NCBI RefSeq assembly: GCF_023111095.1
Contig: NZ_JALGYW010000001.1
Coordinates: 278,973 to 342,972, forward strand
Origin: Maribellus sp. YY47
GTDB lineage: Bacteria > Bacteroidota > Bacteroidia > Bacteroidales > Prolixibacteraceae
Direction of reading: 5' to 3'
Length of the DNA stretch: 64,000 nucleotides
Of this stretch, positions 1-64,000 are shown in pieces. Position numbers and translations under genes: made by a program. Positions within the stretch are counted from its first letter, which is position 1. Every line of letters begins with the position of its first letter. Under the pieces are notes generated by a model. It had not been told where the DNA came from, searched no databases, and saw only the letters and a list, made by a program, of their open reading frames with translations.

Positions 1-2122
1 TGGTCTGGGCAATGCAGTTGTTGATTTTGATGCTTCAGGAAGTACAGCCGGAACCAACGGCATGCCAATCGCCACTTATGGATGGGATTGGGACAACAAC
101 GGAAGTATCGATGAAACGACCGTAAGCGCCATGGCTTCGCACAGTTTTGCAGTAGGAACGCATACGGTAGACGTAACCGTAACCGATGAGTTTGGCTGCT
201 ACAACAGTACCACCACTCAGTTTACAGTTTACGACAATCCTGTAGCTGATCTGGATGCAGATCCTGAATGTGAGGTTGATGGCAGTGCCGAAATTGATTT
301 TGATGCTTCGGGAAGTACCGCCGGAACCAACGGCATGCCAATCGCTACTTATGGATGGGATTGGGACAACAACGGAAGTATCGATGAAACCACTGTAATT
401 GCAACGGCTTCACATATATTTAGCGTTGGAACACATACAATAGGGTTAACTGTGACCGATGAGTTTGGCTGCTACAACAGTACCACCATTCAGATTACGG
501 TTTACGAAGAACCGGATTGCGATATTACAGTAGATGCAAACTCTACAAATTATGACAATAACAATGGCGCTTTAACAATTACAATTACTACAACCAATGT
601 AGATATTGTCAATCGTACGTATGAATGGTATCTGCCCGGGGCTGTTATTCCGGTAGGTTTACCAGCAGACGAAGATGCAATTACTCCCGGAATTCAGGTA
701 ACCGGCCTGAGTGACGGAGAATATTGTTTGGTTGTTAAAGAGGATCATGGCGGAGGAGTTATTTGTCAACATGAATGTTGTGCAACTATTGATTGGATTC
801 CTCAGGCTCCGAGTTGCAGGGTAGTTCCACACGAACCTTTGTGTTTTGGAACCAATACCGGAAGCATGGATATTTATGTTAAGGGAATAGGTGATTTTAT
901 GATTCAACTGGATACGTTGGATGCATCAACTACACCTCCGACTTTGACTACGGTTTGGGGACCTCAACAGGTAGCAAAAGGTGGCTCAGGAGATGATTTT
1001 GAAACAATGGTAAATGTTCCTAATCTCTATGCCGGTGTATACCAGGCAACAATAGTTGACCTTGGAAATTCTTTGATAGCATCAAGAGAAACATATTGTG
1101 GAGACGAAATTCTTCAACCTGAAGAACTTACCTGTTCAACAGTTGGACACAATTCAAGTTGTGATGTAGCTGATGGATGGGCTGAGTTTACCGTCAGCGG
1201 AGGAACAGCTCCAATTTATGTCAGTGTTGATGGAGGTCCATTTGTTGATGTTACTACATTGACGTGGGATGTTGGAGGATATTATGTAATCAGCGGATTA
1301 AGCGGAAGCGATGCAGGTACTCTTCATACAATTAACGTTAAAGATGCTAACGAATGTCCTTCTGACTGTGATGTCATGATCTATTCAGACCAATGCGATG
1401 TTTGTAACACAGCATATGCGTATGGTGGAGATGATATCAGTAAAAGCTTCTTGACAGAATGTAATGAAGGAGGTATGTGGAGCAACTGGGGCTGGTCATT
1501 CGCGATTACCGAACCGGGTGAATATAAGTTCCCAATGTATGCCGGAGCACCAACCTGCGATCCGTCGCCGGTATGGGATAGCCATCTTGTAGACAGTGTT
1601 CTGGTAATATTTGACGGTACTCATATCACTGTTGACTACCTGGAACTGTACGATTATACTTTGGATCAAACTCACATCTGGGTAGCAACCGGATCAGAGT
1701 GGTTCCCGGATAAAATCGCACCAGGACAATGGGATTACGCTGAAGGAGATAATATTCCATTTACAGGAGGTTATATTGTTATTCACGCTGTTTACTGCGG
1801 AGATCCACTGCCGCCTGTGGTTGAAATAAAATCATCTTCAACACAAAATGTAACGCTGTCTCAAAGCAGTCTGAAGGTTTACCCGAATCCGTTCACCGAA
1901 AAAGTGACCTTCGAATTTGTTTCGGGAGTAGATGCTTATGGAGTCCTTGAAATTTACAACATTACAGGACAACGTGTGGCCAGAATTCTGGACCGCCAGG
2001 TACTGAGTGGAGAAATGAACAGGATCGAATATCAACCTACTAACGATGCAACGGGTATTTACCTGTATAAACTCGATCTGGATGGAAGAACCCAGATTGG
2101 AAGAATTATCTACAGGGAGTAG
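1..2122 (+). CDS. PKD-repeat cell-surface protein with C-terminal T9SS sorting domain (5' truncated)
   Basis: The frame is open from base 2, so the N-terminus lies outside the window. The visible part starts with two PKD-like repeats of 91 residues whose DNA is nearly identical (the sequence coding GMPIATYGWDWDNNGS occurs near 59 and again 273 bp later). Cysteine-rich stretches without an obvious family follow (about 480-1830). The last ~80 residues carry the KVYPNPF motif and end in a basic beta-rich tail, the hallmark of a type A T9SS sorting domain. The protein is therefore expected to cross the outer membrane through T9SS and be anchored or released at the surface. PKD repeats usually act as spacers or adhesion modules; the actual role is unknown. 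A terminator follows. Confidence 0.85.
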   Translation, partial: GLGNAVVDFDASGSTAGTNGMPIATYGWDWDNNGSIDETTVSAMASHSFAVGTHTVDVTVTDEFGCYNSTTTQFTVYDNPVADLDADPECEVDGSAEIDFDASGSTAGTNGMPIATYGWDWDNNGSIDETTVIATASHIFSVGTHTIGLTVTDEFGCYNSTTIQITVYEEPDCDITVDANSTNYDNNNGALTITITTTNVDIVNRTYEWYLPGAVIPVGLPADEDAITPGIQVTGLSDGEYCLVVKEDHGGGVICQHECCATIDWIPQAPSCRVVPHEPLCFGTNTGSMDIYVKGIGDFMIQLDTLDASTTPPTLTTVWGPQQVAKGGSGDDFETMVNVPNLYAGVYQATIVDLGNSLIASRETYCGDEILQPEELTCSTVGHNSSCDVADGWAEFTVSGGTAPIYVSVDGGPFVDVTTLTWDVGGYYVISGLSGSDAGTLHTINVKDANECPSDCDVMIYSDQCDVCNTAYAYGGDDISKSFLTECNEGGMWSNWGWSFAITEPGEYKFPMYAGAPTCDPSPVWDSHLVDSVLVIFDGTHITVDYLELYDYTLDQTHIWVATGSEWFPDKIAPGQWDYAEGDNIPFTGGYIVIHAVYCGDPLPPVVEIKSSSTQNVTLSQSSLKVYPNPFTEKVTFEFVSGVDAYGVLEIYNITGQRVARILDRQVLSGEMNRIEYQPTNDATGIYLYKLDLDGRTQIGRIIYRE
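29..510 (+). repeat. In-frame tandem repeat, 273-bp unit, within the PKD region
   Basis: Two consecutive units each code a PKD-like domain of 91 residues. They begin at GATTTTGATGCTTC near 29 and near 299 and run through TTTGGCTGCTACAACAGTACCACC. Bases 29-115 and 302-388 differ at only a few, mostly synonymous, positions; the middle of the unit has diverged more. The first copy is cut by the window edge, so further copies may lie upstream. Confidence 0.85.
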
Positions 2123-2209
2123 CTGGTAATGGCACCCTTATTTTTTATCAACTATAAAACTAAAGTGTTCTGCTTTAGGTTGAGGTAACAACTCAATGGG
2201 ATTTAAAAG

Positions 2210-2238
2210 AGAGGCTGGCTGCTGAGTCAGCCTCTTTT
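2210..2238 (+). terminator. Rho-independent terminator after the PKD protein
   Basis: AGAGGCTG (2210-2217) pairs perfectly with CAGCCTCT (2228-2235) across a 10-nt loop and is followed by a short T run. It sits 90 bp after the stop codon. Confidence 0.75.
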
Positions 2239-2298
2239 ATATAGTCACGGATGGGCCAGGAAGAAAAAATACCGAAAATTACTGTCGGGCTAAATTGT

Positions 2299-2306
2299 TA
2301 TCTTTA
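2299..2306 (+). promoter_or_regulatory. -7 promoter element of the helicase gene
   Basis: TATCTTTA matches the Bacteroidota TAnnTTTG consensus at seven of eight positions. It would place the transcript start only a few bases before the first ATG (2317), which favours the ATG at 2332 as the translation start. Confidence 0.5.
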
Positions 2307-2331
2307 GGCAGTTAAAATGTCAGTTTACTTC

Positions 2332-4782
2332 ATGCAAACCAACAAACAACTCGAACTCGCCTGGAACTTTATTCAATACACGGGGCAAAATATTTTTCTG
2401 ACCGGAAAGGCGGGAACCGGGAAGACTACTTTTCTGAAAAACTTAAAAAAGGAATCTCCGAAACGCATGATCGTGGTGGCGCCAACGGGTGTGGCGGCGA
2501 TTAATGCCGGTGGTGTTACCATTCATTCTTTTTTCCAGTTGTCGTTTGGGCCACAGGTTGGCGAAACAAACGAACAGAATCGCCAAATGCGTTTCAACAA
2601 AGAAAAGATCAACATCATTCGAACCCTCGATTTGCTGGTAATTGATGAAATCAGTATGGTTCGTGCCGATGTGTTGGATGCGATCGACCGGGTGATGCGC
2701 CGGTTTAAAAATGGGCGCAAACCTTTTGGTGGTGCGCAGTTGCTGATGATTGGCGATTTGCAGCAGCTGGCTCCTGTGGTAAAGCGCGAGGAGTGGCAAT
2801 TGCTTAGATCCGAATACGAAACCGCCTTTTTCTTTAGCAGTAAAGCGTTAAAACAAACATCGTATGTAAGTATCGAACTTACCCAGGTGTTCCGGCAGCA
2901 GGACGACCGTTTTATCTCGATCCTCAACAAAGTGCGCGACAATGTACTCGACGAAAAAGCCCAGACAGAGCTGAATGCCCGCTACAATCCTGATTTTGAT
3001 CCGGGCGACGAAGAAGGTTACATTACGCTGTGTACCCACAATGTGCAGGCACAGCGCATGAATGAATCGAAACTGGAAAAGTTATCCTCGAAAGCCAGGG
3101 TTTTCAAAGCCACCGTAGAAGGAAATTTCCCGCAATATTCGTTTCCTACCGAGGCTGAGCTGCATTTGAAAAAAGGGGCTCAGGTTATGTTTGTGAAAAA
3201 CGATCCCGATCTGGCGAAACGCTTTTTTAACGGTAAAATAGGCCAGATTACGGCCTTTGACGATACCAGTATTTTTGTGCAATGCCCGGGCGAAGATGAG
3301 GAAATTGAAGTGACCACTCTTTTGTGGGAGAATGTAAAATATACGATCGATAAAGAAACTTCGGAGATCAAAGAAGAGGTGGAAGGTTCGTTTAGCCAGG
3401 TACCTTTAAAACTCGCGTGGGCCATTACCATTCACAAAAGTCAGGGGCTTACTTTCGAGCGGGCCATTATCGATGCCGGGGCTTCGTTTGCACACGGGCA
3501 GGTATATGTGGCGCTTAGCCGTTGTAAAACGCTGGAAGGCATGGTATTGAAAACACCACTCTCAAAAAACAGTATTATTACCGACCAAACCGTCGACAGT
3601 TTTATACAGCAGGTAGAGGAAAACCAGCCGGGAGAAACAGAATTGAGTCTGGCCAAACAGGCTTTTCAGCGCGAACAGCTTCTGGAGCTTTTTCGATTTT
3701 ACCGCGCTGTTTATCTTGTCAATTCAATCGGTAAAATTATGGATGAAAACCCGGGAAGTTTTACCGACCTCATAACGGCACACTACCGAAAAATCAGGGA
3801 CGGTCTCAAAAACGATCTGGATGAGGTGGGGGAGAAATTTCAGGTGCAAATTAATAAGCTGTTGAAACAGGAACCGGATGTGGAGAATAATCCGCAGCTT
3901 ACGGAACGGATAAAGCAGGCGGCCACTTATTTTTCGGAGAAGGTGCAGGAAATTTTGGTTGATAGATTGGAGCAGGTTGACTGGGACATTGATAACCGCG
4001 AGGTGAAAAAACAAATCAAACAGCGGATAAGCGACCTGGCGGACGAAGCAAAAACCAAACTGGCGGCTTACGAAATTTGTAGTAAAGGTTTTTCGGTGAA
4101 GGAAGTTATGGAGGCGCGTGCCAAGGCAATGATCGACAGCGGCGAAACAAAGCCTAAAAAGCAAAAAGCCCGCGAAATTGAAAACTACGCCAATATTCCT
4201 CACCCCGAATTGTACAATCTGCTACGGTCGTGGCGAAACGAGAAGGCAATCGAACAGTCGATTCCTGCCTATATGATTTTTGCACAAAAAGCGCTGGTTG
4301 AGCTGGTCACCTATTTGCCCGTGAATCTATCCGAACTTCAGAAAATTAATGGATTGGGTAAACGCAAGATCGATCGTTACGGAAAAGACATTGCCGCTTT
4401 AATCCGCGAGTATTGCGAAGAACATGAAATTGATAAGGGAGAAATTCCGCTGAAAGATGAGCCAAAGAAAAAGAAGGAGCCAAAGCCGGATACAAAAAAA
4501 GTAAGTCTGAAAATGTTCCTTTCGGGAAAAACGGTTACTGAAATTGCGAAAGAGCGCGGCTATACCGAAAACACGATAGAAGGGCATCTCGCTCATTTTG
4601 TAAGAACGGGCGAGTTGGACGTGTTTCAATTTCTCTCGAAAGAGAAGCTTGAAAAAATTGCGGCGTATTTCAAAAATACGAAGGAACGCAATTTGACACC
4701 TGCACGCGAAGCTCTAGGAAATGAATTCAGCTATGGCGATCTGCGGATAGGCTTGAGTTATCTGGAATCACGGAAAGATTAA
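2332..4782 (+). CDS. PIF1/RecD-like superfamily 1 helicase with HRDC and C-terminal helix-turn-helix domains
   Basis: A probable 816-residue ATP-dependent DNA helicase. The N-terminal half has Walker A GKAGTGKTT, Walker B VIDEISM, the motif GDLQQLAP, an LTQVFRQ motif and the late helicase motif ITIHKSQGLTFERA followed by VALSRC, all typical of PIF1/RecD-type helicases. Around residues 605-690 lies an HRDC-like module (NGLGKRKIDRYG), and the last ~90 residues resemble the HTH_40 domain found at the end of RecQ-like helicases. ATG 2317 is also possible (821 residues), but the -7 element at 2299-2306 leaves almost no leader for it. The gene is monocistronic and probably acts in DNA repair or R-loop/G4 unwinding; the substrate cannot be told from sequence. 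Confidence 0.88.
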   Translation: MQTNKQLELAWNFIQYTGQNIFLTGKAGTGKTTFLKNLKKESPKRMIVVAPTGVAAINAGGVTIHSFFQLSFGPQVGETNEQNRQMRFNKEKINIIRTLDLLVIDEISMVRADVLDAIDRVMRRFKNGRKPFGGAQLLMIGDLQQLAPVVKREEWQLLRSEYETAFFFSSKALKQTSYVSIELTQVFRQQDDRFISILNKVRDNVLDEKAQTELNARYNPDFDPGDEEGYITLCTHNVQAQRMNESKLEKLSSKARVFKATVEGNFPQYSFPTEAELHLKKGAQVMFVKNDPDLAKRFFNGKIGQITAFDDTSIFVQCPGEDEEIEVTTLLWENVKYTIDKETSEIKEEVEGSFSQVPLKLAWAITIHKSQGLTFERAIIDAGASFAHGQVYVALSRCKTLEGMVLKTPLSKNSIITDQTVDSFIQQVEENQPGETELSLAKQAFQREQLLELFRFYRAVYLVNSIGKIMDENPGSFTDLITAHYRKIRDGLKNDLDEVGEKFQVQINKLLKQEPDVENNPQLTERIKQAATYFSEKVQEILVDRLEQVDWDIDNREVKKQIKQRISDLADEAKTKLAAYEICSKGFSVKEVMEARAKAMIDSGETKPKKQKAREIENYANIPHPELYNLLRSWRNEKAIEQSIPAYMIFAQKALVELVTYLPVNLSELQKINGLGKRKIDRYGKDIAALIREYCEEHEIDKGEIPLKDEPKKKKEPKPDTKKVSLKMFLSGKTVTEIAKERGYTENTIEGHLAHFVRTGELDVFQFLSKEKLEKIAAYFKNTKERNLTPAREALGNEFSYGDLRIGLSYLESRKD

Positions 4783-4810
4783 GCACAAAGACACCAGGGG
4801 AAAGTGGATA

Positions 4811-5254
4811 CTAGTACTTCTGTATCAAAAAGATTCCACTAATCAGTAGCAAAATCCCCGCAATACGACCGGCAGAAATCTGGTGAACGTTTAATCCGAA
4901 AAAGCCAAAGTGATCGATAACCGAAGCTGCGATTAGTTGCCCGGCAATGGAAGCTGCCAGTACCGTGCTCACTCCAATTTTGGGGATGAAAAAGATCACC
5001 GACGAAACAAAAATGGCACCCAGCATTCCGCCCGCCAGCAAATACCACGGCGCAGTTTTTACATGCCCCCAGTCAGGAATTTGGGTTCTGAAAACAAGGT
5101 TAAGGGCCAGCAAACAAATGAATCCAACCATAAAATTAACCAGCGCACCCTGGATCGGATGTTTTAAAAATGTGGTGAGCTGGGTATTGATGCTTCCCTG
5201 TATCGCAAGCAAAAAACCAATGAGTAAAACAAAGACGGTATAAAATGCTTTCAT
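4811..5254 (-). CDS. DMT-family membrane transporter (YdcZ/DUF606 type)
   Basis: A 147-residue integral membrane protein with five predicted hydrophobic helices, starting with an MKAFYTVFVLLIGF helix followed by the QGSIN motif common to the YdcZ/DUF606 branch of the drug/metabolite transporter superfamily. These proteins are half-size and are thought to work as dimers; the substrate is unknown. The gene is convergent with the helicase gene (28 bp between stops) and divergent from the ABC-F gene. A weak -7 element (TATACTTG, minus strand, 5282-5275) lies 20 bp upstream of the ATG. Confidence 0.8.
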   Translation of the reverse strand: MKAFYTVFVLLIGFLLAIQGSINTQLTTFLKHPIQGALVNFMVGFICLLALNLVFRTQIPDWGHVKTAPWYLLAGGMLGAIFVSSVIFFIPKIGVSTVLAASIAGQLIAASVIDHFGFFGLNVHQISAGRIAGILLLISGIFLIQKY

Positions 5255-5383
5255 GACTTATGTTATTTGAATTGCAAGTATAAACATTTCAATTTGACCG
5301 GGGGTTTGTCGGGGTAAAATAATCTGATTTGTTAAAAGGAAACGACAAAATCAATTCAATAGAAAACTTACCGGGCGGATGAT

Positions 5384-5391
5384 TATCTTTG
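5384..5391 (+). promoter_or_regulatory. -7 promoter element of the ABC-F gene
   Basis: TATCTTTG is a perfect match to TAnnTTTG. A possible TTG start codon at 5389 lies inside this box, so translation must begin downstream at ATG 5416. Confidence 0.75.
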
Positions 5392-5415
5392 CCGCCTCAA
5401 ATTCAGAAAATAATT

Positions 5416-7053
5416 ATGATTTCGATTGACGGATTGGCGGTTACATTTAGCGGAACAACTTTGTTTAAAGACATCAATTTTGTCGTGAACGATAAAGATC
5501 GTATTGCCTTGATGGGGAAAAACGGTGCCGGTAAATCAACTTTGCTGAAAATTATTGCTGGTGTTCAAACTCCCTCCGCAGGCAAGGTGTCGGCGCCCAA
5601 AGATGCTGTAATTGCTTACCTCCCGCAGCATTTGCTGGTGGATAACAGCCGTAGTTTATTCGACGAGGCTTCGCAGGCTTTTGCCGATGTGCTGAACATG
5701 CAGCAAAAACTGGAAGAGTTGAACCATGAGCTTACCGTCAGAACCGATTACGAATCGGATGAATACAGCAAAATTATTGAGGAAGTATCGGATTTAAGCG
5801 AGAAATTGTACAGCCAGGGTGAAATAAATTTTGATGCTGAAGTTGAAAAGATTTTGCTGGGACTGGGATTTTTGCGGGAAGATTTTCAGCGGCCCACTTC
5901 CGAATTTAGCGGGGGCTGGCGGATGCGAATCGAGCTCGCCAAAATTCTGCTGAAAAAGCCCGACCTTATTTTGCTTGATGAGCCTACCAACCACCTCGAT
6001 ATTGAATCGGTGCAGTGGCTCGAAGAATTCCTGGTGAACGAGGCCAGAGCGGTGATCGTTATTTCACACGACCGCGCCTTTGTCGATAACATTACTACCC
6101 GCACGATTGAAGTAACCATGGGGCGTATTTACGATTACAAGGTGAATTACACGCACTACCTGGAATTGCGGAAAGAACGCCGCGAACAGCAGCAAAAAGC
6201 ATACGACGATCAGCAAAAAATGATTGCCGAAACCGAGCAGTTTATCGAGCGTTTCAAAGGAACGTATTCAAAAACACTGCAGGTGCAGTCGCGCGTAAAA
6301 ATGTTGGAAAAACTGGAACTGGTGGAAGTGGACGAAATGGACACCTCGCACCTGAAACTTCGCTTTCCTCCGTCGCCGCGTTCGGGTAATTTCCCGGTAA
6401 TTGCCGATCAGGTGGAAAAATCGTACGGCGATCATTTGGTGTTCTCCGGGGCAACTTTTACCATTCATCGCGGCGATAAAGTGGCGTTTGTCGGCAAGAA
6501 CGGTGAAGGGAAAACCACACTGGTTAAAGCCATTATGGGCGAGCTGGAATACGGCGGAACCTTAAGTCTCGGACACAATTCGATGATCGGCTATTTTTCT
6601 CAAAACGAAGCTTCGTTGCTGGACGAAAAGCTAACCGTTTTTCAAACCATCGACGATGTGGCAAAAGGCGATATTCGTACCAGAATCAAAGATATTCTGG
6701 GGGCGTTTATGTTTGGCGGCGATAGCTGGGACAAACAGGTAAGTGTTCTTTCCGGAGGAGAACGTACGCGTCTGGCGATGATCAAATTGTTGCTGGAGCC
6801 GGTGAACCTGCTGATTCTCGATGAGCCTACCAATCACCTTGATATTCGCACCAAGGACATCCTGAAACAGGCGCTGATGGAATTCGACGGGACCTTGATT
6901 CTTGTGTCGCACGACCGCGATTTTCTGGATGGATTGGTGCATAAAGTGTATGAGTTCGGAAATAAACGCGTAAAAGAATACGAAGAAAGCATCCGTGAGT
7001 TTTTACAACGTAAAAAGATGGAGCACTTGCGGGAGTTGGAGGCAAAACGCTAG
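5416..7053 (+). CDS. ABC-F family ATPase (translation factor type)
   Basis: A soluble 545-residue protein with two ABC nucleotide-binding domains in one chain and no membrane segment. The first domain has Walker A GKNGAGKST, signature FSGGWRMRIELAK and Walker B ILLDEPTNHLD. The second has GKNGEGKTT, LSGGERTRLAM and ILDEPTNHLD. A charged, glutamine-rich linker of about 80 residues joins them, as in EttA/Uup/YheS proteins that bind the ribosomal E site. The C-terminus is lysine/arginine-rich (KKMEHLRELEAKR). The role is therefore probably ribosome-associated rather than transport. The start is fixed by the -7 box at 5384-5391. The subfamily cannot be assigned securely without a tree. Confidence 0.9.
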   Translation: MISIDGLAVTFSGTTLFKDINFVVNDKDRIALMGKNGAGKSTLLKIIAGVQTPSAGKVSAPKDAVIAYLPQHLLVDNSRSLFDEASQAFADVLNMQQKLEELNHELTVRTDYESDEYSKIIEEVSDLSEKLYSQGEINFDAEVEKILLGLGFLREDFQRPTSEFSGGWRMRIELAKILLKKPDLILLDEPTNHLDIESVQWLEEFLVNEARAVIVISHDRAFVDNITTRTIEVTMGRIYDYKVNYTHYLELRKERREQQQKAYDDQQKMIAETEQFIERFKGTYSKTLQVQSRVKMLEKLELVEVDEMDTSHLKLRFPPSPRSGNFPVIADQVEKSYGDHLVFSGATFTIHRGDKVAFVGKNGEGKTTLVKAIMGELEYGGTLSLGHNSMIGYFSQNEASLLDEKLTVFQTIDDVAKGDIRTRIKDILGAFMFGGDSWDKQVSVLSGGERTRLAMIKLLLEPVNLLILDEPTNHLDIRTKDILKQALMEFDGTLILVSHDRDFLDGLVHKVYEFGNKRVKEYEESIREFLQRKKMEHLRELEAKR

Positions 7054-7091
7054 CGAGATATTTTTCGTTGTGTATTTGGTTAAAAAATCAA

Positions 7092-7194
7092 GTTCACGCG
7101 AAGAACGCCAAGGTGATCGCAAGAACGCAAATTGTTCTTGTGTGTAAGTTAATCCTTTGCGCACTCTGCGCTTCGTCATAACCTTTGCGTGAAC
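7092..7194. repeat. Intergenic imperfect palindrome, family 1 (copy A)
   Basis: The 103-nt element begins GTTCACGCGAAG and ends CTTTGCGTGAAC; these ends are inverted copies with 11 of 12 matches. The interior is rich in GCGCAAAG-type words on both strands. A second element with the same ends and almost the same length lies at 30074-30175. The form recalls REP/MITE-like palindromic repeats with no coding capacity. Confidence 0.7.
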
Positions 7195-7304
7195 CCGTTG
7201 TAAAAAGTAAGAGTACGTTATTTTTTGCGTTTGATGGTCCTGTTCGTTTGCAAGTTGTACTTCAATAACAAAGATTGTTTTTGATATTCACTATCTTTCG
7301 CGGT

Positions 7305-8030
7305 ATGCGAAACGATTCTTTCAAATATTTGAAAAACCTGGGTTTTATTTTCCTGCTGCTTTGGGCGTGTTCCTCTCCCAAATCAGAAACGGAACAGATG
7401 GAGCAAATTTTAAAAGTGCAGGAATCTTCCATTCCGGCTAATGTCAGTCAGTTGTTGGTAGTAATTGCTGAACAGTCCGGAAATGCTCAGGTCAACCTAT
7501 TTGCTCTTGAAAAAGCAGATGAAAAATGGGAGATTAAGTCCGGTCCTTTTGCTGCAGGAATTGGCCGAAATGGTTTTGCCGCAATGGGCGAGAAAATGGA
7601 AGGCGACGGAAAATCTCCATCGGGCATTTTTTATTTAGGACACTTGTTTACCTATGCTGATACCGTCGAAACAAAAATGCCTTTTACCCTTTCTACTGAT
7701 GGCGACAAGTGGATTGACGATCCTGAATCGGAGGATTACAACAAACATGTGAGAGGCGAAACTACCGCAAAATCATACGAAAATCTGAAACTGAAAAGCA
7801 ACTACTACAAATATTGTATGGTGATTGAATACAACACTGATCCGGTTGTAAAAGGCAAGGGGAGCGCCATCTTTTTTCATTTGCGGGAAAGCGATACCGA
7901 AACAACTTCGGGCTGTGTGGCGGTTTCGGAGAAGGATATGGTGCAGGTTCTGAAATGGCTCGATCCTGCTTGCCGTCCTATGATTGTAATGGGGGACAGG
8001 CAGACCTTATTAAATCTGCCTGTCCAATAA
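7305..8030 (+). CDS. L,D-transpeptidase-like (YkuD-fold) lipoprotein
   Basis: A 241-residue protein with a short N-terminal hydrophobic stretch ending in the lipobox LLWAC (Cys22), so it is predicted to be lipidated in the cell envelope. Near the C-terminus it carries FFHLRESDTETTSGCVAVS, the H...SGC signature of the YkuD/ErfK fold with the catalytic cysteine. L,D-transpeptidases cross-link peptidoglycan stem peptides or attach proteins to them; members of this branch can also act as hydrolases. An in-frame TTG at 7275 lies upstream of a weak -7 box (TATCTTTC, 7292-7299), so ATG 7305, which places the signal sequence correctly, is preferred. It is convergent with the zinc dehydrogenase gene (3 bp between stops). 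Confidence 0.82.
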   Translation: MRNDSFKYLKNLGFIFLLLWACSSPKSETEQMEQILKVQESSIPANVSQLLVVIAEQSGNAQVNLFALEKADEKWEIKSGPFAAGIGRNGFAAMGEKMEGDGKSPSGIFYLGHLFTYADTVETKMPFTLSTDGDKWIDDPESEDYNKHVRGETTAKSYENLKLKSNYYKYCMVIEYNTDPVVKGKGSAIFFHLRESDTETTSGCVAVSEKDMVQVLKWLDPACRPMIVMGDRQTLLNLPVQ

Positions 8031-8033
8031 TAT

Positions 8034-9308
8034 TTAGATTTCCGGCGCGTTCGCCAGTAGATATTCTTCAGCTTTTACATTCCACAATCCTTTGGTTTCG
8101 GCTACCAGTTTGGCTAATTCAGCATAAAATGGATCGTTTTTGCCTAACTCAGCAAAATCAGAAATGGCAACCAGCGGAAGGTTTTTATGCGTGTAGATCA
8201 ACTTCTTTCCACCCGGGATATTCGGAAGATTTAACGTTGTTTCGGCTACCGCATTTAATCCGCCAACGTGGGTGATCAATCCGGCAGGATCGAGTCCTTT
8301 GCTCATCACATCGAGCGCTTCCAGCATGTCGTCGTTGTTACCGCCTGAAGTTCCCACAATGTGCGTGTAGGCATAGTGAACGTTGTAGAAGTTCAGTTTG
8401 GCCGAGAATTCAGTATTCGACGGTCCCGCAAAAAAGTTCAGACAGCCGTCGTGGGCCAGAATAGCGTCACCTTGCTCAACTACCGGAGCTACCGGAGCAA
8501 AAACAAATACATCATTATAACCTTCGCCACCCGAAACATCTTTCAAAGCTTTCACCGGATCTTCCACATTTCCGGTATTCAGGTAAATCAACTCGATGCC
8601 TTTTTCTTTTGCCCATTCCACCGGGAAAATTTCAGATGCACGGTCCAAACGATCCTGTGCAATATCAGTTACTACCAACAACGATGGTTTGCGGTCTTCG
8701 CGGTTAATTACATAATTAATGGCTGCCAGTCCCATCGGACCTACACCCGCGAGGATGGCCATTTTCCCACCTTCCACAATTTCCATATCGTGAACATACG
8801 ATCCCGGTGTAGTATGGTAGTTGGCATGCATCGCACCGATAACGCAACTCAGTGGTTCTGAAAGCGATGCCGGGTAAAATCCGGGGCCGTCGTAGGCCAG
8901 CAAACAATCCTGCTCCAGCACATCTTTCGGGATGATTACATAAGTGGCATCACCGCCAATATATTGGTAAGAATAACCCGGAGCACTCAGAATTCCCACC
9001 GGGCCGTCTTTGTAATAAATGGCCGGCTGGATCGAATATTTCTGACCGGGTTTGAATTTATCCTGCCATTTGGCGCCCACCTCCACGATTTCGCCTGAAA
9101 ATTCGTGACCGATCATAATCGGTTTTTCTGCAATGTTATTAGGAACGCGCTTGTGGTCAGTTGCCTGTGTGGCAGCTTTGTAGCTCGACATGCAAATGCT
9201 GTCGCTCACCACTTTTGCCAGAATTTCGTCTTCTTTAATTTGCGGAAGATCAAACTCTTCCAAACGCAAATCTTTTTTGCCGTATAATCTAACTGCTTTT
9301 GTCTTCAT
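8034..9308 (-). CDS. Zinc-dependent medium-chain dehydrogenase (sorbose-1-phosphate reductase-like)
   Basis: A 424-residue MDR-superfamily protein. It has the catalytic zinc region GHEFSGEIVEVG (residues ~68-79), a glutamate-containing SLSEPLSCV motif, and a Rossmann segment with AGVGPMGLAA. The usual first zinc cysteine is represented by SICMSSYKAA. Length and segment order fit L-sorbose-1-phosphate reductase/polyol-phosphate dehydrogenases better than simple alcohol dehydrogenases. It is the last gene of a minus-strand operon with a HAD phosphatase, an aldolase/SDR fusion and a PHP protein, so it probably oxidises or reduces a sugar phosphate or polyol. The substrate is inferred only from this context. 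Confidence 0.85.
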   Translation of the reverse strand: MKTKAVRLYGKKDLRLEEFDLPQIKEDEILAKVVSDSICMSSYKAATQATDHKRVPNNIAEKPIMIGHEFSGEIVEVGAKWQDKFKPGQKYSIQPAIYYKDGPVGILSAPGYSYQYIGGDATYVIIPKDVLEQDCLLAYDGPGFYPASLSEPLSCVIGAMHANYHTTPGSYVHDMEIVEGGKMAILAGVGPMGLAAINYVINREDRKPSLLVVTDIAQDRLDRASEIFPVEWAKEKGIELIYLNTGNVEDPVKALKDVSGGEGYNDVFVFAPVAPVVEQGDAILAHDGCLNFFAGPSNTEFSAKLNFYNVHYAYTHIVGTSGGNNDDMLEALDVMSKGLDPAGLITHVGGLNAVAETTLNLPNIPGGKKLIYTHKNLPLVAISDFAELGKNDPFYAELAKLVAETKGLWNVKAEEYLLANAPEI

Positions 9309-9322
9309 ATCTGTTTTTTATT

Positions 9323-9994
9323 TTATTCTTCAATTTTGAGTTTTAGAAACTCCATTAATTCGCTTGTTGTTGCTATAAAATCAGAACAACCTGCTTCTTT
9401 CATCGGTTCAAGCTTGCCATATCCCCAGGTAACGCCCAATGTTTGCATCCCGGCAGCTTTACCTGTTTTTATATCGACATAAGAATCGCCAACAAACAAA
9501 ACTTCCTGATTTTCGACCTCAAAATTTTTTGCAATCAGCTTGGCTGCAAACGGATCCGGTTTTTTCGGAATATGATCTTGTTGACCGAATACCTGATCAG
9601 GAAGAAAATCTTTCATGTAATTTTCTACGATCGGCACAGTTTGGCTGTGTGGTTTATTCGTATTTACCGCAAAGGGGATTTTATGTTGTTTCAGGAAGGC
9701 AAGTACTTCATCGATTCCATCGTACAAATGGCTTTTAATCATCAAATGCGCGAGGTAATAATCTTTGTATTCCTGAATGAAATATTCCAGTTTTTCTGGA
9801 TCACTTTTTATGTGATCGGGAAGCGCCCGCTCCACCAGTTTGGCAGCCCCGTTTCCAATCCACGAAACATACGATTCCGTGTCATGTGTTGGCAGATTGT
9901 TCTGCTCCAATACATGATTACAGGCATCTGCAATATCCACAATTGAATGGAGCAGCGTGCCGTCTAAATCGAATATGATCGCTTTTACGGGCAT
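9323..9994 (-). CDS. HAD-superfamily phosphatase, phosphoglycolate phosphatase-like
   Basis: A 223-residue soluble protein with all HAD motifs: nucleophile FDLDGTLLHS at the N-terminus, motif II in FAVNTNKPHS, a lysine in KKPDPFAAK, and motif IV VGDSYVDIKTG. The helical cap fits subfamily IA (Gph/PGMB type). It is 2 bp from the aldolase/SDR gene and 14 bp from the dehydrogenase gene, so it is co-transcribed with both. A role in dephosphorylating a small sugar phosphate or phosphoglycolate made by the pathway is likely but inferred. Confidence 0.88.
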   Translation of the reverse strand: MPVKAIIFDLDGTLLHSIVDIADACNHVLEQNNLPTHDTESYVSWIGNGAAKLVERALPDHIKSDPEKLEYFIQEYKDYYLAHLMIKSHLYDGIDEVLAFLKQHKIPFAVNTNKPHSQTVPIVENYMKDFLPDQVFGQQDHIPKKPDPFAAKLIAKNFEVENQEVLFVGDSYVDIKTGKAAGMQTLGVTWGYGKLEPMKEAGCSDFIATTSELMEFLKLKIEE

Positions 9995-9996
9995 TA

Positions 9997-11961
9997 CTAA
10001 TTCAGCATAATTTGTCCGCCACTAACCGGAATGGCCTGTCCTGTTTCGTTTTCCTGATCGATGGCATAAAAAACTGCTTTTGCCACATCAACCGGAGAAC
10101 AGCCTTTACCAAGCGGAACCTGCGCCAGGTAAAACGCTTTTACATCGTCAACGGTTTTTGCCCCCGGAACTTTTCCGGCATTCAGGTATTGTACAAACAA
10201 TCCGTTTTCAGGATCACTCCAAAGCGGACCTTCGTAAAAGTTACCCGGGCAGATGGAATTCACTTTGATTCTATCGGGGGCCAACTCCAGGGCAAACGAC
10301 TGGGTCAAACCAATTCCTCCAAATTTTCCACCCGCGTAAGCAAAGTTTTTCTTGCTTCCGGCCAAACCCGATTTTGAGTTAATTTGAATTACATCGGCAT
10401 ACAACGAAGCGTTGTATTTGTTCTGAAGTTTCATAATTGGTGTTGCCGCCTTCGTGCAATAGAAATAGGCGTTATAATTGATTTTTGTAACCAGGTCGAA
10501 ATTCTCCGGTGTCATTTCTTCCAAACCTCCGGCGCGTAAAATACCGGCATTGCTTACAAATACATCCAGCCCTCCAAATTCGCAAACGGTTTGGTGCATC
10601 AGGTTCTTTAGCGATTCCTGATCAGCAACGTTGGTTTGAATGAACACAGCGTGGCTGCTGTTTTTTATTTCGTTGAACGATTCAACTGTAGCTTTACCAA
10701 CCGTTTCGTTGAGGTCGGCCACTACGATGTTCGAACCGTTTTCTTTCATTACCCGGGCAATGCCTTCGCCAAATCCCTGAGCTGCACCGGTAACAATCGA
10801 AATTTTGTTTTCAACGCGTCCGGCAGCAGCTCCTGCCGAAACTTTACGGCGGTAGTTTTCAACTTCCCAGGTGTCGATAAAGTTGATTTGCTCTGGCGTC
10901 ATAAAATGCTGACCGCCGAACGATTCCGACAGCCATGAAATCTTCATGGCATCTTCGAAAACCTCTTTTATGATATTCGACTGTGCTGCGTTGTCGCCAA
11001 TCGAAAGCATTCCGATGCCCTTAATAAACACAACCTTTGGAGCAAATCCATAATCAGCAATAAAAGCTTCATATTTTGTTTTGAAGGCTGCGATTGTTGC
11101 TTCAGGAGAGGCAACTTCATCGATATAAATGTATTTCGATTTGCAATAAACAATCAGATCGGGAGTGAATGGATAATTCACTTTCTCGAAAGCTGCGGCA
11201 CTTGCGTTGAATTTCTCTACTAGTACAGAGTTCGTCACTTTGATCGTTTTCAAACCTTGCTGCGAAACAATGGCGCGAATGGCCGGTACAACCTGCGTTA
11301 CGTGTTCTGCCACCGGAAGTACCGTTTCGTCAACCGGAGTTGAAACCGCTTTTTCGATGTTGGCAATAATCCCGTCGTAAATTTCAGTGATCTCCTGAAC
11401 GGTGTCGGCGCTTACAAAAATGCCATGGTTCTGGAGTAAAATAACTTTCGGATCGTATCCCTTTTCTGTCCTGAACGCTATGATTTTGGTTTCAACTGCT
11501 TTAAATAAAATGTAACCGGGGTCAATATAAGGAATGTAAATTGCTTCGTCGCCAAACACCGGTTTTACCAACTCTTCTGCCTTGTTGCTGCACATAATCC
11601 CGTTAACGGCGGTCGGGTGCAGGTGAACCACAAATTTGTAGTTGATGGCGTTGTGAAACGAGGTTTCCACCGACGGGCGTTTATCTTTTGTTATTGTCGC
11701 GTCCGCTAAATCATCTTTAATCTGACTTTCGCGCTTAAAAGGATCGGAGCTGTATTCATTTTCCGAAATTTTAGCCAGCTTGCTGCGGTCCATCACGGCA
11801 AAACCTTCTTCGCCTATAGTCGACAAGGCAAATCCGCTGGCTTTAATCCAAAGCTGATCGTCGGTTTTAAACGAAGTGTTTCCTCCGCCTGCAATCACAT
11901 ATTCTTTTTTACTTCCGTAGCTGCGCGAAACTTCAATTAGATCTTTAATTCCCTGGTTCAT
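9997..11961 (-). CDS. Bifunctional class II aldolase / short-chain dehydrogenase (rhamnulose-1-phosphate aldolase-like fusion)
   Basis: A 654-residue two-domain enzyme. Residues 1-~380 are a class II aldolase/adducin fold with GGGNTSFK (25-32), the metal-binding HLH (113-115) and a later LLQNHG motif. Residues ~395-654 are a short-chain dehydrogenase with TGAAQGFGEG for NAD(P) binding and the catalytic YAGGK. The architecture matches the YuxG/RhaEW-type fusion, which cleaves rhamnulose-1-phosphate to dihydroxyacetone phosphate and lactaldehyde and then oxidises or reduces the lactaldehyde. A longer frame starts at 12039, but its extra residues are read from an intergenic repeat (11983-12055); MNQGIKDLIE at 11961 is the natural start. 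Rhamnose or a related deoxysugar is the best guess for substrate. Confidence 0.85.
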   Translation of the reverse strand: MNQGIKDLIEVSRSYGSKKEYVIAGGGNTSFKTDDQLWIKASGFALSTIGEEGFAVMDRSKLAKISENEYSSDPFKRESQIKDDLADATITKDKRPSVETSFHNAINYKFVVHLHPTAVNGIMCSNKAEELVKPVFGDEAIYIPYIDPGYILFKAVETKIIAFRTEKGYDPKVILLQNHGIFVSADTVQEITEIYDGIIANIEKAVSTPVDETVLPVAEHVTQVVPAIRAIVSQQGLKTIKVTNSVLVEKFNASAAAFEKVNYPFTPDLIVYCKSKYIYIDEVASPEATIAAFKTKYEAFIADYGFAPKVVFIKGIGMLSIGDNAAQSNIIKEVFEDAMKISWLSESFGGQHFMTPEQINFIDTWEVENYRRKVSAGAAAGRVENKISIVTGAAQGFGEGIARVMKENGSNIVVADLNETVGKATVESFNEIKNSSHAVFIQTNVADQESLKNLMHQTVCEFGGLDVFVSNAGILRAGGLEEMTPENFDLVTKINYNAYFYCTKAATPIMKLQNKYNASLYADVIQINSKSGLAGSKKNFAYAGGKFGGIGLTQSFALELAPDRIKVNSICPGNFYEGPLWSDPENGLFVQYLNAGKVPGAKTVDDVKAFYLAQVPLGKGCSPVDVAKAVFYAIDQENETGQAIPVSGGQIMLN

Positions 11962-11982
11962 GGTTGTTATTTCTTTGTGGTT

Positions 11983-12055
11983 CTCTGTGTCTTCTTTGTG
12001 TCCTGTGTGGTAAAAATTTGAATAAACCACCGAGATCACAGAGTCTCACACAGAG
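11983..12055. repeat. Intergenic inverted repeat, family 2 (CTCTGTGT...ACACAGAG)
   Basis: CTCTGTGT (11983-11990) and ACACAGAG (12048-12055) are perfect inverted copies, and the interior has further pairs (GTGTGG with CCAC; CTCTGTG-like words repeated). It fills the gap between the PHP and aldolase/SDR genes. A related half element (CTTGTGGCTTTATGTG read on the minus strand) occurs at about 36290-36306 upstream of ppk1. Confidence 0.55.
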
Positions 12056-12061
12056 CTTGAA

Positions 12062-13300
12062 TTACATACTTAGAAATTTTGCAATTACTGCTTTTCCTAA
12101 TTCAACAAAGGCGGCTTTTTCGTCGGTTTTGGCAATTTGTCCTTTTAAATACCCTTCTTTTCCGTTGGCGATCAAATACTGGTGAGCCGCAACAACAGCA
12201 GTGCCTTCGTAATTGATTTGCTTGAGCTCTTCATCCAAATCGATGCCACCGCCACAACTTAGTTTGATCGGATCGAGTTGCGGGGTATTGTGCTCACTTC
12301 CGAAAGTAATCACAAAGCCGTTTTGGTGAAAAAACAGTACAAAGTTCTTGAAAATTTGGAAGTTATTTCTCCCCGGAATCAACTCAATGCTAAATACATT
12401 TTTGCTCTTTAGCTCGGCCAGCAATTTTTCTTTGTCGGCTTCGTAATCGGTGAAATTAGCGTTGCCAAAATCGAGTAAAACCGGATAACATGGAATTCCA
12501 CCTGCATCAATGATCAGTTCTTTTACTTCTTCCAGCGAAAGAAAGGCTTTCGGATCTTCGGGAACAAAGGCTGCACCACCGGCCTTTAACAAATTATTGC
12601 GGATCTCGTTTTCCAGTCCTGCCACATCATCGATGGCTGATTTTACATCTTTCCCTCCAAAAATGGCGTTGAAAAGCTGAGCGCGACCCAGATCGGTTTC
12701 GGCTTTTTCAAAAACCGCAATCCGGATAGCCTGAGCAATGTGGCGTTCGCGAAACAGGTTTTTAGCCAGGCGGCTTTGCAGTTCGTCAGCATCGAATTGA
12801 AGATCGATATCGTTTTCGGCCAGGAAAGCATTTAGTTTTTCCACCATTTCGTAAGTCTGGCGGTTGCTTTCAGTTTGCAGGTTACTGATTTTTTGAAACG
12901 AAGCCTCACTCATTTTCGCGGGCTGACAAAGTCCTTTCCCGCTAAAGTAAGTCCGTCCGGGATTGCTGGGGTCGTTCACCCGTACGCCGGCTTCCTGCAG
13001 ATCTTTCTGCAGCGCCATAAACTCAATGTTGAACAGCGGGAAAATTTTATGTTTTTGAGCCATTTCCGCAAATTCGTTGTACCCATCCGTTGTATAAAAG
13101 TCGTTGATGCCCAAAACAGAAACCGCTTCTGATTTTGCCATCTCAAAAGGTTGTTCAATGTTTGAAAAGGCGCTAAACGAATGCGGAGTGTGAATGTGCC
13201 CGTTAATGTTGGGCACCACGTTTTGAGGTTGAGTTTTGTACCACTTCAGCAAGTCGTCGGGACCGGGAAAGGTGGTAAATATGCTTTTTGTTGCTATCAT
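12062..13300 (-). CDS. PHP-domain metal-dependent phosphoesterase
   Basis: A 412-residue soluble protein. The first PHP metal motif is NGHIHTPHS near residue 33, further acidic and histidine ligands follow, and GSEHNTP near residue 345 completes the probable metal site. PHP domains hydrolyse phosphate esters. An ATG at 13300 is chosen over the in-frame 13351 because the preceding residues are a TTTGCAGC-containing leader and the family-like sequence starts at MIATKSIF. It leads the minus-strand operon of aldolase/SDR, HAD phosphatase and zinc dehydrogenase, so a sugar-phosphate substrate is probable. The exact reaction is unknown. Confidence 0.8.
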   Translation of the reverse strand: MIATKSIFTTFPGPDDLLKWYKTQPQNVVPNINGHIHTPHSFSAFSNIEQPFEMAKSEAVSVLGINDFYTTDGYNEFAEMAQKHKIFPLFNIEFMALQKDLQEAGVRVNDPSNPGRTYFSGKGLCQPAKMSEASFQKISNLQTESNRQTYEMVEKLNAFLAENDIDLQFDADELQSRLAKNLFRERHIAQAIRIAVFEKAETDLGRAQLFNAIFGGKDVKSAIDDVAGLENEIRNNLLKAGGAAFVPEDPKAFLSLEEVKELIIDAGGIPCYPVLLDFGNANFTDYEADKEKLLAELKSKNVFSIELIPGRNNFQIFKNFVLFFHQNGFVITFGSEHNTPQLDPIKLSCGGGIDLDEELKQINYEGTAVVAAHQYLIANGKEGYLKGQIAKTDEKAAFVELGKAVIAKFLSM

Positions 13301-13444
13301 AAAATGCTGATCTGAATTTTGCTGCAAAGAAATACAACTGCAATAATTCATGTGTCCTTTAGTATCCTGTTTTTAAAAGAATTCCGATTCCGGAAACTTT
13401 CCACGTTGTTTTCTGTTGTTCAAGCGTAAATTAACAGAGTTTAT

Positions 13445-13822
13445 ATGAGCAGATTTATAATCATGTTGTCGGCTGTTTTACTGGCCCTGGCAGTTGTATT
13501 GGGCGCTTTTGGTGCACACGCTTTAAAAACGCATCTTTCTTCCGAAATGTTACAAACGTGGGAAACGGGGGTGAAATATCATTTTTACCATGCTCTGGGG
13601 TTGTTACTGATTGGCGTTTTGGCTTTTTTTATGCCTTCGATTTATCTGAAGTGGTCGGCCATTTTAATTTTTGCCGGTATTGTTTTGTTTTCGGGCAGTT
13701 TGTATGTTTTATCCCTGTCGGGCATTAAAATTTTAGGTGCAATTACGCCGCTTGGTGGATTAAGTTTTATTGCCGGATGGATTTTATTAATACTGGCAGC
13801 CTGGAAAAAATTCCCGGTTTAG
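13445..13822 (+). CDS. DUF423 small membrane protein
   Basis: A 125-residue protein with four hydrophobic helices and the family N-terminus ending GAFGAHAL, followed by a central VKYHFYHALGLL segment. Both are signatures of DUF423 (YgdD/YwdK). No function is established for the family. It stands alone between the divergent PHP operon and the peptidase gene. Confidence 0.88.
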   Translation: MSRFIIMLSAVLLALAVVLGAFGAHALKTHLSSEMLQTWETGVKYHFYHALGLLLIGVLAFFMPSIYLKWSAILIFAGIVLFSGSLYVLSLSGIKILGAITPLGGLSFIAGWILLILAAWKKFPV

Positions 13823-13937
13823 TTTTTTGTTAATGTTTCGTAAATGAATTGTTAGAGTTTCTAAAAGCTCCCGGCAGAAGTCGCCTGAATCTTATTTTTC
13901 ACTACTATTGCGTGAAATTGACCCGATAATTATTTTT

Positions 13938-14723
13938 ATGAAAGTATTTTTTTTGCTGTTGATCGTTTCTTTTGTTGTTGTTTTTCAGAGTAATGCACAA
14001 TATGTAAATACCGATGAACTGGTGATTGTACCCGGAAAGGAAGAACCTGTTTCTTTGGCGGAGTACGGTAAAATTCAAAAGCAGCAGAACGAACAATATC
14101 AAAGCTTTTTGGCTGGTTTTCTTGTTCCCGGTAACGGAGGGAAAGTGATCAGTGATTTTGGCCCCCGCTCAGGAAGAATGCACTATGGCACCGATATCAA
14201 AATGGAACGTGGCGATACCGTTTTTGCGGTTAACGACGGAAGTATTACGCGTGCGGGCTGGGGAAGCGGTTTCGGAAATATTATGATTATACAACACGCG
14301 AATAACATCGAAACATATTATGCTCATCTTTCCAAGTTTTTAATGAAAGAAGGAGAATATGTGAAAAAAGGTGAGGCGATTGCTCTGGCCGGTAGCACGG
14401 GGCGTGCGCGTGGCTCTCATTTGCATTTCGAGATTCGCGAAGAAGGTCGTGCCTTTGACCCGGAACTGGTGTTTGATTTTGGTCGGCAGGAAATCAGGGA
14501 AGATGCCCTTAATTTCGAAAACCTGGTAGCTTTGCACCGCACCTTAAAACCCAAAGGATATTCCAATAACGCGGCCATCCCCGAATATTACAAAGTACGG
14601 TCGGGTGATTCGCTTTGGGTGATCTCGCGTAAATTTAAAACTCCGATTAAAGATCTTTGCCGGCTGAATAACATTACCGAAAACTCGGTATTGCAGATCG
14701 GACAACCCCTGAAAATGTATTAA
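13938..14723 (+). CDS. Secreted M23 peptidase with C-terminal LysM domain
   Basis: A 261-residue protein with a signal peptide (MKVFFLLLIVSF... ending SNA-Q). The LytM/M23 domain spans about residues 65-190 with HYGTD (first zinc His and Asp) and the HLHFE motif, so the zinc site looks complete. The last 45 residues are a LysM peptidoglycan-binding module (YYKVRSGDSLWVISRKF). It is predicted to cut peptidoglycan peptide bridges in the periplasm or to activate such cutting during division and growth. TTG 13908 is rejected because ATG 13938 starts the signal peptide directly. Confidence 0.9.
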   Translation: MKVFFLLLIVSFVVVFQSNAQYVNTDELVIVPGKEEPVSLAEYGKIQKQQNEQYQSFLAGFLVPGNGGKVISDFGPRSGRMHYGTDIKMERGDTVFAVNDGSITRAGWGSGFGNIMIIQHANNIETYYAHLSKFLMKEGEYVKKGEAIALAGSTGRARGSHLHFEIREEGRAFDPELVFDFGRQEIREDALNFENLVALHRTLKPKGYSNNAAIPEYYKVRSGDSLWVISRKFKTPIKDLCRLNNITENSVLQIGQPLKMY

Positions 14724-15012
14724 AATCATCGTCGAGGTTTAGGCTGTCAATTAATGGATTTAGTTGATATTCCTGGAATAATTCTAAAATATCCCCAGCT
14801 CAGGGAAAAACCATTACTCCGGTGTTTTTTTGAAAATGTCGTTTATATTTATCATCTGAAATGGACCTTGCAGTAGTACATGAGATCTGAAAATCAGGAT
14901 GGAAGAACAGGTGCTGTTGTTGGGCTGTAATGAGCCTTTTTACCGGTTTGATGCAAAAGGGAGATAGTTGATAGTTTAATTTATAGCTTGGTGTCACTTT
15001 AAACTCCAAATT
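14724..15012. other. Intergenic stretch without a recognised element
   Basis: About 290 bp, AT-rich, separates the peptidase gene from the beta-rich secreted protein. I see no open frame with a plausible start, no strong hairpin with a T run, and no clear TAnnTTTG box; TATAGCTTG near 14984 is a poor candidate promoter. Confidence 0.4.
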
Positions 15013-15711
15013 ATGTTTGACCTCAGATATTTATTTACAGTTTCTTTCTTGTTTTTATTGGTTTTTGCAAAAGCGCAAGCTCCTGCTGATGAAAATAGTT
15101 TTGCAATTAACGGATGGACAAGTTTTTCAAAAGATGATAATCATTTTGGTGTGATAGAATTGGCGCATGAATGGAAACCAATTCCTTATCTCGGATTTGA
15201 CTTGGGAGGTGGCTTTGGATGGTTGGGCGGTAATGATCTGCAAACAACTTCAGTTGCTTCCGGAAGTAACTTGAAATTGTATTCGCGGGAAATAAATGGG
15301 AGTTTTCAATTGGCAAGGGCAAAAATCACTGCTTATTTGCCCCTTTGGCGCGATGATGATTATGTTACCCGCATCCAGGGTTTTGTTGCTGTTAAAGGTG
15401 GGCTTGTAAGCGCTATTTCTACAGTTGGGAAACTGGAGTTCTTCGAAACGAATCAGGCCGTAGAAGCATCGTCAGAAAATAAAGGGCATTTTTTTCATGG
15501 TTTTGAGTTCGGGGTATGGGGAAACTTTTCGAATCATTGGGCTATGAAATTATATCTTGGTAACAGCAATATTCCATTTGGCGATGCTGTTAAGGAGTTG
15601 AATGCCGAAGTCGGTAATTTTCCGATTCATTTTGACAGCAGTATTACAAATGCTTATGTCGGATTTAGTCTGATTTATACATACCGTCTAAGAAGAAAGA
15701 CGCAGTTGTAA
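15013..15711 (+). CDS. Secreted beta-rich protein, possible outer-membrane barrel, unknown function
   Basis: A 232-residue protein with a clear signal peptide (MFDLRYLFTVSFLFLLVFAKAQ). The mature part alternates polar and hydrophobic residues with many aromatic and glycine positions and ends in a strand-like YVGFSLIYTYRLRRK segment, consistent with a small outer-membrane beta-barrel of 8-10 strands. I do not recognise a family. It is convergent with the E1 gene, and a terminator hairpin lies between them. Confidence 0.65.
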   Translation: MFDLRYLFTVSFLFLLVFAKAQAPADENSFAINGWTSFSKDDNHFGVIELAHEWKPIPYLGFDLGGGFGWLGGNDLQTTSVASGSNLKLYSREINGSFQLARAKITAYLPLWRDDDYVTRIQGFVAVKGGLVSAISTVGKLEFFETNQAVEASSENKGHFFHGFEFGVWGNFSNHWAMKLYLGNSNIPFGDAVKELNAEVGNFPIHFDSSITNAYVGFSLIYTYRLRRKTQL

Positions 15712-15744
15712 CTATAGTTTGAACTTCTGGATAAGTCAAATAGA

Positions 15745-15772
15745 AAATCCGGTCTCCTCTGAAACCGGATTT
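15745..15772. terminator. Hairpin between convergent genes, likely bidirectional terminator
   Basis: AAATCCGGT (15745-15753) and ACCGGATTT (15764-15772) form a perfect 9-bp stem with a 10-nt loop. It lies 33 bp after the beta-rich protein gene and 61 bp after the E1 gene. T-rich sequence on the minus-strand side favours termination of the E1/E2 operon. Confidence 0.65.
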
Positions 15773-15833
15773 AATTCTAATAAAAACCAAAACTTGGATG
15801 CTTTCGACTTGCTAGAGCATCCCAACTATGAAA

Positions 15834-18302
15834 TTAAATACCTCTGGCATTCCTGTCCAATTGTTCTGCCTCGGTAAAATCATTCATACATACATGTCCT
15901 TTTAAGGGGACAATTCTTTCGTGAATGGCATCGATGATCCATTCGGGTTGCGGGAAGAAATAGTCTTCCAGTTCGTGTGCAGGAGTGATCCAGTTACGTG
16001 AACCCACCACTACCGGTGGTGCATCAAGGTAATCGAAGGCCAGCTCGGTAATGTTCGATGCCAGGTCGCGCAGGAACGATCCGCGTGCCGATGCATCGCC
16101 CGAAATAACGATCCTTCCGGTTTTCTTGATGGATTCAATCACTGGTTCGTAATTAAAAGGAACCAGCGAACGGGCGTCAATCACTTCTGCCGATACTCCG
16201 TATTTTTCTTCCAATGTTTTTGCGGCATCCAGGGCACGGTATAAAGTGGCTCCGATGGTCAGAATAGTAACATCGCTACCTTCTTTTTTGACATCAGGTT
16301 CACCCATGGCAATTTCGTAATATTCAGCCGGAACACCTTCTTTATGGAACTGCTCGCCAATATCGTACAGGCGCTGACTTTCAAAGAAAATTACCGGGTC
16401 TGTTCCCTGAAGGGCGGTGTTCATCAGACCTTTGGCATCGTAAGGAGTTACCGGGAAAACTACTTTTAATCCCGGGATGTGAGCAGCCAGTGCTGTCCAG
16501 TCCTGCGAGTGCTGAGCGCCATATTTTGATCCTACAGACACGCGGATTACCACCGGCATTTTTAGTACGTTACCACTCATGGCCTGCCATTTTGGAAGCT
16601 GGTTGAAAACTTCGTCACCGGCACGGCCCAGGAAGTCGCAGTACATGATTTCCGGAATAACGCGGCCTCCGCACATGGCATAACCAATGGCAGTTCCAAC
16701 GATAGATGCTTCCGAAATAGGTGAGTTAAACAAGCGGTGGTAAGGCAGAGCTTCGGTTAATCCGCGATACACGGCGAACGCGCCACCCCAGTCGCGGTTT
16801 TCTTCTCCGTAAGCAATTAAAGTCGGGTCTTTGTAGAAGCGGTCAACAATAGCTTCAAATATACCATCGCGTAATCCGTAGGTTTTTATTTTTGAATGAG
16901 GTTTACCGTTTTCATCAAACATAAAACGCTCTTTTTTTGCCAGTTGCTGAACGCGTGGATTTTCTTCCATAGGATGGTTCACTTCCACAGGGCGGTCTTC
17001 CATTTTATCCACCGACTGATTGCTGAACATCATTTCGCCGATCAGGTTCGGGTATTTTTTCATGTTCATATGAGGAGAAACTTCATCATCGATGGCTAGT
17101 TTCAGCGCATAAGTAATCAACTCGGTAGTTTCAGCTTTGATGGCTTCCAGTTGTTCTTCGGATGCAACGCCTGCTTTTACCAGCTCTTTCCCAAACCACA
17201 TAATCGAATCCTGGGCTTCCCATGCTTCCACTTCTTCTTTTGATCTGTACGATGAGGCATCGGAAGGCGAGTGGCCGCTGTAGCGGTAAGTCAGCACGTC
17301 GAGCAACACCGGACCGCGTTTTTCTTCCAGGATCTTTTTCTTGCGTTTGTAGGCGTCGATCACTGCCAGCGGGTTGTAACCATCCACACGCTCAGCATGC
17401 ATTTGGTCCTGGTTCAATCCGGCGCCAATTCGGGCTGCAATGTTGTATCCCATGGTTTCACCACAGGTTTGTCCGCCCATTCCGTACTGGTTGTTCATGA
17501 TGTTGATGATCAGCGGAAGCCCACCTTTCATATCGCCTTCCCACAGTTCGGTAAACTGATCCATGGTAGCAAAAGCGAGGCCTTCCCAGACGGGACCGCA
17601 AGCCATTGAAGCATCACCGATGTTAGCAACTACGATACCCGGTTTGCGGTTTACTTTTTTGTAAAGCGCCGCACCCACAGAAATGTCGCCCGAACCTCCA
17701 ACGATGGCGTTGTTGGGATAAACGCCAAAGGGCGTAAAGAATGCGTGCATCGAACCGCCGAGTCCTCTGTTGAAGCCGGTTTCGCGTGCAAAAACTTCAG
17801 CCAGCGTTCCGTAAATCAGGAATTTAATGGCCAATTCTTTGGTGGTTCCTGTATGGCCGGCTTTTACCGGGGCAGCAGTAATTCCATCAAAATGCGAGTC
17901 CATGATTTTTTCCAGTTGCTCGTCGCTGAGTTTGGAAATGGCAGAAAGGCCTTTGGCAAGAATTTCGCCATGGCTGCGGTGAGACCCGAAAATGAAATCT
18001 TCCACTCCCAGCGTGTAAGCCATACCAACTGCCGCAGCTTCCTGGCCGATGGAAAGGTGCGCAGGGCCAGGGTGGTTGTAAGGAACTTCGTTGTATTCCC
18101 CCCGTGTTTTAATCAGGTTTAGCATGGTTTCAAATTCGCGGATAACCACCATATCGTGGAAAATGCGAATCAGGTCGTCGTTCGAGAAATTTTCTTTCTC
18201 TTCTTCAACAGTTTTGTTGTACTGGTTTACCGGGATTGGTTTGAATTCAATCTGACCGGCTTTACGTACTTCATCCGGATTTATATATTGTACTTTTGGC
18301 AT
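15834..18302 (-). CDS. 2-oxoacid dehydrogenase E1, alpha and beta subunits fused
   Basis: An 822-residue fusion of E1-alpha (about 40-420) and E1-beta (about 475-822), the thiamine-diphosphate decarboxylase of a 2-oxoacid dehydrogenase complex. The alpha part has [16 protein letters not shown] and the TPP motif starting IGDAS (229) and ending MNNQYG (269-274). The beta part has ISEASIVG with the catalytic glutamate and a YGAQHSQDW histidine motif. Two stretches look inserted relative to standard E1-alpha: about 120-165, and about 13 residues inside the TPP motif ([12 protein letters not shown]). The gene is downstream of E2 in an operon divergent from a GntR regulator. Pyruvate, branched-chain or acetoin-type substrates are all possible; no E3 is encoded nearby. 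Confidence 0.88.
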
Positions 18303-18400
18303 TTTTTCTGATTTAAATGTTTTTCAAAATTCTAACAGATAGTTCGGCGTTTAAAGTTCAGTGTTCAGAGTAAAGCACTTTAAACTTTGAACCCTGAACT

Positions 18401-19675
18401 CTAAACTTGTAAATTCTCGATTTGATTTTTGATTTCAGCTAGGAAAAGTGTAGCCTCTCCGCCGTCGAGTGCCTGGTGGTCGTATGTCAGCGAGAGTCCC
18501 ATCATCGGAACAAAGCCGTAAACACCTTCTTCCAGCTCTTTTGGGCGAGGTACAATGGTGCAGACTCCCAAAATGGCTGTTTGTGGCAGGTTGATAACCG
18601 GCGTAAACATTTCAACTCCGTAATTTCCGAGGTTCGAAACGGTGAATGTTGCAGCGGCAGGGCTAAGTAAATCAGGGTTTACATTTCCGGCACGGGCTGC
18701 AGTTGACAGTTGTTTTAACTGGCTTGAAAGACCGGTTATGGAAAGATCATCGGCATTTTTTAACGCAGGGACCATCAAGCCACGCTCTGTGTCAACGGCT
18801 AATCCAAGGTGAACTTTTTTAAACCATTTCATTTTATCGCCCAGGAAATGTGTATTTGCCTGCGGGTATTTTTCCAAAGCACGGATAACCGCGTAGCAAA
18901 CCAGGTCGTTGATCGTAACGTTTTGTTTAATTTCGCCGGCTTCGAGCTGAGCTTTGAATTTCTTGCGCAGTTTCATTAACTGACGGGCATCGGCACTCAT
19001 GTGGTGGGTAAGCTGTGCCGAGTTCTGCAGCGACTGATGCATTGCATTGGCGATGAGTTTACGGATATTCGGGATGGATTTTACTTCAAAATCATCGCCG
19101 GACTCGATAACGGCAGCTGGTGCAGGTTTGCTTACCGGAACTGCTTTTGGAGCCGGTTTTTCAACAACAGTTTTTGCAGCAGCAGGTTTTTGAGCAGCTT
19201 CTTCTACGTCGCGGGCAATAATTCTTCCGTGCGGGCCGGTACCTTTGAGTGTTTGGATCTCAACACCCATTTTTTCGGCCATGTTTCGGGCCAGCGGCGA
19301 AATCCTTAGTCGTGCTCCCGACTGTTCTTCTTCCACTTCAAATTCGAAAACTTTGGGAGCTTCTTCTGCAGGCGTTTCAGGAGTGTTTTCTTCGTCGCCT
19401 GCTGATGCGCCGGGTTTGAATTCATCGATAGATTCTCCCTTTTTGCCGATTACCGCCACATTGGTCAATACAGGGATTTCATCTCCCTCTTCAAAGAACC
19501 TGGCCAGTAAGGTGCCGGCTTCTTTGGCTTCTTCTTCAAACGAGGCTTTGTCGGTTTCGTAGGAGAACAGAATGTCGCCTTCGTTGACGTCTTCTCCTAC
19601 TTCTTTATACCATTGTCCAAGGATGCATGATTCAACTGATTGTCCTTGTCTTGGCATCATTACGGGTGTTGCCAT
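18401..19675 (-). CDS. 2-oxoacid dehydrogenase E2, dihydrolipoamide acyltransferase
   Basis: A 424-residue protein in the standard E2 order. One lipoyl domain (1-~80) has the lipoylated lysine at K43 in ETDKASFE. An acidic and proline/alanine-rich linker follows, then an E3-binding domain (ISPLARNMAEKMG...GPHGRIIARDV), then a catalytic CAT domain ending DHQALDGGEA, which holds the active-site His and Asp. It passes acyl groups from the E1 gene product encoded 98 bp downstream to CoA. It is the first gene of the operon; its promoter region contains palindromes likely bound by the divergent GntR protein. Confidence 0.92.
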   Translation of the reverse strand: MATPVMMPRQGQSVESCILGQWYKEVGEDVNEGDILFSYETDKASFEEEAKEAGTLLARFFEEGDEIPVLTNVAVIGKKGESIDEFKPGASAGDEENTPETPAEEAPKVFEFEVEEEQSGARLRISPLARNMAEKMGVEIQTLKGTGPHGRIIARDVEEAAQKPAAAKTVVEKPAPKAVPVSKPAPAAVIESGDDFEVKSIPNIRKLIANAMHQSLQNSAQLTHHMSADARQLMKLRKKFKAQLEAGEIKQNVTINDLVCYAVIRALEKYPQANTHFLGDKMKWFKKVHLGLAVDTERGLMVPALKNADDLSITGLSSQLKQLSTAARAGNVNPDLLSPAAATFTVSNLGNYGVEMFTPVINLPQTAILGVCTIVPRPKELEEGVYGFVPMMGLSLTYDHQALDGGEATLFLAEIKNQIENLQV

Positions 19676-19700
19676 ATTTGTTAGTTTTATTAATTATGCT

Positions 19701-19716
19701 ACTTGTAAATACAAAT
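19701..19716. promoter_or_regulatory. Operator O1 in front of the E2-E1 operon
   Basis: ACTTGTA-AA-TACAAAT is an imperfect palindrome (one mismatch) with the same half-site as O2 at 19798-19815. It lies 26-41 bp upstream of the E2 ATG, where binding would block the operon promoter. A further CTTGTA half-site is at 19725-19730. Confidence 0.6.
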
Positions 19717-19797
19717 ATTGTTAGCTTGTATTTTTAAATATCAGAAAATCAAAGAAATAAAAATATTTAAAAATGTGGACGTAAAAATATATTTTAT

Positions 19798-19815
19798 AAC
19801 TTGTATTTACAAGTT
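19798..19815. promoter_or_regulatory. Operator O2, perfect palindrome beside the GntR promoter
   Basis: AACTTGTA-TT-TACAAGTT has perfect 8-bp arms around two bases. It ends 3 bp before the TTG -33 element of the gntR promoter, a good position for autoregulation by a dimeric GntR-family protein. Confidence 0.7.
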
Positions 19816-19818
19816 GTC

Positions 19819-19848
19819 TTGGTGATTTTTGGAAAATTTTTAACTTTG
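19819..19848 (+). promoter_or_regulatory. Promoter of the GntR regulator gene
   Basis: TTG (19819-19821), a 19-bp spacer, and TAACTTTG (19841-19848) fit the Bacteroidota sigma consensus exactly. The ATG is at 19857, so the transcript would be almost leaderless. Confidence 0.75.
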
Positions 19849-19856
19849 GGATCACA

Positions 19857-20564
19857 ATGGAAAATTTACCGCAATATCGGAAACTGTACGAGGTGCTTCG
19901 GAAGCGAATTCTGACCGGAGTGTATTTGGAAGGAGATCTCCTGCCTTCGGAGAATGAATTATGTGCGGTTTACGAAATGACACGCCCTACTGTTCGCCAT
20001 GCTTTGGAAACCCTGGTTAAAGACGGGCTCATTCTAAAAAAACAGGGCAAGGGAAGTATTGTGCGGAAACCTCCTCAGAATATTGGTATTCTTTCGATTG
20101 CAGGTACTGCCTCCGCGGTGGGTGTGCGTTACCTGAAGACTGATATTCTGCAGAAGCCGGTTGTGCAAACCTGGCCCGAGGATTTTCCGTTTGAACTAAC
20201 CGAGCTGGAACACGAATCGGGGTGTATTTATATGGAACGCCTGCGTTATGTGGAAGACGAGCCGGTTTTTTATGATGTCAACCATCTTCCCAATATTTAC
20301 CTTCCGCGGATCGCGCAACGTTCGTTTGAAAACAAATCGTTGTTCGAGATTTTGCGGCAGAATTACCAAATCGAAATAACTGGGGGTGAGCAAAAGCTGA
20401 AGGCGGTAAAACCAACGGTAAAAATCAGGCAGTTGTTGCATCTCAAGCCTGGCCAGCCGGTATTGTATATGGAACGAAAGCTAACCACCAATAAAGAAGA
20501 TTTTCATATTTATTCGACTATCTATTTTAACTCGGAGAAGCACGCCATATTTGGGACTTTCTAG
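19857..20564 (+). CDS. GntR-family regulator, HutC/UTRA type
   Basis: A 235-residue transcription factor. Residues 1-~72 form a winged helix typical of GntR (LPSENELCAVYEMTRPTVRHAL... GKGSIV). Residues ~80-235 are a UTRA ligand-binding domain, which in relatives senses sugars, amino acids or organic acids. It is transcribed divergently from the E2-E1 operon with palindromic operators in the 181-bp gap, so it probably represses both itself and the dehydrogenase and is released by the substrate or a derivative. The effector is not known. Confidence 0.9.
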   Translation: MENLPQYRKLYEVLRKRILTGVYLEGDLLPSENELCAVYEMTRPTVRHALETLVKDGLILKKQGKGSIVRKPPQNIGILSIAGTASAVGVRYLKTDILQKPVVQTWPEDFPFELTELEHESGCIYMERLRYVEDEPVFYDVNHLPNIYLPRIAQRSFENKSLFEILRQNYQIEITGGEQKLKAVKPTVKIRQLLHLKPGQPVLYMERKLTTNKEDFHIYSTIYFNSEKHAIFGTF

Positions 20565-20615
20565 GCGAAATGGACTTTGCCTGAGCTTATTCCTCTTAAA
20601 TAATTTTTACGGTCG

Positions 20616-20646
20616 TTGGCTGGTGTAGGCAATATTCCTACATTTG
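20616..20646 (+). promoter_or_regulatory. Promoter of the alpha/beta hydrolase gene
   Basis: TTG (20616-20618), 20 bp, TACATTTG (20639-20646): a perfect -7 box. It excludes the upstream TTG start at 20657 as too close and supports ATG 20666. Confidence 0.7.
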
Positions 20647-20665
20647 TTCGCCTATTTTGAAATCT

Positions 20666-21556
20666 ATGATGGAACAGCAGCAAGTGATAGATCCCGTTAA
20701 TGCAGCGGGGGTACGCGCTACTTTTTGTAACGAACGTTACGGCAATCACGAGAAAAATACTTTTGATATCTGGCTGGCCGATTCGGATGAACCGACTCCG
20801 CTGGTTATATTTATTCACGGAGGAGGATTTGTCGGGGGTGATAAGTCGAAATATTACGATTCAGTTGACTGGCCCAGACTTCTGGAGGCTGGAGTTTCGG
20901 TAGCCACCATTAATTATCGCTATTTGAACGAGCCCCCGTATGGGATTCTGGGATGTATGTCTGATTCAAAACGTTGTTTGCAATACATTCGCTATCATGC
21001 CGAAAAGTACAATGTGGATAAAAAGCGGATTGCCTGTTCCGGAGGATCTGCCGGTGCCGGAACCAGTCTGTGGCTGGCCTTTTCGGCGGAGATGGCCGAT
21101 CCGCAAAATGCTGATCCTGTGCTGCGCGAGTCGACCCGTTTGGTATGTGCCGGCGCTTTTGCCACACAGGCAACGTATGATATTCTGCAATGGCCTGGAA
21201 TACTTGGATTGCCGGAAATGAACAGCCCGCATGATCAGTTGGTGATTGCCCGGGCATTTGGTTTCAAATCGGCGGAAGGGTTGGATCTGTATGGACAAAC
21301 CGCGATTCGTCAGGAACTGGATTTTAAGGGTAAGATGGATAAAAACGCGCCTCCGTTTTTTGTGTTTAACAAAGCGGAAGCCGGTATTCCCACGACGGAA
21401 GATGCATTGAATCATCATCCTCTGCACGCCAAGGCACTAAAAGACAGAGCTGATCAACTGGGTGTGAAAGCCGTGGTTTATGCTCCTGCCCTTGGAATTG
21501 AAGATGAATCAGGTGTTGGAATGGTAGAGTTTTTTCTGGAGAAACTTCGAAAATAA
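20666..21556 (+). CDS. Cytoplasmic alpha/beta hydrolase, HSL/carboxylesterase-like
   Basis: A 296-residue protein without a signal peptide. It has the oxyanion-hole motif HGGGFVGGD and the nucleophile elbow GGSAG with Ser128, both typical of hormone-sensitive-lipase-like esterases. The C-terminal region where a GHGF-type catalytic histidine is expected reads YAPALGIEDESGVG and contains no histidine; the nearest candidates are in NHHPLHAKAL about 30 residues earlier. It may therefore be a diverged or inactive esterase, or may use a displaced histidine. The gene appears monocistronic and could be functionally linked to the GntR region upstream, but nothing proves it. Confidence 0.8.
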   Translation: MMEQQQVIDPVNAAGVRATFCNERYGNHEKNTFDIWLADSDEPTPLVIFIHGGGFVGGDKSKYYDSVDWPRLLEAGVSVATINYRYLNEPPYGILGCMSDSKRCLQYIRYHAEKYNVDKKRIACSGGSAGAGTSLWLAFSAEMADPQNADPVLRESTRLVCAGAFATQATYDILQWPGILGLPEMNSPHDQLVIARAFGFKSAEGLDLYGQTAIRQELDFKGKMDKNAPPFFVFNKAEAGIPTTEDALNHHPLHAKALKDRADQLGVKAVVYAPALGIEDESGVGMVEFFLEKLRK

Positions 21557-21804
21557 ACGGGTTCTGCTTTGGGTATTTTTAAGTAACAGGCAAGTAAGAT
21601 AAAACACTTTTTTTATCGCTTAAAAATATTCATATTTGCGCTCCAAAATATTCAGTGTAAATCGGTTAGAGTCAAGGCGGTAAAAGTCGGACGATTATTA
21701 TCCGGAAATATGCTTCTCTTCTGATAATGCATTGAAAAACAGGTTGGACGTTAACAAAAAATCAGTTTAATCGTTAAGAAAAAATAGATCGAAAATTTAT
21801 AGGT
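21557..21804. other. Long leader region upstream of aspartate kinase
   Basis: About 250 bp without a gene. CATATTTG near 21632 is a one-mismatch -7 element, which would give a 5' leader of roughly 150 nt. The leader can form a hairpin with ATTATC/GATAAT arms (about 21697-21730) enclosing GAA/TTC pairs. It does not match the lysine riboswitch, and no leader peptide rich in Lys or Thr codons is obvious. Confidence 0.35.
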
Positions 21805-23124
21805 ATGAAGGTTTTAAAATTTGGAGGAACATCTGTTGGATCGCCCGAAAATATGCGGGCAGTAATGAACCAGGTGACGGATGGCGAGAAAAAAATAGTG
21901 GTACTTTCGGCGATGTCGGGAACGACCAATTCATTGGTTGAAATCTCAAATTTCCTGCATAAAAAGAACAAAGACAATGCGAACATTGCCATTGGGAAAC
22001 TGGAAGCCAAATATAAACAGGTGATCGACGAATTGTTTGAATCGGAAGAAAACAAAAACGTCGGGCTCGAGATTATTAAATCCAGTTTTGATACCATTAA
22101 ATCGTTTACAGTTGGTGATTTTACAGAGGTGGGCGAAAATACTATTTTGGCTCAGGGAGAAATTATTTCAACACAGCTGGTTACTGTTTTGATGAATGAA
22201 AACGGTTACAATACCAAACTATTGCCGGCCCTGGAATTTATGAAAATAGACGAAGACAAGGCAGCTGACATGGTTTACATTCGCGAACACATCAAACCTG
22301 TAATTGAAAAAGTGGGCGAGGCTGACTATTATATCACCCAGGGATTTATCTGTCTGGATGCCGACGGTAATGTGAATAATCTGCAACGGGGAGGTAGTGA
22401 TTATACGGCTTCTTTAATCGGCGCAGCCATTGATGCAGACGAAATTCAGATTTGGACCGATATTGACGGTTTTCATAACAACGATCCGCGTTACGTCGAG
22501 AATACCCGGAAAATTGAGCAATTGTCGTTTAACGAGGCAGCCGAGTTAGCATATTTTGGAGCAAAGATTCTGCATCCGCAAACCGTTTTGCCGGCGCGGG
22601 TTCAGAACATTCCGGTGCGTTTGAAAAATACAATGAACCCTTCGGACGAAGGCACATTGATAACTGCAGAATCAGACGGGAAAGGAATAAAAGCAGTGGC
22701 TGCAAAAGACGGAATTACAGCGATTAAAATTCGTTCAGGACGAATGCTGATGGCTTATGGTTTTCTGAAAAGCGTTTTCGAGATTTTTGAAAAATACCGT
22801 ACGCCTATCGATATGATCTCCACTTCTGAGGTGGCGGTTTCGCTTTCAATCGATCAGGTTCAAAATCTCGATGCCATTCGCGAAGAACTAAATAAATTTG
22901 GTTCGGTGGAAATCGACGAGGATATGTCAATTGTTTGTATTGTTGGTGATATTATCCAAGAGGAAAAAGGTTTTGCATCCAAGGTTTTTCATGCGCTTGA
23001 CGGAATTCCGATCCGAATGATTTCGTATGGCGGAAGCCGTTACAACATTTCGGTACTGGTGCCTACTTCGCAAAAAGTAAAAACTTTGCAGGCATTAAGC
23101 GACCATCTGTTGAACCACAATTAG
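21805..23124 (+). CDS. lysC: Aspartate kinase, monofunctional
   Basis: A 439-residue protein that phosphorylates L-aspartate in the first step to lysine, threonine and methionine. The N-terminal kinase domain starts KFGGTSVGS and has SAMSGTTN and the substrate-binding ENTILAQGE and RGGSDYTA motifs. The C-terminal third (about 300-439) contains two ACT-like regulatory domains (AIKIRSG...; IVCIVGD...), so feedback inhibition is expected. No homoserine dehydrogenase domain is fused. The next enzyme, asd, is in the same window at 44.2 kb but not in the operon. A terminator follows. Confidence 0.92.
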   Translation: MKVLKFGGTSVGSPENMRAVMNQVTDGEKKIVVLSAMSGTTNSLVEISNFLHKKNKDNANIAIGKLEAKYKQVIDELFESEENKNVGLEIIKSSFDTIKSFTVGDFTEVGENTILAQGEIISTQLVTVLMNENGYNTKLLPALEFMKIDEDKAADMVYIREHIKPVIEKVGEADYYITQGFICLDADGNVNNLQRGGSDYTASLIGAAIDADEIQIWTDIDGFHNNDPRYVENTRKIEQLSFNEAAELAYFGAKILHPQTVLPARVQNIPVRLKNTMNPSDEGTLITAESDGKGIKAVAAKDGITAIKIRSGRMLMAYGFLKSVFEIFEKYRTPIDMISTSEVAVSLSIDQVQNLDAIREELNKFGSVEIDEDMSIVCIVGDIIQEEKGFASKVFHALDGIPIRMISYGGSRYNISVLVPTSQKVKTLQALSDHLLNHN

Positions 23125-23144
23125 AATTTTAAAAAACGATATAG

Positions 23145-23181
23145 TCCCGGATTGGTTGTAAAATCGATTCGGGATTTTTTT
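23145..23181 (+). terminator. Terminator after lysC
   Basis: TCCCGGAT (23145-23152) pairs with ATTCGGGA (23167-23174), with one G-U pair, followed by seven T residues. Confidence 0.8.
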
Positions 23182-23185
23182 GATA

Positions 23186-23947
23186 TCATTGAAGCTGAAA
23201 AACTTCGGAAGCTTCGTATCGCGATGCCAGTTTAACCGTAAAACGTTCGGTGAGGGGCTGCATGGTGGTGAGCGCAATTTCAGGAGTGTTGTTTTCTTTT
23301 GAAATATGACTCAAAAATACGCATTGCAATTTATCGCCGGCATGCTGGTGAAGCAAATCATACGCTTGCGTATTCGAAAGGTGTCCGACTTCCGACGCTA
23401 CCCTTTTTTTCAGGTGCCACGGATAATTTCCTTCCCACAGCATTTTTTCGTCGTAATTTGATTCCAGAAACAAGCTGTCGCACAGTTGAAGGTGCGTTTT
23501 TACATTGTTGCAGGCTTCTCCTATATCGGTGAAAACGCCAATGTTCCGGTTTCGGTATTCAATCCTGAAAGAACAGGGTTCGGCTGCATCGTGGTTTTTT
23601 AATACCGGATGAATCGAAAAATCACCGACTTCAATCGTTTCTTCAGGCGAGAAAAATTTGGGATAATCGGGGCGCAGATTTTTATACGAACTGTTGTAGG
23701 TTTTGGCGGTCATATATACCGGAACCTGAAGCTTTTTCCCAAAAACACGGGCTCCCCGCATGTGGTCACTGTGTTCATGTGTAATAAAAAGCGCCTTAAT
23801 TTTTGCAGGATTCAACCCGCGTTCCTTCATTCGCAACAAAATCTGTTTGGTGGAAATTCCTGCGTCAATCAAAACAGCATCGGCGCGGTTCCCAATGTAA
23901 TAACAGTTCCCGTTACTTCCGGAAGCAATGGCACAAATCTCAAGCAT
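23186..23947 (-). CDS. MBL-fold metallo-hydrolase, WalJ/YycJ type
   Basis: A 253-residue cytoplasmic protein starting ICAIASGSNGNCYYI, the diagnostic N-terminus of the YycJ/WalJ family, with the metal motif THEHSDH and later FTDIGE and the C-terminal FLSHIS histidine. The family has metal-dependent 5' exonuclease activity in characterised members and is often linked to cell-wall or DNA-repair processes. The gene is convergent with lysC (the terminator between them is shared space) and starts 27 bp after the end of the GH78 gene, so the two may be co-transcribed. Confidence 0.88.
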   Translation of the reverse strand: MLEICAIASGSNGNCYYIGNRADAVLIDAGISTKQILLRMKERGLNPAKIKALFITHEHSDHMRGARVFGKKLQVPVYMTAKTYNSSYKNLRPDYPKFFSPEETIEVGDFSIHPVLKNHDAAEPCSFRIEYRNRNIGVFTDIGEACNNVKTHLQLCDSLFLESNYDEKMLWEGNYPWHLKKRVASEVGHLSNTQAYDLLHQHAGDKLQCVFLSHISKENNTPEIALTTMQPLTERFTVKLASRYEASEVFQLQ

Positions 23948-23973
23948 ATTCAGTTCTTTTCGGCTGCAAAGAT

Positions 23974-26244
23974 CTATTTTTTTGCTGAAATATAATACGT
24001 TCCGCCAGGCAGTTTATATAAATATCTGGACATGCCCAGGTATTCGATTGTTGAATTGACTTCTGCTTTTTCCCCGTTAACCTTTACATTCGGAAGCTCT
24101 GATGGTAAAAGTACCAAGGCTTCGCTGTTCCCGGGGACAGAAAGTTCCATTTTCCATTCTTCCGCGTTACTATTCAGCTTGCAGATGATCGAACCACGAA
24201 TGCTTGGAATAGTCAGCTCGATATTCTCAAGCCCGGTAGGCTGCGGGTTTACCGTAAAGGTTTTAAAGCCGGGATCTAGCGGTTGAATACCCATTAAACG
24301 GCGGGGAATAATATTGGCCGGAGCCGCGCCCCAGGCATGGTTCCATGTAAGGTTGGGTTTATAAATTTCGTCCCAGGCTTCGGTGGTCATGGTGGAGCCA
24401 ACCTTGAGCATGTTCATCCAGCTCCGTTTGTCTTCCGATGTCATCAGTTTCAACGCATATTCAGCTTCTCCTGCATTGTATAAGGCTTCCAGCAGGTATT
24501 GGGCTCCGTAAACGCTGCAGGCCATTCCCCGGGTTTTTATGTGGTCGGCAACCGATTTGATGTTTTCTTCAGGCACCATGTTAAAAGCCAGCGGTAACAT
24601 ATTGGCATGCAAACTTGCATGATCGGTGTCGATGCCATCCTTAAAATATCCTTTTTCAGCATCGAACATGAATTTCAAAACACTTTCCTTTACTTTTTCT
24701 GAACGCATTTTAAACAGTGTCTTATCTTCCGTTTTCCCAAGGGCAGCTGCAATTTCAGACATGCATTTTAGCGCATAAAAATGAAAGGCATTTACCACCG
24801 TGTTATAATCGGTAAAAACATAACCATCTCGTTCTCCTTCCGGATTTGCTCCTGCATTTGAGGCTCGGTTTTGTCCTGCCGGAGTTCCTGCGGGCCAGTC
24901 GACAATATCTCTGAACCCTCTTCCCTCAAAATGGATGCTTTTCAGAAAATCAGGCGTAACTTTTCCTGTTGTTGTGCTGATGAGGCCATCTTCCCGTTCC
25001 AGGTCGATCAGTGTTTTCTTTTTCAGGTCATCGTAAATCATGGCCAGAAATTCGGTATCGCCGGTGTACATGTAATGCTCGCGGGCCATCATCACCGTGT
25101 GCATTTGCCACTCGGTGGGCCAGCTGGCATGCGAAACCAAAAATGCAATGGTGTATCGGGCTGCTGAAAATTCGCGGTCAACCGAATAATGCCCCAGTTG
25201 CTGAATGTAAGCGTCGGCTTCGTAAGGCATGCGTTCGCGGTTGCCGTCGCAGTATACACCCAAAAATGGTGTGGCTTTCAGTGTGTATTTGCACAAGTTC
25301 CAGACTTTGCCGAGATTTTCGTTGGGACAGTTAAATGCCGATTGAGAGTCGTCGAACAGGTAATAAAGCGCCTGCTGGATCATGCTTTTTACATCTGGTT
25401 TATCCTTGCTTACGATTTCAACATAGCGGAAGGGAAGAACTTCGGGATAAAAAGGTGCCATTTTCTGGCTGTGCGGATAGCGGGCATCATGGCGCGGAAT
25501 TTCAACCTGGTAGGTATGCGTTCCTTTTTTTAATTGAATTTCTGTTTTGAAAAAACCAATATTTGAAATGCCGGGATTTTTATTTACTGACAGATCGTTG
25601 TTTTTGCGTTCGCCCAGGAAAACGGTGATGCTGTCGCCTCCTTTTTCAGCAGAAACGGTAAAGTCAAGCGTAGCAAAGGCAGCTTTCCCAAAGTCGGCAA
25701 ACCAACTTCCTTCTTTTACTTTTTTGAACAAAACCGGTTCTTTTGGACTGAATGTTGCCATTTGTCGGTCTTCGGCAACCCAGTTGTTGGGGCTTAGTTC
25801 CACCCAGTTGCTTTTGCCGGCCCATTCATCGGTGCTCCGATCGAAGTTGCCGGTATTAAATTGCTGAGCAACGCTGTAAGCACTCACGTTTCCTTTCTTG
25901 TCCCACACCTTTACTTTCCACCAGTAGGTTGAATGCGGAAGCAAACTTTTGCCCTTGTACGGTACATTGATCGAAGCGGAAGTATTGATCTTATTGCTGT
26001 TCCATAAATCAGCTTTTTCTTCTGTCAGAAGGTCAGGCGCAGAAGCCACCAGAATTTGACAGGCCGTTTGTTGTATTCCTTCCTGCGGAAAGATCCATCC
26101 AAATTCGGGAGACGGGTCGGTAATTACCGCTTTATCGGGTTCGCGAAGCAGTTCAACCAGTAAGCCTGTGGGGGCGGGAAGGTTTTGTGCAAAAGTTGAC
26201 ACGGAAATCAAAAAGAGCAGTGTAGAAAGGATTGTTTTGTTCAT
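23974..26244 (-). CDS. Secreted glycoside hydrolase, GH78 alpha-L-rhamnosidase-like
   Basis: A 756-residue protein with a signal peptide (MNKTILSTLLFLISVSTFA-Q). Residues ~25-130 form a fibronectin/N-domain-like beta module, a beta-sandwich follows, and the (alpha/alpha)6 catalytic barrel begins near 320. The active-site stretch DGNRERMPYEADAY aligns with the conserved D..R.ER......D region of GH78, and TTEAWDE near residue 630 supplies the second carboxylate. A C-terminal beta domain closes the protein. It probably removes alpha-L-rhamnose from glycans in the periplasm or at the surface. It is shorter than many GH78 enzymes, and the exact linkage is unknown. The rhamnulose-phosphate-aldolase-like gene at 10-12 kb could use its product. 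Confidence 0.85.
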   Translation of the reverse strand: MNKTILSTLLFLISVSTFAQNLPAPTGLLVELLREPDKAVITDPSPEFGWIFPQEGIQQTACQILVASAPDLLTEEKADLWNSNKINTSASINVPYKGKSLLPHSTYWWKVKVWDKKGNVSAYSVAQQFNTGNFDRSTDEWAGKSNWVELSPNNWVAEDRQMATFSPKEPVLFKKVKEGSWFADFGKAAFATLDFTVSAEKGGDSITVFLGERKNNDLSVNKNPGISNIGFFKTEIQLKKGTHTYQVEIPRHDARYPHSQKMAPFYPEVLPFRYVEIVSKDKPDVKSMIQQALYYLFDDSQSAFNCPNENLGKVWNLCKYTLKATPFLGVYCDGNRERMPYEADAYIQQLGHYSVDREFSAARYTIAFLVSHASWPTEWQMHTVMMAREHYMYTGDTEFLAMIYDDLKKKTLIDLEREDGLISTTTGKVTPDFLKSIHFEGRGFRDIVDWPAGTPAGQNRASNAGANPEGERDGYVFTDYNTVVNAFHFYALKCMSEIAAALGKTEDKTLFKMRSEKVKESVLKFMFDAEKGYFKDGIDTDHASLHANMLPLAFNMVPEENIKSVADHIKTRGMACSVYGAQYLLEALYNAGEAEYALKLMTSEDKRSWMNMLKVGSTMTTEAWDEIYKPNLTWNHAWGAAPANIIPRRLMGIQPLDPGFKTFTVNPQPTGLENIELTIPSIRGSIICKLNSNAEEWKMELSVPGNSEALVLLPSELPNVKVNGEKAEVNSTIEYLGMSRYLYKLPGGTYYISAKK

Positions 26245-26304
26245 GTTGTATGAAGTTCAAATTGGTTCAGTTGGCTAAAAATACGAAAAGCCTTGAATTA
26301 CAAC

Positions 26305-26333
26305 ACAAAAAAAGCAGGACAAGTCCTGCTTTT
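26305..26333 (-). terminator. Terminator of the isochorismatase-like gene
   Basis: AAAGCAGGA (26311-26319) and TCCTGCTTT (26324-26332) form a 9-bp stem with a CAAG loop; on the minus strand it is followed by a run of seven T residues. It separates this gene from GH78. Confidence 0.88.
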
Positions 26334-26354
26334 ACCCTATGTTTTTTGATTGAG

Positions 26355-26897
26355 TTACTTTACCAATTTTGATATTGCTTTGAATTCGTCGGATCCTGCT
26401 GCCCGGGTTAATTCAAAAAGAATCGATTCGTACGAAGTCATCATTATTCCTTCGTGGCGGAAACGTTCTTTTGCGAGTTCCAGATTTTCGGGGCTACGCG
26501 ACGAAACACAATCCATTACTACGATCGGATTTAGTCCGGCCTCTTTCAGGTCGACTGCTGTTTGCAACACACAAACATGCGATTCTATTCCACAGATAAT
26601 TATTTTTTTAGCGTTGAGAGAGATGAGTTTTTCCCGAATCTCAGGAACGTCGAAGCAGCTAAAATCCTTTTTCTCGAAATATTCAAATTCAGGCACCAGC
26701 GAGCTAATTTCGGTTAATGTTTCGCCCAGGCCTTTGGTGTATTGTTGCGAAACCATCAGAGGTATGCTGAGTTGCTTGAGTCCCTCGACGAGGATTTTAC
26801 AATTCTTGAGTAAGGTATCTTTATCATGCATAGCCGGGAGCAAGCGCTCCTGAATGTCGATAATCAATCCGATGGTATCTTCTTTGGTAATTCTCAT
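26355..26897 (-). CDS. Isochorismatase-fold cysteine hydrolase (YcaC-like)
   Basis: A 180-residue soluble protein. The catalytic triad is visible: Asp in LIIDIQERL (residue 14), a lysine in the FEKKDFSCF segment, and Cys in GIESHVCVLQTA, followed by the cis-peptide region. The sequence is closest in style to YcaC/nicotinamidase-like hydrolases rather than true isochorismatase, and neither menaquinone nor siderophore genes are nearby. The substrate is unknown; nicotinamidase is less likely because the metal-site DxHxxxH motif is not seen. Its own terminator isolates it from GH78. Confidence 0.82.
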   Translation of the reverse strand: MRITKEDTIGLIIDIQERLLPAMHDKDTLLKNCKILVEGLKQLSIPLMVSQQYTKGLGETLTEISSLVPEFEYFEKKDFSCFDVPEIREKLISLNAKKIIICGIESHVCVLQTAVDLKEAGLNPIVVMDCVSSRSPENLELAKERFRHEGIMMTSYESILFELTRAAGSDEFKAISKLVK

Positions 26898-26964
26898 TGG
26901 TTTTCATTTTGTGGAATTCCTTTGAAAATGTCTTTCTGAATTCCTCCTTTTAAATGTAAGGTGC

Positions 26965-27579
26965 TTACTTTCTTTCGGTTTGCGCCTGCTTCCTCGATTT
27001 ATCGCCCAGGTAACCTCCATGGTGCCGTTTGGCGTACTCCTCGTTGGTGAATCCTATTTTTTTCATCATCGAAACTACCAGCGCATCACCAATTACGGTC
27101 ATTACGGTAGTGGAAGTTGTAGGCGACAAACCCAGCGGGCAAACTTCCTTCGGGTTGCCGGTGTAAATAAATGCGTCGGCATTTTGGGCCAGCGCGCCCT
27201 CCGGATTACTCGAAATCACGATCAGCGGCAAGCCTTCGTGGAGATTTTCAGCCAGATCAATCAGCTCAACAATTTCACGGGTTTTGCCCGAGTTGGAGAT
27301 CACCAGCAACACATCGTTTTCCTGTAATATCCCCAAATCGCCGTGTTGCGACTCGCTGGGGTGTAAAAACACAGATGGAGTTCCGGTGGAGCTGAATGTG
27401 GTAGAAATGTTCAGGGCAATCTGCCCGGCTTTCCCCATTCCGCTGGTGACCAGTTTTCCCTTTTTCTGATGAACCCGTTCATAAATGAGTTCAATGGCTT
27501 TTATCATTCCGTCGGTTACCGGAATATTGCGAACCGCTTGCGCTTCGTCTTCTATAACCTGTTTAATTATATCCTTCAT
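26965..27579 (-). CDS. SIS-domain sugar-phosphate isomerase, KdsD/KpsF-like without CBS domains
   Basis: A 204-residue protein consisting of a single SIS domain. It has SGMGKAGQIA, the PSESQHGDLGIL signature, ISNSGKTREI and a C-terminal HHGGYLGDKS, all corresponding to arabinose-5-phosphate isomerase (ribulose-5-P to arabinose-5-P, the first step towards Kdo). The usual C-terminal CBS pair is missing, so the protein ends about 120 residues early. Short, CBS-free forms are known in Bacteroidota. The gene stands 67 bp upstream of the isochorismatase gene on the same strand and is divergent from sucC. Confidence 0.82.
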   Translation of the reverse strand: MKDIIKQVIEDEAQAVRNIPVTDGMIKAIELIYERVHQKKGKLVTSGMGKAGQIALNISTTFSSTGTPSVFLHPSESQHGDLGILQENDVLLVISNSGKTREIVELIDLAENLHEGLPLIVISSNPEGALAQNADAFIYTGNPKEVCPLGLSPTTSTTVMTVIGDALVVSMMKKIGFTNEEYAKRHHGGYLGDKSRKQAQTERK

Positions 27580-27877
27580 AAGAAAAGAAATTGAGGGAAC
27601 AAAACTAACGAAAATTCGGAAGTCACCCAGTATGTCGCTCCTCTACCGGTATATTTTTAAAACATGTGATAAAAGTTACACTCGAAATGTGTTATAGGTC
27701 ATAAAAAAAAGAAAACAATTTAGGTCTTTCAGGGTTAAATAATTGATAAATTTAACGATAACATTTTCAACCGTAACAAGCCGGAAATTAACGACGATCA
27801 AAACCTTTGAATTAAAGCCGTATCAGACAGGTTTCTGGGATTTGATTTCGTAACCCGGCGAAAAACAATTTAAGCGC
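27580..27877. other. Divergent control region between the KdsD-like gene and sucCD
   Basis: About 300 bp, AT-rich. AACCTTTG (about 27801-27808), one mismatch from TAnnTTTG, could drive sucCD with a leader of ~60 nt. I see no palindromic operator or riboswitch. Confidence 0.4.
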
Positions 27878-29011
27878 ATGAAAATTCATGAATATCAAGC
27901 CCGAGATTTATTCAGGAAGTACGGGATTCCTGTGCCGGATGGAGAGTTGTGCCATTCGGTAGACGAGGTTAAAAAGAAAATCTCAGACAAAGATAAACTG
28001 AGAGTGGTTAAAGCCCAGGTTTTGGTGGGTGGACGAGGTAAGGCCGGTGGTGTAAAACTGGCAACTACCAAATCGGAAGCCATCGAAAAGGCCAAGCTGA
28101 TCCTGGGAATGGATATCAAAGGTATAACGGTTGAGAAAGTGCTGGTTGCCGATGCCGTTGATATCGAAAAAGAATTTTATGTTGGTTTAATCAACGACCG
28201 AAATGCAAAGGCGGTTACCTTGATGGCAAGTTCTGAAGGTGGAGTTGAAATTGAGGAAGTGGCAAAAACCAATCCCGAAAAGATTATAAAAATGCCGATC
28301 GATCCAACCATGGGTTTGATGGACTGGCAGGCACGCAAAGTTGCCTTGCAATTGTTTAACGATCCAAAACAAGTGCGTCAGGCAGCCGAAATTCTGGTAA
28401 AACTCTATAAACTTTATATCGAGACGGATGCTTCTCTGGCGGAGATCAATCCGTTGGTGCTAACTCCGGATAAACAGGTTTTGGCCATCGACGGTAAAAT
28501 GAATTTTGATGACAATGCTTTGTTCCGTCAAAAGGAAATTATTGCCATGCGCGAAGCCGACGAAAACGAGAAGAAAGAACTGGAAGCCAACGCCAAAGGG
28601 CTTTCATACATTAAGCTGGATGGAAACATTGGCTGTATGGTAAACGGCGCCGGACTGGCAATGGCAACCATGGATATGATTAAATTGTACGGTGGCGAAC
28701 CGGCCAACTTCCTTGATATTGGCGGTTCTTCGAATCCTCAGAAGGTGGTCGATGCCATGAACATCCTGCTGGGCGACAAGAATGTAAAATCGGTGATGAT
28801 CAATATTTTTGGAGGAATTACCCGTTGCGATGACGTGGCTCGCGGTTTGGTGGCTGCACTTGATCAGATAAAGACTGATATTCCGATTGTGATTCGTCTT
28901 TCGGGAACCAATGCCAAAGAAGGGCTCGAGATTATTGAAAAAACCGGACTGCCGGTGGTGAAAACCATGAGTGAAGCAGCTCAGAAAGCCATTGAGCTAA
29001 GTAAAAAGTGA
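27878..29011 (+). CDS. sucC: Succinate-CoA ligase [ADP/GDP], beta subunit
   Basis: A 377-residue protein starting MKIHEYQARDLFRKYGIPVP, the typical N-terminus of SucC. An ATP-grasp fold occupies the first ~230 residues (VKAQVLVGGRGKAGGVK; EINPLVLT metal site) and a CoA-ligase-type C-terminal domain follows (GGSSNPQKV; NIFGGITRCDDVA). With SucD it interconverts succinyl-CoA and succinate with substrate-level phosphorylation in the TCA cycle. It is the first gene of a two-gene operon; sucD begins 26 bp later. Confidence 0.97.
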   Translation: MKIHEYQARDLFRKYGIPVPDGELCHSVDEVKKKISDKDKLRVVKAQVLVGGRGKAGGVKLATTKSEAIEKAKLILGMDIKGITVEKVLVADAVDIEKEFYVGLINDRNAKAVTLMASSEGGVEIEEVAKTNPEKIIKMPIDPTMGLMDWQARKVALQLFNDPKQVRQAAEILVKLYKLYIETDASLAEINPLVLTPDKQVLAIDGKMNFDDNALFRQKEIIAMREADENEKKELEANAKGLSYIKLDGNIGCMVNGAGLAMATMDMIKLYGGEPANFLDIGGSSNPQKVVDAMNILLGDKNVKSVMINIFGGITRCDDVARGLVAALDQIKTDIPIVIRLSGTNAKEGLEIIEKTGLPVVKTMSEAAQKAIELSKK

Positions 29012-29037
29012 AACGTTGAAAGTAAAAAGTTAGAGAA

Positions 29038-29910
29038 ATGAGCATTCTTATAAATAAAGATACCAAAGTAATTGTACAGGGAATTACCGGGCGTGACGGT
29101 GCTTTCCATACCAGTAAAATGAAAGCCTACGGTACCAATATTGTTGGTGGAATTTCGCCGGGGAAAGCCGGGCAGCAAGTGGAAGGAACCCCTGTTTTTA
29201 ATACGGTTGAAGATGCAGTAAAAGCTACAGGTGCCAACGCTTCCGTAATTTTTGTTCCTGCGCCTTTTGCCGGAGATGCGATTCTGGAAGCCAGCTATGC
29301 CGGAATCGACCTGGTGGTTTGTATTACTGAGCACGTACCTGTGCAGGACATGATCAGGGTAATGCCGGTATTGGAGAAAAACGGTACAAAGTTAGTCGGT
29401 GCCAACTGTCCCGGGTTAATCACTCCGGGTGAATGTCTGATCGGAATCCTTCCGGGAATGATCTTTAAGCCCGGTAACGTTGGTTTGATTTCGCGTTCGG
29501 GTACGCTGACCTACGAAGTGGTAAATATGCTGACCGAAAACGATCTGGGACAGACAACCTGCGTGGGAATCGGTGGCGACTCGGTTTCCGGTTTGTATTT
29601 TATTGATTTGCTGGAAATGTATGAAAACGATCCGAAAACGGATGCGGTGGTGGTGATCGGTGAAATTGGTGGTGACGCTGAAGAACAGGCTGCGAAATTT
29701 ATCAAGGAAAAGATGACTAAACCGGTGGTGGCTTTTATCGCCGGACAATCGGCACCTCCCGGAAAAAGAATGGGTCATGCCGGTGCCATCATTTCAAGTG
29801 GAGCAGGAACAGCCGAAGAAAAAATCAAGGCGTTCAATGCGGCTGGTGTTCCGGTAGCCAAAGAACCTTCGGAAATTCCGGGTTTGATCAAAGAGAAATT
29901 AGGACTGTAG
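29038..29910 (+). CDS. sucD: Succinate-CoA ligase, alpha subunit
   Basis: A 290-residue protein of standard length. The N-terminal CoA-binding Rossmann domain starts [20 protein letters not shown]. The C-terminal ligase domain contains the phosphorylated histidine in [18 protein letters not shown] and GIGGDSVSG are conserved substrate-site motifs. It forms the catalytic heterodimer with SucC encoded just upstream, and a strong terminator follows at 29944. Confidence 0.97.
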
Positions 29911-29943
29911 AGCCTCCCGATTTAGGGAAGAGTAAAAATAATG

Positions 29944-29979
29944 AACCGGTTGTCGAAAGGCAGCCGGTTTTTGTTTTTC
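29944..29979 (+). terminator. Terminator of the sucCD operon
   Basis: AACCGGTTG (29944-29952) pairs with CAGCCGGTT (29961-29969), with one G-U pair, an 8-nt loop and a following TTTTGTTTTT run. Confidence 0.85.
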
Positions 29980-30073
29980 TGTAAGTCGCTCAAAAATCAA
30001 CAACAAAATACGATTATAAAATTCAGACTCATCCAGATCAGTCGTCTGGAGGATCCAAATATTAGTAGAATAG

Positions 30074-30175
30074 TTTCACGCAAAGGATGTAAAAGAAGTG
30101 CAAAGGCCGAAGAGTGCTACTATTCGTTTTCGTTTTGCGTTCTTTTGCGTAAATCTTGGCGCACTTTGCGTGAAA
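30074..30175. repeat. Intergenic imperfect palindrome, family 1 (copy B)
   Basis: The element starts TTTCACGCAAAG (30074-30085) and ends CTTTGCGTGAAA (30164-30175), a perfect 12-nt inverted repeat, with total length 102 nt. Ends and length match copy A at 7092-7194. The interior carries repeated GCAAAG/TTTTGCG words. The remainder of the 414-bp gap between sucD and the next gene holds only the sucCD terminator and no other recognisable feature. Confidence 0.75.
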
Positions 30176-30324
30176 ATTCCTTTTGAGTCTATTAAAAAAG
30201 ACAAGCTAAGTTCGGAACAATAGTACTTTCATTTCTGCTGTTGATTCCGGGGTATTGTGAATCTTTTATTTTATCTGTCCTCGGTACAAAATATCCTTTA
30301 AATTAGGGGCAAAATCAAGAATCC

Positions 30325-31155
30325 ATGAATTTACATGTTACAAAGGGAAACGGAGATAAGGTGTTGTTTGATGCCGGGAAACTAAAACAGGCACTTCAGA
30401 CATCGGGAGCAGGAAAACAGGAGCAGGAAAGTATTTTGCGACAAGTCCGGGAAGAGTTATACGACGGGATTCCGACCCGGAAGATCTATCAGATGGCCTT
30501 TAGTCTTCTGAAAAAGGAATCGTATAAAATGGCCGGACGCTACCGCTTGAAAAATGCGATTATGGAGCTGGGACCAACCGGTTTCCCTTTTGAGAAATTT
30601 GTGGGCCGGGTGCTCGAAACCCTGGGGTACCAGGTGGAGACTGGCGTGATGGTTAAGGGAAAATGTGTGCAGCACGAAGTGGATGTGGTGGCCCGAAAAG
30701 ACGGAGAAATGCTGATGATCGAATGTAAGTTTCACAGCGATAACCTCACCAAAAGCGGTGTGCAGGTGCCTTTGTACATTCATTCACGTTTTATTGATGT
30801 AAAAGCAAGCTGGGAGAAACAATACGGTACCGATCTTCAATATCACGGTGGCGTGGTTACCAATACACGCTTTAGTGAGGATGCTGTGAGCTACGGGACG
30901 TGTGCCGGGCTCTTCATGGTATCCTGGGATTTCCCGGAAGGAGAAGGGTTGAAACATTACATCGACAGGTCGGGGCTACATCCGCTTACTTCACTGATTT
31001 CGCTAAGCAAAGCCCAGAAACAGCAACTGCTTGGAAAAGGCATTGTTCTGTGCAGTGAGCTAACAAAACAACCCGATTTGCTCAGGGAAATGGGATTGCC
31101 GGAAAAACAGATCAACCGGGTTGTTCGCGAAGCCCAAAACCTGGTAGCTGATTAA
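30325..31155 (+). CDS. ATP-cone domain fused to a PD-(D/E)XK (Mrr-like) nuclease domain
   Basis: A 276-residue protein with an unusual combination. Residues 3-~85 resemble an ATP-cone, the nucleotide-sensing module best known from ribonucleotide reductase and NrdR (DAGKLKQAL; SYKMAGRYRLKNAIMELG). From ~88 onwards comes a restriction-endonuclease-like fold: E90, then EVD with D120, then IECK with E133 and K135, spacing that fits the PD-(D/E)XK active site. The C-terminal ~50 residues (LRE-MGLPEKQINRVVREA) may be a helix-hairpin-type tail. No methyltransferase or helicase partner is adjacent. It could be an ATP- or dATP-controlled nuclease; this is inference from domains only. Confidence 0.75.
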   Translation: MNLHVTKGNGDKVLFDAGKLKQALQTSGAGKQEQESILRQVREELYDGIPTRKIYQMAFSLLKKESYKMAGRYRLKNAIMELGPTGFPFEKFVGRVLETLGYQVETGVMVKGKCVQHEVDVVARKDGEMLMIECKFHSDNLTKSGVQVPLYIHSRFIDVKASWEKQYGTDLQYHGGVVTNTRFSEDAVSYGTCAGLFMVSWDFPEGEGLKHYIDRSGLHPLTSLISLSKAQKQQLLGKGIVLCSELTKQPDLLREMGLPEKQINRVVREAQNLVAD

Positions 31156-31174
31156 GCTGGAACGGTAATAAAAA

Positions 31175-31819
31175 TTACTTTTTAAGTAATTTGAAGGCGT
31201 GGTTCCAGCTATTTGTCAGAAATCCGGGAATACACCACAGAATAGCGAGAGGTTCTATCGCACGCGCAGCTTCTGCCATTCCCATATCTTCAGTTTCCCA
31301 CCCGAATTTATCAAGAATTTCCGTCACTTCTGTTTTTGCATGCTGGTTGTTGCCGCAGATAAACATAGTAGGGGTGCTGCTGAATTTCGGATCAACCATA
31401 TGAAGACTGCCAACGCAACTGAAGGCCTTGACAAAATTGGCATTGGGCGCCAAATTCTGAAGATCTTCCATCAAACTTTTATTAACAGAAGAGGTGTAGA
31501 GCAACACTCCGTTCTCGGGTGGAGTATCTGCAATTGGATTGGTGGTGTCGATTATGGTTTTGCCGGAAAGATTTTCGATGCCAAGGCTATTTAAAGCGGC
31601 TTTTGCCTCTGTTCCTTTAACAGCAAAAACTATTATTCCGGCTTCCTTTACTGCTCGTTCCGGGGTGTCGACTGAAACTTTCCCGTTAAATTCGTCATCC
31701 AGTTTTTTACGGGTTTCTGCACTGCGCGAGGCAATGATAGTTGTATAACCTTTTGCTGAAAATCCATGGGCAAGCGCTTTCCCCACATTTCCCGATCCAA
31801 TTATTCCGATTGTTTTCAT
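31175..31819 (-). CDS. NADP oxidoreductase, coenzyme F420-dependent type
   Basis: A 214-residue Rossmann protein beginning KTIGIIGSGNVGKALAHGF, with SRSAETRKKL after the second strand where NADP-binding members carry basic residues. The fold is that of F420H2:NADP+ oxidoreductase-like and Npd proteins; F420 itself is unlikely here. A substrate cannot be assigned. ATG 31819 starts the Rossmann motif directly; the longer frame to 31855 adds an unrelated hydrophobic piece. It faces the ATP-cone gene (19 bp between stops). Confidence 0.75.
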   Translation of the reverse strand: MKTIGIIGSGNVGKALAHGFSAKGYTTIIASRSAETRKKLDDEFNGKVSVDTPERAVKEAGIIVFAVKGTEAKAALNSLGIENLSGKTIIDTTNPIADTPPENGVLLYTSSVNKSLMEDLQNLAPNANFVKAFSCVGSLHMVDPKFSSTPTMFICGNNQHAKTEVTEILDKFGWETEDMGMAEAARAIEPLAILWCIPGFLTNSWNHAFKLLKK

Positions 31820-31906
31820 GATCACCTTTGTTACTATTTTAATTAAAAGAAACAAGAGGGTGATTTTGTTTTGAGGAAACAGGAATTTATTTTGACATTC
31901 AGAATA

Positions 31907-32377
31907 TTAGCGGTTGTCGATTTTCTCCGGATTCAGATCGTGATTCTGCATACGATACCAGGCCAGTTCTTCGTAACGGGTTCCGGGTTTGCCATAATTG
32001 CTGAACGGATCGATGCTCAGTCCGCCGCGTGGCAGAAATTTCCCCCAAACCTCGATGTATTTTGGTTCCATCAATTTGATCAGATCTTTCATGATGATGT
32101 TGATACAATCTTCGTGAAACGCGCCGTGGTTGCGAAAGCTAAACAGGTAAAGCTTCAGGCTTTTGCTTTCGACCATTTTTTCTCCCGGAATATAACTAAT
32201 GTAAATCGTTGCAAAGTCGGGCTGCCCGGTTATCGGACAAAGGCTTGTAAATTCGGGTGCATTGAATTTAACCCAGTAATCATTCTCCGGATGTTTGTTG
32301 TCAAAAGTTTCCAGTACACCGGGTGTGTAATCAAAAAGATAGTTCGTTTCGTTTCCGAGGTGTTTTAAATCGCTCAT
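31907..32377 (-). CDS. queF: NADPH-dependent 7-cyano-7-deazaguanine (preQ0) reductase
   Basis: A 156-residue unimodular QueF (type I). It contains the catalytic cysteine in [11 protein letters not shown] and the family signature [21 protein letters not shown], which includes substrate-binding Glu and His. It reduces preQ0 to preQ1 in queuosine biosynthesis. Its ATG overlaps the stop of queC in an ATGA arrangement (32374-32377), so the two are translationally coupled. It is the last gene of the yhhQ-queC-queF operon. Confidence 0.95.
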
Positions 32378-33033
32378 GCTTTTCTTGAATTTAGATAGTT
32401 TTCCAGTCCGCGGTTACGCAGCATACAGGCCGGGCAATGTCCGCAGCCTCTCCCTTTTACGCCGTTGTAACAGGTTACGGTTTCGTTTTGTACAATTTCC
32501 AGTACTCCGAGTTCATTCGCCAGTTGCCAGATGGCCGCTTTGTCTTTCCACATCAATGGAGTATGGATCGTATATTCGTAATCCATCGATAAATTGAGGG
32601 TTGAATTCAGCGAAAGTATAAAGTCGTTCCGGCAATCGGGGTAACCACTGAAATCGGCTTGTCCCACGCCGGTAACCAAGTGATGAATATCGCGGGCTTT
32701 GGAAAAAATGGCGGCATAGGTCAGAAATAACATGTTTCTTCCTTCCACCAGCGTATTGGGTGGCCGATTCTCCGGTTTTGTTTCTTCCACTTCCATTTCC
32801 TGCGAGGTGAGCGCATTTTGCGTGAGTTGCCCCAACAGGTCCATCCGGAAAATACTTAGTTGGATGCCTGCTTTTTCTGCAATACTTTTCGCGGCTTCCA
32901 GTTCAATTTTGTGCCTCTGCCCGTAATCAAAAGCAATGGCCTGCACTTCCGAAAAATTTTGCTTTGCCCAGAACAGACAAGTGGTAGAGTCCTGTCCGCC
33001 TGAAAAAACAACAAGGGCTTTTTCTGCTATCAT
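32374..33033 (-). CDS. queC: 7-cyano-7-deazaguanine (preQ0) synthase
   Basis: A 219-residue ATP-dependent enzyme. [13 protein letters not shown] is the PP-loop pyrophosphatase motif, and the C-terminal cysteine cluster CYNG...GCGHCPAC binds zinc. It converts 7-carboxy-7-deazaguanine to preQ0. It sits between the transporter yhhQ (1 bp gap) and queF (4 bp overlap). queD and queE are not in this window. Confidence 0.95.
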
Positions 33034-33034
33034 T

Positions 33035-33715
33035 TTAAACCTGCTTTAAACGGAACGGATTGTACGAAATATTGTAATCGTAGGTGTCGATGCCTTCCAG
33101 TTTTTTTACTTTGTTTACGATAACAATGGTAAGCGGAAGCACCAAAATCTCATAAACAGTTTTGATCAGGGCCTGTGTCAGAATCATTGTCAGCATAACA
33201 TTTACAGGAAATACTCCGGCAAAGGCAACGGTAATAAAGATGAGTGAATCGGCACCTTCGCCGGCCAGCGTCGATACAATAGCACGTAATGAAAAATTTT
33301 TGCCTCGGGTCATTACTTTGAAACGGCTCATTACATAAGCATTCAGAAAAGACCCGAGCAAATAAGCCATTAAACTGGCAGCGACAATACGCGAAGTGCT
33401 GCCCAAAGTGGTTGCAAAAGCTTCCTGATTTTGCCAGAACGGAGCGGCAGGCGCTGCGATGGCCAGGGTGATAAACAAAGCCGCGAGAATGTTTACGCCA
33501 AAACCGGCCCAGATAATCAGGCGGGCTTTTTGGTAGCCCCACACTTCGGCAATTACGTCGTTAATGATATAGGCCAGCGGAAAGATCAAAACTCCGGCAG
33601 GAGCCGACCACGGGCCGATCATCATAATTTTTGTTGCAAGAATGTTGGAAAGGATAAGGCAGGCTGCAAAAACAATACCCGCCAGCATGAAAGTTACTGA
33701 AACTGTTGTTCTCAT
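33035..33715 (-). CDS. yhhQ: Queuosine precursor transporter (YhhQ/QPTR family)
   Basis: A 226-residue integral membrane protein with about six hydrophobic helices. ILSNILATKIM, FPLAYIINDVIAEVWGYQKAR and the later GEGADSLIFI are signatures of the YhhQ (DUF165) family, which imports preQ0/preQ1 in characterised members. Heading an operon with queC and queF supports that role. Its 5' leader, 35 nt from the predicted transcript start to the ATG, can fold into a preQ1-I-type pseudoknot. Confidence 0.93.
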   Translation of the reverse strand: MRTTVSVTFMLAGIVFAACLILSNILATKIMMIGPWSAPAGVLIFPLAYIINDVIAEVWGYQKARLIIWAGFGVNILAALFITLAIAAPAAPFWQNQEAFATTLGSTSRIVAASLMAYLLGSFLNAYVMSRFKVMTRGKNFSLRAIVSTLAGEGADSLIFITVAFAGVFPVNVMLTMILTQALIKTVYEILVLPLTIVIVNKVKKLEGIDTYDYNISYNPFRLKQV

Positions 33716-33749
33716 TTACTTGTTTTTAACGTGGTTATCAAGCACACGT
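33716..33749 (-). promoter_or_regulatory. Candidate preQ1-I (class I) riboswitch controlling yhhQ-queC-queF
   Basis: Read on the minus strand, ACGTG (33749-33745) pairs with CACGT (33733-33729) as P1. The loop contains CTTG (33742-33739), which can pair with CAAG (33722-33719) in the A-rich tail TAAAAACAAG, making an H-type pseudoknot. Landmark bases of known preQ1-I aptamers are in place: U after P1 (33744), the unpaired C before the 3' P1 strand (33734) after UAA, and an A directly before the CAAG strand (33723). The tail ends 3 nt before the ATG, so ligand binding would hide the initiation region. Gene context (queuosine precursor transport and synthesis) fits. The tail is 2-3 nt shorter than in textbook examples. 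Confidence 0.75.
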
Positions 33750-33763
33750 GGTTAATACGACTG

Positions 33764-33792
33764 CAAATATACAAAGATTCTGTAAGTTGCAA
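33764..33792 (-). promoter_or_regulatory. Promoter of the queuosine operon
   Basis: On the minus strand TTG (33792-33790), 18 bp, TATATTTG (33771-33764). It is a perfect -7 box that places the transcript start about 6-8 nt before the pseudoknot, so the riboswitch is the very 5' end of the mRNA. Confidence 0.75.
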
Positions 33793-33830
33793 GCGTAGTA
33801 TCTGTCGGGGAGTCAGTGTTTTATGTTTAC

Positions 33831-34169
33831 TTACAGGATTTCGTCAATGTTCTCCGGCGGATTTCCCAGTACGGCTTTATCGCCGTTCACCACAATGGGG
33901 CGGTGCAACAGTTTCGGATTTTTTGCCAAGATTTTAATCCACTCTTCGTCACTCAGAACTTTTCCTTTGTACAGGTCTTTATAATCCTGTTCGTGTGTGC
34001 GCACCAAGTCAAAAGGTTTCTTTCCGGTGAGTGCAATAATTTCGGTCAGCTCTTTTTCGCTGATCCCTTCTTCGAGGTATTTGACGATTTCAAATTGGCA
34101 ACCTTTGTCTTCCAAAAATTTCAGCCCGTTACGGCTTTTTGAGCAGCGTGGATTATGATAGATTTTCAT
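33831..34169 (-). CDS. ArsC/Spx-family thioredoxin-fold protein
   Basis: A 112-residue protein with HNPRCSKSRNG at the N-terminus, holding the single cysteine (Cys9) of the glutaredoxin-coupled arsenate reductase family, and the LLHRPIVVNG motif with a substrate-binding arginine. Length and motifs match ArsC-like (YffB/ArsC) proteins. No arsenic resistance genes are nearby, so a general thiol-redox role is as likely as arsenate reduction. It lies 13 bp after ppk1 on the same strand and is probably co-transcribed with it. Confidence 0.85.
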   Translation of the reverse strand: MKIYHNPRCSKSRNGLKFLEDKGCQFEIVKYLEEGISEKELTEIIALTGKKPFDLVRTHEQDYKDLYKGKVLSDEEWIKILAKNPKLLHRPIVVNGDKAVLGNPPENIDEIL

Positions 34170-34182
34170 TCGTGTATAATTT

Positions 34183-36258
34183 TTATTTTTCTTCGGTTAC
34201 CGGGTTTTGAACTGAATTAATGTAGTTGTAGAAATCTTCCTGGGCCCGGTATTTTCTGTCGGAGTTTCCGTCGGCATAATCGTTTGAGAGCAGAGGATCA
34301 AGAATCCTGGCTTTGGAATTGTCACGTAACTGAATGTACAGCTGTTCCTTTAATTCTTCCTTTATGGATTCGTCGTAGATGGGGCAGGCCACCTCAATCC
34401 TTCGGTTCAGGTTGCGTGGCATCCAGTCGGCAGAAGAGATGTACATTTTTTCTTCGCCGCCGGCACCAAAAAGAAACAGACGCGAATGTTCGAGGTATTT
34501 GTCGACGATGCTGATAGCAGAAATGTTTTCGCTGTAGCCGTTAAGCCCGATTTGCATCCCGAAAATTCCGCGTACAATGAGTTGTATTTTTACTCCTGCT
34601 TGTGCTGCTTCGTATAACTTCCGCATCATTCCCGGATCAATCAGACTGTTCATCTTCAGAATCATCCAGGCAGGTTTTCCTTGTTGGGCAAGTTTTATTT
34701 CGCGGTCGATGTTTTTTACAAAATGTTTTCGCATCGAAAACGGGCTTACCACCAGGTGTTCATAGTTGAAGTGCAGGTAGTTTTGTTTAAAAAAACGGAA
34801 TACCATTTCCACTTCATCCGCCAGTTGCGGATCGGCAGTCAGCAAACCCTTGTCGGTATAAACGCGGGCGGTTCCTTCGTGGAAATTTCCCGTCCCGATG
34901 TAGGCGTAGTTTCGTATCCCATCCTCCTCCTTGCGGGCTACCCAGGCCAGTTTGCTGTGCACCTTCATTCCGGGCACACCATTAATCACATTGGCTCCTT
35001 CTTCCTGTAATTTATTCGACCAGTAAATGTTCGCCTCTTCGTCGAAGCGCGCCTGTAGTTCGACTACGACTGTTACCTTTTTCCCATTTCTAACCGCGTT
35101 TAATAAGGCATTTACCACTTTCGAATCGCTGGCAACACGGTAAATGGTCAGCCCGATTTCTTTTACCTGCGGATCGATGGCTGCTTCACGCAGAAAGTCA
35201 ATTACATGATTGAATGTCTGGTAGGGAAAATGCAGCATAACATCCTTTTGCCGCAATACTTTGAGCACACTGGTAAACGGCGGCAAGTCTTTGTGGCGTG
35301 AAGGCGGGAGGTTGGTATAGTAATGCGATTTCTTCCCGATCTCGGGAAAATTCATAAAATCCTTCTGGTTGTGATAACGACCGCCCGGAACGGCATCGCT
35401 GCCTTTGGCCAGCTTCATCTTTTTCAACAAAAACTGAAGCAGGTCGTCAGGCATTTTACGGTCGTAAATAAGGCGCACGGGTTTCCCTTTTTTTCTGTTT
35501 TTCAGACTCTGACTCATTTTCTCGATAAAACTTTTCGAAATATCGTCGTCGAGGTCGAGCTCGGCATCACGCGTAATTTTAATCGTGAAAGCGTCGTATG
35601 AATCGTAATCGAAATAGAAAAAAATGTCGGCCATGCAGAAACGGATGATGTCGTCGAGCATCATCACAAATTGTTTTCCGTCTTCTTCAGGTAAAACAAG
35701 AAAACGAGGTACCGATCTTCCCGGAATCCGGATCAGCGAATAAGCATTGTCCTGCGGATCGTCTTTTTGGTAAAGTTTTATGGCCAGGTACACCGATCGG
35801 TCGCGAAGGTAGGGGAACTTGTTTTTTCCCAGCATGATGGGCACCAGGTTGGGCAGTACCTTGTCGTAAAAGTATTTTTTGACAAAAACACCCTGACTTT
35901 CACTTAGTTGATTTTCATTGATCAGGAAAATGCTGTTTTCTTCCAGCTCACGGATAATGTCGGTCATAATGACATCGACCTTCTGTTGCTGCGCCTTTAC
36001 TATTTCTTGAATTTTATTGTGCAGCTCGGTCGGAGTCATTTCTCCGAGCAGGTTTTCTTCATCTTCGCCCAAATCGACCATGCGACGGACGGTAGCCACA
36101 CGTACCCTGAAAAACTCGTCGAGGTTATTGGAAAAAATCCCGATAAAACGAATTCGTTCAAACAACGGAGTTTCCGGGTCTTCCGCTTCCTGAAGTACCC
36201 GTTCGTTAAACGATAGCCAACTAATCTCCCTGTTTGTGAATTTTTCGTTTGAATACAT
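34183..36258 (-). CDS. ppk1: Polyphosphate kinase 1
   Basis: A 691-residue enzyme that makes inorganic polyphosphate from ATP. The N domain begins NREISWLSFNERVLQEA and contains IRFIGIFSNNLDEFF; two phospholipase-D-like domains follow with the phosphorylated histidine in MKVHSKLAWV and the second histidine in LEHSRLFLF. The ATG at 36258 (MYSNEKFTN) is chosen because the upstream extension to 36303 is read from an intergenic repeat fragment. The gene begins about 96 bp after the prfB stop on the same strand, so read-through transcription is possible. Confidence 0.95.
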   Translation of the reverse strand: MYSNEKFTNREISWLSFNERVLQEAEDPETPLFERIRFIGIFSNNLDEFFRVRVATVRRMVDLGEDEENLLGEMTPTELHNKIQEIVKAQQQKVDVIMTDIIRELEENSIFLINENQLSESQGVFVKKYFYDKVLPNLVPIMLGKNKFPYLRDRSVYLAIKLYQKDDPQDNAYSLIRIPGRSVPRFLVLPEEDGKQFVMMLDDIIRFCMADIFFYFDYDSYDAFTIKITRDAELDLDDDISKSFIEKMSQSLKNRKKGKPVRLIYDRKMPDDLLQFLLKKMKLAKGSDAVPGGRYHNQKDFMNFPEIGKKSHYYTNLPPSRHKDLPPFTSVLKVLRQKDVMLHFPYQTFNHVIDFLREAAIDPQVKEIGLTIYRVASDSKVVNALLNAVRNGKKVTVVVELQARFDEEANIYWSNKLQEEGANVINGVPGMKVHSKLAWVARKEEDGIRNYAYIGTGNFHEGTARVYTDKGLLTADPQLADEVEMVFRFFKQNYLHFNYEHLVVSPFSMRKHFVKNIDREIKLAQQGKPAWMILKMNSLIDPGMMRKLYEAAQAGVKIQLIVRGIFGMQIGLNGYSENISAISIVDKYLEHSRLFLFGAGGEEKMYISSADWMPRNLNRRIEVACPIYDESIKEELKEQLYIQLRDNSKARILDPLLSNDYADGNSDRKYRAQEDFYNYINSVQNPVTEEK

Positions 36259-36354
36259 GTGTGCGAAATTTGCCTGTTTGAACACTAGAACACATAAAGC
36301 CACAAGATGCCAAAAGCCCCTGAAATTTCCAAAGAGAAAAGGACGATTTTAGTA

Positions 36355-37444
36355 TTATTCACCGCCAAATTCCATCAGGTAGGCTTTGATAAATCCATCA
36401 AGTTCACCGTCGAGTACCGCATTCACATTCCCGGTTTCGTAACCCGTGCGCAAGTCCTTCACCATTTTGTAGGGCTGCAATACATACGAACGAATCTGTG
36501 ATCCCCATTCAATTTTCTTTTTCTGGGCTTCAATTTCCATGGTTTTCTCGCGTCGTTTGCGGAGTTCCATTTCGTAAAGCTGCGATTTCAACAGGCGCAG
36601 TGCATTTTCCTTGTTGCCCAGCTGCGAGCGGCTCTCGGTATTCTCAATGGTAATTCCGGTAGGAGCGTGGCGCAGTCGTACGCCCGTTTCCACTTTGTTT
36701 ACGTTCTGTCCGCCGGCACCTCCACTTCTGAACGTATCCCAGCTAATGTCGGAAGGATTGATTTCTATTTCAATGGAATCGTCGACCAGCGGAGCTACAT
36801 AAACCGAAGTAAAGGAAGTCATGCGTTTGTTTTGCGCGTTGAACGGCGATAAACGCACCAGCCGGTGTACGCCGTTTTCGCTTTTCAGGTAGCCGTAAGC
36901 ATAATCTCCCTCAATTTCGATGGTGCAACTTTTTATTCCTGCTTCATCGCCGGGTTGCATGTCGGCGATTTTTAATTTATACCCATGTTGTTCAGCATAG
37001 CGGGTATACATGCGGAAAAGCATATCGGCCCAGTCGTTACTTTCGGTACCCCCGGCGCCTGCATTTATTTTGAGTACAGCCCCCAGATGATCTTCTTCAC
37101 TTCGAAGCATATTTTTGGCTTCCAGTTCCTCGATTAGGATCAACGTTTCGGAATACGAGCTTTCCACTTCGTCTTCCGGGGCTTCTTCCATTTCAAAGAA
37201 TTCATAAAGTACCAAAAAATCTTCTACAGCCTGATTTACTTTCTGAAAACCATCGGTCCACACTTTAATGGTGCGAATCGTTTTCATTTGGGCTTCAGCT
37301 TCTTTGGGATTGTTCCAAAAATCGGGGTCCTGTGTTTTGAGTTCTTCTTCTTCTACTTCAATTAATTTTGCATCGTAGTCAAAGATGCCTCCTCAGCGCA
37401 TCCCGGCGCTCAACAAGGTTTTTTACCTGTTCCTTTAAGATCAT
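36355..37444 (-). CDS. prfB: Peptide chain release factor 2, expressed by programmed +1 frameshift
   Basis: A 362-residue RF2 made from two frames. A short first frame starts at ATG 37444 and runs 21 codons to CTT (37384-37382) followed by an in-frame TGA (37381-37379). Shifting +1 at CTTTGAC continues GAC TAC GAT... in the frame that ends at 36355. RF2 reads UGA and UAA, so low RF2 stalls at its own UGA and raises frameshifting. The second part has the SPF anticodon-like motif (LSPFNAQNK) and the GGQ catalytic motif ([14 protein letters not shown]). The longest single frame (from ATG 37287) lacks the N-terminal helices and is not the real gene start. Confidence 0.95.
37378..37393 (-). promoter_or_regulatory. 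prfB programmed frameshift site with internal Shine-Dalgarno
   Basis: On the minus strand the sequence is AGGAGG-CAT-CTT-TGA-C (37393-37378). The purine box is three bases before the CTT codon, the same spacing as in E. coli prfB, and the slip is CTT to TTT with TGA as the stop. Confidence 0.95.
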
Positions 37445-37513
37445 TATTTAATGTTTTTTGATGGAGTGCAAAGGTAGCAGGAAAAGTTCAGAGTTTAAAG
37501 TTTCTTTTCGTAC

Positions 37514-37900
37514 CTATTTTGTGATCAACAGATCCTGGATTTTCGGCAGAAAAATGATCAATCCTACTATGAGTGCTGTTGTGGCGGAAATTAAAACACC
37601 TGCAGCTGCCAGATCTTTTACTTTTTTGATTTGATCGTGTTTTCCCGGAGAAACAAAATCGGCCAGGTTTTCGAGCGCTGAATTAATGGCTTCCATTGCA
37701 ATAACCAATCCGATTACAAAAACCAGGGCCAGCCATTCGTAAGCAGTAATATGAAAAATGATTCCGGCAATTATTACAATTATAGCTGCCACAAAATGAA
37801 TCCGTGAATTGTGTTCTTCTTTGAAAAGTATCTGAAGACCATTAAACGCAAATGAAAAGCTTTTCAAGCGTTTAAGTATGGAGAATTTCCCGTTTTCCAA
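37514..37900 (-). CDS. DgkA-type diacylglycerol/undecaprenol kinase
   Basis: A 128-residue membrane protein with an amphipathic N-terminal segment (FKEEHNSRIHF) and three transmembrane helices. The catalytic signature EAINSALENLADFVSPGKH lies between helices 2 and 3, as in DgkA. It phosphorylates diacylglycerol or undecaprenol at the inner membrane; Gram-positive-type homologues use undecaprenol. The only suitable start is a TTG at 37900: no ATG occurs in the first 65 codons, and an in-frame TAA lies at 37912-37910. The gene is 35 bp downstream of recX and may share its transcript. Confidence 0.88.
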   Translation of the reverse strand: MENGKFSILKRLKSFSFAFNGLQILFKEEHNSRIHFVAAIIVIIAGIIFHITAYEWLALVFVIGLVIAMEAINSALENLADFVSPGKHDQIKKVKDLAAAGVLISATTALIVGLIIFLPKIQDLLITK

Positions 37901-37935
37901 TTTAGTAGTTTAGAGGTAATTTCTTGTAAGTCTGC

Positions 37936-38406
37936 TTAATCGATTGCTTCATTCATATAGCGGTGTATCAGTTCGGGTTCAAAACCCCGGTTTTGGGCGT
38001 AGCGGATAACCTGCCCCATTTTTTCGAAGCGGCTTTTCTTTTTGAGCGTTTTCGCCTTTTCCTTCATGGTTTTAATCAAAAGTGTTCTGTACTTTTCATC
38101 GTCAATATTATCAAGGCCTTTCTGAATTAAGCTGTCCGAAAGTCCTTTAGCGCGCAGGTAATGGCGCATTTTTACCTTTCCCCACTTGTTGATTTTGAAC
38201 TTGTCGTTGACATAGGCACGAACATATCTTTCGTCGTCGATGAATTTTTCTTCAATCAGTTTGGAGATGATTTCATCCACAATTTCATCTACGATTTCGT
38301 AGGCCATTATTTTTTTTCGGATGTCAGCTGAGCATTGTTCAGAACGACTGCATAGCTGAGCCATTTTACTGTAGGCCTGTTTGATGTTATGTTCGCTACT
38401 TTCCAT
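37936..38406 (-). CDS. recX: RecX regulatory protein
   Basis: A 156-residue helical protein of three-helix RecX repeats: an LCSRSEQCSADIRKKI repeat, FIDDERYVRAYVNDKFKINKWGKVKMRHYL and the C-terminal RYAQNRGFEPELI. RecX binds RecA filaments and limits their activity; recA itself is not in the window. ATG 38406 (MESSEHN) is used instead of 38451, because the extra 15 residues are not RecX-like. Confidence 0.9.
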   Translation of the reverse strand: MESSEHNIKQAYSKMAQLCSRSEQCSADIRKKIMAYEIVDEIVDEIISKLIEEKFIDDERYVRAYVNDKFKINKWGKVKMRHYLRAKGLSDSLIQKGLDNIDDEKYRTLLIKTMKEKAKTLKKKSRFEKMGQVIRYAQNRGFEPELIHRYMNEAID

Positions 38407-38490
38407 TTTTGGGTAAATTTCTGTTAAAATTACAGAAAAAACCGTCTGCAACCTAACCTTTTTTGTTGGTTGATAGGGGTTTGTCTCGTT

Positions 38491-39219
38491 TTATAATTCA
38501 TCGATGAAAGAAGTCTCTTTTTTCACCCCAGTAAAGAATTCTTCGAGTTCGGCCAGCGTGGATTCTGTTTTTTGTACGTCGCGCACCACTTCTCCTTTTT
38601 CAAGGATCACAATTCGGGAACAAACATCGGTTACGTGATCAAGATCGTGACTCGAAATCAGAATGGTTTTATCCTTTTGTTTACCTATTTCCTTGATGAT
38701 GTTTCGCAACTGGTACTGAGACGAAGGATCGAGGTTGGCAAAAGGTTCATCCAGAATAATCACTTCCGGATTACCCATAAAAGCGCCGACAACACCCACT
38801 TTTTTCTGGTTTCCTTTTGAGAGGTCGCGGATGTATTTCTTTTTGCCCACAATTTCGTCTTTAAAAAAATCGGCAAACCTTTCAAGAAAGGCTTTTACGT
38901 CGGTCGTGTTTAGGTTGCGCAATTCTCCGATAAAATTGAAATACTCGTCGGGAGTAAGGTAGCCGATAGTAAACGATTCGTCGATATAGGCCGAAACCTG
39001 CTCTTTCCAGTCTTCCGACTTGGCTACCTGAATTTCGTTAATAATCACTTTCCCGCGGGTGGCTCGAATAAGATCGAGTAACAACGAAAAGAAGGTAGTT
39101 TTTCCGGCTCCGTTATTGCCCACCAGTCCGAAGACTTCGCCCTTTTCGATGGTTAGTTCCGGTAAATTCAGTACGGTAGTTCCGTTGTAATCCTTTTGTA
39201 AATTAATTGCCTGTATCAT
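38491..39219 (-). CDS. ABC exporter ATP-binding protein, partner of the DUF5687 permease
   Basis: A 242-residue ABC ATPase with Walker A GLVGNNGAGKTT, a signature-like DLSKGNQKKVGV, Walker B VIILDEPFANLD and the switch histidine in ILISSHDLDHV. The signature carries LSKGN in place of LSGG, a frequent variant in ABC-2 exporters. It follows the DUF5687 permease gene by 48 bp and ends the PadR-led operon, so a complete exporter is encoded. The substrate is unknown. Confidence 0.9.
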   Translation of the reverse strand: MIQAINLQKDYNGTTVLNLPELTIEKGEVFGLVGNNGAGKTTFFSLLLDLIRATRGKVIINEIQVAKSEDWKEQVSAYIDESFTIGYLTPDEYFNFIGELRNLNTTDVKAFLERFADFFKDEIVGKKKYIRDLSKGNQKKVGVVGAFMGNPEVIILDEPFANLDPSSQYQLRNIIKEIGKQKDKTILISSHDLDHVTDVCSRIVILEKGEVVRDVQKTESTLAELEEFFTGVKKETSFIDEL

Positions 39220-39267
39220 GATATTTATTTTTTCAATTTCTAATTTTTCATTTTGAATGTCTGATTG

Positions 39268-40731
39268 CTAAGTGGCTTTATACCCTGCAATCATTTTGTG
39301 TTTGCGTTTCAGGTATTGCCCGGTGAAATAATCGATCAGTTTAGGATGTAAGATGATGCCGATTAATCCCAGTGCTCCGAAAATAAAGTAGGCGGCAATG
39401 TTTCCAAAGGCCCAGGACAGGAGTCCGAAGATTGCCATGGGGCCAAAGAGAACCGGGAAAGTCATCAGCCACTGGGTTGCTCCAACACCCTGGTAATTAA
39501 ATGCGGCGCGTTGATTGAGTTCTATAGCTTTGCGGCTGTTAAGCCCCAGCGCAAAAATTACCCACGAATTTATACCTACATTGTAAAGCATTACCACAAA
39601 GTGTATGTATAATACTTTGGGAGTAATGTACATGTAGCCGAGCGACAGCAGATATAGTACAAAATTGGTAGCAGCCATCAGGAAAAAGGCCGATTGCAAC
39701 ACCTGTTTCATTTTTACGTTTTGAGCCATTAGCAAGGGGTAATATTTTCCGTGCCAGGCCGGAAAAAACTGTCCGTACATCATGCTGAAAATTCCGGTCA
39801 TAAACATTCCTCCAAAAACCAGAATAAAATCAGGACCATCGGGTTTTATGTCTTTATAGATGATAAGGCCATAAAACAGAAACAGAACAGACATGACAGC
39901 GCTGCTTTTGGATCGTTTGTTGCGCAGGATCATTTTTACTTCGAGCGACAGCATTTTGCCGTAACTCCCCACGTTGTTCAGCCACGAGAAGTCGTGTGCT
40001 TTTCCTTCTTTTTTCTTTTTGCTTAGCTCGTCGAGGTAGAACCGGTTGTTGATGTAGTTCTGGTTCAAAAGATAGAGCGCAGCAATCAGAAGCGGGAAAA
40101 TAAAGACTGCCAGTGGTTGGGCAATTACAAAATCGAATATTTTTCCGAAGGCCGCGTTGATATTTACAAGGCCGAAATATTGCAAAGCGACAATTCCAGC
40201 AGCCAGTGCCAGAAATCCGTAAAACAAAACATCCGATTCGTTGGTACGCCACTTAATGTAAATGGCCAGATAGTGGTTTACAAAAATCATCAGGATAAGC
40301 GATGAAAGCCAGGCTGCGAAAGCCGGAGTAGCCAATTCGTTCTGTGCGATCCTGAGCGCAAAAGGCAAAAGCAAAAACAATGGAAGTACATTAAAAAAAT
40401 GCAGTAACGATTTGTTCAGCATATAACGGGCAATCCTTTTTCGCTTCAGGGGGATGATCATAAAGGGCTGAAATCCAAAAGTGGGCAGATTTTGTACCAT
40501 GATGCGCATCACGAGGTCGAATCCGACATAGATGAAAACTGCGGCGTTAAAGGCCATCATTTTATTTTGGAGATCAGCCATCTCTTCAGCCAGTTGAAAG
40601 CCCATTAGGGTGCCGACCAGCGAAAAGTACAAAGCGAGGAAAATAAGTATCCCCTTGGTAGCCATGTTTTTGTTTTTCGAGGCCGACCGGATAAATTCTT
40701 TCCAGGCAAAATAGAAGAAATTACGTTTCAT
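39268..40731 (-). CDS. DUF5687-family ABC-type membrane permease
   Basis: A 487-residue protein with around 12 hydrophobic helices and the N-terminal WKEFIRSASKNKNMATKG motif typical of DUF5687 permeases, a Bacteroidota family that pairs with one ABC ATPase. The cytoplasmic loop near the middle (LSKKKKEGKAHDFSWL) may contact the ATPase encoded 48 bp downstream. Its length (two permease halves in one chain) suggests that one permease with a dimer of the ATPase is enough. It is probably co-transcribed with the two small membrane-protein genes and PadR upstream. Confidence 0.82.
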   Translation of the reverse strand: MKRNFFYFAWKEFIRSASKNKNMATKGILIFLALYFSLVGTLMGFQLAEEMADLQNKMMAFNAAVFIYVGFDLVMRIMVQNLPTFGFQPFMIIPLKRKRIARYMLNKSLLHFFNVLPLFLLLPFALRIAQNELATPAFAAWLSSLILMIFVNHYLAIYIKWRTNESDVLFYGFLALAAGIVALQYFGLVNINAAFGKIFDFVIAQPLAVFIFPLLIAALYLLNQNYINNRFYLDELSKKKKEGKAHDFSWLNNVGSYGKMLSLEVKMILRNKRSKSSAVMSVLFLFYGLIIYKDIKPDGPDFILVFGGMFMTGIFSMMYGQFFPAWHGKYYPLLMAQNVKMKQVLQSAFFLMAATNFVLYLLSLGYMYITPKVLYIHFVVMLYNVGINSWVIFALGLNSRKAIELNQRAAFNYQGVGATQWLMTFPVLFGPMAIFGLLSWAFGNIAAYFIFGALGLIGIILHPKLIDYFTGQYLKRKHKMIAGYKAT

Positions 40732-40806
40732 ATTCGAGTAGTGAGTATTGAGATTTATCGTATTGAGACTTTGGTTTTATTGTTTGTACTTGAGATGTGG
40801 TTAAAG

Positions 40807-41514
40807 TTACACCGCAAACTCGGGAAATTGTTCACTGAAGTGTTCTTTTATCTTTTCGGGCAGATAAAGCAACTGCCCCAATAGCACAATTGTAAACACA
40901 ATTATCAGCAATGAAATAAAGATTATTCCGACATTGCTTTGAATAAAAGATGCTTTTGAAATGTTCCAAAAATTTGGAATTTGAATAGGAACCTGTATAA
41001 AAAGCATTGTCATGAATTGTGCTCCCTGCAATTGTTCGAGGAGCATAAATTTTTTACCATTTATCTTACCTATTTTGTAATGTGTGGGATAAATTCTGTA
41101 GTAATAAAACACAAGGAAAATAGTCATTGCGCCAAAGTACGGTACAATAATCCATAGGTCGTTCTCAATCCACTTAAAGAGCGTGGCAAGTACGGTTGTA
41201 AAAGCAAATGTCATTACAATTTTAGGCCAGCTAAAAAAGTCAAACAGGTATTTCCATAAAAGCCGGTTGTATTTTTTCCTGAGTTCTTTTTGCTTTTGTT
41301 CTTTGATCTTGCTGAAGCCAGAAATGCCAAATTTCCTGAAAGAATTCCATAATGCATTTTCGAATGAAAGCTCAGGTTTCTCCATCCATTGCTCCTCAAT
41401 CGATGAGGCGAGGTGATCGACTAGTTCCACCTGTAAATCGTAATGATAAACGTAGTGTTTTCGGCAGAACTCAAAGAGAAACTGGGTTTCGTTGTTTGTG
41501 ATGGTGCGGTTCAT
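40807..41514 (-). CDS. Membrane protein of unknown function, paralogue M2 of a PadR-linked pair
   Basis: A 235-residue protein. The first ~90 residues are soluble and nearly repeat the neighbouring gene's N-terminus: NETQFLFEFCR...HYDLQVELVDHLASSIEEQW then PELSFENAL...FGISGFSKI. The rest holds about four transmembrane helices and ends in a short basic tail (LPEKIKEHFSEQFPEF). I recognise no named family. Its position 6 bp downstream of M1, behind a PadR gene and ahead of an ABC exporter, suggests a regulatory or transport accessory role. Confidence 0.7.
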   Translation of the reverse strand: MNRTITNNETQFLFEFCRKHYVYHYDLQVELVDHLASSIEEQWMEKPELSFENALWNSFRKFGISGFSKIKEQKQKELRKKYNRLLWKYLFDFFSWPKIVMTFAFTTVLATLFKWIENDLWIIVPYFGAMTIFLVFYYYRIYPTHYKIGKINGKKFMLLEQLQGAQFMTMLFIQVPIQIPNFWNISKASFIQSNVGIIFISLLIIVFTIVLLGQLLYLPEKIKEHFSEQFPEFAV

Positions 41515-41520
41515 AGGTGG

Positions 41521-42258
41521 TTATTTTACAAATTCAGGATACTGGGCAAGGAAATGCTCCTTAATTTTCTTTGTAGCATATACCGAGAAACTATAAGTTA
41601 GAATGGCAAAGCATACCATTAGAAAAGCCATTAAAACAACAGTAAGCTGAACTTTAAGGTCTTGGAATGATAGTGTAGTCCATTTTTCTTTTGGAAAAAT
41701 ATCCATTGTGAAAACATTCAATATATTCAGCGGAAGAAAGGCAAACAGTACAAAATGTTGATAACGTTGTTTGAGCAACTCAAGCATTAGAAACTTTGCG
41801 TTGTCTTTTAACTCAAATTTTATTTTTCGCGGAAACCAGTATAAATAGAAAAAAGCGAGGGCACTTAAGGCTATGGCGAAATAAATGAAATAAGTTGTTC
41901 GAAAACTTCCTGTTAATACAATTATCTCGAATAGCAGATAGGTAAGAATAAAAGTCAATAAGATTTGCGGCCAACGGAAAAAACGATAAAAGAACTGCAT
42001 GTGAAGGTGGGTATATTTTTTATTTAGTTCTTTCTTTTTGACCTTACAAATTTCGGTAAAACCTTTCTTGCCGAAATTTTTGAATGCCTGGGTTAGTGTA
42101 TATTCAAATGAGAGTTCCGGCCATTTCTCCCATTGTTCTTCAATTGACGATGCCAGGTGATCGACCAGTTCTATTTGCAGATCGTAATGTTCTACATTTT
42201 GTGCACGGCAAAAGTCAAAAAGCCGTTGGGTTTCTTCGGTTGTAACTGCGCGGTTCAC
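41521..42258 (-). CDS. Membrane protein of unknown function, paralogue M1 of a PadR-linked pair
   Basis: A 245-residue protein with the same layout as its neighbour: a soluble N-terminal domain (ETQRLFDFCRAQNVEHYDLQ, HLASSIEEQWEKWPELSFEY) and four or so transmembrane helices, ending IKEHFLAQYPEF. It starts with GTG (42258) immediately after the PadR stop codon (TAG at 42261-42259), so translation is tightly coupled. Duplication of this gene gave M2 directly downstream. Confidence 0.72.
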   Translation of the reverse strand: MNRAVTTEETQRLFDFCRAQNVEHYDLQIELVDHLASSIEEQWEKWPELSFEYTLTQAFKNFGKKGFTEICKVKKKELNKKYTHLHMQFFYRFFRWPQILLTFILTYLLFEIIVLTGSFRTTYFIYFAIALSALAFFYLYWFPRKIKFELKDNAKFLMLELLKQRYQHFVLFAFLPLNILNVFTMDIFPKEKWTTLSFQDLKVQLTVVLMAFLMVCFAILTYSFSVYATKKIKEHFLAQYPEFVK

Positions 42259-42591
42259 CTAGGCAAGTTTTGGGTTTAACAATACATCCATATTCTGGAT
42301 AAAGGATTTCATTTCGTTTAGCAGGTTAAGGGTCTCTTCTTTCCCGTTTTCGGTTAGGAAATAATATTTGCGCGGGCGGTTGTTTACCGTTTTTATTTCA
42401 ACGCTAAGCAGGCCTTTCGCTTCCAGTTTGTGCAGGGTGGGATAAAGTGCACCTTCGGTGATCACGAGTTCCCCGGTGGTTATTTGCTCTACTTCTCGGG
42501 TAATCTGGTAACCGTACATTTTCCCTTTATCATTCAACAGTTTCAGCACAATGGTCGAAAGACTTCCTTTATACAATTGATTTTTTTGCAT
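42259..42591 (-). CDS. PadR-family transcriptional regulator
   Basis: A 110-residue protein with the PadR winged helix: STIVLKLLNDKGKMYGYQITREV, ITEGALYPTLHKLEAKGLL and the wing NRPRKYYFLTENGKE. PadR proteins repress genes for stress-response or drug exporters and are often released by small aromatic or lipophilic ligands. As first gene of an operon with two paralogous membrane proteins and an ABC exporter it probably autoregulates that export system. No clear palindromic operator was found in the 80 bp upstream. Confidence 0.92.
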   Translation of the reverse strand: MQKNQLYKGSLSTIVLKLLNDKGKMYGYQITREVEQITTGELVITEGALYPTLHKLEAKGLLSVEIKTVNNRPRKYYFLTENGKEETLNLLNEMKSFIQNMDVLLNPKLA

Positions 42592-42673
42592 GAACTAAAG
42601 GTAATAAAAATCTCATACCTAAGATTCTTAGGCAATATGTTTTAGAATCACTTTTGGGAATGAAAGAGGGAGT

Positions 42674-44113
42674 TTATTTCAAAACATTGGTTAAAACTAC
42701 TCCGTCCTTGTAGCGGGTAATATTTCCGTTGAGGTCGTACAATTCGACCAAAACAACATAAACACCCAATTTTTGGACTTGTCCGTTTTCATTGGTGCCG
42801 TTCCACGAAAGCCTTTCCGATATTCCCAAAACATTGTTTTGTGCCAACTGTGTTATTTGCCGTCCGGCTGCATCAAATACCCAAACATTGCAGAGGTAAC
42901 CGGGTTTGTCGAGTTGAAAGTGAATGAAATACTCGTCGTTGTAACCGTCACTGTTGGGTGAGAACGATTCAGGATCGAAACTTACGGTTGCCTTTTCAGC
43001 GAGGTCGTTTTCTGTTTGTGAATTTGTATAACCGGGTGTGCCGTAGCCCGATAACGATGAGGCCGAGTGCCAGTTGTCTGGTTGGTTGGTAGCAGAGGTA
43101 AACGAAATTCGTTCGAGCGAAATTCCCTCGCGGTCATGAAACACTGGAAGATGCAGGTCTTCGGTGTAATGCAACTCATCGATTACTTCCAGCTCGTTGT
43201 TGAGCAAAACCACGTAATCTTCATCATTATTAAAAGAGGGGAATTTTTCCATTTGCAGAAAACAGTCGGTGCACTCGATGGAAAACCAGGGGAAAACGCC
43301 GTTTGTATCTTTGGTAAGCGCGAGGTAACTGCCGGGTTCGAAGTAAAGTTTTTCGGTGGTGAGCGAATAAATTTGAGTGAGTTCCAGTTTCGTGTCTCTC
43401 GAGGCCAGGTATAGTTTATTGAGTGGGATTTGCTTTTCCGAATAGTTGTAAATCTCCACATAATCTTCGCCTTCCGGAACCGGGTTAAAAAGCACTTCGC
43501 TGATCAGTATGTCGCCGGGCTCAATAAACACCGGATCCTTTTCTTCGCCGCTTACCACCACTTCATCCAAAATCACTTTATCCGATGCATAATGATTGTT
43601 CATCTGTACCACGATCTGCAGCCTTTCTCCATTCAAATTGGTTTGGCGGGCAGTGTCAAGCCCCCAGTTTCCATAGTTTTCTCCCTTGCTTTCAAAAAGA
43701 AAAACAGGGCCGTCATCGATTTGATAAAAGGCTTTCAGATATTTTGTCTCTTCGTTTTTGCCGCTTCCCGTTTCGCTGGCAATGAGCTGAATGTTGACGT
43801 TGGTATATTCCGAAATATCGATTTCTTCAGAGTACCAAACCACTTCGCCATTAATGTCGCGGCATTCAAACCTTCCTCCCGAAGTGGAAACTGTTTTGGC
43901 ATAGTCGTCAGCATTTGAAAGCGAAACATTGGGGTATTCCAAAGTCCAGGATGTGATGCCTTCAAAATCGGAGAGTACAGTGCTCCCGTCGTCAGATCCC
44001 CAAATGCCTTTTTCAGGAAGAGAGAAATGCTCACTCCATATTTCCTGAGAATGCCCCGGCAGGCTATAAAAGACAAGGAGGAATGTTAATATTTTTGGAA
44101 GATTGGGCCTCAT
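42674..44113 (-). CDS. Secreted lamin-tail-domain protein with C-terminal gliding-motility/T9SS-type domain
   Basis: A 479-residue exported protein. A signal peptide ([23 protein letters not shown]) is followed by a beta-sandwich with acidic loops, then a lamin-tail domain near 200-310 ([24 protein letters not shown]), and a C-terminal ~95-residue domain ([12 protein letters not shown]... [10 protein letters not shown]... [11 protein letters not shown]) of the kind that ends many type IX secreted proteins. A surface role is likely; lamin-tail domains in bacteria often accompany nucleases or adhesins, but no catalytic motif is visible here. It is divergent from asd. Confidence 0.85.
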
Positions 44114-44138
44114 AACATTACAATTATTTGCAAAATAC

Positions 44139-44146
44139 TAACTTTG
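44139..44146 (+). promoter_or_regulatory. -7 promoter element of asd
   Basis: TAACTTTG, a perfect TAnnTTTG match. A possible TTG start at 44144 lies inside it, so translation begins at ATG 44195. Confidence 0.7.
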
Positions 44147-44194
44147 GCCCACTTAATTGATAGCAAGGACTTTAATTTATTAAAAGATTCAAAC

Positions 44195-45205
44195 ATGAGA
44201 GTTGCAATTGTTGGCGTGAGCGGTGCCGTAGGACAGGAGTTCCTGAAAGTGCTCGCAGAGAGAAATTTCCCGATGGACGAGCTCGTGATTTTTGGCTCGG
44301 CAAGGAGTGCCGGCCGTACCTACGAATTCAAGGGTAAACAGCTTACTGTAAAGGAACTCAAGCATGGCGACGATTTTAAAGATATTGATATTGCCTTGAC
44401 TTCTGCCGGTGCAAGTATTTCAAAAGAATATGCTGAAACCATCACCAAGCACGGAGCTATCATGATTGATAATTCGAGCGCATTTCGTTACGACGACGAC
44501 GTACCATTGGTTGTGCCCGAAGTAAACCCGGAAGATGCCTTGAATCGTCCGCGTAATATCATTGCCAATCCAAACTGTTCAACCATTCAGATGGTGGTAG
44601 CGCTGAAGCCTATTGAAGATCTTTCTCCGATCAAAAGCATTCATGTAGCTACTTATCAGGCAGCGAGCGGTGCAGGTGCACAGGGAATTGCCGAATTGGA
44701 AAACCAGGTGAAAGAAGTAGCCAATGGTGAAGAACCAACGATCAGTAAATTTCCGTATCAGTTGGCGATGAATATCATCCCGCAAATTGATGTTTTCCTG
44801 GATAACGATTATACCAAGGAAGAGATGAAAATGAACTGGGAAACCAAGAAAATTATGCACACCGATGCCGAAGTGAGTGCAACCTGTGTGCGTATCCCGG
44901 TAGCCCGTGCCCACTCTGAAGCGGTTTGGGTGGAAACCGAAAAACCACTTTCGGTGGAAGAAGTAAAAGCTGCATTCGAAAATTTCGAAGGATTAACGGT
45001 TGTTGACAAGCCTGCAGAAAAACAATATCCGATGCCGTTGTTTGTGTCGGGTAAAGACGATGTTTATGTGGGAAGAATTCGCAAAGACGTTGCCAATCCA
45101 AACGGAATCACTTTCTGGTGTGTAGGCGACCAAATTAAAAAAGGTGCGGCTTTAAATGCAGTACAAATTGCTGAATGGCTGGTGGCCAAAGGAGAAGTAA
45201 AATAA
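44195..45205 (+). CDS. asd: Aspartate-semialdehyde dehydrogenase
   Basis: A 336-residue enzyme reducing aspartyl phosphate to aspartate semialdehyde, the step after aspartate kinase. [17 protein letters not shown] is the NADP-binding start; [10 protein letters not shown] carries the catalytic cysteine; SGAGAQGI and the [12 protein letters not shown] histidine region complete the active site. The upstream extension (17 residues from 44144) would begin within the promoter and is rejected. lysC is 22 kb away in the same orientation. A perfect terminator follows. Confidence 0.95.
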
Positions 45206-45231
45206 GACGTTAGCTCATATCATATTACAAG

Positions 45232-45258
45232 AAAGTCCGGTAACTCCGGACTTTTTTT
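45232..45258 (+). terminator. Terminator of asd
   Basis: AAAGTCCGG (45232-45240) and CCGGACTTT (45246-45254), a perfect 9-bp stem with a TAACT loop and a continuing T run. Confidence 0.92.
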
Positions 45259-45315
45259 GTTTTTGAGACTTCCGTATTTTTAGTAAATTATACCGGATCT
45301 AAATTACAGGCATTT

Positions 45316-46863
45316 ATGGAACCAATTGACACCGTTGAATTGCGACAATTAAATCTGGGAGATTACGAAGAACTCAAGAAGTCGATGATTGAGGCCTACT
45401 CCAATTGGCCGGGTGCTTACTGGGGTGAGCTGCATTTTCAAAAGCTGTTAAAGATTTTTCCGGAAGGGCAGCTGGCTGTGCTGGTGAACGATGTAGTTGT
45501 CGGGTGTGCTCTTTCTATCATCGTAAAATACGAATTGTTTGGTGACGATCATACCTACCAGGAAATAACAGGCAATTACACTTTCAACACCCATAATCCG
45601 AAAGGAAATGTACTTTACGGAATCGATGTTTTTATCCGTCCCGATTATCGCGGGCTGCGTATTGGTCGCCGGTTGTACGATGCGCGGAAAGAGCTTTGTG
45701 AAAACCTCAATTTAAAAGCGATTGTGTTTGGAGGGCGTATCCCAAATTATCACCTGCACGCCAGCGAAGTAACTCCGAAGGAATTCATTCAAAAGGTGAA
45801 GTTGCGCGAATTGTATGATCCCACCTTAACTTTTCAGCTTTCGAACGATTTCCATGTTAAAAAAATTTTGAAGGGTTACATGCCGGGTGATAAAGAATCG
45901 AAAGAATATGCTGTTTTGCTTCAGTGGGACAATATTTATTACCAGAAAACTTCGGATAAAGCCGGAGCGCACAAGTCTGTCGTTCGCATTGGATTGATAC
46001 AATGGCAAATGCGGCTTTATAAAGATATTGGTGAGTTGTTCACCCAGGTGGAATATTTTGTGGATGCAGTTTCGAGTTATAAAAGTGACTTTGTTTTGTT
46101 TCCCGAGTTTTTTAATGCTCCGTTGATGGCCGACTACAATCACCTTTCAGAGGCGAAGGCCATTCGGAAGCTGGCTGAATATACCGATGAGATCAAAGAG
46201 CGTTTTACCAAACTCGCAATTTCATACAATATCAATATTATCACCGGAAGCATGCCGGCGGTGAAAGATGAAAAACTGTATAACGTCGGATTTGTGTGCC
46301 GGAGAAACGGAACTTCTGAAATGTACGAGAAAATTCACGTCACACCCGACGAGGCAAAATGGTGGGGCTTGTCGGGAGGAAACACCGTCGAAGTTTTTGA
46401 AACGGATTGTGGCCCGATCGGGGTGTTGATTTGTTATGACGTTGAGTTTCCCGAACTTCCAAGAATTCTTGCGCAGCAGGGGATGAATATATTATTTGTT
46501 CCGTTCCTGACAGATACACAAAACGGATACTCGCGGGTACGTTATTGTGCCCGTGCCCGTGCTATTGAGAACGAATGCTATGTGGCCATTGCCGGTTCGG
46601 TTGGAAATTTACCCAAGGTCGAAAACATGGACATTCAGTTTGCGCAGTCGGTGGTATTTACTCCCAGCGATTTTTCGTTTCCTGCCAACGGCATAAAAGC
46701 AGAAGCAACAGCCAACACCGAAATGATTCTGGTGGCCGATGCTGATCTTGACCTGCTCAAAGAACTCCACTCTTTTGGCGCGGTGCGTAATTTAAAAGAC
46801 AGGAGAACCGACTTGTATTCGGTTTGCCTGAATAAGCAGGGCGATGAAAATTGTAAGGAGTAA
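45316..46863 (+). CDS. GNAT acetyltransferase fused to a carbon-nitrogen hydrolase (nitrilase superfamily)
   Basis: A 515-residue two-domain protein. Residues ~8-200 form a GNAT fold (DVFIRPDYRGLRIGRRLYDARKEL is the acetyl-CoA binding loop). Residues ~225-505 are a nitrilase-superfamily hydrolase with the Glu-Lys-Cys triad in LFPEFFNAP, MYEKIHVTP and VLICYDVEFPE. The two-domain form is widespread, and several genomes carry it as a single gene. The reaction is unknown: an amide could be hydrolysed and the freed amine acetylated, but this is conjecture. It is a single gene, convergent with hflX with 4 bp between stops. Confidence 0.9.
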   Translation: MEPIDTVELRQLNLGDYEELKKSMIEAYSNWPGAYWGELHFQKLLKIFPEGQLAVLVNDVVVGCALSIIVKYELFGDDHTYQEITGNYTFNTHNPKGNVLYGIDVFIRPDYRGLRIGRRLYDARKELCENLNLKAIVFGGRIPNYHLHASEVTPKEFIQKVKLRELYDPTLTFQLSNDFHVKKILKGYMPGDKESKEYAVLLQWDNIYYQKTSDKAGAHKSVVRIGLIQWQMRLYKDIGELFTQVEYFVDAVSSYKSDFVLFPEFFNAPLMADYNHLSEAKAIRKLAEYTDEIKERFTKLAISYNINIITGSMPAVKDEKLYNVGFVCRRNGTSEMYEKIHVTPDEAKWWGLSGGNTVEVFETDCGPIGVLICYDVEFPELPRILAQQGMNILFVPFLTDTQNGYSRVRYCARARAIENECYVAIAGSVGNLPKVENMDIQFAQSVVFTPSDFSFPANGIKAEATANTEMILVADADLDLLKELHSFGAVRNLKDRRTDLYSVCLNKQGDENCKE

Positions 46864-46867
46864 ATAA

Positions 46868-48067
46868 TTACTCCTCTGTAATTTCATACAGATAATCGTT
46901 GAACGGAAAACGTTGAACATGTATCTTTTTCACCGCTTCGTATAAATTCTGCTTGAAAGAATCGATGTTTTCCTTCTCAATCGCAGAAATAAACAAAGCA
47001 GGAGTATTGTTTTTTGCCATCCACGAGTTTTTCCATTCATCCAGGGTGAAATTGGCCTTTGTACGTGGTGTCAAGTCATCTTCATCTTTTTCTTCGTGCG
47101 AGAACGCATCAATTTTATTAAAGATGTAAATCAGCGGTTTATCACCGGCATCAATTTCCTTTAAGGTATTGTTAACAGTTTCGATCTGTTCTTCAAAACC
47201 GGAATGTGAAATGTCTACAATGTGCAAGAGAATGTCGGCTTCGCGCACTTCATCGAGGGTCGATTTGAACGATTCAACCAGTCCGTGAGGAAGTTTGCGG
47301 ATAAACCCAACGGTATCGGCCAGCAGAAAAGGAATATTTTCGATAACTACTTTTCTGACGGTGGTATCGAGGGTTGCAAAAAGTTTATTTTCGGCAAACA
47401 CTTCTGATTTGGCCATCATATTCATGATCGTCGATTTTCCGACGTTGGTGTATCCGACCAAAGCAACCCGAACCAGCTTCCCGCGGTTTTTCCGCTGAGT
47501 TGCTTTTTGCTTGTCGATTTTTATCAGCTGTTCCTTTAGCCGGGCAATTTTTTCGAGGATAATACGGCGGTCGGTTTCAATCTGAGTTTCCCCCGGACCG
47601 CGCATCCCGATACCTCCCCGCTGACGCTCAAGGTGGGTCCACATTCTTGTTAGTCGCGGGAGCAGGTATTGATATTGTGCCAGTTCTACCTGCGTTTTTG
47701 CATGAGCGGTTTGTGCTCGTTTGGCAAAAATATCCAGAATAAGGTTGGTCCGGTCCAGAATTTTGCATTCCAGCTGGCGTTCTATATTCCGAAGCTGCGT
47801 GGGCGAAAGCTCGTCATCGAAAATAACAGTATCGGCTTCCACTACTTTAATGTAATTGCCAATTTCCTCAAGTTTCCCCGGGCCAACAAAGGTGGCTTTG
47901 TTGGGGACATCCATTTTCTGGGTAAATTTCTTCAAAACAACAGCACCCGCTGTGTCGGCCAGAAACTCCAGTTCATCCAGATATTCCTTAACCTGACGTT
48001 CGTCCTGCTGAGAGTTGATTAATCCAACAATTACTGCTTTTTCTGTTATAGGTGCTGTTTCTATCAT
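46868..48067 (-). CDS. hflX: GTPase HflX
   Basis: A 399-residue ribosome-associated GTPase that splits stalled ribosomes. The N-terminal HflX domain (FDDELSPTQLRNIE) is followed by a coiled linker with RGGIGMRGPGETQIETDRR, and the G domain has GYTNVGKST, DTVGFIRKLP and NKID. The last ~20 residues (RFPFNDYLYEITEE) are the short C-terminal tail. Its start lies 18 bp from the terminator of the TonB-like gene, so it has its own promoter in that gap or further upstream. Confidence 0.95.
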   Translation of the reverse strand: MIETAPITEKAVIVGLINSQQDERQVKEYLDELEFLADTAGAVVLKKFTQKMDVPNKATFVGPGKLEEIGNYIKVVEADTVIFDDELSPTQLRNIERQLECKILDRTNLILDIFAKRAQTAHAKTQVELAQYQYLLPRLTRMWTHLERQRGGIGMRGPGETQIETDRRIILEKIARLKEQLIKIDKQKATQRKNRGKLVRVALVGYTNVGKSTIMNMMAKSEVFAENKLFATLDTTVRKVVIENIPFLLADTVGFIRKLPHGLVESFKSTLDEVREADILLHIVDISHSGFEEQIETVNNTLKEIDAGDKPLIYIFNKIDAFSHEEKDEDDLTPRTKANFTLDEWKNSWMAKNNTPALFISAIEKENIDSFKQNLYEAVKKIHVQRFPFNDYLYEITEE

Positions 48068-48084
48068 TGTCTAATTTTTAATCA

Positions 48085-48117
48085 CAAAAAAACTCCTGCT
48101 TCATAAGAAACAGGAGT
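48085..48117 (-). terminator. Terminator of the TonB-like gene
   Basis: ACTCCTG (48092-48098) and CAGGAGT (48111-48117) pair, with extra TTC/GAA pairs in the loop; on the minus strand seven T residues follow. Confidence 0.9.
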
Positions 48118-48140
48118 GCAAAGATATTGTCTTTCTGTTA

Positions 48141-48827
48141 TTACTGCAACACGAAGTTAATTGGCACCGTGTACGATACATTAACTGGTTTGCCACGTTG
48201 TTTTCCGGGCTTCCATGTAGGAAGGCTGTTTACAACGCGAAGCGCTTCTTTGTCGAGCGACGGGTCAACACCCCTTGCAATACTTGCATTGGTTACTTTT
48301 CCGTCTTTTCCAACAACGAAAGTTACATAAACTTTACCCTGGATACCGTTTTCCTGAGCGATTACAGGATATTTGATAGCGTTGGCAATGTATTTACGCA
48401 ATGCCAGGTCACCACCCGGGAATTCAGGCATGTCTTCCACGATAAGGAAAACCTGAGCTTCATCTTCTTCTTCTTCTTCAGCAGTTTCAATTACCGGAGC
48501 AACATCGATCACGGTGTTTTCGTCTGCTTCTGAGTCGATCTCGAGTTCGTCTTCAATTTTCACCTCGTCGCTTACAATATTCAATACTTCAACAACTTTT
48601 GGTGGTGGTGGTGGTGGCGGTGGTTTTACTTGCTGTTCACGAGTGATCGGAATGATTTCTTCTTCCACTTCCTGTGCCTGAACTTGTCCCAGCGAATCAG
48701 CTTTGCTTGGCTTGGTAGTCCATTCAAAGGCAACAAGTGTGATGCCTAAAGCCACAACCAATCCCAACAACCAGTAAGTATTCTTACGGCCTTCGAGATC
48801 AGCTTTCGGCGATTTTTTAAGTTCCAT
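48141..48827 (-). CDS. TonB-family energy transducer
   Basis: A 228-residue inner-membrane protein. One N-terminal helix (WLLGLVVALGITLVAF, about 19-35) is followed by a periplasmic stretch with eight consecutive prolines (70-77), an acidic linker (ETAEEEEEDEAQ) and a C-terminal TonB domain (GGDLALRKYIANAIKYPVIAQENGIQGKVYVTF... reading VSYTVPINFVLQ at the end). It would transmit proton-motive force to outer-membrane receptors. ExbB/ExbD and receptor genes are not in the window, so which receptor it serves is unknown. Confidence 0.93.
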   Translation of the reverse strand: MELKKSPKADLEGRKNTYWLLGLVVALGITLVAFEWTTKPSKADSLGQVQAQEVEEEIIPITREQQVKPPPPPPPPKVVEVLNIVSDEVKIEDELEIDSEADENTVIDVAPVIETAEEEEEDEAQVFLIVEDMPEFPGGDLALRKYIANAIKYPVIAQENGIQGKVYVTFVVGKDGKVTNASIARGVDPSLDKEALRVVNSLPTWKPGKQRGKPVNVSYTVPINFVLQ

Positions 48828-49024
48828 ACTTAGCTATTTTTACTTGTTTTATTCGAATTTTAGTCCCTTAAAAACGGGGTTTAAAGATAGAAAATAATAT
48901 TTATTTCCAAGCTCTAAATACTTTAATTTAATGTAGAATGTAATTCCCCGTAATGAACACTGTTCATGAATAAATCTAAGATCTGTCCGTTTGAATGAAC
49001 AACAAAAACTTTACCAAATTTTTA

Positions 49025-49057
49025 TTGGATGTTTTGAAAAAAATATTTTTATATTTG
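49025..49057 (+). promoter_or_regulatory. Promoter of tRNA-Ala
   Basis: TATATTTG (49050-49057) is a perfect -7 box 11 bp before the tRNA; TTG at 49025-49027 is a possible -33 with a 22-bp spacer, slightly long. The remaining bases between 48828 and 49025 contain only the minus-strand control region of the TonB-like gene (TATCTTTA, 48889-48882). Confidence 0.65.
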
Positions 49058-49068
49058 CAACCTCAAAC

Positions 49069-49142
49069 GGGGGATTAGCTCAGTTGGCTAGAGCGTTTGA
49101 CTGGCAGTCAAAAGGTCATCGGTTCGATTCCGATATTCTCCA
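49069..49142 (+). tRNA. tRNA-Ala (anticodon GGC)
   Basis: The 74-nt cloverleaf starts GGGGGAT and its acceptor closes with ATTCTCC (49135-49141) plus discriminator A. The third acceptor pair is the G3-U70 wobble that marks alanine tRNAs. The anticodon stem TTTGA/TCAAA encloses CTGGCAG with anticodon GGC, reading GCC. The T arm is ATCGG-TTCGATT-CCGAT. The 3' CCA is not encoded (CACA follows). Confidence 0.95.
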
Positions 49143-49145
49143 CAA

Positions 49146-49177
49146 AAAGAGCGACATAAAATGCCGCTCTTTTTTTA
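49146..49177 (+). terminator. Terminator of tRNA-Ala
   Basis: AGAGCG (49148-49153) and CGCTCT (49165-49170) with an 11-nt loop and seven T residues; A-T pairs extend the stem on the flanks. Confidence 0.85.
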
Positions 49178-49194
49178 TGTCTTTATTTTTGGGT

Positions 49195-49878
49195 CTATTT
49201 TTTTTCAGGTGAAACCAGTTTGTACACAAAGCCGGCAATCAATGCACCAATAATCGGGGCTACCCAGAAAAGCCACAGTTGACCCAACGCCCAATCGCCA
49301 ACAAACAATGCCTGACTGGTGCTTCTTGCAGGGTTTACCGATGTGTTGGTAATTGGAATACTGATTAGATGGATAAGAGTTAGAGCTAAACCTATCGCAA
49401 TTCCTGCAAATCCTTTTGGCGCCTTCGAATGAGTGGCTCCCAAAATAACAATCAAAAACATAAAGGTCATTACGATTTCAGAAACGAGTCCCGAAAGCAT
49501 ACTGTATCCGTCGGGGGAGTAGTCGCCAAAGCCGTTGGCGGCAAAACTGCCAATTTCTTTTCCGGAGCCGGTAATAATAATGTATAAGATGGCGGCACCC
49601 AGGGTTGCTCCCAGAACCTGGGAAATGATGTAGGGTAGGAGATTTTTGGCATCAAACCGTCCACCTGCCCAAAGACCGACCGATACCGCTGGATTCAAAT
49701 GGCAACCCGATACATGGCCGATGGCATATACCATTGTTAATACTGTAAGACCAAACGCAAGCGCTACTCCGGCAAAACCTATTCCGAGATCGGGATAGGC
49801 GGCAGCAAATACTGCACTTCCGCAACCACCGATTACCAACCACATGGTTCCAATAAATTCAGCAACTAATTTTTTCAT
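49195..49878 (-). CDS. aqpZ: Aquaporin (AqpZ type)
   Basis: A 227-residue membrane channel with six predicted helices and both pore motifs, HLNPAVSVG and SVNPARSTS; the histidine beside the first and the arginine after the second are those of water-selective AqpZ rather than glycerol channels. ATG 49878 ([12 protein letters not shown]) matches the family start; the longer frame to 49929 adds a non-homologous hydrophobic tail. The gene is single and points towards the tRNA. Confidence 0.93.
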
Positions 49879-50054
49879 GAAAATGATTTTTAGTGAAATA
49901 ATGAGTGATAAACATTTGTTTCTGTACAATTTAAAGGAAAATTGTGAGAAAAAGGAAAGGGTGCGGATTTAATTTCAGACAGATCGCAAATCTATAAAGC
50001 GAAATATCCGGATTGGGAGTTTCGGTATTAAATGAAAAGCAGTCGACGGGCGGG

Positions 50055-51269
50055 TTATTTTAAATCTATGACATCGGTGCCCAAAATCGGATCAGGACCA
50101 TTCGTTATTATAACGTCACCTTCGTTTAGTCCTGAAACAATTTCGCACCAGTCGCTGCCAACAGTGCCAAAAACCACTTCGGTTTTTATCGCTTTTTTGC
50201 CCTTCACCACATAAAGCGACTGACGTGTCGTGTTTCCAAATTCCGGCTGTTTCTTTAAGCGGAGTACATTTTTCTGGTCACTGATGATTATATCGAGTGG
50301 GAGGTTTTGATCCGGAATAAGTTTGGGATCACTTTTTTCGGTTAAATGAACATCGAATTGCATCCGCTCGTCCATAATTGGAATAATTTTTCCGATCTGA
50401 CCGTTCAAATCGCCTCCTTCAGCATGAACAACTACATTGTTGCCTGTTTTCAGCTGAAAGGAATATTTCGAGTCGATCATTCCAACCAGTTTAAAGGATG
50501 AAAGATCCGACATCCGCACCAGCATCCTCCCGGCTTCTATCCGTGAGCCGTTTTCTCCTCCTACTTCCAGTATCACTCCCGGAACAGGTGCGGTAACTTT
50601 GAGTTTGTTCAGCAGTGCTTTTTTATCGTTTAGGTTGGCTTTCTGTGTTTCAACCTGCAGTAACTGGCCGTTAATGTCTGCTTCCATTTGCGCAATACGC
50701 AGCGTATTTTTGTCGATCAGTTTCTGGAGGTCTTTTTCAGCCAGGTCAATTTCCTGGCGGGTTCTTTCCATCCTGTTTTCAGTGAGCGTGCCTGCTTTTA
50801 CCAGGTTCTCCTGATCAGTCAGCATCGTTTTTAGTTTCTCAATTCTGTTCTTCTTGACTTCTTCATTTTGTTTAAGATCGAGTTGTGTGCTTTCAGTATT
50901 GAGTTGGATCTTTTCCACTGCATTGATTTTAACTTCGAGTTGAGAAGTCATTCTTTCGATTTCATTTTGAACGCTTTCTCCGTCGAGCTCCAGGATCAGT
51001 TCGCCTTTCGAAACTTTATTACCCGGCGTTTTGTACACTTTTTTGATGATGCTTCTTTCGGGACAAAGAACCATGCGGTCTTTTTCTGATTCCACCGTTC
51101 CAAATGCCTTTATCGATGAAACTACCTCACCCCTGGAAATGGTGTCGGTTGTGTAGGATGGACTTTGGGTTGACGAATGATTGTTGCACCCACTTAACAG
51201 AACGACAATTATTCCGGTTAAAACAATTGTAACCGAGATTAACGAGACGAAACGTGTTTTATTTCCCAT
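50055..51269 (-). CDS. Lipoprotein of the HlyD/RND membrane-fusion family
   Basis: A 404-residue periplasmic adaptor. The N-terminus is hydrophobic and ends in the lipobox LLSGC, so it is lipid-anchored. A biotinyl/lipoyl-like half (VKSKG-type VSKGELILELDG), a long coiled-coil hairpin (about 105-200, rich in E, K, Q, L) and a second lipoyl half with VTAPVPGVI follow, then beta-barrel and membrane-proximal domains ending GLNEGDVIITNG. It would link an inner-membrane pump to an outer-membrane channel, but no permease or TolC-like gene is beside it. The start is ATG 51269; a TTG at 51293 extends the frame by eight residues. Confidence 0.85.
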   Translation of the reverse strand: MGNKTRFVSLISVTIVLTGIIVVLLSGCNNHSSTQSPSYTTDTISRGEVVSSIKAFGTVESEKDRMVLCPERSIIKKVYKTPGNKVSKGELILELDGESVQNEIERMTSQLEVKINAVEKIQLNTESTQLDLKQNEEVKKNRIEKLKTMLTDQENLVKAGTLTENRMERTRQEIDLAEKDLQKLIDKNTLRIAQMEADINGQLLQVETQKANLNDKKALLNKLKVTAPVPGVILEVGGENGSRIEAGRMLVRMSDLSSFKLVGMIDSKYSFQLKTGNNVVVHAEGGDLNGQIGKIIPIMDERMQFDVHLTEKSDPKLIPDQNLPLDIIISDQKNVLRLKKQPEFGNTTRQSLYVVKGKKAIKTEVVFGTVGSDWCEIVSGLNEGDVIITNGPDPILGTDVIDLK

Positions 51270-51764
51270 CGAGATGTTGGATAAGGTTTTCAATCAATAC
51301 TAACTGCCGAGCATCAGCAAAGGTATTAAAAATGAAGAAAAATCTTCAGGCTTTGCGTGCAGGTTTGGAAAATAAAACAATCATGATTCTCTGGAATCAT
51401 CAACAGGTATGAAAGTAAAGATTTTTACTTCTATCGGGGATTTGTTTACAATTTTTAATGCAGAACACCCAATGTAGAATTCGCAATATCCAATTTTCAG
51501 GATTTTGTTGAATATTTTACATTCAAAATTGAGAATGGGATATTTTTAATATTTGACTTTCAGAAAAAACCTTCATGACAATATTTTGTCACAAATCAGT
51601 ATGAAAGTCGTATAGCCAAATAGGTCGAGCTTTTCTTGGTGTCTTGGAACCCGCAGAAAAAACTGATAGCAGACTGAATGACCAAATCATTGTTGCCATA
51701 GAGCACGGACAGAAAATTATTTTCTTAAAAATTACTGCTATCGTTTACAGGGAGACTTTCACAG
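51270..51764. other. Long AT-rich intergenic region
   Basis: About 490 bp between the adaptor gene and the following terminator. The only structure noticed is a palindrome TGACAATATTTTGTCA (about 51574-51589) with 6-bp arms, possibly an operator. No frame here has homology, a promoter or a start that I would trust; base composition is unusually low in G+C for the window. Confidence 0.4.
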
Positions 51765-51790
51765 AAAAAGGTGGCTCAAAGAACCACCTT
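51765..51790 (-). terminator. Terminator of the DUF-like 233-residue gene
   Basis: AAGGTGG (51768-51774) and CCACCTT (51784-51790) pair; on the minus strand the stem is followed by TTTTTC. Confidence 0.75.
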
Positions 51791-51813
51791 CGTTTTATTA
51801 TTTTGCTGAAATT

Positions 51814-52515
51814 TTATTTCATTTTCTGTTCATACAGTTTTTGGATGTCGCTTAAGTATTCAACATCCATTTTGTCGGAGCGGATACGTACGGCTTCATA
51901 AAGTTTGCCATCTGAATAAATTGAAGCGCTGGCGGCATCAAACTCGTGGGCTTCCCAATTGTACTTCACGTCCATCGAAACTTTAATAAATTCTTCAGCG
52001 TCGAGGTAGCGCGAAATAAAAATATAGGCAAAAGTATCGTCTTCGGCGTTTTGGTAAATGCCCGATGCCAGTTCTTCCAACACGAGGAATTTCACAATTT
52101 TGGTGCGCGCTTCCAGTTTCCCGCTTAGTTTTTTGTTCATCAGGAAAGTAATTCCCTGCTTAAGATAGGCTTCCTGTATTTTTTCCACCAGATCAAGTTC
52201 GGGTAAATGCTTCAGCCTGATCGCATCCAGGTTCGTAGACCCAATGGTAATATAGGCTTTGCCTGCATCAAAATTCCAGTCGTACTGTTTTTCGATGTTT
52301 TGCGTTGCACGAAGGATTTCTTCCAGCGGATATTGTTTTCCCAATACCATGTATATATACATCGAACTGGCATCGGTAGGAAGTTCGTGGTAATAGCCCG
52401 GGAACGGATTCAGAGAGTCGAAAACCAGACTGCCTTTCAGGATTTTGTCATCCAATGCAACGAGAGTGTCATTTTTGGTGAGGTTTACAAAAACCTCCGT
52501 TTTTTTATTGTCCAT
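51814..52515 (-). CDS. Conserved-looking soluble protein of unknown function
   Basis: A 233-residue protein without a signal peptide or membrane segment, acidic, with mixed helices and strands (the repeating LDAIRLKHLPELDLVEKIQEAYLKQG helix region near the middle). No catalytic motif is apparent, and I do not recognise the family. It is transcribed divergently from the YgjP-like protease with 40 bp between starts and has its own terminator, so it is a single-gene unit. Confidence 0.65.
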   Translation of the reverse strand: MDNKKTEVFVNLTKNDTLVALDDKILKGSLVFDSLNPFPGYYHELPTDASSMYIYMVLGKQYPLEEILRATQNIEKQYDWNFDAGKAYITIGSTNLDAIRLKHLPELDLVEKIQEAYLKQGITFLMNKKLSGKLEARTKIVKFLVLEELASGIYQNAEDDTFAYIFISRYLDAEEFIKVSMDVKYNWEAHEFDAASASIYSDGKLYEAVRIRSDKMDVEYLSDIQKLYEQKMK

Positions 52516-52555
52516 GTTTGATATCTTTGGTTTCGAATTTTTATTAGAATAACAG

Positions 52556-53254
52556 ATGCCGAACCAAGTAGTTCAACTAAAACATATTGGTCAAGTTACT
52601 TTTTCGAAAAATAGTCGTTCTAAAAACATAAAACTAAGCATTAAACCCGATAAATCAATATTGGTCTCCTATCCTTTTTATGTTTCATCAAAGGAAGTGG
52701 TGAATTTTGTTTTGAAAAACGAAGCCTGGATTTTGGAGCAACAGTCGCGGCTGGATGCCCGAAAAACAAAGATTGATCCGGAAGCCGGGATGAAAACCAA
52801 ATTGTACCAGGTTCAGTTCCTGAAGTCGGATGCCAACCGGGTAAGCAGAAAAGGGAAAGTGATCCGGATTATGCTGGCTGATTTTGACTCGGATCAGTCA
52901 AAAGCTTTTGCCGAAAAATGCCTGACAGAAATCTATCGTTTTGAGGCTAAGCAAATATTACCCGGCCGTTTGGCTGAACTGGCAAAACAACACGGCTTTC
53001 AATATAATAAAGTGACCATTCGCGACAACCGGCGCAACTGGGGCAGTTGTTCTTCGGCCAACAACATTAGTTTGAACCTGCAAATGATGAAACTTCCGGA
53101 TGCCTTAATCGACTATATTTTATTGCACGAACTCGTTCATACCGAAGTAAAAAATCACGGGCCAAAATTCTGGCAACGCCTGGACGAAATTACCGGCCAC
53201 CGTGCCAAAGAACTTGCCGGGCAGGTTCGGAAATTTTCGACTTATATCCTGTAA
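52556..53254 (+). CDS. YgjP-like zinc metallopeptidase (DUF45/M48-like)
   Basis: A 232-residue protein whose C-terminal half carries the zinc motif LHELVHTEVKNHGPKFW (HEXXH with a later histidine) and the preceding NRRNWGSCSSANNISLNLQMM segment typical of the YgjP/SprT-like family. The N-terminal half (residues 1-~110) is a beta-rich domain with no known function. No signal peptide is present, so it acts in the cytoplasm; substrates are unknown. Confidence 0.88.
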   Translation: MPNQVVQLKHIGQVTFSKNSRSKNIKLSIKPDKSILVSYPFYVSSKEVVNFVLKNEAWILEQQSRLDARKTKIDPEAGMKTKLYQVQFLKSDANRVSRKGKVIRIMLADFDSDQSKAFAEKCLTEIYRFEAKQILPGRLAELAKQHGFQYNKVTIRDNRRNWGSCSSANNISLNLQMMKLPDALIDYILLHELVHTEVKNHGPKFWQRLDEITGHRAKELAGQVRKFSTYIL

Positions 53255-53377
53255 CTCGTAATTGATTGTTGTCTAGTGTTTTTTCCGGTAGGTCGGCTTT
53301 GATTGCTAATGAATTAAATAATGGTCAATATTAGAGTCTTTTATTTTGTTAAAAGCAAAACTTCAATGGGGCTGTGT

Positions 53378-53385
53378 TACATTTG
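53378..53385 (+). promoter_or_regulatory. -7 promoter element upstream of a small secreted protein
   Basis: TACATTTG, a perfect -7 box 19 bp before GTG 53404; it is the main support for the small gene below. Confidence 0.6.
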
Positions 53386-53403
53386 TCGCGAAAATTCTGA
53401 AAA

Positions 53404-53736
53404 GTGGTTGTGATTCGACTGATTATTGTACTTGTTCTGTTTTTACCCGTGAACGTGATCTTTTCCGTTTGTGCCGGTACGGTTCGTATTGGTGTGGAAG
53501 AGCTTTCGACGTTGGTATACGAGCAGGAAGACTATTCGGTAAATGCCGATGAACCGACATTTGTTGAAGAAATACAGGAAAAGGAAGAGGCGGTTTTGGT
53601 CGCTTCCGAAATAAGCGATGCGCGACCCGATCAAACCTTCGTCTGTTTGGAGCCTTGGTATTGGGAACACATCAGTACGCTGCAAATCAATGCATTTTTT
53701 TATACAAATCTTCCCCCTCCCGTTAGAATGGCGTAA
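53404..53736 (+). CDS. Small exported or membrane-anchored hypothetical protein
   Basis: A 110-residue frame starting with GTG (53404; GTG 53410 is an alternative). One hydrophobic segment (IRLIIVLVLFLPVNVIFSVCAG) at the N-terminus, then an acidic, low-complexity body (EEIQEKEEAV), two tryptophans (PWYWEH) and a C-terminal TNLPPPVRMA. The hydrophobic start could be a signal peptide or an anchor. No family recognised. A good -7 element in front and no alternative gene in the 590-bp gap between the protease and trkH support it; it could still be spurious. Confidence 0.5.
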   Translation: MVVIRLIIVLVLFLPVNVIFSVCAGTVRIGVEELSTLVYEQEDYSVNADEPTFVEEIQEKEEAVLVASEISDARPDQTFVCLEPWYWEHISTLQINAFFYTNLPPPVRMA

Positions 53737-53843
53737 ATTACCTGAGAGTTAACAATTCAATCCAATTCTTTAAATTTATAGTGCAGTACATCGTCTTGCA
53801 TTAATTTTAAGATGATCTGCCACGCTGTTTCCCTGATTTCAAT

Positions 53844-55307
53844 ATGAAGAGATCGAAGATTAATATTGCGCTTCTTTTGCATTTTATCTCCATCGTGATG
53901 GTATTCGAAAGCCTGTTTATGTTGCTGGCTGTGGGGATTTCATTTTTTTACCGCGAGGCGATCGCTTTAAAAATGTTGTTGTCGTTTGCGACCACTTTTG
54001 TGTCGGGTGTTGCATTGAATGTTAGTACCCGCCGGCAACGTTACATTGAACCTTCGATTCGTGAAAGTTTTGTGATCGTTTGTATGGCTTGGGTAGTGAT
54101 GGGCCTCGTTGGTACCATTCCTTATCAGATCACCAACAGTATCCCTTCGTTCACCAATGCATTTTTTGAGTCGATTTCAGGTTTTACCACCACGGGATCT
54201 TCTATATTGGCCGATATTGAAGCGCTGCCCAAAAGTATTTTGTTTTGGCGCTCTGAAACCCACTGGATCGGGGGGATGGGAATTATCGTTCTGGTGGTGG
54301 CCATTATGCCTTTTCTGAAAATTCACGGAATCTATCTTTTCTATTCTGAGGCTTCAAATGTCGACAACGAAAAAATTTCGACCCGAATTCGCAAAGTGGC
54401 CCGGAACCTGTGGCTTATTTATATGGGACTAACCTTTGCTGAAGTTATTTTTCTGTGTATCGGAGGCATGCCGTTGTTTGATAGTGTATGTCATTCTTTT
54501 GCCACAATTGCCACAGGTGGATTCTCTACCAAAAACGACAGTATCGCCGGGTATTCGCCTTACATTCAGTATGTGATAACACTTTTTATGTTATTGTCGG
54601 GAGTGAATTTTACGGTGCATTTTATGATGCTTCGCCGGCGGTTCAAATCTGTTTTTTACAACGAAGAATTAAGGGCGTACCTGGCTATTATTCTGGTCGT
54701 TGGTGGAGTTATTACACTGATTCTTTATTCTCTTCATCAGGAATACGGATTGGAAAGTGCTTTCAGGAGTTCTTTCTTTCAGGTGGTTTCAATAATCACC
54801 GCAACCGGTTTTGCCACTGCCGATTATCTTCAGTGGCCGGTTCAGGCCATACTTTTAATCGGGATGCTGATGCTGATCGGAGCTTCTGCTGGATCGACCG
54901 GGGGCGGAGTGAAAGTGATTCGCCATGTGATTGCTTTTAAGAAAATGAAGTTGACTTTCAAGGAAATCATTTCGCCCAATACGGTTCGCCTATTGCAGTA
55001 CAACGGGCAACGGGTAAAAGAGAATCATGTTACACAGATTATGACCTTCATTTTTGTTTACTATTTCATCGTAATCGTGGGAACCATGATCATGTTGTTG
55101 TGGACCGAGGATCTGGCGACTTCGTTTGGTGCGGTGGCAACCAGTATGGCGGGTATCGGGCCCGGTTTCGGAACGGTTGGTCCGGTGAGCAATTTTATGC
55201 ACTTGCCCGCCGGAGCCAAGTATTTTCTTGCTTTGCTGATGTTGATCGGTCGTCTGGAGATTTATAGTGTGATCATTATTTTTACCCGTACTTTCTGGCG
55301 CGACTAA
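53844..55307 (+). CDS. trkH: TrkH-family potassium uptake membrane subunit
   Basis: A 487-residue membrane protein with four repeats of the M1-P-M2 type and the selectivity-filter motif FTTTGSSI in the first pore loop (ESISGFTTTGS), followed by WRSETHWIGGMG. It forms the ion-conducting part of a low-affinity K+ uptake system and normally needs the cytoplasmic regulatory ring TrkA. No trkA is adjacent, so the partner must be elsewhere or the gene works alone. It lies 93 bp upstream of the dGTPase gene on the same strand. Confidence 0.92.
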   Translation: MKRSKINIALLLHFISIVMVFESLFMLLAVGISFFYREAIALKMLLSFATTFVSGVALNVSTRRQRYIEPSIRESFVIVCMAWVVMGLVGTIPYQITNSIPSFTNAFFESISGFTTTGSSILADIEALPKSILFWRSETHWIGGMGIIVLVVAIMPFLKIHGIYLFYSEASNVDNEKISTRIRKVARNLWLIYMGLTFAEVIFLCIGGMPLFDSVCHSFATIATGGFSTKNDSIAGYSPYIQYVITLFMLLSGVNFTVHFMMLRRRFKSVFYNEELRAYLAIILVVGGVITLILYSLHQEYGLESAFRSSFFQVVSIITATGFATADYLQWPVQAILLIGMLMLIGASAGSTGGGVKVIRHVIAFKKMKLTFKEIISPNTVRLLQYNGQRVKENHVTQIMTFIFVYYFIVIVGTMIMLLWTEDLATSFGAVATSMAGIGPGFGTVGPVSNFMHLPAGAKYFLALLMLIGRLEIYSVIIIFTRTFWRD

Positions 55308-55400
55308 ATTCATTCTACTTTACCCGTATGGTGGTTGATAGTTTTGATTTTTCCTCCTTGATCGTGGAATTTCATTATTTTCGTGATTTAAATAATTACG

Positions 55401-56729
55401 ATGGATTGGAACCAATTGCTTTCTGCCAAACGACTGGGAATGGAAGATCATCAGCCACTGGCGGCTCATGAGGACCGGACACAGTTTCAGCGCGATTACG
55501 ACCGTATCATTTTTTCGTCTCCCTTCAGACGGATGCAAAACAAAACCCAGGTTTTTCCACTGCCTGAGCATGTTTTTGTGCATAACCGTTTGACACATAG
55601 TCTGGAAGTGGCAAGTGTGGGGCGGTCGCTCGGGAGTATTCTGGCGGAACGTTTGGTGAAAAAATATCCGGAAAATCATTTGATTCACGAAATTGGCAGC
55701 ATCGTTTCAACAGCCTGCCTGGCACATGACCTCGGAAATCCTCCTTTTGGACACTCGGGCGAGGCAGCCATCTCCAATTTTTTCCTAAAAGGAAACGGGA
55801 AGAAATTTGAGGAAGAGCTGAGCGACGGAGAGTGGAGAGATTTTACACATTTTGATGGAAATGCCAATGCCTTTCGAACTTTAACTCATCAGTTTAACGG
55901 GAAGCGAAACGGTGGATTTGCTTTAACGTATTCCACGCTGGCAAGCATTGTGAAATATCCGTTTGAATCAACGGCAGCCACAAAATCAAAGTTTGGATTT
56001 TTTCAATCGGACAAGGAAAACTACCTGAAAATTGCAGAAGCACTTTCGATTCAGCAAAAGGAAGACGGAAGTTTTTGCCGCCACCCGCTGGTTTACCTGG
56101 TGGAAGCTGCCGACGATATTTGTTATCAGATCGTGGATTTGGAAGATGCCTTTAAACTGGGCATCCTGAATTACGATACCATCACCAATTTATTCCTCGG
56201 ATTTTATGATCCCGATGCTGAAAAATCGCAACTTGAACGCATTGAAAGCACTCTGCTGAAAGTAACCGACCGTAACGAGCAAATTAGTTTCCTGCGTGCG
56301 GGAGTGATTGGGAAGCTTATTTATGAATGCATTCGGATTTTCGAAGAAAATGAAGAGGCAATTCTGGCCGGGACTTTCGAAAAAAGCCTGATCGATCATT
56401 TGCCGGCGATTCAGCATGCGGCAATGAAACGCGTTCAAAAGATTTCGGTAGCCGAGGTTTACAATCACCGGAGCGTTGTGGAAATTGAAATTGCGGGGTA
56501 TAAAATCATTGGGACTTTGCTGGACGAATTTGTGGAGGCGATAATGAATCCGAAAGAAGGATACAGCCGGAAAATTCTTTCGTTGTTACCCGATCAGTAC
56601 CAGCCGGCAGATGATTCAGCTTATTCAAAAATTCAATCGATTGTAGATTTTGTTGCCGGGATGACCGACATATTTGCGCTAGATCTGTACCGGAAAATCA
56701 GAGGGATAAGTTTGCCCGGGGTGGTTTAG
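55401..56729 (+). CDS. dgt: Deoxyguanosinetriphosphate triphosphohydrolase
   Basis: A 442-residue HD-domain enzyme. The motif HNRLTHSLEVASVG contributes the first histidine, and ACLAHDLGNPPFGHSGE supplies the HD pair and the following histidine of the dNTPase active site. It hydrolyses dGTP (and possibly other dNTPs) to the nucleoside plus tripolyphosphate, keeping nucleotide pools in balance. Size and motifs fit dNTPases rather than other HD proteins. It is followed by a separate promoter for the XRE gene. Confidence 0.93.
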   Translation: MDWNQLLSAKRLGMEDHQPLAAHEDRTQFQRDYDRIIFSSPFRRMQNKTQVFPLPEHVFVHNRLTHSLEVASVGRSLGSILAERLVKKYPENHLIHEIGSIVSTACLAHDLGNPPFGHSGEAAISNFFLKGNGKKFEEELSDGEWRDFTHFDGNANAFRTLTHQFNGKRNGGFALTYSTLASIVKYPFESTAATKSKFGFFQSDKENYLKIAEALSIQQKEDGSFCRHPLVYLVEAADDICYQIVDLEDAFKLGILNYDTITNLFLGFYDPDAEKSQLERIESTLLKVTDRNEQISFLRAGVIGKLIYECIRIFEENEEAILAGTFEKSLIDHLPAIQHAAMKRVQKISVAEVYNHRSVVEIEIAGYKIIGTLLDEFVEAIMNPKEGYSRKILSLLPDQYQPADDSAYSKIQSIVDFVAGMTDIFALDLYRKIRGISLPGVV

Positions 56730-56781
56730 CTTGCAGTGTTCAGTTGCAGTTTCCATTCATGATATTTTGCTTTGGCATATA

Positions 56782-56808
56782 TGACGTAGAAATGACGCAG
56801 GCTTGACG
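56782..56808 (+). promoter_or_regulatory. Three TGACG direct repeats with exact 11-bp period upstream of the XRE gene
   Basis: TGACG occurs at 56782, 56793 and 56804. One helical turn between copies puts them on the same DNA face, 24 bp before the -7 box (56832). They look like binding sites for a multimeric regulator, perhaps the encoded XRE protein. Confidence 0.55.
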
Positions 56809-56831
56809 TTACCAGATGGTTTGCTGCAAAA

Positions 56832-56839
56832 TACATTTG
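56832..56839 (+). promoter_or_regulatory. -7 promoter element of the XRE/membrane gene
   Basis: TACATTTG, perfect consensus. The ATG at 56816 lies upstream of it and cannot be the start; translation begins at ATG 56864. Confidence 0.75.
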
Positions 56840-56863
56840 CTGCTAAAATCAAAATTTAAGAAA

Positions 56864-57463
56864 ATGAGAAATCAAAATCTGGCAAAAAACATCAGGAATT
56901 TAAGAACAAGAAAAGGAATATCGCAGGAATTACTGGCCGATAAATCGGGAGTGAGTTTGAGAACGGTACAACGAATCGAAAACGGAGAAACAGAACCTCG
57001 CGGTGATACTTTGGTTCGGCTATCGGAGGCACTGGATGTAGCTCCCGAAGATTTGATGGAATGGAAAATAGAAGAAGACAAAGGTTTCTTAATGTCATTG
57101 AATCTCTCCTCACTCGGCTTTATTATCTTTCCATTGCTGGGGATTATTATTCCACTGATCATGTGGATCTCGAAAAAAGGTAAACTCAAACTAATTGATC
57201 AATTAGCAAAAAATGTGCTTAATTTTCAAATAACCTGGACCATTGTGCTTTTGATAACTTATATCTGGTTTATTGCCAGTACTTATTATCGTCTAAGACA
57301 ATCGGGCGATATTTCCCCGGCTATTCTCGGAAATCCTGTTTACAAAATACTTTCTTTAGGGGGCTTGTATCTATACAATTTGGTGTTGATTATTTTTAAT
57401 ACTTTCAGAATTAATAAAGGAAAAGAAACAAACTATTTCCCGAGAATTCGCTTTGTAAGATAA
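56864..57463 (+). CDS. XRE-type DNA-binding protein with C-terminal membrane domain
   Basis: A 199-residue protein. Residues ~5-60 are a Cro/C1-type helix-turn-helix (NIRNLRTRKGISQELLADKSGVSLRTVQRIENGETEPRGDTLVRL); residues ~80-190 have three hydrophobic segments (LGFIIFPLLGIIIPLIMWI, ITWTIVLLITYIWFI and LGGLYLYNLVLIIF), resembling DUF4870-type domains. Such HTH-membrane fusions may respond to membrane state. Upstream are three TGACG repeats at 11-bp spacing, suggesting autoregulation. A strong 13-bp terminator follows. Confidence 0.82.
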   Translation: MRNQNLAKNIRNLRTRKGISQELLADKSGVSLRTVQRIENGETEPRGDTLVRLSEALDVAPEDLMEWKIEEDKGFLMSLNLSSLGFIIFPLLGIIIPLIMWISKKGKLKLIDQLAKNVLNFQITWTIVLLITYIWFIASTYYRLRQSGDISPAILGNPVYKILSLGGLYLYNLVLIIFNTFRINKGKETNYFPRIRFVR

Positions 57464-57465
57464 AA

Positions 57466-57501
57466 AAATGGGGAGAAGATTTTGGATGCTTCTCCCCATT
57501 T
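57466..57501. terminator. Bidirectional terminator between XRE gene and AIM24 gene
   Basis: AAATGGGGAGAAG (57466-57478) and CTTCTCCCCATTT (57489-57501) form a perfect 13-bp stem with a 10-nt loop; A/T tracts flank both sides, so it can serve both convergent genes. Confidence 0.95.
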
Positions 57502-57566
57502 AAAATTATACTTTTAATCTCGTATTCCTTTTCCCTGAATACTGTTAACTGCGACTGAATACTGGT

Positions 57567-58337
57567 TTATCCTTCCAAAAGTTGATTCAACAATCCCGAT
57601 CGTCCTTCTTTTCGAGCGTTGCCTCCTGCCGGCGAGAGTTCAGCAATCAGTTTTCGGATCGGCATACTTTGCAGCCATACTTTCCCGGTACCGCGTAAGG
57701 TGGCCAGGAAAATTCCTTCGCCGCCAAATACCATCGAGCGCAAACTTCCGGCCTGCTCTATACTGTAGTCGATCGATGTTTCGAAACCTACAATACATCC
57801 GGTGTCCACTCTTAGGGTTTCATTGTTTAGTTGCCGTTCAATAACAGTTCCTCCGGCATGAATAAACGCTCTGCCATCGCCTTCCAGCTGCTGAAGAATA
57901 AATCCTTCGCCGCCAAAAAATCCGGCGCCCAGTTTTCGGTTGAAGGTGATCGAAATTTTGGTTCCGAGTGCGGCACACAAGAAAGCATCTTTTTGAACGA
58001 TCACCCTGCCACCAAGGTAAGGCAGATTTAAAGGGATGATGGTTCCGGGGTAAGGAGCCGAAAAGGCCACATGTTTTTTGCCCCATCCCTGGTTGGTGAA
58101 GTGCGTAAGAAACAGCGATTCTCCGGTAATTAACCGTGATCCGGCAGACACTAATTTGTCAAAAAAGCCTGCTCTTGGATTCGATCCGTCACCCATTCGT
58201 GCCTGAAAATCAATTCCCTCTTCCATGTAGAGCATCGCGCCTGCTTCGGCAATTACGGTTTCTCCGGGATCCAGTTCTACTTCCACCAGTTGTACATCGT
58301 GTCCGATAATTTTGTAATCTATTTCGTGTGATTGCAT
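57567..58337 (-). CDS. AIM24-family (TIGR00266) protein
   Basis: A 256-residue all-beta cytoplasmic protein with the family motifs [13 protein letters not shown] near the N-terminus, [11 protein letters not shown] in the middle and [19 protein letters not shown] near the C-terminus. AIM24 proteins form an oligomeric beta-barrel-like fold and have no assigned biochemical function in bacteria. It is transcribed towards the shared terminator, divergent from the pseudouridine synthase. Confidence 0.9.
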
Positions 58338-58437
58338 AACGTGTTTTTTTGAAATGTTTTCCGAAATTAATGGATTTGAGGCAAATAAAATTTGTAATTC
58401 GAATTTTTATCGATCTTTGCAAAAAGTAAAAACAGCA

Positions 58438-59382
58438 ATGAACAGGCAAAACAACAGAAGCGGAAGCAGTTCGCGTAATTCAGGGACGCCGGGACGGCCC
58501 CCAAAAAAAACAGGATCAGCTCCTACCGGAAAGCGAATCGGAAAATCGAGACCGGTAGTGAAAGAAGAACCTAAAAAGGAATTTGCCCCGCGGAAATGGG
58601 AGAAGAAACCTTTTGTAAAGAAAAAACAGGAGGCAAAGCCTGACAGACAACCCAAAGACCGTACGCTTTCATCGGAAGGAATGCGCTTGAACCGGTTTAT
58701 TTCCAATTCGGGAGTGTGCTCGCGCCGTGAAGCCGATACCTATATCACGGCCGGAGTGGTTACCATAAACGGGAAAGTGATTACGGAGCTTGGAACACGG
58801 GTAATGCCGGGCGACGAAGTTCGTTTTGACGGCCGGGTGTTGAGCGCCGAAAAAAAGGTGTATTTGTTGCTGAACAAACCAAAGGATTTTGTAACAACTA
58901 CCGACGATCCGCATGCCGAGAGAACCGTGATGGAATTGGTTCGGGAGGCCTGTAGTGAACGGATTTATCCGGTGGGAAGACTCGACAGGAACACTACCGG
59001 GTTGTTGCTTTTTACCAACGATGGCGATTTGTCGAAAAAGCTTACCCATCCCAGCCACAACATGAAAAAGGTGTACCAGGTGAGTCTGGAAAAACCTCTG
59101 ACCAAAGCCGATCTGGAAAAAATTGCTGAAGGTGTTGAACTGGAAGATGGTTTTATTGCAGCCGATGCGATCAGTTATATCGATGCTGAAGCCAAAACCG
59201 AAATAGGGATAGAGATTCATTCGGGTAAAAACCGTATTGTACGTCGTATATTCGAGCATTTGGGCTACCGTGTAAAAAAACTCGATCGTGTGTTATTTGC
59301 CGGGCTTACCAAAAAGAACCTGCCCCGTGGAAAATGGCGTTTTCTTAGCGACGACGAAGTAAAGTTTTTGAAAATGCATTAA
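58438..59382 (+). CDS. Pseudouridine synthase, RsuA/RluB family
   Basis: A 314-residue enzyme. The first ~80 residues are basic and low-complexity (RQNNRSGSSSRNSG...KKEFAPRKWEKKPFVKKK), a likely disordered RNA-binding tail. An S4 domain (MRLNRFISNSGVCSRREA) follows, then the catalytic domain with GRLDRNTTGLLLF (catalytic Asp) and KNRIVRRIFEHLGY. RluB modifies U2605 of 23S rRNA in E. coli; whether this one acts on 16S or 23S rRNA cannot be told. ATG 58438 replaces the longer frame from 58354, whose extra 28 residues are unlike the family. Confidence 0.9.
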   Translation: MNRQNNRSGSSSRNSGTPGRPPKKTGSAPTGKRIGKSRPVVKEEPKKEFAPRKWEKKPFVKKKQEAKPDRQPKDRTLSSEGMRLNRFISNSGVCSRREADTYITAGVVTINGKVITELGTRVMPGDEVRFDGRVLSAEKKVYLLLNKPKDFVTTTDDPHAERTVMELVREACSERIYPVGRLDRNTTGLLLFTNDGDLSKKLTHPSHNMKKVYQVSLEKPLTKADLEKIAEGVELEDGFIAADAISYIDAEAKTEIGIEIHSGKNRIVRRIFEHLGYRVKKLDRVLFAGLTKKNLPRGKWRFLSDDEVKFLKMH

Positions 59383-59536
59383 TTTCAGGGTGGGATAATC
59401 AGTGCCTTCCTGGGGGAAAAGGAAAGAATCAACAAGGAATTTATTTTCTTATCAAGAATATCCAAGCACTAAAGCCTGTATTTTAGGGGATTAAATAGTG
59501 TAATTTTTAACAAGTTTAGCTACTAATAACCTGATT

Positions 59537-60025
59537 TTGGAAAAGGATTTTTTACAAATAATACAGAAGAATCAGGGCATCATTCATAAGGTCTGCAATA
59601 TTTATTGCGACACAGATGATGACCGGAGCGACCTTTTCCAGGAAATTATAGCGCAACTCTGGAGATCATTCCCAACTTTCAGGGAAGAGTCGAAAGTTTC
59701 GACTTGGATGTACAGGGTGGCGCTGAATACAGCAATTACGACTTTCAAAAAAAGCAAAAGAAGGCCCGATCAGAATCTTCTTTCTTACGAGAATTTTCAA
59801 ATTGTAGATGAAGTTTATGATTCGGAAACAGAGGAGAAAATCAAAGAGCTACACAAGGCTATTAATTATTTAACGGGCGTTGAAAAGTCGATTGTTTTGC
59901 TTTTCCTCGAAGATAAAAAGTACGAGGAAATTGCTGAGATCACGGGAATCACTCAAAATTATGTGCGGGTGAAAATGAACCGGATCAAAAAGAAGTTAAA
60001 GAAATTCATGGACACGGAAGGATAA
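59537..60025 (+). CDS. RNA polymerase sigma factor, ECF/sigma-70 family
   Basis: A 162-residue sigma factor with region 2 (SDLFQEIIAQLWRSFPTFREESKVSTWMYRVALNTAI) and region 4 (EKSIVLLFLEDKKYEEIAEITGITQNYVRVKMNRIKKKL). The start is a TTG (59537): an in-frame TAA lies at 59501 and the next Met is within region 2. Its stop is 2 bp before the ATG of the next gene, a membrane protein, so they form an operon and the partner may act as anti-sigma factor. Target genes are unknown. Confidence 0.85.
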   Translation: MEKDFLQIIQKNQGIIHKVCNIYCDTDDDRSDLFQEIIAQLWRSFPTFREESKVSTWMYRVALNTAITTFKKSKRRPDQNLLSYENFQIVDEVYDSETEEKIKELHKAINYLTGVEKSIVLLFLEDKKYEEIAEITGITQNYVRVKMNRIKKKLKKFMDTEG

Positions 60026-60027
60026 TA

Positions 60028-60717
60028 ATGGATTTAAACGACCTGAAGAAAACATGGGATAAGCTTCCTGCCGGAAAGGAGTTGGATGAAAATCAGTTGA
60101 GGAGTATGCTGAGCAAACGTACGGGCAGCCTGATTGAGCGGATCGACCGGAACATCAGAATCGGATTTTTGGTGTTGTTCGTTTTGATCCTGTTGTTTGC
60201 TTTCGACGATTTTCTGGTGTCGCCAACCGTGCTGAAAAGTCTTCCAAAAGGAGTGGACGTGCCAAAGTGGCTGATATTTCTGGGGATTTTTAGCAATGCG
60301 CTTATATTTACAACTTTTATCTATTTCGTCATCAAATATTACCGGGTCCGGAAAAACTGTGACGTGATTTGCGACCTTCGCGAAACCTTAAAAAAGATCA
60401 TCAATACCTTGCGGCTGTACCAGAGGTTGTTCTACCTGGCGCTGGCAACTTTTATGGTGGCCATTGGTCTGGCTTTTATCTCGGGATTGTACGAAGGCGT
60501 AAATGCGAGCTTGACCACTCAGACGGGCGAAGCAATTCAAATCGATCCAAGCAAATTGGTTTTGTTGGTGGTTATTGGTCTTTTGGTTTTAGTCTTGCTT
60601 GTTGGCAGCGTTTTTCTTTTCCTGCGCTGGGGATTCCGAAAACTGTACGGTAATTACATCCAGAAATTGAAAGCTACCCTCAAGGAGCTGGAAGGTATCG
60701 AAGACGAGAATCTTTAA
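60028..60717 (+). CDS. Membrane protein encoded with a sigma factor, possible anti-sigma partner
   Basis: A 229-residue protein. A short cytoplasmic N-terminal region (NDLKKTWDKLPAGKELDENQLRSML) precedes about four transmembrane helices (RIGFLVLFVLILLFAF; WLIFLGIFSNALIFTTFIYFV; LATFMVAIGLAFISG; LVLLVVIGLLVLVLLVG) and a helical charged C-terminus. Coupling to the sigma gene (2 bp gap) suggests it holds the sigma factor at the membrane until a signal is received. No recognised anti-sigma domain, so this is inference from position. Confidence 0.7.
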   Translation: MDLNDLKKTWDKLPAGKELDENQLRSMLSKRTGSLIERIDRNIRIGFLVLFVLILLFAFDDFLVSPTVLKSLPKGVDVPKWLIFLGIFSNALIFTTFIYFVIKYYRVRKNCDVICDLRETLKKIINTLRLYQRLFYLALATFMVAIGLAFISGLYEGVNASLTTQTGEAIQIDPSKLVLLVVIGLLVLVLLVGSVFLFLRWGFRKLYGNYIQKLKATLKELEGIEDENL

Positions 60718-60860
60718 TGTATCCTCTAGATTTTGTTAGTTTTCAGAATAAAGGGCAACAAATCTTAATTTATGATTGCCGGTTTGTTACTAGATTATTG
60801 TGAATGATAAATTCCGCTGACGAACTGACATTTCTTCGCCATTTATCTTGGCTTGATGTT

Positions 60861-60868
60861 TATCTTTG
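60861..60868 (+). promoter_or_regulatory. -7 promoter element of the GlmM-type mutase gene
   Basis: TATCTTTG, perfect consensus; a similar box (TATCTTGG) lies 17 bp upstream at 60844-60851. The earlier ATG at 60853 precedes the box and is not the start. Confidence 0.7.
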
Positions 60869-60888
60869 CCGCAGAAACAACAAGAAAG

Positions 60889-62271
60889 ATGACTTTAATA
60901 AAATCTATTTCAGGAATTCGTGGGACAATTGGCGGCAAGCCCGGCGAAGGGCTTAGTCCGTTGGATGTAGTAAAATTCTCGGCAGCTTATGCTACCTGGG
61001 CCAGGCAAAAGGCCGGAAAAGAAAAGATTACACTTGTGGTGGGGCGCGATGCCCGTATTTCGGGTGAAATGGTGAGCTCGCTTGTAGTGGCAACTCTTAC
61101 CGGCATGGGCTGTAACGTGGTTAATATTGGTTTGGCAACCACGCCAACCACCGAAATTGCAGTTACCGAAGAAAAAGCCGATGGAGGTATTATTCTTACT
61201 GCAAGTCACAATCCCAAACAATGGAATGCCTTAAAGTTGTTAAACGCTTCCGGAGAATTTTTGAACGCCGATGAAGGTGCAAAAGTACTGGAAATAGCGG
61301 AAAGCGAATCGTTTGTTTTTGCAGAAGTGGATGCACTCGGAACAGTTGTCGAGAAAGACTATACCGATATACATATTCAGCATGTGCTTAATCTCGAACT
61401 GGTGGATGTGGAAGCCATCCGCAATGCCGGTTTCTCAGTGGCGGTTGATGCCGTTAACTCGGTTGGAGGAGTGGCCATGCCGGCCTTGTTCAAAGCGCTG
61501 GGAATCGAGAAAGTGGTGGAAATTAATTGTGAACCTACCGGACATTTTGCACACACTCCTGAACCGCTTCCGGAAAACCTGGTGGAGACAGCCGAAATTA
61601 TCCGGAATGAAAAAGTTGACGTAGGTTTTGTTGTGGATCCCGATGTTGACCGTTTGGTAGTCATTAACGAAGACGGCTCGATGTTTAACGAAGAATATAC
61701 ACTGGTGGCAGTGGCCGATTATGTGTTGGCTCACACTCCGGGGAATACGGTTTCAAACTTGTCGTCGAGCCGGGCGCTTCGCGACGTAACCGAGAAACAC
61801 GGACAAAGCTATGCTGCAGGTGCAGTTGGAGAAGTAAATGTGGTCGCTAAAATGCGCGAAACCAATGCTGTTATTGGTGGCGAAGGAAACGGTGGTGTTA
61901 TTTATCCTGCGAGTCACAGCGGCAGAGATGCGTTGGTGGGTGCTGCCTTGTTTTTGTCGCACCTGGCAAAAAGCGGCATGAAATGCTCGGAGCTTAGAAA
62001 AACATATCCCGATTACTTTATCTCAAAAAATAAAATTGAATTGACACCCGATATCGATGTCGATGGAGTTCTGGTAAAAATGAAAGAGAAATATGCATCA
62101 GAACAGGTGACTGATATTGACGGAGTTAAAATAGACTTTGCGGACTCGTGGGTACATCTTCGTAAATCGAATACCGAACCCATCATCCGTATTTATGCTG
62201 AAGCCGGGTCGATGGACAAAGCCTCGAAGTTGGCTCAGCAAATCATTAACGATATTAAAGAAATGGTTTAG
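60889..62271 (+). CDS. glmM: Phosphohexomutase, phosphoglucosamine mutase-like
   Basis: A 460-residue enzyme of the alpha-D-phosphohexomutase superfamily. It starts MTLIKSISGIRGTIGG, and has the phosphoserine loop TASHNPKQWNALK, the metal-binding DPDVDRL, the sugar-binding GEGNGGV and the phosphate-binding RKSNTEPIIRIYAE. GEGNGGV rather than GEQSGH leaves room for glucosamine- or mannose/glucose-phosphate specificity; GlmM is favoured by length and start motif. It converts the 6-phosphate to the 1-phosphate form for UDP-GlcNAc synthesis. mgsA follows 11 bp later and is probably co-transcribed. Confidence 0.85.
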   Translation: MTLIKSISGIRGTIGGKPGEGLSPLDVVKFSAAYATWARQKAGKEKITLVVGRDARISGEMVSSLVVATLTGMGCNVVNIGLATTPTTEIAVTEEKADGGIILTASHNPKQWNALKLLNASGEFLNADEGAKVLEIAESESFVFAEVDALGTVVEKDYTDIHIQHVLNLELVDVEAIRNAGFSVAVDAVNSVGGVAMPALFKALGIEKVVEINCEPTGHFAHTPEPLPENLVETAEIIRNEKVDVGFVVDPDVDRLVVINEDGSMFNEEYTLVAVADYVLAHTPGNTVSNLSSSRALRDVTEKHGQSYAAGAVGEVNVVAKMRETNAVIGGEGNGGVIYPASHSGRDALVGAALFLSHLAKSGMKCSELRKTYPDYFISKNKIELTPDIDVDGVLVKMKEKYASEQVTDIDGVKIDFADSWVHLRKSNTEPIIRIYAEAGSMDKASKLAQQIINDIKEMV

Positions 62272-62282
62272 CCCTTTTTAGA

Positions 62283-62756
62283 ATGAAGAAAAAGAAAACA
62301 ATAGGCATAGTTGCCCACGATAACCGCAAAAAGGATATCATGGAGTGGGTGGCATTTAACTGGAAAGAGTTAAGACAACATGACCTGGTATGTACAGGTA
62401 CCACCGGGAAACTGGTGGACGATACCTTGTCTCAAAAATGTGAAGAAGCTGGCATGGTGCCACCTACGGTAATTCGCTTAAAATCGGGACCATTGGGGGG
62501 TGATCAGCAACTAGGCGCTATGATCTGCGAGGGGAACGTCGATATTCTGATTTTCTTCTGGGATCCGATGCAGCCGCAGCCCCACGATGTGGACGTTAAA
62601 GCTTTACTTCGTATTACCGTGCTGTACAATATTCCCACTGCGTCGAATCGTTCAACTGCAGATTTCATGGTTACTTCAGAATTGTTTCACGAAGACTATG
62701 AGCCGATATTGAAAGATTATGGCAGCTACATTTCCCGGGATGTTGACATGCGGTAG
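62283..62756 (+). CDS. mgsA: Methylglyoxal synthase
   Basis: A 157-residue enzyme converting dihydroxyacetone phosphate to methylglyoxal plus phosphate, a bypass that frees phosphate when sugar phosphates build up. The conserved motifs GIVAHDNRKKDIMEW, CTGTTG, SGPLGGDQQLGA (Asp catalytic region), FFWDPMQPQPHDVDVKALLR and PTASNRSTADFM are all present. It lies in an operon with the hexomutase, so both act on sugar-phosphate flow. Confidence 0.96.
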   Translation: MKKKKTIGIVAHDNRKKDIMEWVAFNWKELRQHDLVCTGTTGKLVDDTLSQKCEEAGMVPPTVIRLKSGPLGGDQQLGAMICEGNVDILIFFWDPMQPQPHDVDVKALLRITVLYNIPTASNRSTADFMVTSELFHEDYEPILKDYGSYISRDVDMR

Positions 62757-62810
62757 AAATCATTTTTAAAATATTTTATAAAGCCCCTTTACTTTTTTAA
62801 TTCATTTTAA

Positions 62811-62818
62811 TATTTTTG
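62811..62818 (+). promoter_or_regulatory. -7 promoter element of the CBM9-like protein gene
   Basis: TATTTTTG, perfect TAnnTTTG match; a GTG at 62820 lies within two bases of it and cannot be the start. Translation is expected at ATG 62841. Confidence 0.65.
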
Positions 62819-62840
62819 TGTGTACCACTTAAATAGGAAA

Positions 62841-63944
62841 ATGAATTACAGGGGATTGTTTTTGAGCCTGGTTGGATTGCTCGGTTTGTCGGGCAATGCT
62901 GCAGCACAGGATTTTGCGGGATTTGAGCATCTGTTTACACCCGTCAGGAGTTACGTGGCTTGTCAAACGGATGAGGAGATAAGCATTGACGGGAAGGCAG
63001 CCGAAAAAGCATGGAAGAAAGCTGAATGGTCGGAGTATTTCAAAGACATTGAAGGAGACCTGAAGCCGCAGCCCCTTTATCCTACCCGTTTTAAACTAAT
63101 GTGGGATTTCCAAAACCTGTACTTCTTTTTTGAATTGGAAGAACCCGATATCTGGGCATATTACGATCAAAAAGATTTGGTGGTATATCATGAAAATGAT
63201 ATCGAGATTTTTATCGATCCCGACCGGGATTGTTATGATTATTTTGAATTCGAGCTAAACGCTCAAAATACACTCTTCGATCTGTTTCTGGATAAACCCT
63301 ACAGGAACGGTGGAAAGCCCGATATAGCATGGGATGCCAGCGGTTTTGAAAGCGCTGTTTTTGTAGACGGAACGCTAAACGATCCTTCGGATAAAGACCG
63401 GAAATGGTGTGTGGAGGTTAAAATTCCGTTTTCTGCTCTTTCTATTGAAGAAAATTATTCGCAGCCCAAAGAAGGAGATATCTGGAAAATGAATTTCTCT
63501 CGGGTTGAATGGCAAACCCGGTCAGTCGACGGGAAATATGTTAAGTTGAAAGACAAGACCAGCGGAAGAGACCTTCCTGAAAATAACTGGATATGGAGTC
63601 CGCAGGGGGTGATCAACATGCACTTTCCCGAGCGCTGGGGATTTGTAAGGTTTTCAGAAGCGCCGGTGGGAACCGCTAACGCTTCTTTTGATTTGCCGCA
63701 CGATGAAATACTGGCACGTCATCTTTGGCTGGTGTATTACAAGCAACAGCAGTTCCGGCGCGAAAATAAACGATACGCCAATACTTTGTCCGAACTTTCC
63801 GTTCAGGTTTCGGGCTCCGAAAAAGAAGGGACTTTTGAGCTGGACATGCAGGCAAGCAACGACGATTTTAACGTGACTATTTCCTCTAAAAACGGCTGCA
63901 TTGTTTCGCTCGACAGCGGCGGACGTATTACAAGAACCAACTAG
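62841..63944 (+). CDS. Secreted CBM9-like carbohydrate-binding protein
   Basis: A 367-residue exported protein. A signal peptide (MNYRGLFLSLVGLLGLSGNAAA-Q) is followed by a beta-sandwich resembling family 9 carbohydrate-binding modules (SIDGKAAEKAWKKAEWSEYF; LYFFFELEEPDIWAYY; DIEIFIDPDRDCYDYFEFELNAQ; CVEVKIPFSAL), and a C-terminal ~90 residues with unclear fold. CBM9-like proteins in Bacteroidota often belong to glycan-degradation loci. The next gene starts 10 bp downstream, so they share an operon; together they may target an external glycan. Confidence 0.82.
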   Translation: MNYRGLFLSLVGLLGLSGNAAAQDFAGFEHLFTPVRSYVACQTDEEISIDGKAAEKAWKKAEWSEYFKDIEGDLKPQPLYPTRFKLMWDFQNLYFFFELEEPDIWAYYDQKDLVVYHENDIEIFIDPDRDCYDYFEFELNAQNTLFDLFLDKPYRNGGKPDIAWDASGFESAVFVDGTLNDPSDKDRKWCVEVKIPFSALSIEENYSQPKEGDIWKMNFSRVEWQTRSVDGKYVKLKDKTSGRDLPENNWIWSPQGVINMHFPERWGFVRFSEAPVGTANASFDLPHDEILARHLWLVYYKQQQFRRENKRYANTLSELSVQVSGSEKEGTFELDMQASNDDFNVTISSKNGCIVSLDSGGRITRTN

Positions 63945-63954
63945 AAAAAACAAT

Positions 63955-64000
63955 ATGAACAAACGAGAATTTATCAAATCATCGGTACTGGCAGGAATGG
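63955..64000 (+). CDS. Start of an exported protein with Tat-like N-terminus (3' truncated)
   Basis: Only 15 codons are visible: MNKREFIKSSVLAGM. The NKREFIKSS pattern resembles twin-arginine-like leaders of Bacteroidota dehydrogenases and glycosidases (RREFLK variants), although the first arginine position is lysine. It begins 10 bp after the CBM9-like gene. The rest lies beyond the window, so function is unknown. Confidence 0.6.
   Translation, partial: MNKREFIKSSVLAGM

Follow-up and report, generated by a model that had tools for sequence, protein, structure and literature searches.

A probable class I preQ1-like riboswitch in the yhhQ leader of Maribellus sp. YY47, from a branch missed by Rfam

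The leader of yhhQ in Maribellus sp. YY47 is probably a riboswitch of the class I preQ1-like kind, resembling type II most closely, that belongs to a branch missed by Rfam and would act at translation initiation; we infer both preQ1 as its ligand and the switching that this ligand would drive. The fold of the leader and the queuosine regulon to which it belongs are well supported. The leader lies in a window of 64,000 nt (contig NZ_JALGYW010000001.1, positions 278,973 to 342,972 of the forward strand), and all positions below are those of the window unless stated otherwise.

The yhhQ leader and its genes

On the minus strand, the 34 nt 5' of the yhhQ start codon (33749-33716) show P1 and P2 in the arrangement of a class I preQ1 pseudoknot. 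They read ACGTG-TGCTTGATAAC-CACGT-TAAAAA-CAAG-TAA-ATG in DNA letters, which corresponds to ACGUG-UGCUUGAUAAC-CACGU-UAAAAA-CAAG-UAA-AUG in RNA letters. The whole element (33716-33749, minus strand, ending at the base before ATG) was delimited by its sequence, by alignment of orthologues and by a held-out covariance model, R2. Its parts were placed by sequence and, for the two helices, by covariation in relatives. The 5' strand of P1, ACGUG (33745-33749), pairs with the 3' strand CACGU (33729-33733), and a U (33744) stands right 3' of the former. The 5' strand of P2, CUUG (33739-33742), pairs with CAAG (33719-33722), and the dinucleotide AC (33734-33735) precedes the P1 3' strand. The A-rich loop L3, UAAAAA (33723-33728), occupies -13 to -8, counted from the A of AUG, and the P2 3' strand ends 3 nt 5' of the yhhQ ATG, which begins at 33715.

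Farther 5' on the same strand, a TTG (33792-33790) is followed after 18 nt by TATATTTG (33771-33764), which we take, as did an earlier, sequence-only reading of this DNA, to be a promoter -7 element of the TAnnTTTG consensus. It ends 14 nt 5' of P1, and the last base of this gap is a single C before ACGTG. The promoter, P1, P2, the conserved U, the unpaired C, the A-rich tail and the 3-nt spacing that the sequence-only reading had described were all seen on the minus strand.

The leader is located between an ArsC-family gene (33831-34169; PF03960, 60.3 bits) and yhhQ (33035-33715, minus strand), which encodes a queuosine precursor transporter of the Vut_1 family (TIGR00697, 116.4 bits). Downstream on the minus strand are queC, for preQ0 synthase (32374-33033; TIGR00364, 253.3 bits), and queF, for preQ1 synthase of the QueF-II form (31907-32377; TIGR03139, 173.9 bits). 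NCBIfam and Pfam matches bore out these three genes, which had already been named from the letters.

Several searches addressed how far the layout exceeds chance. A layout descriptor, composed only after the relatives' leaders were known, gave one match on the two strands of the window, at the yhhQ leader, and a mean of 0.075 matches on 40 dinucleotide shuffles of the window, three of which contained one. The pattern CGTGTNCTTGN{3,6}ACCACG occurred once in the 5.04-Mb genome and its reversed control did not occur. With model R2, built from 27 leaders of other families and leaving the window's family out, the yhhQ leader ranked first in its own genome (E 6.4e-7, 51.9 bits) and the runner-up place had E 0.56 (22.5 bits); R2 is not wholly independent, because its members were picked among named loci and the finds of a model, R1, that contained the window's core. 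The nested-only fold energy of the leader was not unusual (z 0.29) and is uninformative.

Queuosine regulon and relation to the preQ1 classes

Among the 149 relatives searched, 55 carried a close yhhQ (E < 1e-50), and 54 of their leaders were read, G048 being left out for a frame with stops. The element was present in 51 of the 54, 48 of them by descriptor and three (L100, L106 and L107) by eye; a covariance model recovered these three at E 0.005-0.02. It was absent from the close yhhQ leaders of G094, G037 and G071, and the descriptor found it in none of 12 yhhQ-like leaders from outside Bacteroidota (L041-L043, L046, L048, L050, L052-L057). The three leaders recognised by eye (L106 is the same as L135) have a longer loop, which contains CUAG, and the tail CAGG; P2 in them requires a bulge or mismatch, and the tail continues into AGGAG or AGGAA 5' of AUG.

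Covariance model R1 was made from yhhQ cores only. Its seed held 23 of the 26 distinct cores at first and 21 after two rows with a misplaced P1 had been dropped, the window's own core being included. At E ≤ 0.05 and with strict filters, it was run on two samples, of 395 genomes from the phylum and 393 from the order. The order is the GTDB grouping, which we take to be Bacteroidales; the closest named protein relatives are those of Maribellus (99% identical), a genus that NCBI puts in Prolixibacteraceae, order Marinilabiliales. R1 matched in 8 of the phylum genomes and 65 of the order genomes, giving 76 distinct places combined, whose gene context was read by tblastn of YhhQ, QueC, QueF, QueD and QueE. 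All 66 places at E < 0.005 were 5' of a queuosine gene on the same strand, as were 3 of the 10 at E 0.005-0.05. By gene, these 69 of the 76 places divide into 56 at yhhQ, 12 at queC and one at queD-queE. They represent 61 genomes in 25 families, a minority of the order (61 of 393 genomes), and in eight genomes the element occurs twice, at yhhQ and again at queC or queD on another operon. Because R1 was built from yhhQ leaders only, finding the element on the operons of queC and queD too argues independently for a queuosine regulon.

The true matches in the phylum sample came from five genomes, all of the window's order, and G346, G365 and G479 had no queuosine gene at the R1 place. Seven R1 places (L132, L133, L134, L199, L200, L202 and L204; E 0.007-0.048) had none of the queuosine genes sought and were taken as chance; among them, L199 is a 384-nt contig end whose context cannot be judged. 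The alignment of the element, A3, comprises 96 copies in 67 distinct rows and includes the chance rows L199 and L200, which are left out of the 65-row counts and of the count of 92 leaders given below.

A U after P1 and an A before P2 are features of class I type II structures, and in this type these two residues and those of L3 touch the ligand. In our alignment, the U after P1, the AC before the P1 3' strand and the A before P2 were each constant in 65 of 65 distinct rows, which serves as a consistency check only, because the model that picked the rows favours those letters; L3 was 78% A. Type II is described as a preQ1 sensor in which AC precedes the P1 3' strand and the C is the ligand-specificity base (PMC11625349), and by this analogy C33734 would be the corresponding base here. 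The type II features present are thus the H-type pseudoknot, the AC, the A-rich L3 with the A and the U, and the position 5' of queuosine genes.

With the type II riboswitches of Thermoanaerobacter tengcongensis and Bacillus subtilis, the window's leader family shares the H-type pseudoknot, the short P1 and P2, the AC, the A-rich L3 and the queuosine genes downstream. It differs from them in that the inner P1 pairs are mostly GUG/CAC, the loop core is mostly CUUG and the tail CAAG. It is also invisible to the Rfam preQ1 model (RF00522), has a 5' hairpin (P0) in 45 of 92 leaders, and carries no Shine-Dalgarno-like 4-mer (AGGA, GGAG or GAGG) in 86 of the 96 copies. Class I type III, as found in Escherichia coli yhhQ (PDB 8FZA), likewise controls yhhQ, has AC and places the P2 3' strand near the start codon, but its tail, AAGG, buries a Shine-Dalgarno sequence, whereas the tail of the window's leader is CAAG followed by UAA. 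Type III, which is reported almost only from Pseudomonadota (PMC11625349), was ruled out by this tail and by the presence of Shine-Dalgarno-like 4-mers in just 10 of 96 copies. Type I agrees in overall fold, but there the P1 3' strand is preceded by UC and the aptamer binds two molecules of preQ1 (PMC11625349); it was ruled out by AC rather than UC in 65 of 65 rows.

Leaders resembling type I were seen separately in the window's order. Nine of them (AGACAGUUCGNAACCAUCCUGUCU..ACUAGG and close forms, matching at about position 1500 of L225, L226, L228, L229, L231, L233, L234, L236 and L237) stand before queC in seven cases and before a Vut_1 gene in two, and all score below the RF00522 cut-off. 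L227, whose RF00522 match is also below the cut-off, has an adjoining queC as well. R1 recognised neither the type I leaders nor the leader of a second Vut_1 gene described below.

The covariance check with RF00522 that had been proposed for this leader went against it, as the leader gave no match even at E ≤ 10. RF00522 likewise failed to match any of the 21 loci scanned from relatives at this threshold, and with strict filters none of the 393 order genomes rose above the gathering cut-off (39 bits), 11 lying below it at E ≤ 0.01. Membership of RF00522 is therefore rejected by score, which counts against membership and not against the fold. We weigh this miss lightly, because 0 of 393 order genomes pass the cut-off and 61 of 393 have the element by R1; it follows that queuosine regulation in the order is left unannotated by the current Rfam model. 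The class I preQ1-like reading itself is supported by conservation among orthologues, by covariation, by the three positions of ligand contact and by the association with queuosine genes.

The presence of class I in the phylum is not new, since Bacteroidota are among the phyla given for type I in a review, which describes type II as similarly distributed (PMC11625349). Our literature search, which did not cover the 2014 survey of preQ1 classes, came upon no account of the sequence family or its regulon, of P0, or of the Shine-Dalgarno-free placement.

The natural ligand of a queuosine-pathway riboswitch might instead be preQ0, queuine or another 7-deazaguanine, which we consider rather unlikely here. 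YhhQ transports preQ0 as well as preQ1, the T. tengcongensis (Tte) type II aptamer binds preQ0 just 17-fold more weakly than preQ1 (PMC10622847), and the element is found on both uptake and synthesis genes, all of which would suit such a ligand. Against this, the constant positions match those of type II aptamers, whose described role is to sense preQ1 (PMC11625349), and preQ1 would accordingly be the ligand that drives the yhhQ leader.

Proposed action at the start region

The most likely mechanism is that the pseudoknot closes over -13 to -4 on binding preQ1, which would lower initiation without any Shine-Dalgarno sequence. With little preQ1, P1 alone would form, the A-rich segment at -13 to -8 and CAAG would be single-stranded, and the ribosome could load. 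With enough preQ1, the ligand would pair with C33734, P2 would close, and -13 to -4 would be tied up 3 nt before AUG. The closed pseudoknot would reduce initiation at yhhQ, and queC and queF would follow if they are on the same mRNA. No Shine-Dalgarno sequence would be in play, and the A-rich loop would serve as initiation signal and aptamer loop at once.

Such action on the initiation region would fit both the anatomy of the leaders and published data on Bacteroidota. The first ATG lies 0-6 nt 3' of P2 in 89 of the 96 aligned copies, and in these 89 the frequency of A is 0.80-0.97 at -13 to -10 from AUG. Strong initiation in Flavobacterium johnsoniae is reported to be associated with A at -12/-13, -6 and -3 (PMC6847099); of these positions, the window's leader has A at two, -12 and -6, and U at -3. 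Bacteroidota are reported to lack Shine-Dalgarno sequences in general, and in Prevotella bryantii a start-region structure of -5.2 kcal/mol lowered a reporter to about one fifth, with no effect in E. coli, and a hairpin at -21 caused no inhibition; structure in the start region has an unusually large effect on translation in this species (PMC3155529). From these data, a pseudoknot closed by the ligand over -13 to -4 would be expected to block initiation.

An effect of the pseudoknot on transcription, through pausing or through Rho-dependent termination or decay after blocked translation, is unlikely. The B. subtilis preQ1-I riboswitch does pause RNA polymerase (PMC11625349), and five queC copies are far from their start codon, as such an effect would allow; yet P2 is separated from AUG by 3 nt here and from the first ATG by 0-6 nt in 89 of 96 copies, too little for an intrinsic terminator to fit before the gene, although pausing may occur all the same. 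An intrinsic terminator as expression platform of the window's leader was rejected as unlikely on this 3-nt gap, and action at initiation is the reading we retain for it. The five queC copies (L148, L153, L178, L181 and L182) lie about 70-170 nt 5' of the start codon, a distance at which direct blocking is inapplicable, so they must work otherwise. In L178 and L181, inspection by eye showed that the P0/P1 junction has a CUUCCG to which a downstream CGGAAG is complementary, possibly as an alternative expression platform.

The review predicts translation-controlling riboswitches in bacteria that do not use Shine-Dalgarno sequences and points out that the absence of this sequence hampers searches for them (PMC11625349). 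The 34-nt leader family, with 61 sampled genomes and 25 families in a phylum reported to be generally without Shine-Dalgarno sequences, makes that prediction directly testable. Translation control by riboswitches in Bacteroidota has been claimed before, given the title of a preprint cited in PMC7366714, which is said to show Bacteroides TPP riboswitches regulating transcription or translation.

Covariation and variant leaders

Absence of covariation in orthologous leaders, which the sequence-only reading had named as the result that would speak against it, was not found. Both helices covary in relatives, P1 strongly and P2 sparsely. In A3 (67 rows), P1 and P2 had 91.0% standard pairs, compared with 82.2% in shuffles and 17.8-57.5% in slid structures, and the covariation score was 0.207 compared with 0.043 in shuffles and at most 0.072 in slid structures; the number of further pair types, the weakest measure, was reached by 17 of 500 shuffles. 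In the 65 rows, 90.9% of cells were paired and 31 cells were changed on both sides, compared with 4.9 in shuffles (maximum 10 in 300 shuffles). These two-sided changes occurred in five of the nine pairs, a number that the best of the 300 shuffles also reached.

P1 carried most of the two-sided changes, and its counts depend in part on the model behind the alignment. Its pair forms were CGUG/CACG, the commonest (CGTG/CACG in DNA letters), AGUG/CACU, AGAG/CUCU, CGAG/CUCG, GGUG/CACC, GGGG/CCCC and GGAG/CUCC, and the outermost pair was formed in only 19 of 65 rows. P2, which the model does not contain, was 97.3% paired in the 65 rows, with unpaired cells in the outer pair (3 of 64) and the third pair (4 of 64). 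Its two-sided changes amounted to four cells, in two of the four pairs and in few families; the variants were AUUG/CAAU (two genomes of one family), CUAG/CUAG (another family) and a partly broken AUAG/CUAG.

These changes bear on whether the element is a protein-binding site, that is, a DNA operator at the palindrome CACGTG or the target of an RNA-binding repressor. The palindrome of the window's leader does lie within a direct repeat, AACCACGT, but several relatives lose the palindrome and keep the pairing through compensatory changes (GGGG/CCCC, GGAG/CTCC, AGAG/CTCT, GGTG/CACC), and in P2, which is a third segment, two pairs show changes on both sides, which makes a protein site very unlikely. 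It is barely credible that conservation concerns the A-rich tail alone, as an initiation signal, with the pairing a coincidence: A-rich stretches 5' of start codons are reported in F. johnsoniae (PMC6847099), but P1 covaries, both P2 and the loop show conservation, and all 66 places that a model of the entire element matched at E < 0.005 are at queuosine genes.

The 5' flank of the element was compared among the relatives. A hairpin (P0, score ≥ 10) flush with P1 or one base off was found in 45 of 92 distinct leaders, compared with a mean of 4.9 and a maximum of 10 in 100 dinucleotide shuffles. Its sequence varies, the 45 cases having 40 different stems. Control hairpins ending 6, 9, 12 and 15 nt farther 5' were found in 11, 1, 9 and 11 of 94 leaders, respectively, and those ending 3 nt farther 5', which overlap the same P0 hairpins, in 20 of 94. 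P0 was commoner in leaders without the outer P1 pair (40 of 73) than in those with it (5 of 21; Fisher p 0.014, uncorrected for relatedness), and the window's leader has the fifth P1 pair and no P0. We suggest that P0 stacks on a short P1. The passages of the review that describe class I mention no 5' helix of this kind (PMC11625349). Of 94 leaders, 75 have TAnnTTTG at most 75 nt 5' of P1 and 19 do not.

A second Vut_1/TIGR00697 transporter of the same genome also has a class I preQ1-like leader, about 1.1 kb past the end of the window (L127:1373-1417, equal to C1:344072-344116), and its ATG is at about G000:C1:344112. This leader differs from that of yhhQ and has the form GCAGG-U(UC or GG)CAUCAC-CCUGC, followed by an A-rich stretch and AUG. 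This form was found in 24 of the 29 paralogue leaders fetched (24 of 26 by script; L120, L124 and L125 are without it by eye). RF00522 matched 3 of 13 of these loci, all below the cut-off, with a best score of 22.3 bits (E 0.25). The loop CAU could pair with the AUG start codon, to which it is complementary, and all 11 leaders of the GGCAU form have AUGC following it. P1 of the paralogue leader covaries and the three start-codon pairs are invariant; because these three pairs never vary, the pairing (P2) stays a proposal.

More tentatively, and with slightly more doubt than confidence, we suggest a wider picture in which a widely scattered, RF00522-invisible class I branch of Bacteroidales would use its A-rich loop as a Shine-Dalgarno-independent initiation signal buried by the ligand. 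About half of its members would carry the coaxial 5' hairpin as a new aptamer helix, and in Prolixibacteraceae a sister leader, that of a second precursor transporter, would pair its loop CAU with AUG. A model of the paralogue leader, R3, run on 247 genomes, gave two strong places, with E 4e-12 and 2e-11, and the other matches listed had E 0.0017-0.05.
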